A stretch of DNA of 64,000 nucleotides from Gammaproteobacteria bacterium (lineage in GTDB: Bacteria > Pseudomonadota > Gammaproteobacteria > SZUA-140), in assembly GCA_015491865.1 (NCBI GenBank), contig WFVD01000006.1, forward strand, positions 124,001 through 188,000, read 5' to 3'. The stretch's first letter is position 1; each line of letters starts with the position of its first letter. This document shows positions 1 through 64,000 of this stretch, in pieces. The translations under genes were made by a program, and so were the position numbers. The notes beneath the pieces were generated by a model. That model did no database searches and was not told the origin of the DNA. It worked only from the letters and a program-made list of their open reading frames with translations.

Positions 1-357
1 TCGCGCGCCTCCGCCATTAGCAGAAAACAGCGGAAACAGCGATTTATTTAATGAGCGCGACAGCAATGAGGCCGCTCGCTTATCCAGCGCTGTCTCAATC
101 ACAGAGGCGACGCGTGTACCCGCCAATTCTGGAAATACTTCGTTAAAGGTACGACCGATCACATTGCGCCTTGCCATCGAAGATGCCTGCACCATCCACT
201 CATTCCACAAAACAATTTTACGTGCTGAATCGACCAGAAAGAGACCATGTTCACTCAGATCCAGCACCTTTCCAAACAGCCCACCAGTGTCTGAGGAAAG
301 GCACTCAGCAGTAACAGCGCCTAATTCGTTACTGTCAGAGTGCATTAATCTGCTCAT
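1..357 (-). CDS. PAS-domain signalling protein, N-terminal part (truncated by window edge)
   Basis: Manual reverse-strand translation from ATG at 357 stays open to base 1: MSRLMHSDSNELGAVTAECLSSDTGGLFGKVLDLSEHGLFLVDSARKIVLWNEWMVQASSMARRNVIGRTFNEVFPELAG...; PAS-like pattern; overlaps the end of the CheC gene. Confidence 0.7.
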   Translation of the reverse strand, partial: MSRLMHSDSNELGAVTAECLSSDTGGLFGKVLDLSEHGLFLVDSARKIVLWNEWMVQASSMARRNVIGRTFNEVFPELAGTRVASVIETALDKRAASLLSRSLNKSLFPLFSANGGGAR

Positions 358-943
358 CCAGGTGTGCAATAAATTCACGTAACGAGGGGACGTTTAGCAT
401 CAACGTAACGTGGCCATTAATAGACTGGCTTTCAAGTCCAAAGCCCACCTTAAGGAACATCACCAGATCATCCTCACAGCCTGCATTGATCGCATAGATC
501 TCCCTGCCGGTGCCACTAATAAAATGGGGCAGAGAACTCACGATCTCTTTTTGTAATAGATTGGCCACACTCGAGACAATCGCATTGAGAATAATATTTC
601 CAATTTCACACATCGCCTCCTGCTCCATCTCCGTCAGGCTCTCAACCGGCACCGTATCGCCAAGTAGAATCCGCACAATCGTCAGCGTCTTCTCTTCGGG
701 AAACATCAGTAGAGCATCACCATTAATAGCGCCGCTGACGCTTTGCGTCACACCACTCATTTTCGCAGAATTATTCAGATCAAACTTATCTGCAGCAACC
801 CGCCGTGGTAAAAAGACAACTTCTGGTACCGATAACCCCACTTCCTCTCCTACCATTTCACTTAAAACAGCCGCCGCACTCCCCATACTGATATTCAATA
901 TCTCAGTGATGTAATCGCGCTGAATATCTGTAATCTCAAACAT
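335..943 (-). CDS. CheC-family chemotaxis phosphatase
   Basis: Start taken at MFEITDIQRDYITEILN. Two CheC signatures: D-x3-E-x2-N-x22-P (DYITEILN...VP) and E-x3-E-x2-N-x22-P (EAMCEIGN...LP). Confidence 0.85.
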   Translation of the reverse strand: MFEITDIQRDYITEILNISMGSAAAVLSEMVGEEVGLSVPEVVFLPRRVAADKFDLNNSAKMSGVTQSVSGAINGDALLMFPEEKTLTIVRILLGDTVPVESLTEMEQEAMCEIGNIILNAIVSSVANLLQKEIVSSLPHFISGTGREIYAINAGCEDDLVMFLKVGFGLESQSINGHVTLMLNVPSLREFIAHLDEQINAL

Positions 944-1307
944 AAGATGGCTGCACCTGCGCCATAATGTTTGCAATCTTCTCTTCTGTGATCGGCTTCT
1001 TCTCAAACCCGATGCCCAGTGAATCGGCTCGCTTCTGAATGCTATCCTGAACATTGGCGGTCAACATTGAGATGTGTGCCGTGGGGTAAAGCGCTTTCAT
1101 TTTCTCGGCTAGCGTCATGCCGTTCATCCCCGGCATGTTGAAATCGATGATCATCAAATCAATCTGCTCACCTGCATGTGTCAGTGCCTCATCACCGCTG
1201 CCTGACTCTAATATCGTCCAGTCTGGGTGGCGGTCAACCACCACACTCTTGATCAACATCCGTGAGACGCGACTATCATCAACAATCAGAACAGTCTTTT
1301 CATCCAT
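936..1307 (-). CDS. CheY-like single-domain response regulator
   Basis: MDEKTVLIVDDSRVSRMLIK...DLMIIDFNMPGMNG...KKPIT: receiver-domain DD, D, T/S and K motifs. Confidence 0.9.
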   Translation of the reverse strand: MDEKTVLIVDDSRVSRMLIKSVVVDRHPDWTILESGSGDEALTHAGEQIDLMIIDFNMPGMNGMTLAEKMKALYPTAHISMLTANVQDSIQKRADSLGIGFEKKPITEEKIANIMAQVQPSYV

Positions 1308-1749
1308 CGTTACCACCTCCAATGTGACACATCACAAAAACCCAGTACGGCTACCGTCAGCAAATCATCAACTATGCACAATCATTGCGCGCTTTCTGGG
1401 CATTAATCGAGGGAAAACTAAAAATGGGTGGGGTAAAAACAGGAAGGGCGCTGCTCGACAATGAATCGCTATCGTTCATCAGTAAGACTCCCTGCCATAC
1501 CTTTACCAACGCCACCAGCAATCGGCTGCAATGTTAACTTCCCTATCTACCGCCCTTAGCGGCATAAAAAAAAGATTACTTAAGCGCCTGACCTCTCTTT
1601 TCCTAAAAACATCAATTTTCGCTTATGCTTCTCACAACACCGATCTCGACCGTAATATCCAACGCTAACAATATGTTACCATTGAAGTTAAGGGGTCTCT
1701 GACCACCTGATAGTGACACCGTCATCGTAGATACCGAACAGCTAAAACC

Positions 1750-2727
1750 ATGAGCCCAAAGCACACTTGCCCACAGAAACCGACGACAGAAGAGCGACAG
1801 AGACTCGAACAACGGGTGGGGCATCTGCACTTCAAACAGCGTTTCGGGATAGAGACTGAACGGCGTGCGCGCCTCATTGGGCAAGGGGTTAAGTGGCTCA
1901 ACATTGAGAACTGGGCCAGCATGCACCAGCTGATCCGCTTTTGTCTGAAACTCTCATTTAGCTATAAACGTGCAAAGAAAAACGTACTCAATATAGCGAT
2001 CACCCACAACCTTTTACCGATATACAGACTACCCGCTGGGCTTGAAGGGCTAAGACTCCTTCACCTGAGCGACCTGCATCTGGACCTCTTGCCTGAGATG
2101 GCAGATTCACTGATCGACACTATCAACCAGGTCGATTATGACCTCTGCGTTATCACCGGGGATTACCGCGCGAAAACATATGGTGACTATAGTGCAGCAA
2201 TCAATGGCATGAAAAAGGTACGGCCGCATATCAAGGCACCAATCTATAGTGTACTCGGTAACCATGACTCCATCTTGATGACAACAGCGCTTGAGGCGAT
2301 GGGGATTCGGCTGCTGATGAATGAGCATGTCGTGATCAAACAGAACAGCGGCACTATCTGGCTCGCTGGCATTGATGACCCCCACTATTTTCGTGCCGAT
2401 AACATTGAAAAGGCCTGCAGTGAGATTCCCGCTACTGCCCCTTCCATTCTGCTATCGCACACGCCAGAGATCTATAAACATGCCGCATATGCTGCCTTCG
2501 ATGCGATGCTATGTGGGCATACTCACGGTGGGCAGATCTGCCTTCCCGGTGGAAAGCCGCTCTACTGTAACGCCACCTGCCCACATAGATACTGCTCCGG
2601 CTCGTGGAAATATCATCACATGACGGGCTACACTTCTCGCGGGGCGGGGGCCTCATTAGTCGAGGCCCGCATCAACTGCCCAGCCGAAATTACAGTCCAC
2701 CATTTGTGTAACACATCATCACCCTAG
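1750..2727 (+). CDS. Calcineurin-like metallophosphoesterase (YkuE-like)
   Basis: LLHLSDLHLD, VITGDY, VLGNHD, LLSHTPE, CGHTHGGQ metallophosphoesterase motifs. Start codon uncertain. Confidence 0.85.
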   Translation: MSPKHTCPQKPTTEERQRLEQRVGHLHFKQRFGIETERRARLIGQGVKWLNIENWASMHQLIRFCLKLSFSYKRAKKNVLNIAITHNLLPIYRLPAGLEGLRLLHLSDLHLDLLPEMADSLIDTINQVDYDLCVITGDYRAKTYGDYSAAINGMKKVRPHIKAPIYSVLGNHDSILMTTALEAMGIRLLMNEHVVIKQNSGTIWLAGIDDPHYFRADNIEKACSEIPATAPSILLSHTPEIYKHAAYAAFDAMLCGHTHGGQICLPGGKPLYCNATCPHRYCSGSWKYHHMTGYTSRGAGASLVEARINCPAEITVHHLCNTSSP

Positions 2728-3100
2728 CTCCTTCGCCTGCCAACCTGAACTCGCGAATCGAAACAGCCTGGGTAAATAGACTGGAACCCTGTACATATCT
2801 GCGACGCCTGTTTACGAACTGCCACAGACCAATAACATCGAAACCATTGAGGCCAGACTGCCGCACGCATGACAAAGCCCCGGCGGCAACCTTGTCACCA
2901 GGGCTTTACGGGATCAGAGCTGACGACGCCTTGTCATTGATAACACAACGCTCCCTGTCAGTCGGGAATCTACACTGTAACGACATGGGGTTACAAATGG
3001 CTCAGCACAAGAGCATCTTTTATTAACCGTTTAGGAAATATCAACCAGTTATACTTTACTGGGCAGAATCTAAATTAAAATCGCAAAAAAAAACCAGCGC

Positions 3101-3133
3101 AAAAAAGCTTGCACCGGCCAATTTAAACAAGCT
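3101..3133 (-). terminator. Candidate rho-independent terminator for the small membrane protein
   Basis: On the minus strand AGCTTG-N16-CAAGCT followed by TTTTT; preceded by a second dyad GATTTAC/GTAAATC (3134-3159). Confidence 0.55.
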
Positions 3134-3183
3134 GATTTACCTATAACATAAAGTAAATCAATGCTGCTGTTATTTTATGGAGC

Positions 3184-3294
3184 CTAATTAATTGCGACAC
3201 CAACTGCCCAAAGCGCAGCTACTATTGCGGCAAGCGCAATGATAATCACGCCATCGGTTTTGCTTGTATTGGCCGTATTAATTGTCGTTGACAT
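3184..3294 (-). CDS. 36-aa single-transmembrane small protein
   Basis: MSTTINTANTSKTDGVIIIALAAIVAALWAVGVAIN; strong purine-rich SD (GAAGGGGGGGATTTCT-ATG); hairpin plus T-tract directly downstream. Confidence 0.6.
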   Translation of the reverse strand: MSTTINTANTSKTDGVIIIALAAIVAALWAVGVAIN

Positions 3295-3775
3295 AGAAAT
3301 CCCCCCCTTCATTTGATATGAAACATGCTTCACAATAATGAAACTTAACCTGCCTTTGGTATGGCTATTATCCCATACAGCAACAAAGGCATTTACGACC
3401 ATACATAAGAATATAATTATATGCAAGAAGAGTCTGAGTCTGAGTCTGAGTTTGCGCTAACTGCTTATGTCAGCCTTTTTATACATGAAGAGCAATTTTC
3501 AGAACCCGATTAAACGGCCAAAAGAGCTTATCAAGTAAGTAAACTTTGCCCCCTCAATGCCAGGGTAGCTGTCGTCTCTGTTGAAATTGACCGTCAAGGT
3601 TCAGTGGTCAGAAAGAGCTCTTGCTGATAGTTTAATCAGTATAAAATATGGCATCGCCCAAGCCCGAAAGGCATTAATGATAACAATCCGGTGAATGGCG
3701 AATTAAGCGCCTGCTTTGTAGGGATTGTACTACGAAAATACAAGCAAAAAGGAGCATTAAATAGCGATAGAGTGA

Positions 3776-4093
3776 CTAAGCCTGCTTAAGATGGCTCTCT
3801 GCTTCCTCGATTGCCTCCTCATCACCATGCTCAAGCTGTTCCAGCAGCTCCACCCCCCTGGACTTTGCGTCGTCAACCATTTCCTGCGCCGTATTGGCAG
3901 CATCATTTGCAATCTCTGCGGCCAACCCAGCCGCTTCATCTGCCATTTCTGCCGCCTTCTGCTTAGTGCTCTCAATTGCCTCAGAAGCCTCTCTGTGAAG
4001 CTCTTCAATCACATCTGCCTGGGCAACACTGGCCGCACAGAGAAGAGGGAGAGTGATTAATAATCGTGACAATACACCACTGTTCACTGCCAT
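3776..4093 (-). CDS. Secreted/periplasmic Ala/Glu-rich helical protein
   Basis: Signal peptide MAVNSGVLSRLLITLPLLCAASVAQA then a low-complexity amphipathic helix (EELHREASEAIESTKQKAAEMADEAAGLAAEIAND...). Confidence 0.65.
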   Translation of the reverse strand: MAVNSGVLSRLLITLPLLCAASVAQADVIEELHREASEAIESTKQKAAEMADEAAGLAAEIANDAANTAQEMVDDAKSRGVELLEQLEHGDEEAIEEAESHLKQA

Positions 4094-4115
4094 TTTTTAC
4101 ACCTCATGTTCAAGT

Positions 4116-4520
4116 TCACTTACCAATAAAACGTATAATCTTACGTCGTTCACGTTTATCTGGCCTGTGACTGGAAAAGCCCCCCGGCGGGGCTGATAGT
4201 TTGCGCAGTGCCTGCTGGCGCTCACGCTCAGCGATACTTTCAGCGGTCTCTGAGTAAAGCGTCTGTGCAATTGAAGCTGAGCCGCGTTGGCCACTAATCG
4301 CGGTAACTACAACCATCATTTCTGTTTGAGCACGCCTGATCCGCAGGCGATCACCCAGCTTCACTACCTTACTCGGTTTGGCACGCACACCGTCTAGATG
4401 AACCCTGCCCCCGTTGATCGCTGCTATTGCAAGCGAACGGGTTCTGTAAAAGCGCGCGGCCCAGAGCCACTTATCAAGTCGAACACCTTGCGCCACCTTC
4501 TTCATCATGGCCGCAATCAA
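4116..4520 (-). CDS. hslR: Heat shock protein 15, S4-domain RNA-binding (Hsp15)
   Basis: VRLDKWLWAARFYRTRSLAIAAINGGRVHLDGVRAKPSKVVKLGDRLRI S4 domain; adjacent to htpG. Confidence 0.9.
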   Translation of the reverse strand: MIAAMMKKVAQGVRLDKWLWAARFYRTRSLAIAAINGGRVHLDGVRAKPSKVVKLGDRLRIRRAQTEMMVVVTAISGQRGSASIAQTLYSETAESIAERERQQALRKLSAPPGGFSSHRPDKRERRKIIRFIGK

Positions 4521-4536
4521 CCTCTCATCGGTAATA

Positions 4537-4562
4537 AAAAAGCCCTGCTCGCAGGGCTTTTT
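4537..4562 (-). terminator. Rho-independent terminator downstream of htpG
   Basis: Perfect hairpin AAAAAGCCCTGC-TC-GCAGGGCTTTTT. Confidence 0.85.
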
Positions 4563-4566
4563 CTAT

Positions 4567-6453
4567 TTAAGCAACGGCCGCGACTAGCAGTGAATTTACT
4601 CTGTTCACAAAGGCCGACGGATCGTCTAGCTGCCCACCTTCGCTCAGCATCGCCTGATCAAATAGCACTGAGGTGATATCACCAAAGCGTTGTTTATCCG
4701 ACTCATCTTTCAGCCGAAGCACAATGGGGTGTTGCGGGTTAACCTCTAATATAGGTTTACTTGAAGGTATCTTCTGCCCTGCCGCCTCCATAATCTTCTG
4801 CATGTTGATTGCCATCTCCTGCTCTTCCACGACCAGACAGGAAGGGGAGTCGGTGAGACGATGGGTGAAGCGGACCTCTTTAACACGCTCACCCAGTGCC
4901 TCCTGCATGCGAGTGGTGAGTTCTTTACATTCATCAACGGCTTTCTCAAAGGCCTCTTTTTCACCTTCATCTTCCAGCTCTCCCAGCTCCAGCGAACCCT
5001 TGGCAACTGACTGCAGCGGCTTGCCATCAAACTCAGTGAAATAAGACATCGACCATTCATCCACACGGTCGCTCATCAACAGTACTTCGATCCCCTTGGT
5101 TTTGAAAATTTCGAGGTGCGGGCTATTCCTGGCTGCGGCGTAGTTGTCTGCCGTAACATAATAGATTTTTTCCTGCCCCTCTTTCATTCGCGAAACGTAA
5201 TCGGCAAGCGACACATCCTGCGCATCACCATCACTTTCAGTTGAAGTGTAGCGCAGCAGTTTGGCAATCCGTTCACGATTCCCGGTATCTTCAGCCAGAC
5301 CTTCCTTCAAAACAGGGCCAAACTGTTCCCAGAATGTTCTGTATTTTTCAGCATCATTTTTAGCCAGCCCCTCAAGCATCCCCAGTACCTTCTTCACAGA
5401 GGCACCACGAATGGTATCGATCATACGGTTATGCTGTAGCAGTTCACGCGACACATTCAACGGCAGGTCACTGGAATCAATTACGCCGCGCACAAAGCGC
5501 AGATAAGTCGGCATCAACTGGTCTGTTGTATCCATAATAAATACGCGCTTAACATAGAGCTTAATGCCATGCTTCTGTTCGCGGTCCCACAGATCAAACG
5601 GTGCGCGCTGCGGGATATAGAGCAGTGATGTGTAGGATTGGTTCCCTTCAACATGGCTATGAACATATGCCAGCGGATCCTGAAAATCATGCCCCACATG
5701 TTTATAAAATTCGTTGTACTCTTCTTCCGTTATATCTTTTTTGGCGCGCGCCCATAAGGCTGAGGCGCTATTAACGGTCTCATATTCACCCGCCTTATCT
5801 TCATCCTGAGAGGGCATCATAATCGGTAACGAGATGTGGTCAGAGTATCTGTTAATCGTTGAACGCAGACGAAAATGGTCGAGGAATTCATCCTGATCTT
5901 CACGTAGATGCAATGTCACTTCGGTACCACGCTCCGCCTTCTCAACCGTCTCCAGCTCATAACTGCCTTCACCGTTAGAGCTCCAGCGAACGCCATGTTC
6001 AGGACCAGTACCGGCACGTCGAGTGGTTAACGTCACCTTGTCGGCAACGATAAATGCCGAGTAAAATCCAACCCCAAACTGGCCTATCAATTGGCTGTCT
6101 TTCGCCTGATCACCACTCAGTGAATCAAAAAACTGGCGTGTACCCGATTTAGCGATCGTGCCGATATTTTCAACAACCTCGGCACGGTTCATTCCGATGC
6201 CGTTGTCAGCGACAGTGATGGTTCGTGCCTCTTTGTCAAATGAGACACGCAGCTTCAGCTCCGCATCATCTTCGTAGAGCGCGTCATCGCTCAGCGCCTC
6301 AAAGCGCAGCTTGTCGCAGGCATCTGAGGCGTTCGAGATCAATTCACGCAGAAAGATTTCCTTGTTTGAATAGAGCGAGTGAATCATCAGTTTCAGCAGT
6401 TGCTGAACTTCAGTCTGAAACTCCAGTGTTTCCTTATGCGTGTTGCTGGTCAT
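4567..6453 (-). CDS. htpG: Chaperone protein HtpG (Hsp90)
   Basis: [62 protein letters not shown]: Hsp90 family signatures. Confidence 0.98.
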
Positions 6454-6725
6454 GTTGTAAACTAACTCCTCTCATTATGACTATATTTGGGTGCGTGCTG
6501 GAGAAGGCTAATCCCAGGATAAAACATCCCCCAGAATCTCACTCCAGAATCGCACCGCTCAAATCTGAATATTGCGCTATAGTATAAAACGATGCGTGTC
6601 TGGAATGAATAGGGTCGTAATTTTTAAATTCAAGCAACCACCGCGAAAGGGCTATTCTCTAACAGGCTCACTATCTCACTGGGAAGTAGAGAATAACCTG
6701 CCACCCTCTATGTTAAGATCACCCT

Positions 6726-7394
6726 ATGCGATCACCATTTTCCCCTTTCCACCTGTTCGTTTTTATTTTTCTCATCACTGTTATCCTCGCAGTGATTCAG
6801 ATCGGGGTGGTGACGATTGCGTTCGACAAACTTGGCATCTCGCCGGACGGGGCGCTGCTGCTGCTCTTCAGCTCAATCGCCGGCAGCCTGATCAACCTGC
6901 CGCTCTTCCAGATCAGCGCTGAAAAGCGTGAGTATGAACCTCCACCGCCACTCTTTCGCGGCCTGCTACGTCACGTTCAACGAGCATTCCACGGCAAAAC
7001 CACCATCGCCATCAATGTCGGCGGCTGCCTGATCCCCTTTGTCTTCTGCCTCTATCTGATTCAATACAACACACTGACATGGGTTCAGCTTGGTCTGGCC
7101 ACATTCATCGTCACCATCATCTGTTATTTTGCCAGCCGTCCGGTAGCGGGCATCGGTATTGGTATGCCTGTATTTATAGCGCCAATCACAGCGGCGATAA
7201 CAGGCCACTTAATTGGTGGCGAGTTAAGCGCCCCCCTCGCCTACATCAGCGGCACACTCGGTGTGATTATTGGGGCGGATATGCTGCGGATCAAGGATAT
7301 TCGTAAGATGGGGGTGCCGGTTGCATCGATTGGTGGCGCGGGCACCTTTGATGGCATCTTTCTAACAGGCATTGTCGCCGCACTTCTGGCGTAA
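6726..7394 (+). CDS. DUF1614-like integral membrane protein
   Basis: Multiple hydrophobic helices; VGIGIGMPVFIAPITAAI...GTLGVIIGADMLRI...SIGGAGTFDGIFLTGIVAALLA resembles the DUF1614 family. Confidence 0.75.
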   Translation: MRSPFSPFHLFVFIFLITVILAVIQIGVVTIAFDKLGISPDGALLLLFSSIAGSLINLPLFQISAEKREYEPPPPLFRGLLRHVQRAFHGKTTIAINVGGCLIPFVFCLYLIQYNTLTWVQLGLATFIVTIICYFASRPVAGIGIGMPVFIAPITAAITGHLIGGELSAPLAYISGTLGVIIGADMLRIKDIRKMGVPVASIGGAGTFDGIFLTGIVAALLA

Positions 7395-7407
7395 TATTCT
7401 AGCGTTT

Positions 7408-8262
7408 ATGAAAGCGATAAAGAGACAGACTATTTTGATCACTGGCTGCTCCAGCGGTATTGGCCTGTGTGTTGCGGAAGCTTTACAGCGACGCGGCCAT
7501 CAGGTCTTCGCCACTGCACGCCAACCAGTCGATGTCGAGCGGCTAAAGCGGGCTGGCCTAACGGCGCTGCAGCTTAACCTCGACGACAGCGACTCAATTC
7601 AACACGCCGTTACCGAGGTGCTACAGGAGACCGGCGGCAAGCTCGACGCGCTCTTCAACAACGCCGCCTATGGTCAGCCTGGCGCGGTAGAAGACCTGAG
7701 CCGCGAGGTGCTGCGCGCACAGTTTGAGACTAACCTGTTTGGCACCCATGAGCTAACCGGCCTGATCATCCCGGTGATGCGCAGGCAGGGCCACGGCCGA
7801 ATCATTCAAAATAGCTCTGTGCTGGGGCTTGCCGCCCTGCCGTTTCGCGGCGCCTACAACGCCAGCAAGTTTGCGCTGGAGGGGCTGAGCGACACCCTGC
7901 GGCTGGAGCTACGCAACACCAACATCCATGTCTCACTCATCGAACCCGGCCCCATCACGAGCCGTTTCCGTGCTAACTCTTATGAGAAATTCCAGCATAC
8001 GATCGATGCTGACAACAGCCCGTTCCGCGACGCCTACCACGGCATGATCTCGCGTCTTACCAAACCGGGTCCTGCAGCACCATTTACACTGCCGCCGGAA
8101 GCGGTGTTGAATAAGGTGATCCACGCGCTGGAGAGCCCTCGTCCGCAGGTTCGCTATTATGTCACCGTTCCGACCTATCTGTTCGCCACCCTGCGCCGCA
8201 TCTTGCCATTTCGCGCGCTCGACTGGGTACTGGCACGTGCATCCGGCGAGGAAAACCGATGA
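7408..8262 (+). CDS. Short-chain dehydrogenase/reductase (SDR)
   Basis: TGCSSGIG, NNAAYG, YNASK motifs. Confidence 0.9.
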   Translation: MKAIKRQTILITGCSSGIGLCVAEALQRRGHQVFATARQPVDVERLKRAGLTALQLNLDDSDSIQHAVTEVLQETGGKLDALFNNAAYGQPGAVEDLSREVLRAQFETNLFGTHELTGLIIPVMRRQGHGRIIQNSSVLGLAALPFRGAYNASKFALEGLSDTLRLELRNTNIHVSLIEPGPITSRFRANSYEKFQHTIDADNSPFRDAYHGMISRLTKPGPAAPFTLPPEAVLNKVIHALESPRPQVRYYVTVPTYLFATLRRILPFRALDWVLARASGEENR

Positions 8263-8375
8263 GCGCGTCTTTTAAGATTAGCCCGAATTTCGGCTCTCAC
8301 TCAATTTCGGTTATAATCGGCGGCCAATTGAATGTAACCGACCGTATTTCATGCGGTTTTACGAGCTGAGACAAT

Positions 8376-11171
8376 ATGACACAAACCAATAGCTTCAACA
8401 CCGAATCATCCCTCACCGTCAACGGCAAAACGTACCGTTACCACTCACTCGCTGAGTTGCAGAATGCCAATATTGGCGATGTCGACCGCCTCCCTTTTTC
8501 ACTACGCATACTGCTGGAAAATCTGCTGCGCCAAGAAGATGGGGTCGCCGTCAGCAAGGACGATATCGAAGCACTGGTCAACTGGAACGCTAAAGCGACC
8601 CCGGACAAAGAGATATTCTTTATGCCTGCACGTGTTTTGCTGCAGGATTTCACCGGCGTACCTGCGGTTGCCGATCTTGCGGCGATGCGCGCGGCGGTCG
8701 AGCGCCTCGGTGGCGACCCACAGAAAATCAATCCCTTTACCCCGGCTGACCTGGTGATTGACCACTCAGTGCAGATCGATCGCTACGGCAGCAGCGAGGC
8801 GTTTCGTGTCAATGCGATCCGCGAACTGGAACGTAACCGCGAACGTTACAAATTCCTGCGCTGGGGCCAGAACGCACTGAATAACTTCCGTGTTGTACCA
8901 CCCGATAACGGCATTGTTCATCAGATCAACCTGGAGCATCTCGCATCAGTTGCGATGACGAGCGAACGCGATGGCGCAACCTGGGTCTATCCCGACACAC
9001 TGATCGGCACCGACTCTCACAGCACCATGATCAACGGGCTTGGCGTTCTGGGGTGGGGTGTTGGCGGCATTGAGGCCGAAGCGGCGCTGCTTGGGCAGCC
9101 CTGTTCGCTGCTGATCCCACAGGTGGTTGGCTTCCGCCTGAACGGTACACCTGCGGCGGGCGTTACCTCAACCGACATTGTGTTGACCATCACCCAGAAA
9201 CTGCGGGCACACGGCGTAGTCGGCAAGTTTGTCGAATTTTTTGGTCCGGGACTCGCCCATCTCACACTCGCTGATCGCGCCACCATCGCCAACATGGCTC
9301 CCGAATACGGCGCAACCTGCGGCCTCTTTCCGGTCGATGAAAAGACCACCGAATTCCTTGAGCTCTCTGGACGGGGTGCGTCAGCGCCACTGGTTGAGGC
9401 CTATTACAGAGCGCAGCGGATGTGGTATTCGCCCGAACAGGCGACGCCCGACTACTCGGCCGTGCTGGAGTTTGACCTCAGCAGCGTTGAAGCCTGCCTT
9501 GCCGGGCCAAGCCGTCCGCAGGATCGAGTGCTGCTTTCAGAGGTGCGGATGTCCTTCCGCAAGGCACTGATCAAACAGCTGCAACAAAAAGATAGCACCA
9601 TCGAACAGGAGGCGATCAACGACTGGCTCGGCGAAGGGGGACAACCGATGATGACCGCACCGGAGCTGGCGCAGGTTGAGGCGAATGAAGCGCTGGATGA
9701 GTTTGAAAAATGTGTCCCCGTACGCCAGAACGACGGTGTCGCCTATAACCTCTGCCACGGCTCCGTGGTCATCGCATCGATCACCAGCTGTACCAACACC
9801 TCAAATCCGGCTGTGATGATGGCCGCCGGACTCCTGGCACGCAACGCCATCCAGCGCGGCCTGCGCAGTAAGCCGTGGGTAAAAACCAGCCTGGCCCCCG
9901 GCTCACGTGTAGTGACCGACTACCTCACCGATGCCGGCCTGACCCCCTACCTCGAAGGGCTGAACTTTCACCTCGTCGGCTACGGCTGTGCAACCTGCAT
10001 TGGCAACAGCGGCCCGCTACCGGAACATATCACCGAGGCGGTGAAGACCGGCGATCTCTCGGTTGGCGCGGTGCTATCGGGCAACCGTAACTTCGAAGGG
10101 CGCGTTAACGCACATGTGCGAGCGAACTACCTCGCATCACCACCACTGGTCATCGCCTACGCACTGGCGGGCAATCTGAATATCGATCTGGTACGCGACC
10201 CTCTCGGCGTGGACCCCAATGGCGAATATGTCTACCTCAAGGATATCTGGCCGACTCAGCAGGAGATCACCGAGGTGGTTAAACAGTACGTCGGTGCCGA
10301 ACAGTTTGAGCGCAGCTATGCAGATATCTTCAAGGGCGACGAAGGGTGGAATGCGCTCGACGTACCAGAAGGTGATCTCTTTCAATGGCAGGAAGACTCG
10401 ACCTATATTAAGGAGCCTCCATTTTTTGCTGAGCTCTCCCCCACCCCGGCACCTCTAAGCGATATTCGCGGTGCGCGTGTACTGGCGATGCTCGGGGATT
10501 CGGTCACCACTGACCACATCTCACCGGCAGGCTCGATTGCTGAGAACAGCCCGGCGGCAAAATACCTGATTGAGCAGGGCGTCGAACAGAAAGATTTTAA
10601 CTCCTACGGTTCACGCCGGGGTAATCATGAAGTGATGATGCGCGGTACCTTTGCCAACATTCGCCTGCGTAATCTGCTGGCACCAGGCACCGAAGGGGGG
10701 GTAACGCGCCTGCTACCCGAGGGGACTGAAATGTCGATCTACGATGCCTCGGCCAGATACCAGTCTGAAGGAACACCGCTGATTGTCATCGCCGGCAAGG
10801 AGTACGGCACCGGCTCATCGCGTGACTGGGCGGCCAAAGGCCCCAAGCTGCTCGGTATCAATGCGGTAATTGCAGAGAGTTTTGAGCGAATTCACCGCTC
10901 AAATCTGGTCGGCATGGGCATTCTGCCACTTCAGTTCAAAGAGGGTGAGAGCGCAGCAAGCCTGGGACTAAGCGGCGAAGAGACCTTTGCGATTGCGGGA
11001 CTCGATGAGCTGACCCCGGGGCAGATCATCGAGGTTGTCGCCACCACTGCTGATGGCGCTACTCGCTCATTTTCAGCGGTAACACGTATCGACACGGCCA
11101 ATGAGATCGAATATTTTCGCCATGGCGGGATCCTCTCATATGTGTTGCGTCAGACCCTCGCTGCCTCTTAA
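8376..11171 (+). CDS. acnA: Aconitate hydratase AcnA
   Basis: IGTDSHSTMINGLGVLGWGVGGIEAEA, SCTNTSNP, GCATCIGNSGPL, GTGSSRDWAAKG. Confidence 0.97.
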   Translation: MTQTNSFNTESSLTVNGKTYRYHSLAELQNANIGDVDRLPFSLRILLENLLRQEDGVAVSKDDIEALVNWNAKATPDKEIFFMPARVLLQDFTGVPAVADLAAMRAAVERLGGDPQKINPFTPADLVIDHSVQIDRYGSSEAFRVNAIRELERNRERYKFLRWGQNALNNFRVVPPDNGIVHQINLEHLASVAMTSERDGATWVYPDTLIGTDSHSTMINGLGVLGWGVGGIEAEAALLGQPCSLLIPQVVGFRLNGTPAAGVTSTDIVLTITQKLRAHGVVGKFVEFFGPGLAHLTLADRATIANMAPEYGATCGLFPVDEKTTEFLELSGRGASAPLVEAYYRAQRMWYSPEQATPDYSAVLEFDLSSVEACLAGPSRPQDRVLLSEVRMSFRKALIKQLQQKDSTIEQEAINDWLGEGGQPMMTAPELAQVEANEALDEFEKCVPVRQNDGVAYNLCHGSVVIASITSCTNTSNPAVMMAAGLLARNAIQRGLRSKPWVKTSLAPGSRVVTDYLTDAGLTPYLEGLNFHLVGYGCATCIGNSGPLPEHITEAVKTGDLSVGAVLSGNRNFEGRVNAHVRANYLASPPLVIAYALAGNLNIDLVRDPLGVDPNGEYVYLKDIWPTQQEITEVVKQYVGAEQFERSYADIFKGDEGWNALDVPEGDLFQWQEDSTYIKEPPFFAELSPTPAPLSDIRGARVLAMLGDSVTTDHISPAGSIAENSPAAKYLIEQGVEQKDFNSYGSRRGNHEVMMRGTFANIRLRNLLAPGTEGGVTRLLPEGTEMSIYDASARYQSEGTPLIVIAGKEYGTGSSRDWAAKGPKLLGINAVIAESFERIHRSNLVGMGILPLQFKEGESAASLGLSGEETFAIAGLDELTPGQIIEVVATTADGATRSFSAVTRIDTANEIEYFRHGGILSYVLRQTLAAS

Positions 11172-11948
11172 GTGTTGCCACAAATTGCGCCCAGGGCGCT
11201 GAGCATTCTGCTCAGCGCCTTTTTCATCTCCCCTGCAAACGCTATCGTCAACATTGAAGAGATGCGCCCCCCTCAACAGAAAGATGGCTGGCGAGGCAAT
11301 GTCACGCTCTCCATCAGCGGCGACTCGGGTAATACGGAGACATCAGGTTTTACCGCCAGTGGCCAGCTCTTCTGGCAACAGGCTCATGTCACTCGTCTGA
11401 TTGCCACTAGCTACAGCTACGGTGAAAATAGTCGTAACCGCAACACCAACAAAGGCTTTATCCATCTCCGCCACATCAGCCAGCAAACCGCTAACATGGC
11501 ATTTGAGCGCTTTGCCCAGGCGACACGTAATGAGTTCTCGCGCCTTTCACTGCGTGCGTTGGTGGGCGGCGGCGCACGCATCACTCTGTTAAAAAATCGT
11601 AGCGACGCCATCTATCTCGGCACAGCTGTTTTTTATCTCAGTGAAACATTAGAGCCGCGCCCCACGCTCACTGATGATGGCACTGAGAAGTTCTGGCGCG
11701 GCAACTTCTATCTCGCACTACGCTATCAGATTAATGAGCAGCTGCATGCTACCAGCACCACTTACTATCAACCTGCTCTCGCGAATGGCAACGACTATCG
11801 CATCCTCGAGGAGGGAAACCTCAGGGTCAGGCTCGCAAACCAGCTGGATCTGAAGCTTTCCATCGAGATCACTCACGACAGTGAGCCTCCTCAGTCGGTT
11901 AAACCTACCGATATTAGCTATAAAACAGGCGTGGAATACCGTTTCTGA
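11172..11948 (+). CDS. DUF481-family outer-membrane protein
   Basis: GTG start; signal peptide; GWRGNVTLSISGDSGNTETSGFTASGQLFWQQ...KTGVEYRF beta-barrel pattern ending in aromatic F. Confidence 0.7.
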   Translation: MLPQIAPRALSILLSAFFISPANAIVNIEEMRPPQQKDGWRGNVTLSISGDSGNTETSGFTASGQLFWQQAHVTRLIATSYSYGENSRNRNTNKGFIHLRHISQQTANMAFERFAQATRNEFSRLSLRALVGGGARITLLKNRSDAIYLGTAVFYLSETLEPRPTLTDDGTEKFWRGNFYLALRYQINEQLHATSTTYYQPALANGNDYRILEEGNLRVRLANQLDLKLSIEITHDSEPPQSVKPTDISYKTGVEYRF

Positions 11949-12130
11949 CCCGCGCTATATTTGCATCTGCCCTATTCAGCCGCACCGTTGCCTGTCAATT
12001 TTATGGCGAGCCAGCCGCCGCCTGTGTATAATGATTTCTTAGGAAACCAGACAAAACGAAGAATAATATATATCCTGAGTTTAGAGGGGACTCTCTCAAA
12101 ATAACTTTTGGTACTCGTGGAGGAAGCGAA

Positions 12131-12427
12131 ATGGCGGCTGAGCTTAGAAAATATCCCCGTATCAATACGGCACTTGAAATCAACTATTCAATGGATGAAT
12201 CTAGCAGTGGGGCCGACGCCGTAACAAATCAGTTGATAGGTACGGTTACCGATCTCAGCAAAAGTGGCGCAGGTCTGCTGGTTGACCAGCCACATCGCCC
12301 CGATGACCTTGTCCGCCTCGAAGGTGTTGGCGGCGCAACAAAACCACTGAACAGCGTGGTTAAATGGGTCAGAAAAAGCCAGGGGAAATACCGTATTGGG
12401 GTAAAGTTCGTTCGAACACCAGCCTGA
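12131..12427 (+). CDS. PilZ-domain protein
   Basis: AELRKYPRINTALEINYS...TVTDLSKSGAGLLVDQP...NSVVKWVRKSQGKYRIGVKF: PilZ RxxxR and D/NxSxxG-like motifs. Confidence 0.85.
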   Translation: MAAELRKYPRINTALEINYSMDESSSGADAVTNQLIGTVTDLSKSGAGLLVDQPHRPDDLVRLEGVGGATKPLNSVVKWVRKSQGKYRIGVKFVRTPA

Positions 12428-12435
12428 TACCCAGC

Positions 12436-12469
12436 CCCATTGTCTCGCTTAATCAAGCGAGACAATGGG
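12436..12469. repeat. Perfect 15-bp stem inverted repeat 9 bp after the PilZ gene
   Basis: CCCATTGTCTCGCTT-AATC-AAGCGAGACAATGGG, not followed by a T-tract. Confidence 0.9.
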
Positions 12470-12622
12470 ATGAAGCTTCACATCTCGCATTACAGCCAGC
12501 ACTGAATAGCTGTTAGTCACTTCAGTCGCAACATCCCACACCAGCCAAACACCTGAAACTTTTTCACAGCTACTCTACAATAGGCGCTTTAGATAGCCTT
12601 AATCGATTTGGAGTGCCTGTTT

Positions 12623-13459
12623 GTGAAACTCACCACCGCAGAATTCAGAGACTGGAAACACAAAAGCATCACCCTGCTGGGAATGTCAGGGGTCGGTAAA
12701 ACACGCCTCTCAACGATGCTGCGCGATAACTGGTTTCACTATTCAGGTGACTACCGCATCGGCACCCGTTATCTGGACGAGCCAATCCTCGACAATATCA
12801 AACAGCAGGCGATGCGGGTTGAGTTTTTACGGGATCTGCTGCGCACCGATTCTATCTATATCGCCAACAACCTCTCGGTCGATAACCTCAAACCGGTCGC
12901 AAGTTTCCTGGGCAAGCTGGGCAATCCTGAGCTGGGGGGGCTGGCGCTACCAAAGTTCAAACGCCGTCAGGCGCTGCACCACAAAGCAGAAGTGCTGGCG
13001 ATGCGCGATGTGCCGGAATTCATCAACAAGGCACAGGAGATCTACGGCTATAACCATTTCATCAACGATGCCGGCGGCAGTGTGTGTGAGCTGGATGATG
13101 AAAAGACACTGAAGATGCTCAGCGAAAACACCTTGATCATCTACATCAAGGCGACCGAGCAGGATGAGAAGGCGCTGATTCGCCGCGCTGAATTAGACCC
13201 CAAACCGCTCTACTATCGCGAGGCATTTCTCGACGAACAGCTGGCTGCTTATATGGCGGAGCGCTCGCTGGCGTATGTAGCACAGATCGACCCCGACGAT
13301 TTTGTGCGCTGGGTCTTTCCACGCCTCTTCTATTCACGCATTCCACGTTATGAGGCGATCGCTGAGAAGTATGGCTACACCATCACCACCACCGATCTCG
13401 CCCAGGTACGGTGCGAACAGGACTTCATTGCGCTGATTGAAAAAGCGCTCCAGAGATAA
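12623..13459 (+). CDS. P-loop ATPase of unknown function
   Basis: Walker A GMSGVGKT near the N-terminus; GTG start at 12623 (MKLTTAEFRDWKHKSITLLGMSGVGKTRLS); 8 bp before the MetA-type gene. Confidence 0.75.
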   Translation: MKLTTAEFRDWKHKSITLLGMSGVGKTRLSTMLRDNWFHYSGDYRIGTRYLDEPILDNIKQQAMRVEFLRDLLRTDSIYIANNLSVDNLKPVASFLGKLGNPELGGLALPKFKRRQALHHKAEVLAMRDVPEFINKAQEIYGYNHFINDAGGSVCELDDEKTLKMLSENTLIIYIKATEQDEKALIRRAELDPKPLYYREAFLDEQLAAYMAERSLAYVAQIDPDDFVRWVFPRLFYSRIPRYEAIAEKYGYTITTTDLAQVRCEQDFIALIEKALQR

Positions 13460-13467
13460 CGACCGAC

Positions 13468-14535
13468 ATGCCGTTAGTTGCCAATAGTAACCTGCCCACT
13501 TTTAAACGCCTTGAAGCGATTGGTGAAACGATCATTCCGGGTGACAACGCGATCCACCAGGATATCCGCGAGCTACATATCGGGCTGCTCAACATGATGC
13601 CGGACTCGGCTCTCTCGGCCACCGAGCGGCAGTTCTTTCGCCTTGTGGGTGAATCGAACCAGATCGCACAGTTCTATATGCACCCCTTCACACTGCCAGA
13701 GCTGCCGCGTGGCGATACAGGCCTCGCCCATGTGGCGCAGTATTACGAAACTTTTGAGACGATCAAGCAGCAGGGGCTAGACGCGCTAATCATAACCGGC
13801 GCTAATGTCACCCAGCCTGACCTTGCGATGGAGCCTTTCTGGAAACCGCTGGACGAGATCATCGAATGGGCCTATGAGAATGTCACATCAACACTCTGTT
13901 CCTGTCTCGCTACCCATGCGGTGATGCAGGCGCGTTACGGGCAGAAACGTCAGCACATGGGGGCTAAACGCTGGGGGGTCTACCCCCATTATCTGGTTGA
14001 TCGTGAACACCCACTTGTGGCGGGGGTGAATACCCGCTTTGATGTACCCCATTCGCGCTATAACAATATCAGCCGCGAGCAGTTTGAGGCTGCTGGATTA
14101 AAGGTACTGGTGGAAAGCGCGCAAGCCGGCGTACATCTCGCCGTCAGCGAAGATCTGTTTCGCATCGTCTTTTTTCAGGGCCACCCTGAGTATGACATCA
14201 TCAGCCTGTTAAAAGAGTATAAGCGTGAAGTGGCGCGTTTTATAGCGCGCGCGCGCAGTGACTATCCTCCGGTGCCTGATAACTACTTTACACAACAGAG
14301 CGCAGCGATTCTGGAAGAGCATAGAGAGCGGGTGATCGCAGCAATGGCGGATAATAACAGCCCACCACCGTTTCCCGAAACGCTGATCACGGAGTCGCTC
14401 GATAACACCTGGCACGACACCGCTGAAGCGGTACTCAACAACTGGATCGGTAAGGTTTATCAGCTCACCAACATTAACCGCAACAGACCTTTCCAGCCTC
14501 ATATCGACCCTAACGATCCGCTTGGATTAAAATAG
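13468..14535 (+). CDS. metA: Homoserine O-acyltransferase, MetA family
   Basis: LHIGLLNMMPDSALSATERQFFRLVG, DALIITGANV, LCSCLATHA, FFQGHPEYD: MetA signatures. Confidence 0.9.
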   Translation: MPLVANSNLPTFKRLEAIGETIIPGDNAIHQDIRELHIGLLNMMPDSALSATERQFFRLVGESNQIAQFYMHPFTLPELPRGDTGLAHVAQYYETFETIKQQGLDALIITGANVTQPDLAMEPFWKPLDEIIEWAYENVTSTLCSCLATHAVMQARYGQKRQHMGAKRWGVYPHYLVDREHPLVAGVNTRFDVPHSRYNNISREQFEAAGLKVLVESAQAGVHLAVSEDLFRIVFFQGHPEYDIISLLKEYKREVARFIARARSDYPPVPDNYFTQQSAAILEEHRERVIAAMADNNSPPPFPETLITESLDNTWHDTAEAVLNNWIGKVYQLTNINRNRPFQPHIDPNDPLGLK

Positions 14536-14761
14536 TACAACTTCAGGTAATGACTGTTGATCGCAACGAAAAGATAGTATTAACCACTTTTTTCTGATGG
14601 AATAGCACTCTTTTCCATTCAGGGTTTATTCAGTTTCATTCAGCTATCTTCAACCTTAGAGAAAGGATATTTCGACCTTGGGGGCAGGGTCGAATTGAGG
14701 CGTTTCTTAATTACCGCCTGATTAGTTACAAAACCTATATCTTATAACTGAGGAGAAAACT

Positions 14762-15070
14762 ATGAAAAGAATTATTTCTGCTGCGGTCCTAGCATCTGCA
14801 TTCATTGCCGCACCTGCAATGGCTGACCTTGATCTAGCCAAGAAGAGTGGCTGCCTGGCATGTCACAGTGTTGATAAAAAAGTTGTTGGACCAGCATGGA
14901 AAGATGTTGCTGCCAGTGGCGCTGATCGTGCTCGCATTATTGCTACCATTTCAAAAGGCGGTAAAGGTAACTGGACAGCTGTAACTGGCGGCGTTCCGAT
15001 GCCTCCATACTCACCACGTGTTTCTGATGCAAACATCGAAGCACTGGCCGACTTCATCCTCGGTCTATAA
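14762..15070 (+). CDS. Periplasmic class I cytochrome c (c551/c8-like)
   Basis: Signal peptide ending ...APAMA; CLACH haem motif; MPPYSP distal Met ligand. Confidence 0.9.
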   Translation: MKRIISAAVLASAFIAAPAMADLDLAKKSGCLACHSVDKKVVGPAWKDVAASGADRARIIATISKGGKGNWTAVTGGVPMPPYSPRVSDANIEALADFILGL

Positions 15071-15106
15071 GTAAGCAAAAGGATAGCAATTACGCTGTTC
15101 CTTTAT

Positions 15107-15147
15107 CCCGGCCTTCCCCCCACCCCCCCCTTAGGCCGGGTTTTTTT
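15107..15147 (+). terminator. Rho-independent terminator after the cytochrome c gene
   Basis: CCCGGCC ... GGCCGGG followed by T7; long C-rich loop (20 nt). Confidence 0.8.
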
Positions 15148-15235
15148 ACCTCTAATCTGTTCCCGCTAGCGCTACTCTCTCAACGTCAATCCGGGTATGC
15201 TTACCTCTCCCACTCTGTAATGGTTGAGATCGATT

Positions 15236-15913
15236 GTGCGAGTTTTAATTGTTGAAGATGAAGAAGAGCTGCGCCTGCAGCTACACCACCGACTGGTCGG
15301 TAGCGGTTATGCCGTCGATGTCGCTGAAAATGGCGAAGAGGGAAAATATATCGGCAAAGAGTTTCCGATTGATGTTGCCGTCGTAGACATTGGCCTGCCA
15401 AATATGTCTGGTATCGAGATGATTCGTAAACTGCGCGAACTGGGCAAAGACTTTCCGATATTGATCCTCACAGCTCGAGGGCGCTGGCAAGATAAGGTTG
15501 AAGGGCTTGAGGCGGGCGCTGATGACTACCTGGTGAAGCCGTTTCATATGGAAGAGCTCGAGGCGCGCCTCAAGGCACTGCTACGACGAGCAGCGGGGGT
15601 ATCACAATCCACCATCACCTCCGGCCCTATCACGCTTAATATCACCACCCAGGAAGTGACGCTCGACGGCGCACTGCTCGACCTGACCGCCTATGAATTT
15701 AAAGTGCTGGAATACCTGATGCTCAATGCCGGACAGGTTATTTCTAAGACGGTACTTACTGAGCATATTTATGCGCAGGACTACGACCGAGACAGCAATG
15801 TGATTGAAGTGTTTATAGGCCGCCTGCGCCGAAAACTCGACCCCTGTAACGAGATAAAACCGATCGAAACCCTGCGTGGACGAGGCTATCGCTTCAACCT
15901 GATCAAAGAATGA
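15236..15913 (+). CDS. OmpR/PhoP-family response regulator
   Basis: VRVLIVEDEEELRLQLHHRLVGSGYAVDVAENG...DVAVVDIGLPNMSG...LVKPF; winged-helix C-terminus VIEVFIGRLRRKLD. GTG start. Confidence 0.92.
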   Translation: MRVLIVEDEEELRLQLHHRLVGSGYAVDVAENGEEGKYIGKEFPIDVAVVDIGLPNMSGIEMIRKLRELGKDFPILILTARGRWQDKVEGLEAGADDYLVKPFHMEELEARLKALLRRAAGVSQSTITSGPITLNITTQEVTLDGALLDLTAYEFKVLEYLMLNAGQVISKTVLTEHIYAQDYDRDSNVIEVFIGRLRRKLDPCNEIKPIETLRGRGYRFNLIKE

Positions 15914-17286
15914 CCCCGCCCTCAATCAACACCCGCATGTTAATCGCTGCCGGTTTTATTCTGGCAGGTTTTCTCAGCATCACCGGCATCACACTGGAGC
16001 GCGCCTACCGCATCAGCGCTGAAGATGCGTTAAAAGAGCGGATGATGATTCACCTGAGTGTCCTGATCGCCTCACTTGACCAGGATGAACAGGGCAACAT
16101 TCACATGATCTATGCGCTGCCCGAACCGCGCTTCTTCACACCCGGCTCAGGACTCTACGCCAAAATCATCAGAAACAACGGTGACATTCTATGGTCTTCA
16201 CCCTCCATGCTCGGCATGGAGATCGCATCGCTCGACGGTTTTTCGCGTGGTGATCAGCAGTTTGAACATATTTTTTCAGCCTCAGGTAAACCACTCCTCT
16301 CGCTCAGCATCGGGCTAACGTGGGGGGAGCATGACAGTACCAATGAAGGTTACACCTTCGTTGTCATCGAAGACCTAGGGCGTATCGAGCAACAGGTCAA
16401 ACACTTCCGCCACAATCTCTGGATATCGCTGGGCGGTTTAACGGTGGTACTGTTAATTATGCTGACGCTGATTCTGCGCTGGGGCCTCACACCGCTACGT
16501 AGAGCTGCCAGAGAGATCGGTGAGATTGAAGCAGGCAAGCACCGGGAAATTGAAGGAGAATACCCCAAGGAGCTTAGCGGCCTTACCAACAACATCAACG
16601 CTCTGATTCGTACCAACAGCGAACATGAATCACGCTACACCGCCAGCCTCGGCGACCTGGCCCACAGCCTGAAAACACCTCTCGCCGTGTTGCGTGGCGC
16701 AGTCGAAGCGAGTGACAGCTCAATTGAAACATTGCGTAAAACTATCGAAGAGCAGATCCAGCGTATGGATCAGATCGTACAGTACCAGCTACAGCGTGCG
16801 GCCACCTCCGGGCGCACCGCACTCACGGCACCCATTAATCCCGAACGTATCGCTAACAAGGTGTTCAACGCACTCAACAAGGTTTATGCCGACAAAAAGG
16901 TCGAAGGAAACCTCAATATCAACACCACACACGAACTCCACATCGAAGAAGGGGACCTGATGGAGCTGCTCGGCAACCTGGTCGATAACGCCTATAAATG
17001 GTGCCAGAGACGCGTCGAAATTACGCTGTCGCTTGAACAGAACCCCCATCATGCCAGCCGGACAACACGCCTCTTGATCGAAGTGGCCGATGATGGCCCT
17101 GGCATTTCACAGCAGCTTCAGGACAAAGTGGTGCAACGAGGCTGGCGACGAAGTGAAGAGGCCATTACCGGCCACGGGCTGGGGCTTGCGCTCGTCAGTG
17201 ACATTGTGAATCTCTATGATGGCGAGTTAAAGATTAAACAGTCACCGCTGGGCGGCGCGCTGATTCAGATTTACCTGCCCCTCTAA
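15910..17286 (+). CDS. PhoQ-like sensor histidine kinase
   Basis: Two TM segments, HAMP-like region, LGDLAHSLKTPLAVLRGAVE (H-box), LVDNAYKW, DDGPGI, GHGLGLALV. Confidence 0.9.
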   Translation: MTPPSINTRMLIAAGFILAGFLSITGITLERAYRISAEDALKERMMIHLSVLIASLDQDEQGNIHMIYALPEPRFFTPGSGLYAKIIRNNGDILWSSPSMLGMEIASLDGFSRGDQQFEHIFSASGKPLLSLSIGLTWGEHDSTNEGYTFVVIEDLGRIEQQVKHFRHNLWISLGGLTVVLLIMLTLILRWGLTPLRRAAREIGEIEAGKHREIEGEYPKELSGLTNNINALIRTNSEHESRYTASLGDLAHSLKTPLAVLRGAVEASDSSIETLRKTIEEQIQRMDQIVQYQLQRAATSGRTALTAPINPERIANKVFNALNKVYADKKVEGNLNINTTHELHIEEGDLMELLGNLVDNAYKWCQRRVEITLSLEQNPHHASRTTRLLIEVADDGPGISQQLQDKVVQRGWRRSEEAITGHGLGLALVSDIVNLYDGELKIKQSPLGGALIQIYLPL

Positions 17287-17359
17287 GCCACCGGTCACCT
17301 CTGAAACAGTACAGAGCCAACAGATCTTCAACGTACGCTGAGGCCACCCAGAATGGTCA

Positions 17360-18223
17360 TCACCCTTTTTCACTGCACACCCTCTTCCCCTGCTCATATC
17401 CAAAAGTGGTCAGGCAACGGGCAATCTCCGCCCCTAGCAGCAACACAAGCCAGGAGAGATAAATCCAGACAAGAAACACCGGAATCGCCGCCAATGCACC
17501 ATAAATCACTGTATAGGTAGGAAATGCGAGCACATACCAGGCAAACCCTTTTTTTGCCAACTCAAATAACAGCGCGGCGCTCACAGCCGCTACCGTGCCC
17601 GCTCCCCAGGGCACTTTACAGTTTGGCACCACCACATAAAATAGCAGCAACGCCACTACCGTCACTGCAATCGGTGCGATCGTCAGCAGCAGATTCCTGA
17701 TCCCGGTCACCGCCTCACCACCTTCGGCAATGAATGGCAACGAAACGACATATGACGTTAATAAAATGCTGGTGGCAAAAAGAATTGAGCCAATCAGCAG
17801 CACCACGCCATAAAGCAGCAGCGCTGAAAAGAGGTTGCGCCTGGGTTTCACCTGCCAGATATCATTCAGTGCGACGTTAATGGTATTCATCAACATCAAT
17901 GCAGTCAGCATCAGAAACAGCAAGCCAATACCCCCGCTACTTGCAGCGGTTTCAACAAACTGCTGAAAATGCCGCTGTAGCTGCTCGCTCGAAGCGGGTA
18001 CAAAGTTACTAAAGATGTAGCCCTGAATATCATCAATTAACGAAGAAAATAGAGGGAAAAAGGCCAGAATTGAGAAGACCACTGCGAGCAGCGGCACTAG
18101 CGAGAGCAGCGTAGTATAGCTTAATGCGGCAGCAGTACGTGCGCAGTTATCCTCAATAAAACAGCTGGCAACATAACGCAAAAAAAGAAATGCGGCTCGG
18201 GTTCGATCAGGGCTATTTTTCAA
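17360..18223 (-). CDS. YihY/BrkB-family inner membrane protein
   Basis: CARTAAALSYTTLLSLVPLLAVVFSILAFFP, WQVKPRRN, YTVIYGALAAIPVFLVWIYLSWLVLLLGAEI. Confidence 0.9.
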   Translation of the reverse strand: MKNSPDRTRAAFLFLRYVASCFIEDNCARTAAALSYTTLLSLVPLLAVVFSILAFFPLFSSLIDDIQGYIFSNFVPASSEQLQRHFQQFVETAASSGGIGLLFLMLTALMLMNTINVALNDIWQVKPRRNLFSALLLYGVVLLIGSILFATSILLTSYVVSLPFIAEGGEAVTGIRNLLLTIAPIAVTVVALLLFYVVVPNCKVPWGAGTVAAVSAALLFELAKKGFAWYVLAFPTYTVIYGALAAIPVFLVWIYLSWLVLLLGAEIARCLTTFGYEQGKRVCSEKG

Positions 18224-18243
18224 AAGGGATGTGATAACGGGCG

Positions 18244-18693
18244 TTATTTGAGATTAAGATCCTGCTCTGCCTGATGACGCGCCTCATTCGCGAGACGGAT
18301 CGCCTCATGCACGCGTCCTTCTTCCACGGCGGCCAGCGCCTGCTCATACAGGCCGGTGGTAGCAGCCGATAACACACCGCGGTCTGCGGCCTCCTGAAGC
18401 ACCTGCTTGGTCGCGCTCATCGCCTGCGCAATATCCTGCGCTTTGATCGCCTCAACCCGTGCAGCCTCAGCATCATCACGCGCTTCACTAAAATCACCTA
18501 GCGCCAGCTCGCGCTCTGCTTTGTTGAGCAGCGCTTCGGCATGTTTCACACTATCACTCGCGTGCTCAGCGGCACCTATATCGTGTGCGGCACTAACAGC
18601 CTGCCTTGCGTCACTCATCTCCTGCGTTGGGGCACTCGCACAGCCAGCCAGCAACACCATTCCAAGCACCAATAGATAATCTGTTTTTCTCAA
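18244..18693 (-). CDS. DUF4398-like lipoprotein
   Basis: TTG start; lipobox LLAGCAS; helical repeat ...AEALLNKAERELALGDFSEARDDAEAARVEAIKAQ. Confidence 0.75.
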   Translation of the reverse strand: MRKTDYLLVLGMVLLAGCASAPTQEMSDARQAVSAAHDIGAAEHASDSVKHAEALLNKAERELALGDFSEARDDAEAARVEAIKAQDIAQAMSATKQVLQEAADRGVLSAATTGLYEQALAAVEEGRVHEAIRLANEARHQAEQDLNLK

Positions 18694-18871
18694 ACAACAC
18701 CGCCATAGCAACTGCTCATAACACACTATCGGGCCTGAAAAAAACCCGCTAAACCCGACATTAACCTGATGACAACTGAATGAAATTATCACCCTCGTCC
18801 TGTAAGCTGTCAAGGAAAGGCAGGTTAGAATAACCTGCCCTTAACTACGCTAAATGCAGGGAAGTTTTCTT

Positions 18872-19814
<943 letters not shown>

Positions 19815-19986
19815 GAGTTCCGCAGGATCGCTAAGTTAGAGACTCTCTGATTAGTCGCCCTCTCTCTCATTGTGAGCAGAGCGTGACGGGCTGAAAGTCC
19901 AGATTCTTCAAGGCGGCAATCTCAAGGCGAGATGAACTATTACAAGTTAAGCGATCACCTTATCGCTACACGACTTGTCACGACCG

Positions 19987-20703
19987 TTAATCAGAGGTTA
20001 CCTGGTCACGCGCCAGAAATGCCTTTAAAAAAGGGATCGTTAAACGGCGCTGTGCGACCAGCGTCGCGTGGTCAAGCGCTTCAAGCAGCGAAAACAGGGA
20101 GTGCATGTCGCGTCGCGCACGACTAAACAGGTAACGCGCAACATCATTGTTCATCTGCATCCCGATCGCCTCTGCTCTCGCCTGTAGCGCCAGCAGCTTC
20201 TGCTCATCATTCAACTCATTGAGCTGAAAAACCAGCCCCCATCCCAGGCGCGTGACCAGATCCGCCAGTGACAACGCCACCCCCTGCGGAGCTGCATTGG
20301 CAGCGACAATCAACTGCGTGCCATTGCGCTGCATACGATTATAGAGGTGGAAGATCGCCTCTTCCCATTCTCGCTGACCCGCAATCGCCTCGATATCATC
20401 AAGGCAGACCAGCGCTAGTGACTCCATCCCTTCAAGCAGCTCTGGAGTAAACATCTTGTGATCACGCAACGGCAAATAGCCGGCAAATTCATCAGCAACG
20501 GTGGCGCGATGACAGGCCGCCTGCAGCAGGTGTGATTTGCCACTACCTGCGCCACCCCAGATGTAGAGTGCTGCGGTATCACCCCCTTCAAACGCGGCCG
20601 CCTGCTGTAACGTCACCACCAGCTGGCGATTGTCCGCAATAAAAAAATTATCGAAGGTTGCGTGATCTCGCAACCGAATACCCAACGGTAACTGCTTAGT
20701 CAT
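19987..20703 (-). CDS. hda: DnaA regulatory inactivator Hda
   Basis: QLPLGIRLRDHATFDNFFIADN, WGGAGSGKSHLLQA, LVCLDDIEAIAG, RRDMHSLFSLLEALDHA. Confidence 0.92.
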   Translation of the reverse strand: MTKQLPLGIRLRDHATFDNFFIADNRQLVVTLQQAAAFEGGDTAALYIWGGAGSGKSHLLQAACHRATVADEFAGYLPLRDHKMFTPELLEGMESLALVCLDDIEAIAGQREWEEAIFHLYNRMQRNGTQLIVAANAAPQGVALSLADLVTRLGWGLVFQLNELNDEQKLLALQARAEAIGMQMNNDVARYLFSRARRDMHSLFSLLEALDHATLVAQRRLTIPFLKAFLARDQVTSD

Positions 20704-20715
20704 GCGACAGGGGCA

Positions 20716-21837
20716 CTATTCGCGCTTGCCTGGGCGGGGATCTGAAACCCTCTTTTCTTCCGCCTCTGGCGCTGTCTCAACATCCGCGCCATAGATACCA
20801 CTATCCAGGTAGCGGTCATGGGCGTGGCGCAGCAGCACAACCAGCACTGCGGAGACCGGCAGCGCCAGCAGAATGCCGAAAAAGCCAAATAACTGCCCGC
20901 CAGCCATGACTGAAAAGATCACCATCACCGGATGAAGACCGATCCGCTCACCCACCAGCCACGGCGTCAGAACAAAGCCTTCCAGTAACTGACCAACACC
21001 AAACACGGCAATCACCAGTAGCAGCAGCGAAAAGTCATGCACCTGCACTATCGATGCGATACCGGCAACCACAACGCCGACTATCAGGCCGAGGTACGGG
21101 ACAAAACTGACCACACCCGCGAGTATCCCAATTAGAAATGCCAGATCAAGCCCTACCATCCACAGCCCCGCAGTATAGATAATACTCAACGCCAGCATCA
21201 CCGAGAGCTGACCCCGCATAAAAGTACCAAGCACCTCATCACAGTCTCTCACCAGACGCGTAACCAGCGGTTCCGATGCGCGCGGCAGTAGTTCACGCAG
21301 ATAGGTCACCAGGTCACCCCAGTCACGCAGCAGGTAAAAGGTCACCACTGGAATCAGCACCAGATTACCGATCCACTCCAGCAGCGCCAGACCCGATTTT
21401 GAGACAACAGCCATCAGGCTAACTGCTGTGCCACCCACCTGCCGCCAGTGGTCCACAAAGGCCTGTTTGAGTAGATCAAGATTCAGGGTGTGTTCACCAA
21501 AACCGATATGCTCCTGCAACCACGGCAATGCAACGCGTTGAACCCAGTCCACATAGGCGGGCCAGTTATTCACAAACACGCCAACCTGGCGCTCCATCAG
21601 CGGAATGATCACAACCGGCAGCAGCAGCGCCACAAGTGAGATCAGTGTAAAGACCAGCAGTGTTGAGCTGTTGCGAGAGATCCCTCGCCGCTCAAGGCGC
21701 ACGACAAATGGATGTCCTATATATGCCAGCAGTGCGGCCACCAGAAAAGGGGTCAGGACTGGTGCGAGCAGATAGAGCAGAAAACCGCTCGCCGCCACTA
21801 ACATCAATATCCACCACTTCTGCGCTTCAACCATCAT
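20716..21837 (-). CDS. AI-2E/PerM family transporter
   Basis: PVLTPFLVAALLAYIGHPFV, VPYLGLIVGV, PWLVGERIGLHPVMVIFSVMAGGQLFGFFGILLALPV. Confidence 0.92.
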   Translation of the reverse strand: MMVEAQKWWILMLVAASGFLLYLLAPVLTPFLVAALLAYIGHPFVVRLERRGISRNSSTLLVFTLISLVALLLPVVIIPLMERQVGVFVNNWPAYVDWVQRVALPWLQEHIGFGEHTLNLDLLKQAFVDHWRQVGGTAVSLMAVVSKSGLALLEWIGNLVLIPVVTFYLLRDWGDLVTYLRELLPRASEPLVTRLVRDCDEVLGTFMRGQLSVMLALSIIYTAGLWMVGLDLAFLIGILAGVVSFVPYLGLIVGVVVAGIASIVQVHDFSLLLLVIAVFGVGQLLEGFVLTPWLVGERIGLHPVMVIFSVMAGGQLFGFFGILLALPVSAVLVVLLRHAHDRYLDSGIYGADVETAPEAEEKRVSDPRPGKRE

Positions 21838-22409
21838 TAATCATTTCTGTTTTGAGTGTTAACTGCATGCGCGCTCATTGCACGTCGCCCCCAGGTCCAG
21901 AGGTAATCGGCACCACTCAGCAGTGTGGTGACCAGTACAAAATAGATCAGACCATTAATCCACTGTTCAGAGAGTGGCAACAGGCTCATCGACAATACCA
22001 CTAAAAAGCCGAGCAGAATCTGAGAAGCCGTGTTTAGCTTGCTGATATAGGATGGGCTCATCTCATATTCGCCAATCACGCGATGATATGCAAAGCCGCC
22101 AGCCACAATCATCAGATCACGCGCCATTACAATCAGCACCAGCCACCACGGCAACAGCGCTAACCACGCTAACGAAAGATAGGTACTCACCAGCAATAAC
22201 TTGTCGGCCAGTGGGTCTAAAATTGAACCGAGGCGACTGGTGCAGTGGTAATGTTTTGCGATATAGCCGTCCAGTCCATCCGAGACACCTGCAATACCAA
22301 ACAGCAGTAGCGCAATGCCGTAGTGTTCATTCAACAGTGCCACCACCACCGGCAGAACCAGGATGATCCGTAAAATGGTAATCGCATTGGGGAGGCTACT
22401 CAAATTCAT
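21837..22409 (-). CDS. CDP-alcohol phosphatidyltransferase (PgsA-like)
   Basis: NLSSLPNAITILRIILVLP; DGLDGYIAKHYHCTSRLGSILDPLADK (DGx2ARx8Gx3Dx3D-like motif). Confidence 0.88.
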   Translation of the reverse strand: MNLSSLPNAITILRIILVLPVVVALLNEHYGIALLLFGIAGVSDGLDGYIAKHYHCTSRLGSILDPLADKLLLVSTYLSLAWLALLPWWLVLIVMARDLMIVAGGFAYHRVIGEYEMSPSYISKLNTASQILLGFLVVLSMSLLPLSEQWINGLIYFVLVTTLLSGADYLWTWGRRAMSAHAVNTQNRND

Positions 22410-23617
22410 GGCAGGAGGCGAAACCACAACTGATCGTACGCCTCGCCGGGCATTGCCCTCGACGGCAGCAGAGGCTCACGATGGTCTGCATTCACGACTG
22501 CCGGAATCTCAAGCAGCGTGCGACCAAAACTGATGATCTGCGCCAGCCCTTCACTATCCCCTCTTATCTGTAATTCAAAGGTCACGGATGAGGCGGCCAC
22601 AGTGACGACCTGCATCGCGGTCACCACATCCAGTGACTGTAAAAACTGCGCGCTACGTGCGTAATCTTCCAGAGTGGTCACATCGTTAATAATGACGTTG
22701 ACTCGACCGCTCTGCGACTCATCGAAAACTTTTGCAAAGCGCTGACCAAGGTGGTCGGCTACACCATCAACACCTGCTGATAACACTTCTGCCTGTCGTG
22801 GTGAACTCGCTTGCCAGTGCACACTTTCATCCCCCTGATAGAGTGTCCAGCGTGATTTCCAGATCCCACCCCGCTGGCGATAGAGTCGTCCGACCAGAAT
22901 CGCTTCGGTGGCGTAGCGTGCCGACGCCTTCATAATTGCGTCCTGAAAATTTCCCCACACATCGCTAAAGCGCAGCGCCATCTGATCTTCAAGGTCCCAC
23001 AGCGGTACAAACAGCGGTATACCCCGACGCTGCGCCTGCTGCTGCATCACCTTTTTTAGCTGCGGCAACGTATCGGCCCCCATCAGGGAGCGCACGCCAC
23101 CATCATCGACCACCACCCATACCAGCGTGGCAGGACGCACCTGCCCCCACAACGGCACGCCCGCTCGGCGCAGCGCCTGCTCAATCGCCGCTGCATCAAA
23201 ACTGACCCACAGCACCTGACCCAGCCCACCCGCCTGATCACCACTCGCCCCCTCTACCCGAGGTAACGTGCGGTAACGGTATTGCTGCACCAGCTGCGAT
23301 GAGCGCTTATATAACCCCTGTAACGCCGCTAGCCGCGGGGTGTTGCGGTCGCCACTGATACGCACCAGCACCTCATCCAGCGCCACCCGGATCGCTGCAT
23401 GGCGTTCGTCCCGCCCCTGACTTGTCACCACCACCTCAGTTTCATAGAGGCCACGCACTTCTGCGGCAGGAGCGGCCAGCGGAAAGATCAGCACCAGAAA
23501 AAGCCCGTAAAGCAGCCATCTTTGTGACCAGTTGGCGGCTGTTTCCGGCAGGGATCGGCTCTTCATCCGGACGGGAAGTATGGCTCGACGGATGGCGCTA
23601 CTAGAAATATCAATCAT
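22406..23617 (-). CDS. DUF2066-domain protein
   Basis: Signal/TM N-terminus, VRGLYETEVVVTSQGRDERHAAIRVALDEVLVRISGD; upstream of the PgsA-like gene and divergent to purM, typical DUF2066 context. Confidence 0.8.
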   Translation of the reverse strand: MIDISSSAIRRAILPVRMKSRSLPETAANWSQRWLLYGLFLVLIFPLAAPAAEVRGLYETEVVVTSQGRDERHAAIRVALDEVLVRISGDRNTPRLAALQGLYKRSSQLVQQYRYRTLPRVEGASGDQAGGLGQVLWVSFDAAAIEQALRRAGVPLWGQVRPATLVWVVVDDGGVRSLMGADTLPQLKKVMQQQAQRRGIPLFVPLWDLEDQMALRFSDVWGNFQDAIMKASARYATEAILVGRLYRQRGGIWKSRWTLYQGDESVHWQASSPRQAEVLSAGVDGVADHLGQRFAKVFDESQSGRVNVIINDVTTLEDYARSAQFLQSLDVVTAMQVVTVAASSVTFELQIRGDSEGLAQIISFGRTLLEIPAVVNADHREPLLPSRAMPGEAYDQLWFRLLP

Positions 23618-23778
23618 AGGCGCTTATTGTATCAGTCAATCGGGCGCTGCCCCAGCGATTGCGCCGATAGAAATTCGGCCGCACAGCCACGAGCAAGGCA
23701 GATAAATTTGCGTTAGAATAGCGCCCGGGGCGATGCTCCAGTAAATCCACCCATTCATAGCCAAAGTTAGTTGACCCA

Positions 23779-24845
<1,067 letters not shown>

Positions 24846-24849
<4 letters not shown>

Positions 24850-25529
24850 GCAACAGCCAGCGCGAACAGGCCGCTGCACTACCAATTGTGGTGCTCATCT
24901 CAGGCAATGGCAGCAACCTTCAGGCGATTATCGATGCCGTGCAGCATGACCGTTTACCGGTTGAAATTCGCGCCGTCATCAGTAATCGGTGCGACGCTTA
25001 CGGCTTAAAGCGGGCGCGTACCGCCGGGATCCCAATAGCGGTGGTCGACCACCAGGCCTTTAATAACCGGGCCGAATATGAGGCATCACTACAGCAGTTA
25101 ATCGACCTGTATGCGCCGGCGCTTGTCGTACTGGCGGGGTATATGCGTATCCTTGGTGATGCATTCGTTAACCACTACCAGGGGCGCATGCTCAATATCC
25201 ATCCGTCACTACTGCCCGCCTTTCCCGGCCTCAACACCCACCAGCGCGCACTGGATGCGGCGGTAACCGAGCATGGAGCCAGCATCCATTTTGTCACCAG
25301 TGAACTCGACGGTGGCCCCGTGGTGCTTCAGGCAGCCGTCCCGCTGCTGGCGGGTGATGATGCTGAAACAGTAGCGCAGCGGGTGCGTATTCAGGAGCAC
25401 ATCATCTACCCGCTCGCCATTCGCTGGATTGCCGAAGGGCGCCTCACCATCAGTGGCGATCAGGTGCTGTTCGACCAGCAACCACTCAATCAGCCCATCC
25501 AGTACCCGCCAACGCTCACCACATGCTAA
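24846..25529 (+). CDS. purN: Phosphoribosylglycinamide formyltransferase
   Basis: [61 protein letters not shown]. Confidence 0.96.
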
Positions 25530-25957
25530 ATCACCTACAACGGCTATCACAGCGGCTCCACTCAATGCCGATGCCGCGCTACTATCTGGCTCTGCCATTT
25601 ATCTATATGGGCGTTATCTTTCTGCTCTCATCCATTAGCGGTGATGGAACTGGCGTAACTGTCGATCCGTTCACACAAGCGGTCAAGGTTATCATCTACA
25701 ATGGCGCGCATATCCCGTTGTTCGCACTGTTGGCGTGGCTCTGGTGCTGGTCACTGGCAGGCTGGCACATCGCACTGAACAGGCGTCTGCTGGTCGCTTT
25801 CTGTTTAACCGCAATCTACGCGGTCACCGATGAATGGCACCAGAGTTTCACCCCGGGACGAGACGCTTCCTTTTTAGACGTTATGCTTGATATGCTAGGT
25901 GGCTACATCGCGGTGCGCTTCTATCGTGGACAACTGCGGCCAGCCGCCAACGGGTAA
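25523..25957 (+). CDS. VanZ-like membrane protein
   Basis: Four hydrophobic helices; YAVTDEWHQSFTPGRDASFLDVMLDMLGG. Confidence 0.88.
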   Translation: MLNHLQRLSQRLHSMPMPRYYLALPFIYMGVIFLLSSISGDGTGVTVDPFTQAVKVIIYNGAHIPLFALLAWLWCWSLAGWHIALNRRLLVAFCLTAIYAVTDEWHQSFTPGRDASFLDVMLDMLGGYIAVRFYRGQLRPAANG

Positions 25958-26018
25958 CCGACCACCCTTTCAAGGCAAACCGTGTTCGCACCGCCCCATT
26001 AAATATTAAGGATCGATT

Positions 26019-26687
26019 GTGAAAAAAATCGCTATTTTTCTGCTAATAAGCGCAGCCGCCAGCGCTGCATATGCTGAAAATACCCGCTATATCACCGACA
26101 AACTGGAAGTGACGATGCGCAGCGGTGAAAGCAACCAGCATAAGATTTTGCGGATGCTCAGCAGCGGCACCGCGCTTGAGCTGATTCAGACCAATACAGA
26201 GTCGGGCTACTCACAGGTACGCACCTCCGATGGTACCCAGGGCTGGGTGATCACCCGCTACCTGGAGCAGCAACGCAGCGCACGCGATCGCCTGGCGGCT
26301 GCCGAAAAACAGCTGGCACGCCTTAAAGCAGAAAATAAAACCCTCACCCGTCAACTGGCTGAGCTAAGCAAACAAAACCAGACACTAAGCGCCACCGCCA
26401 GCCAGCTCAGCGCCGCCAACGAGAAACAGTCAAAAGAGTTTGCGCGGGTAAAAAACATCTCCGCCAATGCGCTCGCGCTGGATAGTGAGAACGCGACGCT
26501 TCGAGAACAGACGCGCCAGCTTGAACGCACCCATCAAGCCCTGCAGCTGGAAAATGACTCTCTCAGAGACCGCAGCGACCGGGACTGGTTTATTGTCGGC
26601 TCAGGTGTCATCTTGCTTGGCATGCTCATCGGCCTGATCATCCCCAAGATTCGCTGGCGTAAGAAGTCCGACTGGAGCTCGCTGTAG
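26019..26687 (+). CDS. SH3-domain/coiled-coil membrane protein (TIGR04211/YgiM-like)
   Basis: Signal peptide, bacterial SH3 (EVTMRSGESNQHKILRMLSSGTALELI...GWVITRYL), coiled coil, C-terminal TM. Confidence 0.88.
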   Translation: MKKIAIFLLISAAASAAYAENTRYITDKLEVTMRSGESNQHKILRMLSSGTALELIQTNTESGYSQVRTSDGTQGWVITRYLEQQRSARDRLAAAEKQLARLKAENKTLTRQLAELSKQNQTLSATASQLSAANEKQSKEFARVKNISANALALDSENATLREQTRQLERTHQALQLENDSLRDRSDRDWFIVGSGVILLGMLIGLIIPKIRWRKKSDWSSL

Positions 26688-26733
26688 TAGCGATAATCCA
26701 TGGGGCTACGTTGCAAAGGTTGCGCTCATTGAT

Positions 26734-27327
26734 TCAGGCCACCTTATCACTCAGGTTTTGAGAGACCGCTTCAACCGTATCCCGACTCAACGGAACTTCG
26801 GCGCTGTTTTCCAGAATCGCGTGTATCTCAGTCACTGCATTGCCATAATCTTCAGGCGAGATCTTGTCAAAGCGCTTCTCCTGCGAACGCTGCAACACCC
26901 GCTTCAGAATGTGCTCATCAGGTTTGAATTCGCTCAGAACAGGGGCGTAACGCCAGAGCATACCCTCGTCGCCTTCAATATCACGGATGTAACGGGTAAC
27001 CTCTTCACGAAGCGGGTATTCACGGCGGTTACTAACAATCAACCAGGTCACAAACCCCACCACCGTGGCCGGTATCATCATCACCCACACCAGCTTGGAA
27101 AAGACGGTCGCGTCAACCGCACCGCTCTGCAGGCCAAACATACCCACAGCAAAACCCAGGCCATATACGATCCCGGCACCTAACACACCAAATAACTTGG
27201 TCTTATCCCGAATCGGTTTGGCACGCTTCTCATAGTCGAGCCGCGCCACATCAAAGGTCTTCTCAAACTCAGCCTGAATCTCTTTTTTTATCTGTCGCCT
27301 GTTTTTCTTCTTCTCAGCCATCCCCAC
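26734..27327 (-). CDS. Conserved membrane protein of unknown function
   Basis: 197-aa ORF with two hydrophobic segments and charged soluble regions; no family recognised. Confidence 0.65.
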   Translation of the reverse strand: MGMAEKKKNRRQIKKEIQAEFEKTFDVARLDYEKRAKPIRDKTKLFGVLGAGIVYGLGFAVGMFGLQSGAVDATVFSKLVWVMMIPATVVGFVTWLIVSNRREYPLREEVTRYIRDIEGDEGMLWRYAPVLSEFKPDEHILKRVLQRSQEKRFDKISPEDYGNAVTEIHAILENSAEVPLSRDTVEAVSQNLSDKVA

Positions 27328-27384
27328 TTCCTCATTGACTATCGATACACTCTCTCACAGCACTCAACAGGCTGCTGAAGCAAT

Positions 27385-28047
27385 CTACCACGAACGCGGC
27401 AGCTTCTGGTGAATCACAATGCGTTCATTCTCAACATGCACATAACCACCCACCACCAGGTCTTTCATAATGCGCGTCACCATCTCGCGCGATGCGCCGA
27501 CCATTTTACCAATATCCTGGTGGGTCGGTTTTGGCTCGACAATCATCCTCCCCTCATCCTCTTCACACGGCACAGCAATGCCGAGCAAAGTTCGTGCAAC
27601 ACGCCCATAGACATCAAGCAGCGCAAGGTTTTTAACGCTATCAGTGAGCGCACGCACCCGGCGAGTCAGGTTTTTGATCACCTTTAATGCAATCACAGGG
27701 TGTTCCAATAGCACCTCCTGGAAGGCACTTTTTGCAATCACACAGAACTGACAACGCTCTGCGGTGATCACTGACGCAGAACGTGGCAGATCATCCAGTA
27801 GCGCAAGCTCACCGAAATACTCGCCGGCTCCCTGGGTGTTCAGAATCACCTCGCGCCCTTTTTCGCTGGTTAAAAACACCTTTACCCGGCCACTTAAAAT
27901 TAGAAACAGTGAGTCGGAATCATCGCCTTCATGAATAACAATGGTGTTGCGTGGAAACCCCCTTACCGAAGCCCCCTCATAGATCACTGACAACTCATCC
28001 GCTTCCAGTCCAGCGAACAGTGGGATATTGGCTAACTGACGATCCAT
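27385..28047 (-). CDS. Crp/Fnr-family transcriptional regulator
   Basis: Cyclic-nucleotide-binding domain with GEYFGELALLDDLPRSASV phosphate-binding cassette; C-terminal HTH HQDIGKMVGASREMVTRIMKDL. No N-terminal Fe-S Cys cluster. Confidence 0.9.
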   Translation of the reverse strand: MDRQLANIPLFAGLEADELSVIYEGASVRGFPRNTIVIHEGDDSDSLFLILSGRVKVFLTSEKGREVILNTQGAGEYFGELALLDDLPRSASVITAERCQFCVIAKSAFQEVLLEHPVIALKVIKNLTRRVRALTDSVKNLALLDVYGRVARTLLGIAVPCEEDEGRMIVEPKPTHQDIGKMVGASREMVTRIMKDLVVGGYVHVENERIVIHQKLPRSW

Positions 28048-28319
28048 CTGACCTCCGTCAAACAAACAAAACCTTAGTTATTATAATTGTTTATCGACTC
28101 ATGATAACACGCACCAATTTTCCAGTTTTAGTCCCTCCCCATATAACTGCCTCTTCACCCACTCCTCGCAACCCTGTATGCTTTTGAACTCACTCATAAA
28201 AACCATAAAAGATGAGTACATCTTAGCCGCCGCTCATAATATGTTAACAACCCCTGCATTGGATAGAATGGCCCTGTTTAACCAGCCGCAACCAGCGCAG
28301 ATGGCGCGAGGAACCCCCG

Positions 28320-30557
28320 TTGCTGAATAAATCAAAATGGTTAATCCTGGGGCTAACAGGCGGCGTACTGGGGGCACTGCTTGCACTTAGCCCCTGGGCG
28401 CTGAAGCTGGAAGAGGATACCGGCCTGGAGTGGCTATTCCACCAGCGAGGAGCCATCGCCCCGCCAGCAGAACTAGTGATTATCGCTATCGACAAACGCT
28501 CTGCAGATAATCTCGGGCTACCCAATGAGCCAGAAAAGTGGCCCCGGCAGCTGCATGCGGAGCTGGTCTCTCAACTGGCTGCCGCAGGCGTTAAAAGCAT
28601 CACCTTCGATGTACTCTTCAAAACGCCGCGAGAGCCGCAACAGGATCAGGCTTTCGCTGATGCAGTCACACGCGCCAATAATGTTATTCTGTTTGAATTC
28701 ATGAAAAAGGAGCTGGCCAGTCATAACACCACAGCAGAGCTGGGCACCACGATTCGTCGTCGCATTCCACCGATTCCACCACTCGCCGATACCGCTGCCG
28801 CACTGGCACCGTTCCCACTCCCCAAGGTGCCACTCAAGGTTAGCCAGTTCTGGAGCTTTGCCGCCGATGCAGGCGATGCTGCCACGCTGCCCACCGCCAC
28901 GCTGCAGCTCTACACGTTAGACGCCTTTGATGATTTTCGTACCCTGCTACAGATGCTGGCACCTCAACTGGCTGCAAAGCTGCCGCCGAGTCAGCAGGCC
29001 GTACTAGAAAGGCGCCAACTCACCCTCTTCATGCACCAGCTAAAACGGCTCTTTGCCGATCACCCGCTGCTGCTCAAACAGCTCACCGCAGCGGCACAAG
29101 ACCCAGCCAGAGAGTTTAAACACCGCAAACAGCTACTCGCCTGGTTACGCATCTATCACATGCGTCATAGTCACTACCTCAACTACTACGGCCCACCACG
29201 CACCATCACCACCATTCCGTTCTATCAGATTATTCAAAGCGACCACTCAGCCGATTTCCAGGCACAGCTCGCAGCACTCAAAGGAAAAATCATCTTTGTC
29301 GGATACTCAGCGGAACTGCAGTGGGAACAGAAAGATGGCTTCTACAGCGTCTACTCTCGCGCAGATGGGCTCGACATCAGTGGGGTTGAAATCGCTGCCA
29401 CCGCCACTGCAAATCTACTACAGGGGGAGACGATTCAGCCACTCTCACCGATCTCACACTTCACCCTGCTGCTGCTGTGGGGTGCACTGGTCGGCCTGAT
29501 CGCCTCTCGCCTGCCTGCTGTTATTGCCACCTTAACGACACTACTACTCATGGGGGGGTACTTTCTGCTAAGTCTCTCCCTGTTTAGTGGCAGCCACCTC
29601 TGGCTACCACTGCTCATTCCATTACTGATACAGGCGCCGCTGATCCTCTTTGCAGGCATCATCTGGAAACATCTGGATAGTGTGCATGAGCGCCACAGAA
29701 TTCACACAGCGTTCCGCAACTATCTGCCAGAACAGGAGATCCACCGCCTGACTCAGGATGATGCCCCCCTGGCACCGGGAGGTGAGCTGCGTTACGGTAT
29801 CTGCCTGTTTACCGATGCCGCGCAGTACACGCAGCTCTCAGAACAGCTGCCACCCGATCAACTTGGCGCGCTAATGAACAGCTACTATGAGACCATCTTT
29901 ACACCGATACACCACCACGAGGGAATTATCTCTGACGTGGTGGGTGATGCTGCGATGGCGCTCTGGCCCACGACTCAACCATCCCAGAAGTTACGCCACG
30001 CCGCATGCTGTGCAGCGATTGATCTGATTGATGCCGTTGAACGCTTCAATCTCACCCATCCATCTTATCAACTCCCCACCAGGGTCGGCATGCACTGCGG
30101 TGAGATCCTCCTGGGCAATGTCGGAGCCGTGGGACGCCTTGAATACCGAGCGACAGGAGATGTTGTCAATACCACCTCACGTATCGAAGGGATGAATAAA
30201 CAGCTCGGCACCCGCCTGCTCGTGAGTGACGACATCCTCCAGGGGCTGAACGATTTTCAGACTCGCCCGATGGGAACGTTTATCCTCGCAGGCAAATCTC
30301 GCCCGATCACTCTGCATGAGCTCATCTGCCGACGCAGCGATGCCAGCGAAGTACAACGACAACTCAGCGAACAGTTCGCCACCGCCCTGCAGCTCTTCAA
30401 GGAGGGCAACTGGTCTGATGCCGATGCTTTATTCAAAACGATCATAGACGCCAGCCTGGACCCCCCTTCAAACTATTACAGCCAGCTCTGCCAGCAATTT
30501 CAGCGTACTCAACCGGCACATCCATGGCGTGGAATCATCAATATCGCCACCAAATGA
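28320..30557 (+). CDS. CHASE2-domain class III nucleotidyl cyclase
   Basis: N-terminal TM + CHASE2-like extracytoplasmic region (IIAIDKRSADNLG...WPRQLHAELVSQLAAAGVKSITFDVLF), three C-terminal TMs, cyclase domain (YGICLFTDAAQYTQLSE, GDAAMALWP, YRATGDVVNTTSRIEGMNKQ). TTG start. Confidence 0.88.
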   Translation: MLNKSKWLILGLTGGVLGALLALSPWALKLEEDTGLEWLFHQRGAIAPPAELVIIAIDKRSADNLGLPNEPEKWPRQLHAELVSQLAAAGVKSITFDVLFKTPREPQQDQAFADAVTRANNVILFEFMKKELASHNTTAELGTTIRRRIPPIPPLADTAAALAPFPLPKVPLKVSQFWSFAADAGDAATLPTATLQLYTLDAFDDFRTLLQMLAPQLAAKLPPSQQAVLERRQLTLFMHQLKRLFADHPLLLKQLTAAAQDPAREFKHRKQLLAWLRIYHMRHSHYLNYYGPPRTITTIPFYQIIQSDHSADFQAQLAALKGKIIFVGYSAELQWEQKDGFYSVYSRADGLDISGVEIAATATANLLQGETIQPLSPISHFTLLLLWGALVGLIASRLPAVIATLTTLLLMGGYFLLSLSLFSGSHLWLPLLIPLLIQAPLILFAGIIWKHLDSVHERHRIHTAFRNYLPEQEIHRLTQDDAPLAPGGELRYGICLFTDAAQYTQLSEQLPPDQLGALMNSYYETIFTPIHHHEGIISDVVGDAAMALWPTTQPSQKLRHAACCAAIDLIDAVERFNLTHPSYQLPTRVGMHCGEILLGNVGAVGRLEYRATGDVVNTTSRIEGMNKQLGTRLLVSDDILQGLNDFQTRPMGTFILAGKSRPITLHELICRRSDASEVQRQLSEQFATALQLFKEGNWSDADALFKTIIDASLDPPSNYYSQLCQQFQRTQPAHPWRGIINIATK

Positions 30558-30815
30558 CCCTGCAATTCTGTCGCCTCAGGCCGACAAAGAGATAAACCCG
30601 CGCTAATTCCGAGCTTTCGATACTCCTGCCAGCTTCTGACCAGGCAGTCACATCGGACATGCGCATGCGCTTCACAGAAACATTAATAATAATATCAATA
30701 TAACCTACTATTCCAGAAAAGGTTTCGTTACATTCAATAAATTTCTATTTGATTAAAGCAGCCGCAGCAGCTTCATCATATTTTCCAACCGGCATTCACA
30801 TACAGAGCACATGGT

Positions 30816-30850
30816 TGTTTCTGATAAGAATAGACGGTAGAACAGAAACA
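30816..30850. promoter_or_regulatory. Candidate operator-like dyad upstream of the FecR-TPR-barrel gene
   Basis: TGTTTCTG-N19-CAGAAACA perfect 8-bp inverted repeat about 50 bp upstream of ATG 30901. Confidence 0.4.
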
Positions 30851-30900
30851 TTGAGGGGGAGAGCAGTATCAATTTATCAATCGACAGCGGTACGGACTCC

Positions 30901-33900
30901 ATGAAACACCGACCACGAAGCGCGCAACGGCTATGGCTGTGGCTGTGGCTCTCCTTCTGTCTGCTCACCATATCGGCCTCGTCCTCTGTATCAGCAACAG
31001 CGCAGTGTGATGAATGGGTTGCTCGAATTATCTCAGTTCAGGGACAGGTTGAAGCAAAAACGGCTCATGAAAACCGCTGGAAAAATGTCGAACAGGGGCA
31101 GCGCTACTGCGCAAACGACATGATCCATGTGCGCGAAAACAGCCGTGCGGCACTGGAACTGGCTAACGAGACCATCATCCGTCTCGATCAAAACACCACC
31201 ATTGTGTTAAGTGGTGAAAGCGAAGAGGCCTCCTGGCTCGATCTGCTGAAGGGCGCGGTACATTTTATTACCCGCACACCCAACGCACTGAAGATCAAGA
31301 CCCCCTATGTTAACGCCGCAGTGGAAGGGACTGAGTTTGTGATCCGGGTAGAGAACGGCGAAACCATCGTTAGCGTCATCGAGGGGCGTGTAGCGCTGGA
31401 GAATGAGCAGGGGGCGCTGCTACTCACCAACGGCCAGTCTGCCTCTGCACGTGCAGGTGAGGCGCCGCTGAGACGCCTCGACATCAGGCCAGAAGATGCG
31501 GTGCAGTGGTCGCTCTATTACCCCAGTATAATCGACCGCTCTGCCCTGCGCGCTCACCCCCTCACCCTGGAAGCCGACCGGCTGCTGAGCGTTGGGCGGG
31601 CGGCGGAAGCGCGTGCATTGCTCGATAAAATAGTGCAGCTGAGACCTGACAGCGCGGCTGCATATGCGATGCAGTCGATCATTGCACTGACGCAAAACCG
31701 CAACGATGAAGCGTTGGTACTGGCCACTCAGGCCTTTGCCCTGAACCCAACTACCCCGACCACTGCGATCGCCCTCTCTTATGCACAGCAGGCTCAGTTT
31801 GATCTACGCGCAGCACGTAACACCTTGCAACACGCACTCCACATCACTCCCGATAGCAGCCTGCTGCTGGCCCGGCAGGCTGAGCTGCTGCTGTCGCTTG
31901 ACGATCTTGATCAGGCCGAACGGATGGCGCAACAGGCGCTCGGCATCAATCCCGAGCAGGCACACGCCCTCACCATTCTCGGCTTTGCCCATCTCGGCCA
32001 GTTTAATACCCAACGTGCCAGACGCTATTTTGAACAGGCCATCAACCTCGATCAGGCCAGCCCCCTGCCCCGCCTTGGTATCGGGCTGGCACTAATCCGT
32101 GATGGAGCGCTTGGTGATGGACGACGCGAAATCGAGATCGCCGCGACGTTGAGTCCCGCCAACGCGTTGATCCGCAGCTACCTCGGTAAAGCCTACTATG
32201 AAGAGAAACGCAACGACCTCGCCGCCGATCAGTTTATGCTCGCCAAGTCCCTTGACCCGAATGACCCCACGCCGTGGTTTTATGATGCGATCCGTAAACA
32301 GACACTGAATAACCCCGTGGGGGCACTGCAGGATCTACAGCAGTCGATTCAGCTCAACGATAACCGTGCCGTTTACCGCTCACGCATGCTCCTCGATCAG
32401 GATCAGGCAGCGCGTAGCAGCAGTCTGGCCCGCATCTATAATGACCTGGGGTTTCAGCAGCTCGCATTGAGTGAAGGGTGGAAGTCGCTCAATACAGATC
32501 CCGGTAACCATTCGGCACATCGCCTGCTGGCCGACTCCTATTCGGTACTGCCACGCCATGAGATTGCACGGGTCAGCGAACTGTTACAGTCGCAGCTGTT
32601 ACAGCCGCTCAACCTGAACCCGATTCAGCCGCAGCTGGCGGAAAGTTCTCTCGGCATTCTCGATGGCGCAGGCCCCACCAGCGCTACCGCCAATGAGTTC
32701 AACCCACTCTTTACCCGCAACCGCTTTTCGCTACAACTGAATGGCATCGCAGCACAACAGGATAGCGAGCAGAGACACGGACAGGATTATACAACGCGCA
32801 GTAGTGACCTTGTTCACGCTGCTGTCATCGGGCGCTACTCCTATAGCGTCGGCACCTTTCGTGATGACAATGAAGGGATTCGTCCCAATCAGGATCGGGG
32901 TCGCCGGATCGATAATCTCTTTTTACAGGCAGCTCTGTCACACAAAACCAGCGTGCAGTTTGAGTACCGTGATACGCAGATCTCACAAGGCGACCTGCCA
33001 CTACGCTACGCCCCCTCGCTCTTCTCCAGCAGTGAAAGGCGATTTATCGATAGCCGTGTTCTACGGCTCGGCATGCGTCATGATTTCTCACCGGGCAACA
33101 CGCTGCTCTTCTCGGCGATCAACAATGGGTACGAAGAGCACACACGGGACAATGCCGCCCTCAACCTGGCTCCACCATCCGGCACCGTTCCCAGGTCACT
33201 CACTGTGGATCTTTCGGAATCAGGACAGACCTTTGAACTCCAGCACCATCTTTTTAAAAAGGGGTACAGTATTATTAGCGGAGCGGGCACCTATCGCTCA
33301 GATAAAAATCAGATTATTGATGTCAATTTCCCCACTCCTTTCTGCCCCCCTTTCTGCTCAACCAATATTCCGGTAACCTCTGAAATCCGCCACCATAACG
33401 GCTATCTATACAGCCATATCGAGCAGGGAGAACTCACCTGGACGACCGGCCTGAGTATCGATGATGTCACCACCCAGGCCAGGGTTGAAACGCAGATCAA
33501 CCCCAAGCTAGGGTTGACCTGGCAAGTGAATAACAGCACAACATTGCGCGCGGCCGCCTTCCGCACCATGGCGCGTAGCCTGGTGGCCAACCAGACCGTG
33601 GAACCAACCCAGGTGGCAGGGTTTAACCAGTTCTTTGATGACATCAGTGGCAGCGATGCCCGCCGCTACGGAGTAGCGCTGGAGAAAAACCTGGAAACAT
33701 TCTACCTCGGCGTTGAAGTCTCCAAACGCAATCTTGAAGTCCCCTTTCTTGCTGCCCAGACAAATAAAACCTTTAAGGCCGGCTGGGCGGAACAGGCAGG
33801 ACGTGCCTACACCTACTGGACACCGCTCAAATGGCTAGCCGCCAGCGCAGAATATCAATATGAGTCTTTCAGACGCCCAGCGACCGACAGCTTTGATAAG

Positions 33901-34248
33901 CGAGACGGAACAGTAGGAATACCCGACCTCACTACTCAGCAGCTACCACTCAGCATTAATCTCTTTTCCACCAATGGATTCACAACCAACATCTCAGCCA
34001 CGCGAGTTAAACAAAGAGGGGAGTTTGCTACTGCCATCCAGACCGGAACCACTACGACCTTTAGCGCCGACCAGTTCTGGGTGTTCGATACCGCTGTCAG
34101 CTTCCGGCTAAGCAATCGCCTCGGGCGTGTCACTATCGGGGCCAAGAACCTGCTGGACAAGGCTTTTCTTTATCATAACAGCGATATTGCAACAACACGT
34201 CTCCTGCCGGAACGCACCCTTTTCACCCATCTCTCGCTCTCATTCTAA
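30901..34248 (+). CDS. FecR domain + TPR repeats + C-terminal outer-membrane beta-barrel fusion protein
   Basis: Signal peptide; FecR-like region (VRENSRAALELANETIIRLDQNTTIVL...KIKTPYVNAAVEGTEFVIRVENGETIVSVIEGRVAL); about eight TPR-like repeats; C-terminal TBDR-like strands (LGLTWQVNNSTTLRAAAFRTMARSLVANQTVEPTQVAGFNQFFDD...GAKNLLDKAFLYH...LSLSF). Confidence 0.85.
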   Translation: MKHRPRSAQRLWLWLWLSFCLLTISASSSVSATAQCDEWVARIISVQGQVEAKTAHENRWKNVEQGQRYCANDMIHVRENSRAALELANETIIRLDQNTTIVLSGESEEASWLDLLKGAVHFITRTPNALKIKTPYVNAAVEGTEFVIRVENGETIVSVIEGRVALENEQGALLLTNGQSASARAGEAPLRRLDIRPEDAVQWSLYYPSIIDRSALRAHPLTLEADRLLSVGRAAEARALLDKIVQLRPDSAAAYAMQSIIALTQNRNDEALVLATQAFALNPTTPTTAIALSYAQQAQFDLRAARNTLQHALHITPDSSLLLARQAELLLSLDDLDQAERMAQQALGINPEQAHALTILGFAHLGQFNTQRARRYFEQAINLDQASPLPRLGIGLALIRDGALGDGRREIEIAATLSPANALIRSYLGKAYYEEKRNDLAADQFMLAKSLDPNDPTPWFYDAIRKQTLNNPVGALQDLQQSIQLNDNRAVYRSRMLLDQDQAARSSSLARIYNDLGFQQLALSEGWKSLNTDPGNHSAHRLLADSYSVLPRHEIARVSELLQSQLLQPLNLNPIQPQLAESSLGILDGAGPTSATANEFNPLFTRNRFSLQLNGIAAQQDSEQRHGQDYTTRSSDLVHAAVIGRYSYSVGTFRDDNEGIRPNQDRGRRIDNLFLQAALSHKTSVQFEYRDTQISQGDLPLRYAPSLFSSSERRFIDSRVLRLGMRHDFSPGNTLLFSAINNGYEEHTRDNAALNLAPPSGTVPRSLTVDLSESGQTFELQHHLFKKGYSIISGAGTYRSDKNQIIDVNFPTPFCPPFCSTNIPVTSEIRHHNGYLYSHIEQGELTWTTGLSIDDVTTQARVETQINPKLGLTWQVNNSTTLRAAAFRTMARSLVANQTVEPTQVAGFNQFFDDISGSDARRYGVALEKNLETFYLGVEVSKRNLEVPFLAAQTNKTFKAGWAEQAGRAYTYWTPLKWLAASAEYQYESFRRPATDSFDKRDGTVGIPDLTTQQLPLSINLFSTNGFTTNISATRVKQRGEFATAIQTGTTTTFSADQFWVFDTAVSFRLSNRLGRVTIGAKNLLDKAFLYHNSDIATTRLLPERTLFTHLSLSF

Positions 34249-34276
34249 ATGCCCCTTATCACGAAACCAGATGAAA

Positions 34277-34296
34277 TGTAGTCTATTCTGACTACA
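34277..34296. repeat. Perfect inverted repeat downstream of the barrel gene
   Basis: TGTAGTC-TATTCT-GACTACA; no T-tract. Confidence 0.6.
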
Positions 34297-34410
34297 ACAG
34301 GCGCAGGATCACTGACATCAAAAATAGCCTCCCTGCTCTTGCTTTCCTACTCCTGATTAGTTAACAATCCACCCGTCACACCCCCGGCACGCCGTGCTTT
34401 ATCTGCTATT

Positions 34411-34427
34411 AACTTTTGTTAAAAGTT
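34411..34427. promoter_or_regulatory. Perfect palindromic site upstream of the Cys-rich peptide gene
   Basis: AACTTTT-GTT-AAAAGTT, 120 bp upstream of ATG 34547; shape of a dimeric-regulator operator. Confidence 0.45.
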
Positions 34428-34546
34428 CACACTCCCCCGGTACAAAGGTTCACTGAGTTATTCCGCCCCTCTCCCTACCATGTCATTGGCCATGAGGATT
34501 TTCCGATCTTCATGCTTATTATTCATTCCTGAGGAGGATAAAGACG

Positions 34547-34825
34547 ATGCGCAATACATTCAAAAAAAACCTGACTGCCGCCATCTTTGCTATGTTTATT
34601 GCCCTGCCGCTTAGCGTACAGGCCACTGATGCCAATGTTGACTATAGTACCTCTACTGCCGCCAAAGGCAGCGTAAAGGAGATCCTTGCCGATATCCGCA
34701 GCGATCCAAGAGGGGTTGATGGCGAGATCATCAAGAGTGCCAAGGTATTGCCATTTGGCAACCATGACACCGTGGTCGCCTCGTGCTGGTATTGCGGCGG
34801 TACAGGTTGCATCTGGATCTGCTAG
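34547..34825 (+). CDS. 92-aa secreted precursor peptide with Cys-rich C-terminus
   Basis: Strong SD (TGAGGAGGATAAAGACG-ATG); Sec signal MRNTFKKNLTAAIFAMFIALPLSVQA; C-terminus ...VVASCWYCGGTGCIWIC. Confidence 0.75.
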   Translation: MRNTFKKNLTAAIFAMFIALPLSVQATDANVDYSTSTAAKGSVKEILADIRSDPRGVDGEIIKSAKVLPFGNHDTVVASCWYCGGTGCIWIC

Positions 34826-35140
34826 CATGTTGTGAGGCGCAGGGAGGCGCCCATTCAAAACAGTCCAGCGATTAGCACATTCTCACCTTATCGACGATGG
34901 TAATTTATCACACGCAGGTCGGGTACTTTTTCACATCTATATTTTCTCAGTTCACCCATGATCAGAGCTGTCTCTGAGAACTGGCGCGTAGTGGCATACA
35001 CAAAAGGCTCAGAGGTTCCACAGGGAAGTATAAAGGAGGGAGCTGCTAGCAAGGGGGCACAGGGATTGCGCCCCTCAGATCCCGTTCTATACAACTTCGA
35101 AAATACCGTATCGCGACAATGGCTGACCAGGGTGAGCAAG

Positions 35141-35950
35141 ATGGCAACAGAAATTACACACACAGACCTTTACAGGCTGACCAGCAACCTGGCGAAAGCG
35201 CGCTCACTTGATGAGATCAATGTTCAGTGTACTGAATTTTGCCAGCTCACCGGCTTCAACTTTTTCAGCTACTGCGCAACGATTCCGACAGCCCTGACCC
35301 GCCCGGACATGATTGAAATCAACAGCTACCCTGAGACATGGCAGGCCCTTTATCGTGAAAAAGAGCTGATCAAAACAGACCCGACGCTACTTTATGCCGA
35401 GACCCACCATACACCTGTCACCTGGGATGAGATGGCACTCAACCGCCATGTCGATGACAAAAGCTCACACCAGTATATCCTTAAGGCTAGAGAATATGGC
35501 CTGAACAGCGGTGTTAGTTTTCCACTTAGAGGCAATGTTGGCAGCACAGCCGTACTTAGCCTGGTCTCGAAAAAGAGAGAGCCGCTACCGCAGCCACTCA
35601 TCGACACCGCCTTCACCTTCGGTGCACTATTTGCCAACTATGTTCATGATGCGGTACTACGCATTTTCGATGAAGACCTGCTGCCGATTAAAAAGAAACG
35701 CATCAGCCTGCGTGAAAGGGAGTGCCTGCTTTGGGTGGCTGAAGGTAAAACCACCTGGGAAATCGCCAGGATCCTGAAAATAGCGGAACGCACCGTGGTT
35801 TATCATCTCGAAAATATCATCGCTAAACTTGAGGTCAGAAACCGCCAGCAAGCCGTCGCCCGCGGCATGATAATGAGCTATATCTCTCACCGCCTCGACT
35901 GGGAAGCGCCACCGCACCAGAGAAAGGTTATACCCAAAAATACCGTTTAA
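35141..35950 (+). CDS. LuxR-family regulator with autoinducer-binding-like domain
   Basis: MATEITHTDLYRLTSNL...ETWQALYREKELIKTDPTLLYAETHHTPVTWDE...YGLNSGVSFPLRG; LuxR HTH SLRERECLLWVAEGKTTWEIARILKIAERTVVYHLENIIAKLEVRNRQQAV. ORF open from 34958; start chosen by domain fit. Confidence 0.88.
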   Translation: MATEITHTDLYRLTSNLAKARSLDEINVQCTEFCQLTGFNFFSYCATIPTALTRPDMIEINSYPETWQALYREKELIKTDPTLLYAETHHTPVTWDEMALNRHVDDKSSHQYILKAREYGLNSGVSFPLRGNVGSTAVLSLVSKKREPLPQPLIDTAFTFGALFANYVHDAVLRIFDEDLLPIKKKRISLRERECLLWVAEGKTTWEIARILKIAERTVVYHLENIIAKLEVRNRQQAVARGMIMSYISHRLDWEAPPHQRKVIPKNTV

Positions 35951-36043
35951 AAATAACCTGCGAAACCAGACAGACATGGCTGCTCAACACCAGAAACGCT
36001 CATGCTAAGATAACCTCTACGATCTGGAAGAGGGTGCTCCGTA

Positions 36044-37114
36044 TTGCAATTCGTGCTTGTTAAGATATTAGCGTTTATTACTATAATAGTAGCGCCCGTC
36101 GCCAACTCAGTGGCGACCTCAACTGATGGGGCCGTTATATTGATGTACCACCATTTTGGTGAAGCTCGCTATCCCAGCACCAATATCTCACTACAACAAT
36201 TTGATAGCCATCTCGACTATCTTGAGAAAAATAACTTTCAGGTCTGGTCTCTGGAAAGAATTATCAAACAGCTTAACAGTCAGCAGCCATTCCCGGGGAA
36301 AGTGGTCGCAATTACCATTGATGACGCTTATCGGTCGGTCTATTCCAACGCATACCCCCGGCTTAAACAGCGTCGTTGGCCATTTACTGTCTTTGTATCA
36401 ACCGATACGGTGGATAAAAAGATGCCTGCCTTTATGAGCTGGGATCAGATGCGGGAGATGCAGCAGCATGGTGCCACGTTTGCCAACCACTCAAGCTATC
36501 ACGACTTTCTGATTGAACATAAAGATAACGAAACGGCGAGCGCATGGCAGCACCGGATCAGGCGTGATCTACAGCATGCACAACAGCGACTACAGAGAGA
36601 ACTGGGCACCGCACCCGCTCTCTTTGCCTACCCTTACGGTGAATATAACCTGCCACTACAGCAGATAGTCAAGGAGCTGGGATGGACCGCTTTTGGGCAG
36701 CAATCTGGCGTGGTGAGCCGATATTCGGATCGACTCGCGCTACCACGCTATCCGATGGCGGAACAGTTCGCGACACTAGCGCAATTCAGGACAAAAGTGA
36801 TGAGCCTGCCGATGCCGATAATCACCAGCACTCCTTCCAGTCCAGTACTCGGAAAAAAGAACCCGCCGATGCTACAGCTCACATTAGCAGATAACGGCGA
36901 CATCCAGCTTGATCAACTGAACTGCTTTGCAAGCAACCAGGGGCCGACCAGCGTGAGATGGCTCGATAAAGTGAATGGGCGTTTTACCGTTGAAGCCCGG
37001 CAGCCGTTTGATAATCGGCGCAATCGCTACAACTGCACTGCCCCCTCAAGAGAGAGGGGGCGTTATTACTGGTATAGCCAGCTATGGATTCAATCAAAAA
37101 CGGCTAGCAACTAA
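36044..37114 (+). CDS. Secreted NodB-type polysaccharide deacetylase
   Basis: TTG start, signal peptide; VILMYHHFG, VAITIDDAYRSVY (motif 1), FANHSSYHDFL (HSxxH motif 2), APALFAYPYGEYN (motif 3). Confidence 0.9.
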   Translation: MQFVLVKILAFITIIVAPVANSVATSTDGAVILMYHHFGEARYPSTNISLQQFDSHLDYLEKNNFQVWSLERIIKQLNSQQPFPGKVVAITIDDAYRSVYSNAYPRLKQRRWPFTVFVSTDTVDKKMPAFMSWDQMREMQQHGATFANHSSYHDFLIEHKDNETASAWQHRIRRDLQHAQQRLQRELGTAPALFAYPYGEYNLPLQQIVKELGWTAFGQQSGVVSRYSDRLALPRYPMAEQFATLAQFRTKVMSLPMPIITSTPSSPVLGKKNPPMLQLTLADNGDIQLDQLNCFASNQGPTSVRWLDKVNGRFTVEARQPFDNRRNRYNCTAPSRERGRYYWYSQLWIQSKTASN

Positions 37115-37116
37115 GC

Positions 37117-38034
37117 TCAGCGCTCCACTCTCAGTGTGACATCATTCAGTCTGTTCAGGCGATTGCTGCGGATCATCTTTTTGATCTCTTCCACATACGC
37201 TTCGCCACGCTCGGAGTAGCGTAACAGGCCGTTCGCCAGCTTTAGTGCATCCAGCGCTTTCTGTTCATTACGCATCTTTTCACGCATTGCACGCAGCTCC
37301 TCATAGGCACGGCCACTGTTAATATTATTCATATATGACTGCACCGATGCGCGCAGTGTTGGAAAAACCCGTACCGCATGACTCTCACCTTCCGTACGCG
37401 CTTCCGGAATCAACCCTTCATCTTCTTTATAGGTCCATTCGCCAAAAAGATTATTCGCCTCACGTGCAAAACGGGAGCTACCCCAAGCGCTCTCATTGGC
37501 CGCCTGCGCTAGCACCAGTGCCACTGGAACCTCATCAAGTCGGCGCGCCAGCTCAGCACGCGTCGCTTCATCCTCGATATCCCCCTTAATGCGATAATGC
37601 TCCAGCTGCGCTTCGAGCCACTGACGCTTATCACTCTCACGTGGAGGTAACGCCTGCCGTGAGAAGAGTGCCAGCATAAAGCGGCGCTGTTCATTCAGCA
37701 TTTTATTTTCAGCCAGCACCATCGGCAGTAACGAACGAAAAAAAAGTGACTTCTTAAGTTTTACATCGGTAACGCTGCCCAGATCCTCTGGCAAAGGGTC
37801 CACCATCACGGGCGGCACCTCTGCATCTGCCGCTAACGGCCACGGGTAATCAAGCCGTTCAAAGGCGCTCTCCAGCACCGCCACATCCGGTGCATTAAGT
37901 GGTGCAAGTGGCAGCTCCCATTCCGGCAGGGGGTGCTCTTTCGTCAGGTTCCAGCTGATGTAACCCAGCAATCCCAGCACCGGCAACAACAGCGCCACCA
38001 TCGCTATTTTTTTTATATTCACTACGCCACCCAT
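37117..38034 (-). CDS. Bax-like glucosaminidase-domain protein
   Basis: Single [36 protein letters not shown]...[25 protein letters not shown]. Confidence 0.88.
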
Positions 38035-41000
38035 TTTCGTGCATTTCTGAACATTCTTAACCAGGGTCCCGCTTCACCCCACTCGGCCGGATGCCATGAG
38101 TGCTGAACCGTTCTAAATAGACGCTCGGGATGCGGCATCATAATCGTGAAACGTCCATCTTCTGTCGTCACACCTGTCAACCCTCCCGGTGAGCCATTCG
38201 GGTTAGCGGGATACTGTTCCGTTACAGCACCGCGGTTATCAACAAAACGAAGAGCAGCGGTGGCCGCCTGTTCAAGCTGCGCAAGGCTCTGATCGTGACG
38301 AAACACCACTCGCCCTTCGCCGTGAGCAACGGTTATCGGCATGCGAGAACCGGCCATGCCATCAAGAAACAGCGATGGCGATGAGAGTACCTCCACCAGT
38401 GAGAAACGCGCCTCAAACTGTTCAGAGAGGTTACGTTCAAAACGGGGCCACAGTTCGGCACCCGGAATTAAGGAAGAGAGACTGGACATCATCTGACAGC
38501 CGTTACAGACCCCCAGCCCAAAGCTATCACTGCGCGCAAAGAAGGCGCTGAATTCATCTCGTGCACGGCTATTATGCAGAATAGAACTGGCCCACCCCCG
38601 GCCTGCGCCCAGCACATCACCAAATGAAAAGCCGCCGCACGCAACCAGCCCCTGGAAACCATCCAGAGAAATTCGACCAGAGAGTATGTCACTCATATGA
38701 ACATCAACCGCACAGAAACCAGCACGGTCAAAGGCTGCCGCCATCTCGACATGGCCATTCACCCCCTGCTCTCTCAGTACCGCAATGCGCGGGCGTTGCT
38801 GATTCACAAAAGGAGCTGCGATATCTTCATTCAAGTCAAAGCTTAGTTCGATATTCAGCCCGGGGTCCTGAAGGTCGAGGATCGCGTCATACTCCTGCTG
38901 GGCACAGTCGGCGTTATCACGCAGGCGCTGTATCTGCCATGAGGTCTCTGACCAGAGCCGTTGGTATTCGCTGCGCTCAGCGGCCAGCAGCTCCTCCTGG
39001 TTTAATGTAATAACCACGCGATCATCACGATTGAGTCCCCCTATCGGATGGCAATAGCCGCCCAGCCCGGCCGCGTTAAACGCACCGAGAACGGCATTAC
39101 GCTGATCACTCGCCACCTGTATAACGGCGCCCAACTCTTCATTAAACAGCGCCGCTAATATCGCCTGTTTATCGCTTTTTTCAAGCAGTGAATCAAGGGC
39201 GATCGTCACCCCTGTATGTCCAGCAAAGGCCATTTCAGTGATGGTGGCAAACAGACCACCATCTGAACGATCGTGATAAGCCAGCAGTTTTCCCTCGCGA
39301 TTGAGCTGCTGCACGGTATTAAAGAAGGCCTTAAACAGATGCGCATCATCCAGATCTGGCGTGGTGCGGCCGGTCTGTTTATAGACCTGCGCCAGCGCCG
39401 ACCCACCGATACGGTTTTTGCCGCCCCCGAGGTCAATCAGTAGCAGATCTGTATCGCCTCTATCGCAACGCAACTGCGGCGTCAAGGTAAGGCGGCAGTC
39501 CTGCACTGGAGAAAAGGCGCTGATCACCAGTGACAGTGGTGATGTCATTTCGCGTGGTTCACCCGCCTCTCGCCAGACGCTCTTCATCGAGAGTGAATCT
39601 TTGCCCACCGGAATCGCGATACCAAGTTCAGGGCAGAGTTCCATGCCAACGGCGTGAACCGTTTCGTACAGTGCTGCATCTTCACCCGCCACCCCAGCCG
39701 CCGCCATCCAGTTTGCCGACAGTTTAATATCACTCAGTTTCTCGATATTCGCAGCGGCGATATTGGTTAACGCCTCACCGATCGCAAGTCGTCCGGAAGC
39801 GGCAGGATTCAGCAGCGCCACCGGAGAGCGTTCACCCATCGACATCGCTTCACCGTGAAAATTTTCATAATCGGCCAGTGTCACGGCCACATCGGAAACG
39901 GGAATCTGCCACGGGCCGACCATCTGGTCACGCGCCACCATACCGGTGACACTACGGTCGCCAATGGTGATCAGAAACTTTTTATCTGCCACAGCGGGGA
40001 GCAGCAATATGCGCGTCGTCGCATCGGAGAGTGTGATCTCACTGCAGTCGAGTTCCTCAGCAACAACAGGGATGCGGCTCACATCACGTAACATTCTGGG
40101 TGGCTTACCAAACAGCAGCTCCATCGGAATATCGACCGGGCTGTTTCCAAAGTGGCGATCATTAAGGCTGAGATTGCGCGCCGCCGTCACCTCACCAACG
40201 ACGGCAAAGGGGCAGCGCTCGCGTTCACACATTTCGCTAAACTGCTGCAGGCGACTGCGCGGGATACCCAGCACATAACGCTCCTGTGATTCGTTGCACC
40301 AGATCTGTACCGGCGACATCCCCGGCTCATCATTGGGTACTGCGCGTAGCTCAAAGATCGCGCCGCGTTCACTGTCGTTGACCAGTTCGGGTAGTGCATT
40401 CGAGATGCCCCCCGCGCCCACATCATGGAGTGAAACAATCGGGTTCTCTTCACCCAGCTGCCAGCAGCGGTCTATCACCTCCTGACAGCGACGCTCCATC
40501 TCCGGGTTACCCCGTTGCACCGATGCAAAGTCGAGTGCCTCACTGCTATCACCACTTGCCACGGATGAGGCGGCACCACCACCAAGGCCGATCAACATGG
40601 CGGGACCACCCAGCACAATCAGCTGCGTTCCTGGCGGCATGATATTTTTCTCGATATGCTGCTCACGGATAGCGCCCAGTCCACCGGCGATCATGATCGG
40701 TTTGTGATAGCCTCGCAGCTGTTTCCCATCGACACCCGCCACCCACTCTTCATAGGTGCGAAAATAACCGGTTAGATTGGGGCGACCAAATTCGTTATTA
40801 AAAGCAGCGCCACCGATCGGCCCTTCCAGCATAATATCGAGCGCGGAGACGATACGTGCCGGTTTGCCATTATCCTCTTCCCACGGGCGTGGGGCATCGG
40901 GTAGTTGCAAATTTGAGACGGTAAAGCCGGCCAGCCCAGCCTTGGGTTTTGCGCCACGCCCGGTTGCCCCTTCGTCACGAATCTCTCCGCCCATACCGGT

Positions 41001-41936
41001 TGCCGCGCCGGGGAAGGGTGAGATGGCAGTGGGGTGGTTGTGGGTTTCAACTTTGATGTTGATGTGACTCGCTTCATTCACACGCCGATATTCACCGCTG
41101 CTGCCGTCAGGAAAAAAACGTGCGGCTTCGTTAGCTGATTCAATCACGGCAGCGTTATCGTGATAGGCTGACAGCACACCATCGGGTGAACATTGAGTAG
41201 TGTGACGAATCATCGGGAAGAGGCCGATAGCCTGCTTTTCACCGTCGATAATCCAGTCGGCATTAAATATCTTATGGCGACAGTGCTCCGAGTTTGCCTG
41301 TGCGAACATCATCAGCTCAACATCGGTTGGATTACGTTTTAATGCACTAAAACTCTCGACCAGATAGTCAATCTCATCTTCACTCAACGCTAGCCCCAGC
41401 TCGCTATCAGCAGCGACCAGCGCAGCCTTTCCACCACCGATCACATCGACAGTTAACAGCGGCGCAGGGGTGGCGTGGCTGAAAAGCGCCTCAGCTTCAT
41501 CAAACTGAAATAGCAGCGACTCAACCATACGGTCATGGATCAGCGGGGCCAGCGCTCTTTTCTGCTCGTCGTTCAACAGCGCCCCGTCCGCCATCTCAAC
41601 ATAATAGGCGATCCCACGCTCAATGCGTGCAACCTTTTCTAGCCCACTGATACGGACAATGTCGCTCGCCTTGCTTGACCACGGCGATATGGTCCCAATA
41701 CGCGGCACCACCAGCATTAATGTAGCGGGCACCATCTGCAGCTGTGCCGCTGTGCGTGCATTCAGCAGCTCCGCCAGCAGCGCTTCATCCTCATTCGAAA
41801 GTGCTGTTTCAGATTCGATAAAATAGACAAATTCGCTATGAATAGCCTGCAATCGTGGTAGCAATGGCTGTGCGGCCGAGAGCAGTTTTTCAGTTCGAAA
41901 GGGAGAGAGTGCCGTGGTGCCGCGTAGTTGTCGCAT
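38022..41936 (-). CDS. purL: Phosphoribosylformylglycinamidine synthase
   Basis: 1304-aa Pur[67 protein letters not shown] amidotransferase domain. Confidence 0.98.
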
Positions 41937-41950
41937 AGTTAATAAAGGTC

Positions 41951-41990
41951 AAAAGATTAAAAAGATTAAAAAGTTGAAAGATTGAAAGAT
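41951..41990. repeat. A/T-rich imperfect tandem repeat in the purL leader
   Basis: AAAAGATTA-AAAAGATTA-AAAAGTTG-AAAGATTG-AAAGAT. Confidence 0.7.
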
Positions 41991-42045
41991 AATCAAAGTG
42001 CGCAAGCGCTCTATCATCCTGCAAACCGTAAAGTCTATTGGCAGG

Positions 42046-42759
42046 CTAATCCAGCGCGACTCCTAAGCGGCGAGCCACCTCTTCATAGGCCTCCACCACA
42101 CCGCCCAGCCCCTGACGAAAGCGATCTTTATCGAGCTTTTCACGACTCTCGACATCCCATAGACGACAGCCATCCGGTGAAAATTCATCACCCAGCACAA
42201 TCTGTCCATGGTAGCGGCCGAATTCAAGTTTGTAGTCTACCAGTAACATCCCGGCATCAAAGAAGAGCTGCTTTAGGACATCATTAATTTCAAAGGTGAG
42301 CCGCTTCATAATGGCGATCTCTTCATCATCAGCCCAGCCGAAAGCGCGGATGTGGAACTCATTGATCATCGGATCATGCAGTTCATCATTTTTCAGAAAA
42401 AACTCAAAGGTCGGTGGATTCAGCTCCAGCCCCTCTTCAACACCGAGCCGTTTGCAGATACTGCCGGCTGAGATATTTCGCACCACACATTCGATCGGCA
42501 ACATATCAAGCCGCTTCACCAGTGACTCCTGGTCCGACAGCAGGCGTTCAAAATGGGTGATGATCCCGGCGCGCTCAAGCTGAACCATGATGAAGGCGTT
42601 GACCTTGTTGTTGATCATCCCTTTGCGCGCCAGCTGATCAACTTTGCGTCCATCAAAGGCGGAGGTGTCATCACGGTAGACCATCACCATCCTGTCCGGG
42701 TCTTCCGTCGTGAAAACAGACTTGGCCTTACCGGAATAGAGTTCTTTCACTTTTTTCAT
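42046..42759 (-). CDS. purC: Phosphoribosylaminoimidazole-succinocarboxamide synthase
   Basis: [60 protein letters not shown]. Confidence 0.96.
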
Positions 42760-42885
42760 TAGATCGTTCTCAGAATATCGCCCAGCCAGCATCAAATCCG
42801 GTATGAGACTAAAATCAGGCGGCAATTGTACCGCAAAACAGCGTTGAAATCCTCTGCGACGATGCGCCATCCGGATAATGTGCGG

Positions 42886-43647
42886 TCATCCCAGCTGCCG
42901 CCACGCCAGGCCATGATCCTGGTCGGCTATCGAAACCCACGCTGTCTCACAATCGAGCGCAACCGCCAGCGTCTCGCGCACAATTTCTGCCGAGTTATTC
43001 TGCTCGCTCAGGTGCGCTGCGACCAGATGCTGTAGCCGTGTGCAGTCAATCCGCGCCAGTAACGACGCGGCCTGGTGGTTGTCGAGGTGGCCGCGCTGAC
43101 CACTAATGCGCGCCTTGAGCGATGCGGGATAGTCACTCTTGGTCAGCATATCGGCATCGTAATTACTCTCCAGCATGAGGGCATCACAACCGCTTAACAG
43201 AGCCTCGATGTGCGGCGTGATGGAGCCGGTATCAGTCAATACCCCCAGTTGATGATCGCCATCGGAAAAGAGAAACTGGCTCGGCTCTCGCGCATCGTGC
43301 GGTACCGGGAAAGGGGTGACCTCAAGATCACCGATCGCAAACCGCTCATGGCTGCTACAGATATTCAGCGCGGGTAGCGCGCCACCTGAAAACGACATGG
43401 CACTGCCATGAGTCGCCCATACTGGAATCTGAAAACGCCGTGCCAATGCCGCCACACCACTAATATGGTCACCATGCTCATGCGTCACCAGGATTGCCGA
43501 AATCATCTGCGGTGCAATTCCAAGTCGTGCAAGGCGCTGCACCGTCTGTTTTACTGAAAAGCCGCAGTCAACCAGCAGGCAGGTATCACCCTTTTCAATC
43601 AGGGTGCCGTTACCACGGCTACCACTGCCGATGGATGAGAAACGCAT
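42886..43647 (-). CDS. MBL-fold metallohydrolase (YycJ/WalJ-like)
   Basis: FSSIGSGSRGNGTLIEKGDTCLLVDCGFSVKQT, VTHEHGDHISG, HGVL-TDTG pattern, HLSEQNNSAE. Confidence 0.92.
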   Translation of the reverse strand: MRFSSIGSGSRGNGTLIEKGDTCLLVDCGFSVKQTVQRLARLGIAPQMISAILVTHEHGDHISGVAALARRFQIPVWATHGSAMSFSGGALPALNICSSHERFAIGDLEVTPFPVPHDAREPSQFLFSDGDHQLGVLTDTGSITPHIEALLSGCDALMLESNYDADMLTKSDYPASLKARISGQRGHLDNHQAASLLARIDCTRLQHLVAAHLSEQNNSAEIVRETLAVALDCETAWVSIADQDHGLAWRQLG

Positions 43648-43680
43648 CCGCCTTCAACGCCCGTTAACAAGCAGCGCTTT

Positions 43681-43968
43681 TTAGTGGCTATGGCCGCCAC
43701 CACCGCCTCGGCTCGCGGGCTTATGCGGTGCGGATGGTGCTGGTAACGTGATGGGGGTTGTGACTGGCGCTGCATCCGGAGATGGCACCGAGAAGCGCTC
43801 ACTGAGGGTAGGGGCTACCAGATCGGGCGGATAGTCGAGTGGCCGGGTCATCTTACTCTCTTTGTACGACTCATCCGGCGTGGTTGAACAGCCATTCAAC
43901 AGCAGCGCACCCAGCGAGATAGCCGCTGCCGCAAGCAGTGTACAGGAGCTGCTTTTCTGTCTCTCCAT
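43681..43968 (-). CDS. Short lipoprotein resembling the N-terminus of BamC
   Basis: Lipobox LLLNGCSTT; RPLDYPPDLVAPTLSERF segment; located between dapA and the MBL/purC genes where bamC is often found; ends in GGGGGHSH. Confidence 0.65.
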   Translation of the reverse strand: MERQKSSSCTLLAAAAISLGALLLNGCSTTPDESYKESKMTRPLDYPPDLVAPTLSERFSVPSPDAAPVTTPITLPAPSAPHKPASRGGGGGHSH

Positions 43969-44849
43969 TAAATCACCGCCTCATCTGCCGCGCGCTTCGC
44001 TGCACGCAGTGTCTGGTGATAGTTCTCGGAGAGCGGTGTGAGAGGCAGGCGAATCCCTGCCGGAATCATCCCCATGTCGTGCATCAGCCACTTCACCGGA
44101 ATGGGGTTGGCCTCAACAAAGAGATCCTGATGCAGCGCCATCAGGTGGTTATTGATCGCTTCCGCAACGTGGCGGTCACCCGCTCTCGCCGCATCACACA
44201 TCGTACGCATCGCTTTTGGCGCGATATTGGCTGTCACTGAAATCACCCCCTTACCACCTTCAAGAATGAGATCCATCGCCGTCGCGTCATCACCGCCATA
44301 CAGGTCAATACGCTCACCACAGCAGTCCAGGATTTCACGCGCCCGCTGTAGATTACCGGTCGCCTCTTTCACCCCAACAATATTTGAAATCTCAGACAAT
44401 CTTTTGATCGTGTGCGGCAACATGTCACATACCGTCCGCCCCGGCACGTTATAGAGGATCTGCGGAATCGGTACCGCTTCGGCAATCGCTACGTGATGCT
44501 GGTAAAGCCCCTCCTGGGTCGGCTTGTTGTAGTAAGGTGCGACCAGTAGACAGGCATCAGCACCGACCTCCATCGCACTGCGTGTCAGCGCAATCGCCTC
44601 ACGGGTACAGTTAGAGCCGGTACCGGCAATCACCGGAATACGCCCCGCAACCAGCTCGACGACGCGACGGATCACATTGCAGTGTTCCTTTTCATCAAGG
44701 GTTGCCGACTCACCGGTGGTCCCCACAGCAACAATCGCATTGGTCCCGTTGTCGATATGGAACTCCACCAAATTGCTCAACGATACGTCGTCCAGCGAAC
44801 CGTCATCGTGCATCGGCGTTACTAGCGCCACCATACTGCCGTGAAACAT
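43968..44849 (-). CDS. dapA: 4-hydroxy-tetrahydrodipicolinate synthase
   Basis: [52 protein letters not shown]. Confidence 0.97.
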
Positions 44850-45019
44850 CTATACTCTCCGTCTAACACTTTACTACTGGAACAACCAGACTTTGCCGCA
44901 GCAGTATACTACTTTTCCGATAATCAAATAAGCGACTACACTGATAATTCGCAACATTTCAACAGTTTCTCAGCCGCTACGCTTCACGTATGATAAAAGG
45001 GATTATCACACCCCATTTA

Positions 45020-45568
45020 ATGAGGACTCTGGATTTGACAAAACACCTCGTGATCAGCGCCGTTGGTAAAGACCAGCCCGGCATCGTGAACTCACTCTCG
45101 CGCTCAATCTTCGAGACGCAGTGCAACATCATCGACAGTCGCATGGCGGTACTGGGCGGCGAGTTTGCCATCATCCTGATGGTTTCAGGGGGGGCATCTG
45201 CAATATCCCGTCTCACCACTCTGCTGGCCGAGGCGGCAGAAGAGCTGGGGCTGGCGATCACCACCAAAACCACCAGCGCACGCCAGGCCACCCCAGCGCT
45301 GCTGCCCTACACCATTGAAGCGGTGGCGCTGGATAACCCGGGGATTGTCTACCAACTGGCCAGCTTTTTATCCAGCAGAGAGATCAACATCGAAAGCCTG
45401 TCGACGGAGTCCTACGCCGCCGCCCATACCGGTACCCCAATGTTTGCGCTCACCATAACGGTTGGTATTCCCGCCGATCAAAAAATTAACGCCCTGCGCG
45501 AGGCTTTCACCGAGTTCTGTGATGAGCTGAATATCGACATCACATTCAAACCCGCCAAAGGACAGTAA
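45020..45568 (+). CDS. gcvR: Glycine cleavage system regulator GcvR-like (double ACT domain)
   Basis: HLVISAVGKDQPGIVNSLSRSIFETQCNIIDSRMAVLGGEFAIILMVSG; second ACT ...ALDNPGIVYQLASFLSSREINIESL; adjacent to dapA/bcp. Confidence 0.85.
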   Translation: MRTLDLTKHLVISAVGKDQPGIVNSLSRSIFETQCNIIDSRMAVLGGEFAIILMVSGGASAISRLTTLLAEAAEELGLAITTKTTSARQATPALLPYTIEAVALDNPGIVYQLASFLSSREINIESLSTESYAAAHTGTPMFALTITVGIPADQKINALREAFTEFCDELNIDITFKPAKGQ

Positions 45569-45643
45569 TACGGCTGATAACTATTGCGAGCACTAAGAGT
45601 CGCGTGATAAACAGAGAACAACATCAATTATTAGAGGCCCCTT

Positions 45644-46123
45644 ATGAGTGAACTCTCCATCGGCAAAGCAGTACCCGATTTCGAAGCTGTCGCGACTGGC
45701 GATAAAATAATCAGACTATCTGAACTTGCGGGAAAAAATATCGTGATCTATTTTTACCCGCGGGACAGCACCCCCGGCTGCACCCGTGAAGGGCAGGATT
45801 TTCGTGACCACCACAACAAGTTCAAACGACAGAAATGTCTGGTCTTCGGTGTCTCTCGCGACAGCATCAAATCGCATGAAAATTTTAAGGCAAAACAGGC
45901 GTTCCCTTTTGATCTGATATCGGATAAAGAAGAGATGCTGTGTGATCTTTTTTCCGTCATAAAAATGAAAAACATGTATGGTAAAAAGGTGCGTGGCATT
46001 GAGCGTAGCACTTTCCTGATCGATGCTAACGGCACTCTTCAACATGAATGGCGTGGCGTTAAAGTACCAGGACATGTTGAGGAGGTCCTCGAATGTGTTA
46101 AATCTCTCAACAAGCAGCCGTAG
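45644..46123 (+). CDS. bcp: Thioredoxin-dependent peroxiredoxin Bcp
   Basis: NIVIYFYPRDSTPGCTREGQDFRD; peroxidatic Cys motif. Confidence 0.94.
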   Translation: MSELSIGKAVPDFEAVATGDKIIRLSELAGKNIVIYFYPRDSTPGCTREGQDFRDHHNKFKRQKCLVFGVSRDSIKSHENFKAKQAFPFDLISDKEEMLCDLFSVIKMKNMYGKKVRGIERSTFLIDANGTLQHEWRGVKVPGHVEEVLECVKSLNKQP

Positions 46124-46126
46124 ACC

Positions 46127-47527
46127 ATGGTCATCAACAGCAATTCAGTAAAGAAGTTTTTTGTTCTGGACACCAATGTGCTGATGCACGACCCTTCCTC
46201 GATATTCCGCTTTCATGAGCACGACATCTTTATACCAATGATTGTGCTTGAAGAGCTGGATAACAATAAACGCGGCACCTCTGAGGCGTCGCGTAATGCG
46301 CGTCTGGCAAGCCGCTTTATTGAAGAGCTAATGAGTGATGGTGCAAAACGTGAAATTGAAAAAGGGTTAAAACTACCAGCACCCGAGAGTGGCGATGCTA
46401 TTACTGGCCGTCTCTTTTTACAGACACGCACACTCACCACTGAACTGCCGCAGAACCTGCCAGGCAACAAGGCTGATAACGAGATCCTCTCCACTGCACT
46501 GGCACTTCAGAAAGAGGATATGCAGACGGTTGTCACGATCGTCTCTAAAGATATCAATCTACGCATCAAGGCTGTTGCCCTCGGTATCCCCGCAGAAGAT
46601 TATCGGGTCGACCAGGTGCTGGATGACCTTAGCCTGCTTTATAGTGGCCAGAGCAGGCTGGAGAGCGACTTCTGGGATAAGAATAGTCAAGCGCTTTCAT
46701 CATGGAAAGAGGGCAACAGGACCTTCTATAAAATCACCGGCCCTGAGATCGCGCAGTGGTATCCAAACCAGCTGATTCATGACGATCAGGAGGCGGGTTT
46801 TGAGGCGATTGTTCGTACGGTTGAAGACGGCTGTGCAACGATCGAACTCTGCGATAATTACCGCGCCGGCCATCACAATATCTGGGGCGTTAATGCGCGC
46901 AACCGTGAACAGAACTTTGCTCTTAACCTGCTGCTTGACCCCGAGGTGGAGTTCGTCTCACTGCTCGGCAATGCTGGCACCGGTAAAACACTGTTAACGC
47001 TTGCGGCAGGGCTTGCGCAGGTACTGGATGAGCGGCGCTATCATGAGATCATTGTGACCCGCGTGACCATCCCGATGGGAGAAGATATCGGTTTTCTCCC
47101 CGGCACCGAAGAAGAGAAGATGGTGCCGTGGATGGGAGCGCTAATGGATAACCTGGAGGTGCTCTCAAATGCAGAAAGTGGCACATGGGGACGCGCGGCA
47201 ACCAATGACCTGCTCTCCAACCGAATCAAGATACGTTCGCTTAATTTCATGCGCGGTCGCACCTTTCTCAATCGATACCTGATCATTGATGAAGCGCAGA
47301 ATCTGACTTCCAAACAGATGAAGTCTTTGATCACCCGCGCCGGGCCAGGGACAAAAGTGGTCTGCCTCGGTAATATCGCACAGATCGATACACCCTATCT
47401 CACTGAGACTACCGCCGGCATCACTTATGTTGTTGATCGCTTCGCTAACTGGGCACATAGTGGCCATATTACGCTGGTGAGCGGTGAACGATCACGACTG
47501 GCAGATTACGCCTCGGATATTCTTTAG
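46127..47527 (+). CDS. PIN-PhoH fusion ATPase (YlaK-like)
   Basis: N-terminal PIN domain (KKFFVLDTNVLMHDPSSIFRF), PhoH domain LLGNAGTGKTLLTLAAGL, YLIIDEAQNLT. Confidence 0.94.
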   Translation: MVINSNSVKKFFVLDTNVLMHDPSSIFRFHEHDIFIPMIVLEELDNNKRGTSEASRNARLASRFIEELMSDGAKREIEKGLKLPAPESGDAITGRLFLQTRTLTTELPQNLPGNKADNEILSTALALQKEDMQTVVTIVSKDINLRIKAVALGIPAEDYRVDQVLDDLSLLYSGQSRLESDFWDKNSQALSSWKEGNRTFYKITGPEIAQWYPNQLIHDDQEAGFEAIVRTVEDGCATIELCDNYRAGHHNIWGVNARNREQNFALNLLLDPEVEFVSLLGNAGTGKTLLTLAAGLAQVLDERRYHEIIVTRVTIPMGEDIGFLPGTEEEKMVPWMGALMDNLEVLSNAESGTWGRAATNDLLSNRIKIRSLNFMRGRTFLNRYLIIDEAQNLTSKQMKSLITRAGPGTKVVCLGNIAQIDTPYLTETTAGITYVVDRFANWAHSGHITLVSGERSRLADYASDIL

Positions 47528-47543
47528 CGAGTTGCAATGTGAA

Positions 47544-48641
47544 CTACGACGGCTGATTTTCTACTGTCGGCACCGGTTCAGTTTCAATCAGCTCATCAGA
47601 GCGAGGCCACGAACTCATCAATGCCTTCACCAACGTCGCCAGTGGAATCGCAAAGAAAACTCCCCAGAAGCCCCACAAACCACCAAAAACAAGCACGGCA
47701 GTGATGATCGCAACCGGGTGAAGATTAACCGCCTCAGAGAATAACCACGGCACCAGCACGTTGCCATCCAGCGCCTGTATCAGGCCGTATGCCGCCATCA
47801 AGTAGGCAAAATCTGCGCTCCAGCCCCACTGAAAATAGGCAATAATCGCCACCGGAAAGGTCACGGCTGCCGCACCAATATAAGGTACCACGACCGAGAG
47901 CCCCACCAACGCACCTAGCAGCATCGCGTACTGTAGCCCCATTAATGCAAACACAACAAATGAGACGACACCGACAATGATAATCTCTAGAAATTTTCCC
48001 CTTACATAGTTACCAATCTGCAGGTCCATCTCTTCCCAGATCTGGGTTGCGAGGCGCCGCTCCCGCGGCATCGCATCTGAGATCCAGCGAATAAAAAGCG
48101 CTTTATCCTTCAGAAACAGAAACACCAGCACCGGTACCAGTATCAGATAGATAATCAATATAAACAGGCCAGATATGGATGCCAGAGAAAATGAGACCAC
48201 ATGCTGGCCTGCATCAGCTACTGCTGCTCGAATCGTATTCATCAACTCAGCAACCTGCGCCTCTGAGATAAAGGTGGGGTAATTGACCGGTAACAACAGC
48301 AGGCTCTGCTGCCCTTTGGCAATCATCGCGGGCAGTTCCTGTAGTAGCTGGCTTAACTGCCCAAAGAGCAGCGGCATCAGCCCGAAAATCAGCAATAGTA
48401 ACAGGGCACAAAAGGGCATAAAGACCATCAGCACAGCAGGAAGACGGGCGATATCGCGACGCTGAATGGCACCGACAAGCCCTTCCAGTAGATATGCGAT
48501 CACTAAACTGGCCAGCAGAGGGGCTAACATCTCTCCCATAAAGATGACAATCGCAAACCCTGCCAGCAGCAACAGAGCAAGGATTACACCTTCCTGATCA
48601 GTGAAGTAACGCCGAAACCACCTGACGAGCACTTGAGCCAT
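47544..48641 (-). CDS. AI-2E/PerM family transporter (second copy)
   Basis: MLAPLLASLVIAYLLEGLV, VPYIGAAAVTFPV, PWLFSEAVNLHPVAIITAVLVFGGLWGFWGVFFAIPLATL. Confidence 0.92.
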   Translation of the reverse strand: MAQVLVRWFRRYFTDQEGVILALLLLAGFAIVIFMGEMLAPLLASLVIAYLLEGLVGAIQRRDIARLPAVLMVFMPFCALLLLLIFGLMPLLFGQLSQLLQELPAMIAKGQQSLLLLPVNYPTFISEAQVAELMNTIRAAVADAGQHVVSFSLASISGLFILIIYLILVPVLVFLFLKDKALFIRWISDAMPRERRLATQIWEEMDLQIGNYVRGKFLEIIIVGVVSFVVFALMGLQYAMLLGALVGLSVVVPYIGAAAVTFPVAIIAYFQWGWSADFAYLMAAYGLIQALDGNVLVPWLFSEAVNLHPVAIITAVLVFGGLWGFWGVFFAIPLATLVKALMSSWPRSDELIETEPVPTVENQPS

Positions 48642-48787
48642 ATTACAAAGAAGCCCCCCCTTTCATATCGTAAAAAAATACCATAAAGACGAATCAGAGA
48701 TAATATACCAGCTTCAATTGATGGCCTAGCAATCTCTGCCTACCAACATCGCAGCCCAGCTAAACCCTGTTATTCAACCGGTATTTT

Positions 48788-49513
48788 TCAGATATGGATG
48801 CGATCACCAATCGCGGCGTTCAGCAGCCTCGCTGCAGATGCGCGATTCGCTGCGATTTCGATCAGGCCATTTGAATTCTCATACCAGAATAACGCCTCGG
48901 GAGCGCGCTCGCCAAATGTTCTGGCGTAAGAGATCTTTTTACCACATAGCATCAACACAGCATCTAGAGAAACCCCTTTCGCCTCTATACCAGAAATCAG
49001 ATTACCGAAATGGTCAATATAGGCGACATGAGAATAGTGATTCTCAGCCAAAGCAGGATCAGGAACAACCATCAAATCAAGTTTCCGCTCCGGAAAAGAG
49101 CCCTGGGCAAGTTCGGCGGCAACGGGCGCAAAGAGGTCTCGCGCATGAAATGAATGTGAAAGCGCTTCAGGTCGCCATACAATTTGCCAGCACTGCGACT
49201 GGTTATCTCTTTTTATCACCCGATCAAACAGCCCATTGCCGGGGCCAACAAACCAGTGGCCTCCTGCCTTGACCACCACGGGGGTATGCTCACCCATACC
49301 AACACCGGGATCAACAACGGTGAGAAAAACCGAACCGTGTGGGAAGTTCTGGCAGTAGGCTGCGATCAGTGATGCAGCCGCCTCTGGGTGAAAACAGGGA
49401 AGATCAGAAAAGAGATCAATGATACGACAGTCGGGCGTCTGCTGATATATGGCCGCCTTTACTTGCCCGATGTACGGCCCCTCTAAACCAAAATCGGTGG
49501 ATAACACAATCAT
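48788..49513 (-). CDS. SAM hydrolase / SAM hydroxide adenosyltransferase (DUF62 family)
   Basis: MIVLSTDFGLEGPYIGQVKAAI, VDPGVGMG, FVGPGNGLF, FHARDLFAPVAA, IDHFGNLISGI. Confidence 0.92.
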   Translation of the reverse strand: MIVLSTDFGLEGPYIGQVKAAIYQQTPDCRIIDLFSDLPCFHPEAAASLIAAYCQNFPHGSVFLTVVDPGVGMGEHTPVVVKAGGHWFVGPGNGLFDRVIKRDNQSQCWQIVWRPEALSHSFHARDLFAPVAAELAQGSFPERKLDLMVVPDPALAENHYSHVAYIDHFGNLISGIEAKGVSLDAVLMLCGKKISYARTFGERAPEALFWYENSNGLIEIAANRASAARLLNAAIGDRIHI

Positions 49514-49524
49514 GTCAGAGATAA

Positions 49525-49549
49525 AAAAGCCGGGATAAACCCGGCTTTT
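49525..49549 (-). terminator. Rho-independent terminator at end of the ribosomal supercluster (after rplQ)
   Basis: AAAAGCCGGG-ATAAA-CCCGGCTTTT. Confidence 0.85.
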
Positions 49550-49554
49550 GCTGT

Positions 49555-49953
49555 TTAGCTTTCACTTTCTGATTCGTCCTCTTCAATCTCAGGAAGTGGA
49601 CGATCAACCAGCTCAACGATGGCCATTGGTGCGCTATCGCCATCTCTAAAACCACATTTCAGTATTCGCAGATAGCCACCCGGGCGGTCCTGATAACGAG
49701 GGCCTAGTTCATTAAACAGTTTTGTAACTACTTCGCGATCACGTGTTCGGGCAAATGCCAGACGGCGGTTTGCAACAGTGTCGTTCTTACCCAGGGTGAT
49801 CAGTGGTTCAACAACACGGCGCAACTCTTTCGCTTTTGGCAATGTTGTGCGGATCATTTCATGGCGAACCAGTGATGCCGACATATTTTTGAACATGGCA
49901 TCACGGTGACTGCTTGTTCTGTTTAGTTTTCTTCCACTCTGTCTATGGCGCAT
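49555..49953 (-). CDS. rplQ: 50S ribosomal protein L17
   Basis: [24 protein letters not shown]. Confidence 0.98.
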
Positions 49954-49978
49954 TTCTATATTCTCAATTAACTAGATC

Positions 49979-51004
49979 TTAAGCTTCAGCTTCTGAATTG
50001 CTGCTTGCACCAACAAGTCCTGCTGGTGGCCAGTTTTCCAGACGCATGCCCAGTGATAACCCCTGTGAACCCAGGATATCCTTGATTTCAGTCAAAGATT
50101 TCTTCCCAAGATTTGGCGTTTTTAATAGCTCGACTTCCGTGCGTTGAATCAGGTCACCTATAAAGAAGATGTTTTCAGCTTTAAGGCAGTTGGCAGAACG
50201 AACGGTTAACTCAAGATCATCTACTGGCCGCAGCAGGATTGGGTCAATATCTGCCTCTTGCTGAACAGGCTCTTCAATAGTGGTTGTCTCAAGGTCAACA
50301 AAGATTGAGAGCTGATCTTTAAGAATGCTTGCGGCACGGCGAATGGCCTCTTCAGGATCAATACTGCCGTTCGTTTCGATATCAATAATCAACTTGTCAA
50401 GGTCTGTACGTTGTTCTACTCGCGCACTTTCAACGTTGTATGCAATACGACGAACCGGCGTAAAAGAGGCATCTAGCTGAAGATTACCGATCGGACGGTT
50501 TTCGTCACCCACATCGGCTGTAGCCGCTGTACGTCTGTTGACTGCTGGCTGATAACCACGTCCACGCTCTATTTTCAGGCGCATGTTTAGCTCGCCCACA
50601 TCAGTCAGGTTGGCAATCACATGATCCGGATTCATGATTTCAATGTCATGTGAAAGTTCAATGTCGCTTGCCAGCAACTGCCCTGGGCCTTTCTTAGTGA
50701 CGGTTAAGATCGCTTCGTCACGCTCATGCATAACGATTGAAAGCCCTTTCAGGTTTAACAGGATATCAATCACATCTTCCTGTACACCTTCAATCGTTGT
50801 GTATTCATGCAGTACACCATCAATTTCAACCTCGGTAACAGCACAACCGGGGATCGAAGACATCAGAATGCGGCGTATCGCATTACCTAAAGTGTGACCA
50901 AAGCCACGCTCTAAGGGTTCCAGTGTTACTTTTGCACGCAGGTCGTTAATGACCTGAACATCGACAACACGTGGTTTTAAAAATTCGTTTGCTGAGCCCT
51001 GCAT
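49979..51004 (-). CDS. rpoA: RNA polymerase alpha subunit
   Basis: [41 protein letters not shown]-terminal domain [18 protein letters not shown]. Confidence 0.98.
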
Positions 51005-51070
51005 TAATTGTCCTCTCTAGAGTCCGTTATATCAGAATTAGTAATTGCTTAAACTTGACCGGAAATAAAC

Positions 51071-51697
51071 TTACTTCGAGTACAGTTCTACAATTAAATG
51101 CTCATTAATCTCAGCAGGAAGATCGCTTCTTTCCGGGCAGGCCTTAAAGGTACCGACCATTTTGTCGCTATCAACCTGAATCCAGTCAGCAAATCCCTGC
51201 TGCTGTGCAAATTCCAGTGATGATTTAATGCGTAGCTGACCTTTTGATTTCTCAGCAATAGCTAACTCATCACCCGGCTTGACCTGGTAGCTTGGGATGT
51301 TGACCTTCTTACCGTTAACGGTCAGTGCGTTGTGCCTCACTAGCTGGCGCGCTTCGCTTCGCGATACGCCCATGCCCATGCGGTATGCGACATTATCAAG
51401 ACGACATTCAAGAATCTTCAGTAGATTTTCACCTGTCGAGCCCTTGCGACGGTCAGCTTCGCTATAGTAGCTTCTGAACTGATCTTCGAGTACACCGTAG
51501 ACTCTTTTGACTTTCTGTTTTTCACGCAGCTGCACTGCATAATCGGTCAGACGTGTGCGACGAGTACCGTGCTGCCCTGGGGGAAATGCTCTATTTTCTA
51601 CCGCACACTTAGCGGTATGACACTTCTCACCTTTCAGGAAAAGCTTTTCGCCCTGACGACGACATAAACGACACTTTGCACCTACATATTTAGCCAC
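51071..51697 (-). CDS. rpsD: 30S ribosomal protein S4
   Basis: [32 protein letters not shown]. Confidence 0.98.
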
Positions 51698-51708
51698 AAT
51701 AACCTACC

Positions 51709-52098
51709 TTAAACTCGACGCTTTTTCGACGGACGACACCCATTATGTGGGATCGGGGTCACATCGGAAATGCTATTAATTTTAAATCCTGCGGAGTGAA
51801 GTGCGCGTACTGCTGATTCGCGGCCAGGTCCTGGACCTTTCACCATCACATCCATATTCTTCATGCCAAACTCTTTGACAACAGAGCCAGCTCTTTCAGC
51901 TGCAACCTGTGCAGCAAAAGGGGTGCTCTTTCTTGAGCCACGGAAGCCAGAACCACCAGCTGTTGCCCAGGCCAGGGTGTTTCCCTGACGGTCGGTAATG
52001 GTGATGATTGTATTGTTAAACGAGGCGTGAATGTGTGCTACGCCATCGACAACATTTTTTTTGATGCGCTTACGCGCACGATTACTTGTTTTAGCCAT
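51709..52098 (-). CDS. rpsK: 30S ribosomal protein S11
   Basis: [31 protein letters not shown]. Confidence 0.98.
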
Positions 52099-52124
52099 GA
52101 TCTACTGGTCGCTTCCGTAGTATT

Positions 52125-52481
52125 TTACTTTCTGATCGCTTTACGTGGCCCTTTACGGGTACGTGCATTTGTTTTAGTTCTCTGTCCACGAAGTGGCAGT
52201 CCGCGGCGATGACGGATACCACGGTATGCGCCGAGATCCATTAAGCGCTTGATATTCATCGTAACTTCACGACGAAGATCACCCTCAACCTCGAACTTGC
52301 CTACTTCAGTTCGCAGTGACTCAAGCTCCGCCTCAGTCAGATCCTTCACTTTTCTAGTTGGATCGATACTGCTCACTTCACAAATCTTACTTGCCCGGGT
52401 GGGTCCAATACCGTAGATTGCTGTTAAAGCAACGACAGTATGTTTGTTTACCGGGATATTGATGCCTGCAATACGGGCCAT
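52125..52481 (-). CDS. rpsM: 30S ribosomal protein S13
   Basis: [26 protein letters not shown]. Confidence 0.98.
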
Positions 52482-52583
52482 CTAAACGCTCCTAAACACT
52501 GATATCGCTCCGCATTTTGCGAAAGCGGGTAATTCTATTATTGATAGGCGACGAAATCAATAAAAATCCGTGCCAATCAGCAA

Positions 52584-52697
52584 CTAACCTTGCCTTTGTT
52601 TGTGACGAGCATCCTTACAGATCACCCGAACCACGCCTTTTCTGCGAACAACTTTACAGTTTCTACAGATTTTTTTTACTGATGCACGTACTTTCAC
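52584..52697 (-). CDS. rpmJ: 50S ribosomal protein L36 (not in ORF track)
   Basis: Manual translation with GTG start: [37 protein letters not shown]; lies between secY and rpsM as expected. Confidence 0.95.
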
Positions 52698-52738
52698 CGT
52701 ATTTCTCCAAACCCAATATTTAATCAGTTATTACAAGC

Positions 52739-54076
52739 CTAGCGCTTTGGTCCACCACTACCCTTGAGCTTCGACTTTTTCAGCAGGCTGTCATACTGAT
52801 GAGACATCAAATGAGACTGAACCTGTGCCATAAAATCCATCACCACAATCACAATAATCAACAGTGATGTGCCGCCAAAATAGAATGGTACATTCCAGTA
52901 GACGATCAAGAACTCCGGTAGCAGACAGACCGCTGTGATATAGAGCGCCCCCACCAAAGTGAGGCGGCTCATCACTTTATCAATATACTGTGCGGTCTGA
53001 TCGCCTGGACGGATACCGGGAATAAAAGCGCCGGACTTCTTCAGGTTGTCAGCCGTATCTTTCGGATTAAACTGCAGCGCTGTATAAAAGAAGCAGAAAA
53101 AGATAATCGCAAGTGCCAGAAGCATCACATAAAGCGGCTGTCCTGGTGAGATCATCTGAGAAAGATCCTGTAACCACTCCATCCCTTCGGCACTACCAAA
53201 CCAGCCACCAATTGTCGCAGGGAACATGATGATTGCCGAAGCAAAGATCGGTGGAATAACACCCGCCATGTTCACTTTAAGCGGTAAATGACTCGTCTGG
53301 CCTGCATACATCTTACGCCCTTGTTGACGCTTAGCGTAATTAACTGTAATCCGTCTCTGCCCACGTTCAACAAATACAACAAATGCGGTGACTGCAATCG
53401 CCAGCGTGATAATAACCAGAACAACCGCTGAGCTCATTTCGCCTGTTCTTGCCAGCTCTAGTGTTCCACCAATCGCAGATGGTAGCCCTGCCACAATGCC
53501 CGCAAAGATGATAATCGAGATACCGTTACCAATCCCCCGCTCCGTTATCTGTTCACCCAGCCACATAAGGAACATCGTGCCGGTTACAAGACTTAGCGCA
53601 GCGACCGCTCGAAAATCCCAGCCGGGGTCGATGACAACACCACCGCCACCAATCTGCTGGCTCTCCAGTGCGATTGAAATGCCTAGCGCCTGAAATGTCG
53701 CTAAAAACAGGGTTAAGTAACGCGTATATTCCGATAGTTTACGACGGCCCGATTCACCCTCTTTCTTCAGCTGCTCTAGTTTTGGCGATACTGCCGTCAG
53801 CAGCTGGATAATAATCGACGCTGAAATATAGGGCATGACGCCCAGCGCAAAGACAGAGAGGCGACCTAACGCACCACCAGAGAACATGTTAAACATATCA
53901 ATGATGGTTCCGCGGCTCTGCTCAAACAGTGCGGCCAGTGCCATCGGGTCAATTCCCGGTACAGGGATATGCGTTCCGATGCGGTAAACAAGCAGTGCGC
54001 CAAGAACAAACAGCAAACGCTGTTTGAGCTCTGTTAGACGGCCTGCGCCTGCTAATGCTGAGCCTGGGGCGACCAC
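52739..54076 (-). CDS. secY: Protein translocase subunit SecY
   Basis: [68 protein letters not shown]. Confidence 0.98.
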
Positions 54077-54511
54077 TTAGTCCTCGATTTTGCCGCCAGC
54101 AGCTTCAATCGCTGCTCGAGCACCTTTAGTCACGTTAATACCACGCAGTGTCACGGCCCTGGTCAGTTCTCCAGAGGCGATCACTTTCGCTTTCAATGTC
54201 TGCTGTGGAATAATATTAGCGGCTTTCAATGCGTCCAGATCGACAACATCAGCTTCGACAGCAACAAGCTCATGCAGGCGAACTTCTGCGCGACTCGCTT
54301 TAACTCGTGATGAGAAACCCACCTTAGGAAGGCGGCGCTGAAGTGGCATCTGACCACCCTCAAAACCTACTTTGGTAAAGCCACCAGAACGTGAATGTTG
54401 TCCTTTATGACCCCGGCCGCATGTCTTGCCCAGGCCTGAGCCGATGCCGCGTCCAACGCGCTTACGTGTCTGTTTTGCGCCGGCAGCTGGCTTGATTGTA
54501 TTAAGATACAT
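54077..54511 (-). CDS. rplO: 50S ribosomal protein L15
   Basis: [38 protein letters not shown]. Confidence 0.97.
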
Positions 54512-54512
54512 C

Positions 54513-54704
54513 TTACTCTTCCTCAATTCTCAGCATGTAATATGCTTTATTGATCATGCCGCGGGTACAGGGGGTATCTTCAACGGAGACAGTCTGATGC
54601 ATCCGGCGGAGCCCTAAACCAGCAAGACAGGCCTTGTGAGATGCCAGGCGCCCATTTGGGCTGCGTACCAGCGTCACTTTGATTTGTCTTTTGTTATCAA
54701 CCAT
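54513..54704 (-). CDS. rpmD: 50S ribosomal protein L30
   Basis: [33 protein letters not shown]. Confidence 0.97.
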
Positions 54705-54709
54705 TAGAA

Positions 54710-55216
54710 TTATTCCAATATTTCCTTAACCGTTTTGCCACGTTTTGCTGCCACCGCTTCAGCGTTGGTCATCTCACATAGACCATTAACTGTTGCACGC
54801 ACCACATTCACTGGATTTGTTGAACCAATACATTTGGCCAGAACGTCCTGTACACCTAGCACTTCGAATACAGCGCGCATTGCGCCTCCGGCAATAATCC
54901 CGGTACCCGGTGTAGCAGGCTGCATAAAGACTTTTGCTGCACCGTGCGTAGCTGTAATTGGATACTGCAGGGTCACATCGTTGAGTTTAACGTCAACCAT
55001 GTTACGGCGAGCGTCTTCCATTGCTTTCTGAATCGCAATGGGTACTTCGCGCGCTTTTCCACTACCAAAACCAACACGGCCCTTGCCATCACCAACCACG
55101 GTTAGTGCGGAAAAACCAAACTGACGCCCACCTTTTACAACTTTGGCAACACGACGGACACCTACAAGTTTTTCCTGTAGATCATCACTCTTTTGAGAAG
55201 CATCAAACTTAGCCAT
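54710..55216 (-). CDS. rpsE: 30S ribosomal protein S5
   Basis: [33 protein letters not shown]. Confidence 0.98.
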
Positions 55217-55226
55217 TTCCTAGCCC

Positions 55227-55589
55227 TTAGAATTCGAGGCCGTTTTCACGCGCAGCTTCCGCTAACGCTTTCACACGACCATGGTATTTATATCCTGAAC
55301 GATCAAATGCAACCTTAGTGACACCAGCTGCTTTTGCCTTATCTGCGATCATCTTTCCAACCGCAGTAGCAGCAGAAATATTGCCACCATTGCTTAAGGT
55401 TCCTTTAACATCTTTGTCCAGCGTAGAGACACTTGCAATCACATTAGCACCACTGGTGCCAATCAGCTGAGCATAGATATGTCTAGGCGTACGAAAGATG
55501 CAAAGCCTCTCTACACGCAGTTCTTTTATCTTGGCTCTTGTGCGTCGTGCTCTACGTAAACGACCTGTTTTCTTGTCCACGCTATTCAC
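55227..55589 (-). CDS. rplR: 50S ribosomal protein L18
   Basis: [28 protein letters not shown]...[27 protein letters not shown]. Confidence 0.97.
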
Positions 55590-55617
55590 CTATATAAATT
55601 CTAATTTCGGGCTTTAA

Positions 55618-56151
55618 TTATTTTTTCTTGGCTTCTTTCATGGCGATATGCTCGCCAACGTAGCGCACACCTTTGCCCTTGTAAGGCTCGGGCGGGCGAA
55701 AGGCTCGAATATTTGCTGCAGCCTGGCCAACCAGTTGTTTATCTGCACCGCTAACGACGATTTCTGTCTGACTAGGCGTTTCAACCGTAACCCCTTCAGG
55801 CACATCAAAGTTAACTGGGTGAGAGAATCCAAGCGTCAGGTTTAATACCTTGCCTTTAGCCTGTGCACGGTAACCGACACCAACCAGAGCCAGCTTCTTT
55901 TCAAAACCGCTATGCACACCCGTAACCATGTTGTTTACGATCGCTCTAGTTGTGCCAGATTGTGCAATAGCAGACTTTCCTTTGCCGCGCACAACAACAC
56001 GCAGTTCATCACCCTCTCTAACAACTTCAACGTCGTTATGAACAGAAAAGGTCAACTGACCCTTTCCACCTTTCACAGAGATGTCCTGGCCGTTAATCGT
56101 AACGTCAACACCAGCAGGAACAGTCACTGGATTTTTTGCAATTCTAGACAT
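55618..56151 (-). CDS. rplF: 50S ribosomal protein L6
   Basis: [17 protein letters not shown]...[16 protein letters not shown]. Confidence 0.98.
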
Positions 56152-56162
56152 AGCTCAACCAA

Positions 56163-56558
56163 TCAAGAAATATAACAGAGAACTTCACCGCCATGGCCTG
56201 CCGAGCGTGCTGCACGGTCAGTCATAACACCTTTCGAGGTAGAGACAATCGCAATCCCAAGTCCTGCCTGAACTTTTGGGATCTCACCTTTCCCTCTATA
56301 AACCCTTAAACCCGGGCGACTGGCGCGCTTCAGTTCATCAATAACAGGTTTACCCTGGTAATATTTCAGCGTGATTGTCAGTGACTTTTTCTCGCCATCT
56401 GCATCCGTTGAAAAGTCATTGATGTAGCCTTCACCCTTTAGAACAGCTGCGATTGACTCTTTCAGCGTCGAAGATGGCATTGATACATCTACTTTGTTCG
56501 CTGCTTGTGCGTTGCGAATGCGTGTCAACATATCCGCAATGGGGTCGGTCATGCTCAT
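56163..56558 (-). CDS. rpsH: 30S ribosomal protein S8
   Basis: [16 protein letters not shown]...[33 protein letters not shown]. Confidence 0.98.
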
Positions 56559-56624
56559 TTATAAATCCTAACCAGTCGTTTTATTCAATAATTCAATTAA
56601 TCACTTGCTATATAAAGCTGTGAT

Positions 56625-56930
56625 TTACCAACTTGCCTTAACCAGGCCTGGCACATCACCACGCATAGCTGACTCTCTCAATTTGTTACGGCTTAGACCA
56701 AACTTACGGTAAAAACCGTGCGGTCTGCCTGTAATGCGACAGCGTTTACGCTGGCGTACAGGACTTGAGTCTCGTGGAAGCGCATGAAATTTACGCTGCG
56801 CCGCATCACGCTCTTCATCTGGCGCATTTTCATCGCACATTATACGCTTTAATTCAGCTCTTTTCGCGGCATATTTTGCCACCAGGCGTGTTCTTTTTGC
56901 TTCACGATTAATCATTGAAACTTTTGCCAT
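56625..56930 (-). CDS. rpsN: 30S ribosomal protein S14 (zinc-independent form)
   Basis: [43 protein letters not shown]; no CxxC...CxxC. Confidence 0.97.
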
Positions 56931-56941
56931 GAGTCAGCTCC

Positions 56942-57481
56942 TCACTTCTTAAATGGAAAGTTGAATGCTTCCAGCAGTGCGCGGCCTTCTTCATCGCTTT
57001 TTGCTGTCGTGGTAATAGTAATATCCATCCCACGCAAGGTATCAATCTTTTCATATTCAATTTCAGGAAACATGATCTGCTCACGAACACCCATGCTGTA
57101 ATTACCGCGGCCATCAAAAGACTTACCATTCAAACCACGAAAATCACGGATACGAGGGATAGAGATTGAAATCAGGCGATCCAGAAATTCATACATCCGC
57201 TCTCGACGTAGTGTGACTTTACAACCAATGGGCCAGCCGTCGCGAATCTTAAATGCCGCTACCGACTTGCGGGCATGAGTAACAACAACTTTCTGGCCGC
57301 TGATTTTCTGCAGATCATTGACTGCATGCTCGATAACCTTTTTATCACCAACAGCTTCACCAACACCCATGTTAAGTGTGATTTTTGTGATACGCGGTAC
57401 TTCCATTACGCTCTTGTAGCCCATCTTCTCAACCAGCTGATTGACTACATTGTCGCGGTAATGTTCCTGGAGTCTTGCCAT
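56942..57481 (-). CDS. rplE: 50S ribosomal protein L5
   Basis: [43 protein letters not shown]. Confidence 0.97.
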
Positions 57482-57504
57482 CTTCCTATCCAACCTTAAA
57501 ATTA

Positions 57505-57822
57505 TTAGCTATCTATGACTTCGTTGTCAGACTTGAAGAAACGAACCTTTCGTCCATCTTCCAGAGTCCGGACACCAACCCGATCAGCTTTTTTAGTGGC
57601 AGGATTGTAAAGCGCAATATTAGAGATATTGATTGGCATCTCTTTGCTCACAATGCCGCCAGCAATGCTTTTGTTCGGGTTAGGCTTGGTGTGACGTTTA
57701 GCCATGTTTATATTCTCAACGATCACACGCTCATCGCTGACTATTTTAATAACCGTGCCTCGCTTGCCTTTATCTTTTCCGGCGATCACAATTACATCAT
57801 CATTTTGTTTAATCTTTTTCAT
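57505..57822 (-). CDS. rplX: 50S ribosomal protein L24
   Basis: [24 protein letters not shown]. Confidence 0.97.
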
Positions 57823-57847
57823 CTTTAATATCGTCCGCGCAATAGCC

Positions 57848-58216
57848 TTACAGAACTTCTGGGGCTAATGAAATGATTTTCATGAAACGTTCTGAGCGAA
57901 GCTCGCGCGTAACAGGCCCAAAGATACGCGTACCAATTGGCTGTAGCTGGCTATTCAGCAGCACAGCTGCATTTGAGTCGAAGCGGATCAGCGAACCATC
58001 ATCACGACGAACACCCTTACAGGTTCTTACAACTACTGCGTTGTAGACCTCGCCTTTTTTGACCTTGCCACGAGGAATCGCTTCCTTAATGCTCACTTTA
58101 ATAATATCACCAACACCAGCATAACGACGGTGTGAACCGCCCAATACCTTGATACACATTAGCTGACGTGCACCACTGTTATCAGCAACGTCGAGTTTTG
58201 ACTGCATCTGTATCAT
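57848..58216 (-). CDS. rplN: 50S ribosomal protein L14
   Basis: [27 protein letters not shown]. Confidence 0.98.
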
Positions 58217-58262
58217 CGTTTATCCCCGTCAACCTTATATTTTCGTTTCTTCAGCGCTGATC

Positions 58263-58526
58263 TTAACCAGCAGCCTTTTCGTCCACTGAGACAAGCACCC
58301 ATGATTTACTCTTGGACAAAGGGCGGCACTGCTCAATAGTTACTAAATCACCTTCGTTACACTCATTCTTTTCATCATGAGCATGTAGTTTGGTGGAACG
58401 CTTGATGTATTTTTTATACAGCGGGTGTGGTTCTTTTCTTTCTACAAGAACCGTTACAGTCTTGTCCATCTTGTCGCTAATAACTCGACCCGTCACGCTA
58501 CGTGATACCTGAGCTTGTTCACTCAT
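58263..58526 (-). CDS. rpsQ: 30S ribosomal protein S17
   Basis: [38 protein letters not shown]. Confidence 0.97.
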
Positions 58527-58723
58527 GATTCATTACCCGCTTTTTTCTCGTTAATTACTGTGTTGATGCGCGCAATGCTGCGACGTACGTTTTTCAGCAA
58601 ATGAGACTGGCTTAGCTGCCCAGTACCTTTTTGCATGCGTAGATTAAACTGCTCGCGCAATAGCTCAAGCTTTTCGCTATTCAGTTCATCTATTGTCTTT
58701 TCTCTCAGTTCTGTCGCATTCAT
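58523..58723 (-). CDS. rpmC: 50S ribosomal protein L29
   Basis: [37 protein letters not shown]. Confidence 0.97.
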
Positions 58724-59136
58724 CACATTACCGTCCGGCATACAAATGTTGTCTGTACAGGTAGTTTTGCAGCTGCAAGTTCAAATGCTTCTCGCGCAAC
58801 CTCTTCAGATACGCCTTCCATTTCATATAACATGCGGCCTGGCTGAATCTGAGATACCCAGTATTCTACGTTACCCTTACCTTTACCCTGTCTTACTTCG
58901 ATAGGCTTCTTTGTGATCGGTTTGTCAGGAAAAATTCGAATCCAGATTTTTCCACCACGTTTGATGTGGCGCGTCATAGCGCGACGTGCTGCCTCAATCT
59001 GACGAGCTGTAATACGACCACGGGTGGTTGCTTTTAGCCCGAACTCACCGAAGCTTACTTTATTACCGACAGTTGCTAGCCCGCGGTTGCGGCCTTTCAT
59101 CTGCTTACGAAATTTTGTCTTTTTTGGCTGAAGCAT
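58723..59136 (-). CDS. rplP: 50S ribosomal protein L16
   Basis: [36 protein letters not shown]. Confidence 0.98.
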
Positions 59137-59150
59137 AACTACTCTTTCCT

Positions 59151-59828
59151 TTAACTAGCCGCGGCCTTATCAGCAGGTTTAGATTCTTCCTGCTCAACCG
59201 TATTAAATACCTCGCCCTTGAATATCCATACTTTGATGCCGATCACACCTGACGGGGTGTGGGCTTCAGCAGTACCGTAATCGATATCAGCACGAAGTGT
59301 GTGTAGTGGAACACGACCTTCTCGGTACCATTCGCGGCGAGCAATCTCTGCACCATTTAAGCGACCAGCGACGTTAATCTTAATGCCGCCCGCACCCAGG
59401 CGCATGGTATTGGTCACCGCTCTTTTCATTGCACGACGGTACATAATACGTCGCTCTAACTGCTGCGCAACGCTCTCTGCAACTAACTGTGCGTCAAGCT
59501 CTGGCTTGCGAATTTCTTCAATGTTGATGTGAACCGGAATCCCCATCATCCTAGAAACCTCTTTGCGAAGCACTTCGATATCTTCACCTTTTTTACCAAT
59601 GACCATTCCAGGACGAGCAGTGTGCACTGTAATGCGTGCATTACGCGCTGGACGTTCGATCTGAATTCTGCTTACAGAAGCCTGTTGCAGTTTCTTTTTC
59701 AGGTACTCGCGCACTTTAAGATCAGTGAAAAGATAGTCGGCATAATCTTTTGAATCGGCATACCATTTCGAGGTCCAATCCTTAACGATGCCGAGGCGAA
59801 TACCAATTGGATGTACTTTTTGACCCAT
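59151..59828 (-). CDS. rpsC: 30S ribosomal protein S3
   Basis: [26 protein letters not shown] motif [14 protein letters not shown]. Confidence 0.98.
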
Positions 59829-59843
59829 AGTATAAGAACTCTC

Positions 59844-60176
59844 TTATTTATCGCTTACAGTCACAGTAATGTGACTTGTACGTTTTAAAATCTGATTGCC
59901 ACGACCACGTGCACGTGCTCTGAATCGTTTCTGCGTTGGGCCTTCGTCGACAAATATTGCGGCGACTTTTAGTTCATCAACATCAGCGCCTTCGTTGTGT
60001 TCTGCATTGGCAATCGCAGATTCAAGTACTTTTTTGACAATGCCCGCACCTTTTTTCTGACTGAACAGCAAGGTGTTAAGCGCCCTGTCAACAGGCAGGC
60101 CACGCACCTGATCAGCAATTAATCTCGCTTTTTGCGCAGAGATCCCGACGTATCTCAGTTTTGAAGCAACTTCCAT
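59844..60176 (-). CDS. rplV: 50S ribosomal protein L22
   Basis: [32 protein letters not shown]. Confidence 0.97.
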
Positions 60177-60186
60177 CTCAAATCAC

Positions 60187-60459
60187 CTATTTAGACTTTC
60201 TATCAGCCACGTGACCTTTAAAGGTACGGGTCAGTGAAAATTCGCCCAGTTTATGGCCAACCATGTTCTCTGAGATCAAAACGGGCGTGTGCTGACGACC
60301 ATTATGAACAGCAATTGTCAGACCAACCATTTCCGGGCTGATCATAGAACGGCGAGACCAGGTTTTGATCGGACGCTTATTGTTAGAAGCAATCGCTTCA
60401 TCCACCTTTTTTACAAGGTGCTGATCAATAAACGGACCTTTTTTAATTGAACGTGGCAC
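60187..60459 (-). CDS. rpsS: 30S ribosomal protein S19
   Basis: [19 protein letters not shown]. Confidence 0.98.
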
Positions 60460-60498
60460 TTAATAAACCCCTGTCTTATTCTTTAACTTAGATGTTGA

Positions 60499-61329
60499 TT
60501 AACGTGTTTTACGACGTGATCTAACAATTAACTTATCAGTACGCTTGTTATTACGTGTTTTGTAACCCTTAGTTGGCATCCCCCATGGACTCACTGGGTG
60601 ACGACCACCTGAGGTACGACCCTCACCACCACCGTGTGGGTGATCAACCGGATTCATTGCAACACCACGAACCGTTGGGCGCACACCACGCCAGCGTGTT
60701 GCGCCCGCTTTACCCAGCGAACGAAGTGCATGCTCTGAGTTACTCACTTCACCGACTGTCGCTCGGCAATCGAGCAGAATCTTACGCATTTCACCTGAGC
60801 GTAGACGTAAGATCGCATAGTTATTCTCTTTAGCTACAAGCTGCGCTGAAGTTCCTGCGCTCCGCGCCACCTGGGCACCTTTGCCTGGTTTCAACTCGAT
60901 ACAGTGAATGACTGTACCGACAGGAATATTGCGCATTGGCAGGCAGTTACCTGGCTTGATTGGTGACTCGATACCGGAGTAGATCTCACTACCGGCAGCA
61001 ACATCTTTTGGTGCGATGATGTAGCGACGCTCGCCATCGGCATATAAAACCAGTGCAATGTTTGCGCTACGGTTTGGATCATACTCAAGACGCTCGATTT
61101 TACCAGCAACGCCATCTTTATTACGCTTGAAGTCAATAATTCTGTAGTGCTGTTTATGACCACCGCCTCTGTGGCGAACGGTAATACGGCCATTATTGTT
61201 ACGCCCGGCACTCTTTGATTTGCTCTCCAGCAAAGGCGCATGCGGCTTACCTTTATAGAGATCCGGGTTCACCACCTTGACTAAAAAGCGCCTACCGGGT
61301 GATGTTGGCTTTGTCTTAACGACTGGCAT
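60499..61329 (-). CDS. rplB: 50S ribosomal protein L2
   Basis: [28 protein letters not shown]...[26 protein letters not shown]. Confidence 0.98.
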
Positions 61330-61383
61330 GATCGAAATCCTTATTTAACTCTGTTTTTCTAATACGTCTTTATAATGGGGCAA

Positions 61384-61680
61384 TTATTGCTGCCCCATAA
61401 AGTCAATATCGTGACCTGGCTGAAGCTTGACATAAGCCTTTTTCCAGTCAGAACGTCTACCGATCGTTCTACCGAAACGCTTCTCTTTGCCTTTCACGTT
61501 AGATACCTGTACGGCATCGACTTTAACGTCAAACATTAATTCTACGGCCTGTTTAATTTCAGGCTTGGTTGCATCTGAAATGACACGAAATGCAAACTGC
61601 TTGTCAGTATCTGCTGCACGTGCGGTCTTCTCGGAGATATGAGGAGCAAGCAGTATTTTCATCAATCGTTCCTGTCTCAT
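61384..61680 (-). CDS. rplW: 50S ribosomal protein L23
   Basis: [47 protein letters not shown]. Confidence 0.97.
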
Positions 61681-62297
61681 CCCAGTCTTTCCTCAATTTT
61701 CTTGACTGCATCAACAGTCATCAACACTTTTTCAAAACGCACCAGACTCACCGGGTCAATATCGACCGTATCCATTACATCCACTTTATGTAGATTACGT
61801 GCTGCCAGATAAAGATTCATCTCGGGCTCAACCCCAACGATCAACACAGAACTCAACCCGAGCGCACTTAATTTCCCGGCCAGCTCTTTAGTCTTCGGGG
61901 CATCTAATGCAAATTTATCGACGATAACCAGGCGATCTTTTCTCGCTAATTCAGATAGAATCGAACGCAGCGCCAGGCGATACATCTTTTTATTGATCTT
62001 CTGCGAGTAGTTTCTTGGGGCTGCAGCAAACGTCACACCACCAGTCCTCCAGATCGGGCTGCGTATTGTACCAGCTCTTGCGCGCCCTGTACCCTTTTGA
62101 CGCCACGGTTTCGCGCCGCCGCCACTCACGTCAGAGCGACTTTTCTGCGCTTTCGAACCCTGACGAGCTCCCGCAAGGTGTGCTGTCACGGCCTGATGAA
62201 TCAGCGCTTCATTATATTGGCAATCGAAGGTCACATCTGACAGTTCAACCGCATTCTTGGATGCTTTGCCCGTTGCTGTTGTAAGATTTAGTTCCAC
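61677..62297 (-). CDS. rplD: 50S ribosomal protein L4
   Basis: [38 protein letters not shown]. Confidence 0.98.
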
Positions 62298-62308
62298 AAT
62301 AGTTCTCC

Positions 62309-62953
62309 CTATCCGCGCGTCTTAACTGCTGGGTGGACGATGACATCACCACCTTTAGCACCAGGAACGGAACCCTTAACCAACAGCAAGTTACGCTCAG
62401 CATCAACACGAACAACAACAATGTTCTGTGTAGTGCACTTAACGTTCCCCATCTGACCAGACATCTTTTTACCTTTAAATACACGACCTGGTGTCTGGTT
62501 TTGGCCAATAGAACCTGGTGTACGATGCGACAGCGAGTTACCGTGCGTGGCATCTTTCATCGCAAAGTTATGGCGCTTAACGGTACCTGCAAAACCTTTA
62601 CCGATACTTGTTCCAGTAACATCAACCTTTTGCCCTGCTTCGAAGATGTCGACCTTTATTTCAGAACCGGCGGTAATGCCTTCACCCTCACCATCATCAA
62701 GACGAAACTCCCACACGCCGCGCCCCGCCTCAACACCCGCTTTTGCGAAGTGTCCGGCCTGAGGCCTGGTAACGCGCGATGCGCGTCGCTCACCTGTAGT
62801 AATCTGTAAGGCACGATACCCATCAACCTCAGCTGTTTTCACCTGAGAAACCCGGTTCGCTTCCACTTCAATTACGGTCACTGGAATTGATACACCATCC
62901 TCTGTGAAGACGCGTGTCATACCACATTTACGACCGACAATACCAATCGACAT
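62309..62953 (-). CDS. rplC: 50S ribosomal protein L3
   Basis: [29 protein letters not shown]...[30 protein letters not shown]. Confidence 0.98.
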
Positions 62954-62978
62954 TGCTAAAACCTCTATACTGTGCGTA

Positions 62979-63290
62979 TTAGTTCAGTTTAATTTGAACA
63001 TCCACACCAGCAGCCAAATCAAGCTGCATTAGTGCGTCAACTGTTTTATCCGTTGGATCAACGATATCCATCATGCGCTTATGGGTTCTGATCTCATACT
63101 GATCACGCGCATCTTTATTAACATGCGGTGAAATCAGAACGGTAAAGCGCTCTTTCTTTGTTGGAAGCGGAATTGGCCCTTTTACATGAGAACCAGTTCT
63201 TTTGGCCGTCTCAACAATCTCTCGTGCCGACTGATCGATGAGTCGGTGATCAAATGCTTTCAAGCGTATACGTATTCTTTGACTAGCCAT
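62979..63290 (-). CDS. rpsJ: 30S ribosomal protein S10
   Basis: [48 protein letters not shown]. Confidence 0.98.
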
Positions 63291-63312
63291 TATTTATGCT
63301 CGCTGATCCTGA

Positions 63313-64000
63313 TTACTCAATAATTTTAGAAACAACACCGGCACCTACGGTGCGGCCACCTTCACGAATCGCAAAGCGTAAACCTTCATCCATCGCAATC
63401 GGCGCTATCAAGGTGACCGTCATCGCAACGTTGTCACCCGGCATCACCATCTCAACCCCTTCCGGAAGATCACATGCACCGGTCACATCCGTCGTACGGA
63501 AGTAAAACTGTGGGCGATACCCCTGAAAGAACGGCGTATGACGACCACCTTCTTCTTTATTCAAAATATATACTTCTGCTTCAAACTTGGTGTGCGGCTT
63601 AATCGAACCCGGGGCACAGAGCACCTGACCACGCTCAACCTCTTCTCGCTTGGTGCCGCGCAGAAGCACTCCAACGTTATCACCCGCTTCACCCTGATCC
63701 AGCAGCTTGCGGAACATCTCAACACCGGTACAGGTGGTCTTGATGGTATCTTTGATACCGACAATCTCAATCTCTTCGCCTACCTTAACCACACCCTGCT
63801 CTATTCGACCAGTCACCACGGTGCCGCGACCTGAAATAGAGAATACGTCCTCTACCGGCATCAGGAATGCACCATCAATGGCTCGCTCTGGCTGTGGGAT
63901 GTAAGTATCTAATGCGTCTATCAATTTTGCGATAGACGGGGTGCCAATTTCGCTTTCGTCGCCTTCCAGCGCCTTCAACGCGGAGCCGATTATAACAGGT
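63313..64000 (-). CDS. tuf: Elongation factor Tu, C-terminal part (truncated by window edge)
   Basis: Frame stays open to the window end (...[68 protein letters not shown]...VVSKIIE). Confidence 0.97.

Follow-up and report, generated by a model that had tools for sequence, protein, structure and literature searches.

The open reading frame (ORF) analyzed here is a real gene that codes for a previously unnamed small exported, probably disulfide-bonded protein of 92 residues, and the module around it looks undescribed. The gene is located directly behind that of a FecR-TPR-barrel protein of the outer membrane, in a slot that across the Gammaproteobacteria is often occupied by a short exported protein whose tail is rich in Cys, and the peptide is more interesting for this slot than for its motif. 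The link was overlooked in the preliminary description of the window, that is, of the whole 64,000-nucleotide stretch of DNA under analysis. The explanation that we favor, with a probability of about 0.5, is that the peptide is the genus-specific occupant of the slot, a Cys-stapled beta-hairpin that acts as a partner of the barrel and signals via the neighboring CHASE2 cyclase (Table 1).

Table 1. Positions in the window of the peptide gene, its parts, and the neighboring genes of the module
Feature	Position	Strand	Basis or remark
CRP/FNR-type regulator	27385..28065	-	Family named from its sequence; frequent further neighbor of the module
CHASE2-sensor class III adenylate/guanylate cyclase	28320..30557	+	Pfam; usual upstream neighbor of the barrel gene
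Outer-membrane protein: signal, FecR (75-164), TPRs (about 220-500), plug-less TonB-receptor-like beta-barrel (about 600-1115)	30901..34248	+	Pfam; profile matches
Conserved element upstream of the peptide gene, GTTAAWAGTTCAC...TTCACTGAG; may be regulatory	34418..34459	+	Kept in most of the five species
Shine-Dalgarno sequence AGGAGG	34532..34537	+	Read directly; mostly conserved in orthologues
Exported precursor, 92 aa	34547..34825	+	ORF with Shine-Dalgarno sequence; orthologues in four other species of the genus
Sec signal peptide, residues 1-26	34547..34624	+	KK, hydrophobic run, and AxA-like site; judged by eye
Pro-region, residues 27-79, AKGSVKEILADIRSDPRGxDGExIKxxKVLPFG	34625..34783	+	Purifying selection on residues 37-79
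Variable core, residues 80-92, CWYCGGTGCIWIC	34784..34822	+	Four invariant Cys; likely disulfide-stapled beta-hairpin
LuxR-type regulator (Autoind_bind and GerE)	35141..35950	+	Pfam; the listed ORF begins at 34958, the inferred start is 35141

The precursor and its orthologues

Annotation tends to overlook exported proteins as short as this one. The translation of this ORF, MRNTFKKNLTAAIFAMFIALPLSVQA/TDAN...ASCWYCGGTGCIWIC, matched no Pfam or NCBIfam family. The strong Shine-Dalgarno sequence reported in the preliminary description is indeed there, 9 nt upstream of the ATG, and the same can be said of the clear Sec signal peptide, as a Sec-type signal is kept in all five genomes that carry the gene, with an AxA-like site that reads VQA in the window and AYA or AQA in the orthologues. 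The first Cys of the precursor is residue 80, so that all four are found in the core at the extreme C terminus; the chance of finding four Cys among the last 13 residues of an average protein tail is about 3e-6 to 3e-5.

A search of 55 related genomes recovered the peptide in five species including that of the window, all belonging to a single genus, with identities to the window peptide of 95% (G006), 74% (G008), 67% (G005), and 38% (G004). The position of the gene was the same in every assembled case, directly downstream of the barrel gene and on the same strand (G000, G006, G008, G005, and G004). A profile of the peptide run against the 20 genomes of the order and 369 genomes of the class retrieved nothing further that held up; two weak matches in class genomes were discarded, one being a cytochrome-like signal peptide and the other an unrelated frame. 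Scanning one genome per GTDB species gave two loci only, both corresponding to members of the genus (G006 and G005), and none was found among plasmids, so the class, GTDB-species, and plasmid searches revealed no sequence homologue beyond the genus. Comparison with PHROGs and PADLOC gave nothing meaningful either.

Pro-region and core evolve in opposite ways. Between the window and G005, 35 of the 43 residues at positions 37 to 79 are identical (pN 0.12 and pS 0.43 in the codon alignment), and the ranges among the closer species are 0.12 to 0.16 for pN and 0.43 to 0.72 for pS. As pN/pS of the pro-region is well below 1 in these species, the ORF is very probably translated and under selection. 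In the core, the same comparison with G005 retains all four Cys but none of the nine other residues (Fisher p=6.6e-6 versus the pro-region), and the contrast is also seen with G008 (p=0.008), although it is valid for the four closer species only, as in the more divergent G004 the pro-region has changed as well. A conserved Cys core behind a variable spacer had been anticipated from the window alone, and we see the reverse.

The core sequences of the five species are CWYCGGTGCIWIC, CWYCGSTGCIWIC, CWFCFLPGQCIWVC, CVICIAGMCFHTC, and CSWICGAGVCWFMCW. The four Cys are invariant, while their spacing follows C-x(2-3)-C-x(4-5)-C-x3-C, and Lys, Arg, Asp, and Glu are absent from all cores (four distinct cores counted, that of G006 by eye). 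Thus, the preliminary description was right about a Cys-free spacer followed by Cys confined to the last 13 residues, but its C-x2-C-x4-C-x3-C spacing is not fixed; among the orthologues the Cys are conserved and the spacing varies between x2 and x3 and between x4 and x5. It had also compared CWYCGGTG to the CxxCxGxG half-motif of DnaJ-type proteins. The window sequence does fit this pattern, as does CWYCGSTG of G006, but the pattern is lost in three of the five orthologues (CWFCFLPG in G008, CVICIAGM in G005, and CSWICGAG in G004). DnaJ itself is a cytoplasmic co-chaperone with four such repeats, whereas the window peptide has one half-motif, a Sec signal, and no Pfam match, and we therefore reject the zinc motif. 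Invariant Cys with every other residue free, spacing included, look like a disulfide-held scaffold and speak against a metal site that is DnaJ-like or of fixed geometry. Of the proposal of an exported disulfide or metal-binding peptide, the former half is retained: the conserved signal, pro-region, and four Cys support an exported protein with a disulfide-type core, as does the DsbB encoded in the genome. The AlphaFold2 model of the peptide, of low confidence as a whole (pLDDT 45), places a hairpin at residues 81 to 84 and 87 to 90; with a pLDDT of about 50 there, we take it as a weak hint of a beta-hairpin.

The barrel gene and the slot behind it

The C-terminal part of the barrel protein was assigned through its homologues, which match TonB_dep_Rec_b-barrel (8e-16) and Porin_4 in Pfam, and through a PDB profile match to the iron-receptor structure 5fok (1.3e-4). 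Pfam detected no plug domain in the protein or its homologues, and the AlphaFold2 model, of low confidence (pLDDT 30), is too poor for use. Residues 815 to 819 of the barrel protein (window positions 33343 to 33357) form a C-x3-C motif, CPPFC, conserved in all the genus members checked, which is a candidate for a disulfide or for a contact with the Cys of the peptide.

Gene order in the genus is CHASE2 cyclase, FecR-TPR-barrel, peptide, and LuxR, and the peptide is present in all cases in which the assembly covers the barrel gene end and the DNA downstream of it, with G003 as the sole special arrangement. There (L028:126-6989), two FecR-TPR-barrel genes stand in tandem, separated by 178 nt that contain no peptide gene, and the contig breaks off just after the second. 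Their FecR parts are strongly different, 97% and 61% identical to that of the window. The gap between barrel and peptide genes in the genus is about 200 to 300 nt and has its own conserved upstream element, so the peptide gene may be a separate transcript; no sigma-70 match was found in this element. A palindrome upstream of the peptide gene, AACTTTTGTTAAAAGTT, was discounted, as it is not conserved in the orthologues. Similarly, the deacetylase at 36044 to 37114 was rejected as a functional partner and is a positional neighbor only, since in G003, G004, and G009 the genes in front of it are others (RnfG/RnfE-like by eye) and the module is missing.

The barrel protein also occurs outside the genus. 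We found it in 42 of 369 sampled gammaproteobacterial genomes, and a phylum sample of 398 genomes gave two matches, both within the class, to which every genome listed there belongs. A CHASE2-type cyclase is encoded near the barrel gene at 14 of 20 unrelated loci, and a CRP/FNR-type gene is beside the module at about half of 20 loci. Most of the barrel loci were inspected downstream, and the slot was usually filled by a short gene with a Shine-Dalgarno sequence of its own. The slot was then scored by one rule at 35 barrel loci outside the genus and behind 106 other large genes of the same DNA. A short ORF led by a Shine-Dalgarno sequence within 350 nt downstream was present at 28/35 barrel loci versus 21/106 controls (Fisher p=2e-10), one with a signal-like N terminus at 19/35 versus 2/106 (p=4e-12), and one with two or more Cys among its last 22 residues at 15/35 versus 2/106 (p=5e-9). 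These p values assume independent loci, which is not fully true of related genomes, though many families are represented. The counts are partly post hoc, as the rule was set after example tails had been seen; the controls come from the same loci.

Counted over 26 hand-collected slot proteins, Cys make up 6.8% of the last 25 residues, as opposed to 1.7% of the middle part. Several have Cys at about -14 to -17 and at -1 or -2 from the end (GMCLKLIGGQWVWVAC, GSCYYWIYFQSRWYKAPC, TCWTTYDINGTAQQLCW, and GSVCITFAKEPPGKSWTICW), close to positions -13 and -1 in the window peptide, while in others the tail follows a similar pattern without Cys (GSHYYLMRVGGTYYSIPLLH), and some are without a recognizable signal. 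Seven slot proteins were scanned and belong to no Pfam or NCBIfam family, with only weak matches far below the cut-offs. When the genus peptide was aligned to slot proteins, hhalign gave a probability of 0.7% (P 0.076), HMMER was not significant, and the alignable part was a short DGxxIKxxKxxPF-like stretch only. Homology is not demonstrable in this way; what the two have in common is the slot and the tail geometry, and common descent is inferred. No description of the pair formed by a FecR-TPR-barrel and a small Cys-tailed protein was found in the open-access literature.

More than one slot gene was noted at two loci. In G150 (L076), two lipoproteins at +40 and +552 have identical tails, CWTTYDINGTAQQLCW, and differing middles, the reverse of the pattern in the genus of the window. 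In G062 (L077), genes at +78 and +602 code for exported proteins of 64 and 185 residues with a Cys-rich tail in common (WAKC...C...C-FWSC...MDG-CP).

Proposed role and alternatives

According to the explanation that we favor, the small protein would be exported by Sec, and its last 13 residues would fold as a hydrophobic, uncharged beta-hairpin stapled by two disulfides, of which the outer is probably C80-C92 and the inner C83-C88. The pro-region would be the conserved part, a scaffold that stays in the periplasm or at the outer membrane, whereas the Cys-locked hairpin would offer a rapidly changing surface for contact, docking either with the plug-less barrel (on it or inside it) or with the FecR/TPR part of the same protein. 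The CHASE2 cyclase and the CRP-type regulator could serve to read out occupancy. Counting for a barrel partner are the five orthologues behind the barrel gene, the selection on the pro-region, and the invariant Cys, together with the slot statistics, the tail Cys geometry, the barrel-type profile matches, DsbB, and the weak AlphaFold2 hairpin. Counting against it are the lack of demonstrable homology to slot proteins, those slot proteins without Cys or signal, the possible separate transcript, and the low confidence of the AlphaFold2 models. A wider generalization, which is tentative and in our opinion doubtful, is that the class has an undescribed envelope system in which a plug-less FecR-TPR-barrel works with a separate, fast-evolving Cys-locked hairpin protein, a kind of detached plug or ligand, and its state is reported to a CHASE2 cyclase and a CRP-type regulator.

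FecA-FecR signaling is similar in that a TonB-receptor-type barrel and a FecR domain take part in one system, but here the barrel protein carries FecR as a fused domain on its periplasmic side, and no plug domain was found in it. The Fec system has a sigma factor where the module of the window has a cyclase. The BiofilmReg operon of Burkholderiales also associates an exported FecR-domain protein with a CHASE2 sensor and a regulator, and in one lineage it has a small extra protein (DUF4136) (PMC5192318). However, BiofilmReg pairs a LysM-FecR protein with a CHASE2 histidine kinase (PMC5192318), whereas we find a FecR-TPR-barrel, a CHASE2 cyclase, a CRP-type regulator, and Cys-tailed small proteins without a Pfam family. 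What CHASE2 sensors detect has been described as unknown (PMC5192318). If the recurring pair of a barrel and a Cys-tailed protein beside a cAMP-type signaling gene is true, it would be a testable entry into CHASE2 sensing and would place a whole group of small orphan lipoproteins in context.

The alternative that survives best, albeit an unlikely one, is a released pre-pro-peptide effector, bacteriocin- or toxin-like, whose disulfide-rich core of 13 to 16 residues would be cleaved off and diversify against changing targets. The layout is that of STa-type enterotoxin precursors, small Sec precursors with signal, pro-sequence, and C-terminal Cys core, the latter folded by disulfides in the periplasm (PMC6356903), and the glycine-rich, toxin-like gene arrays with small membrane-protein partners at or near the locus in G004 and G003 would also agree with an effector. 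Nevertheless, STa has six Cys and three disulfides versus four Cys in all our orthologues, its alleles vary in the pro region while here it is the core that varies, and the genomic setting is different, with no sign of a host target; we claim no sequence relation. In addition, no immunity gene, dedicated exporter, or processing protease was recognized adjacent to the peptide, no conserved cleavage motif was seen ahead of the core, the uncharged core is unlike that of cationic hairpin antimicrobials, and the class-wide slot pattern favors a barrel partner.

We consider it improbable that the peptide is a signal read by the adjacent LuxR-type regulator, despite the LuxR gene following the peptide in the genus and staying with it where the locus is elsewhere. 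The genome gave no LuxI match, in a search whose control was also silent. LuxR regulators are cytoplasmic, no such gene was seen beside the slot in other loci, and this regulator retains YPxxWxxxY...DP...TW...G, the signature of an acyl-homoserine-lactone pocket. There is likewise little chance of a ribosomally synthesized and enzymatically modified peptide (RiPP) with a Sec leader: a conserved leader or pro-region before a hypervariable core is the usual RiPP signature, but no modification enzyme was recognized among the flanking genes, in agreement with the preliminary description, and a MNIO-type RiPP is ruled out by the absence of PF05114 from the genome in a search with a working positive control. 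Least probable of all is an exported peptide binding Zn, Cu, or Fe-S through its four closely spaced, invariant Cys, given their differing spacing among orthologues, a core without conserved His, Asp, or Glu ligands, an oxidizing periplasm that favors disulfides in a genome with DsbB, and no metal transport or resistance gene recognized adjacent.

Cassette arrays and a decayed peptide copy

Cassette arrays are found at or near the module in G004 (L030:1-4604 and L029:1-313) and G003 (L028:7392-12411). They code for proteins of 362 to 366 residues with a glycine-rich hydrophobic end and for membrane proteins of 125 to 143 residues, pairs that resemble toxin/immunity pairs and matched no Pfam family. 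G004 also has a second copy of the peptide (C62, L030:4489-4680), fused to the end of a cassette and directly before the LuxR gene. With its start lost, a frameshift, a truncation, and three core Cys left, it is a decayed duplicate.
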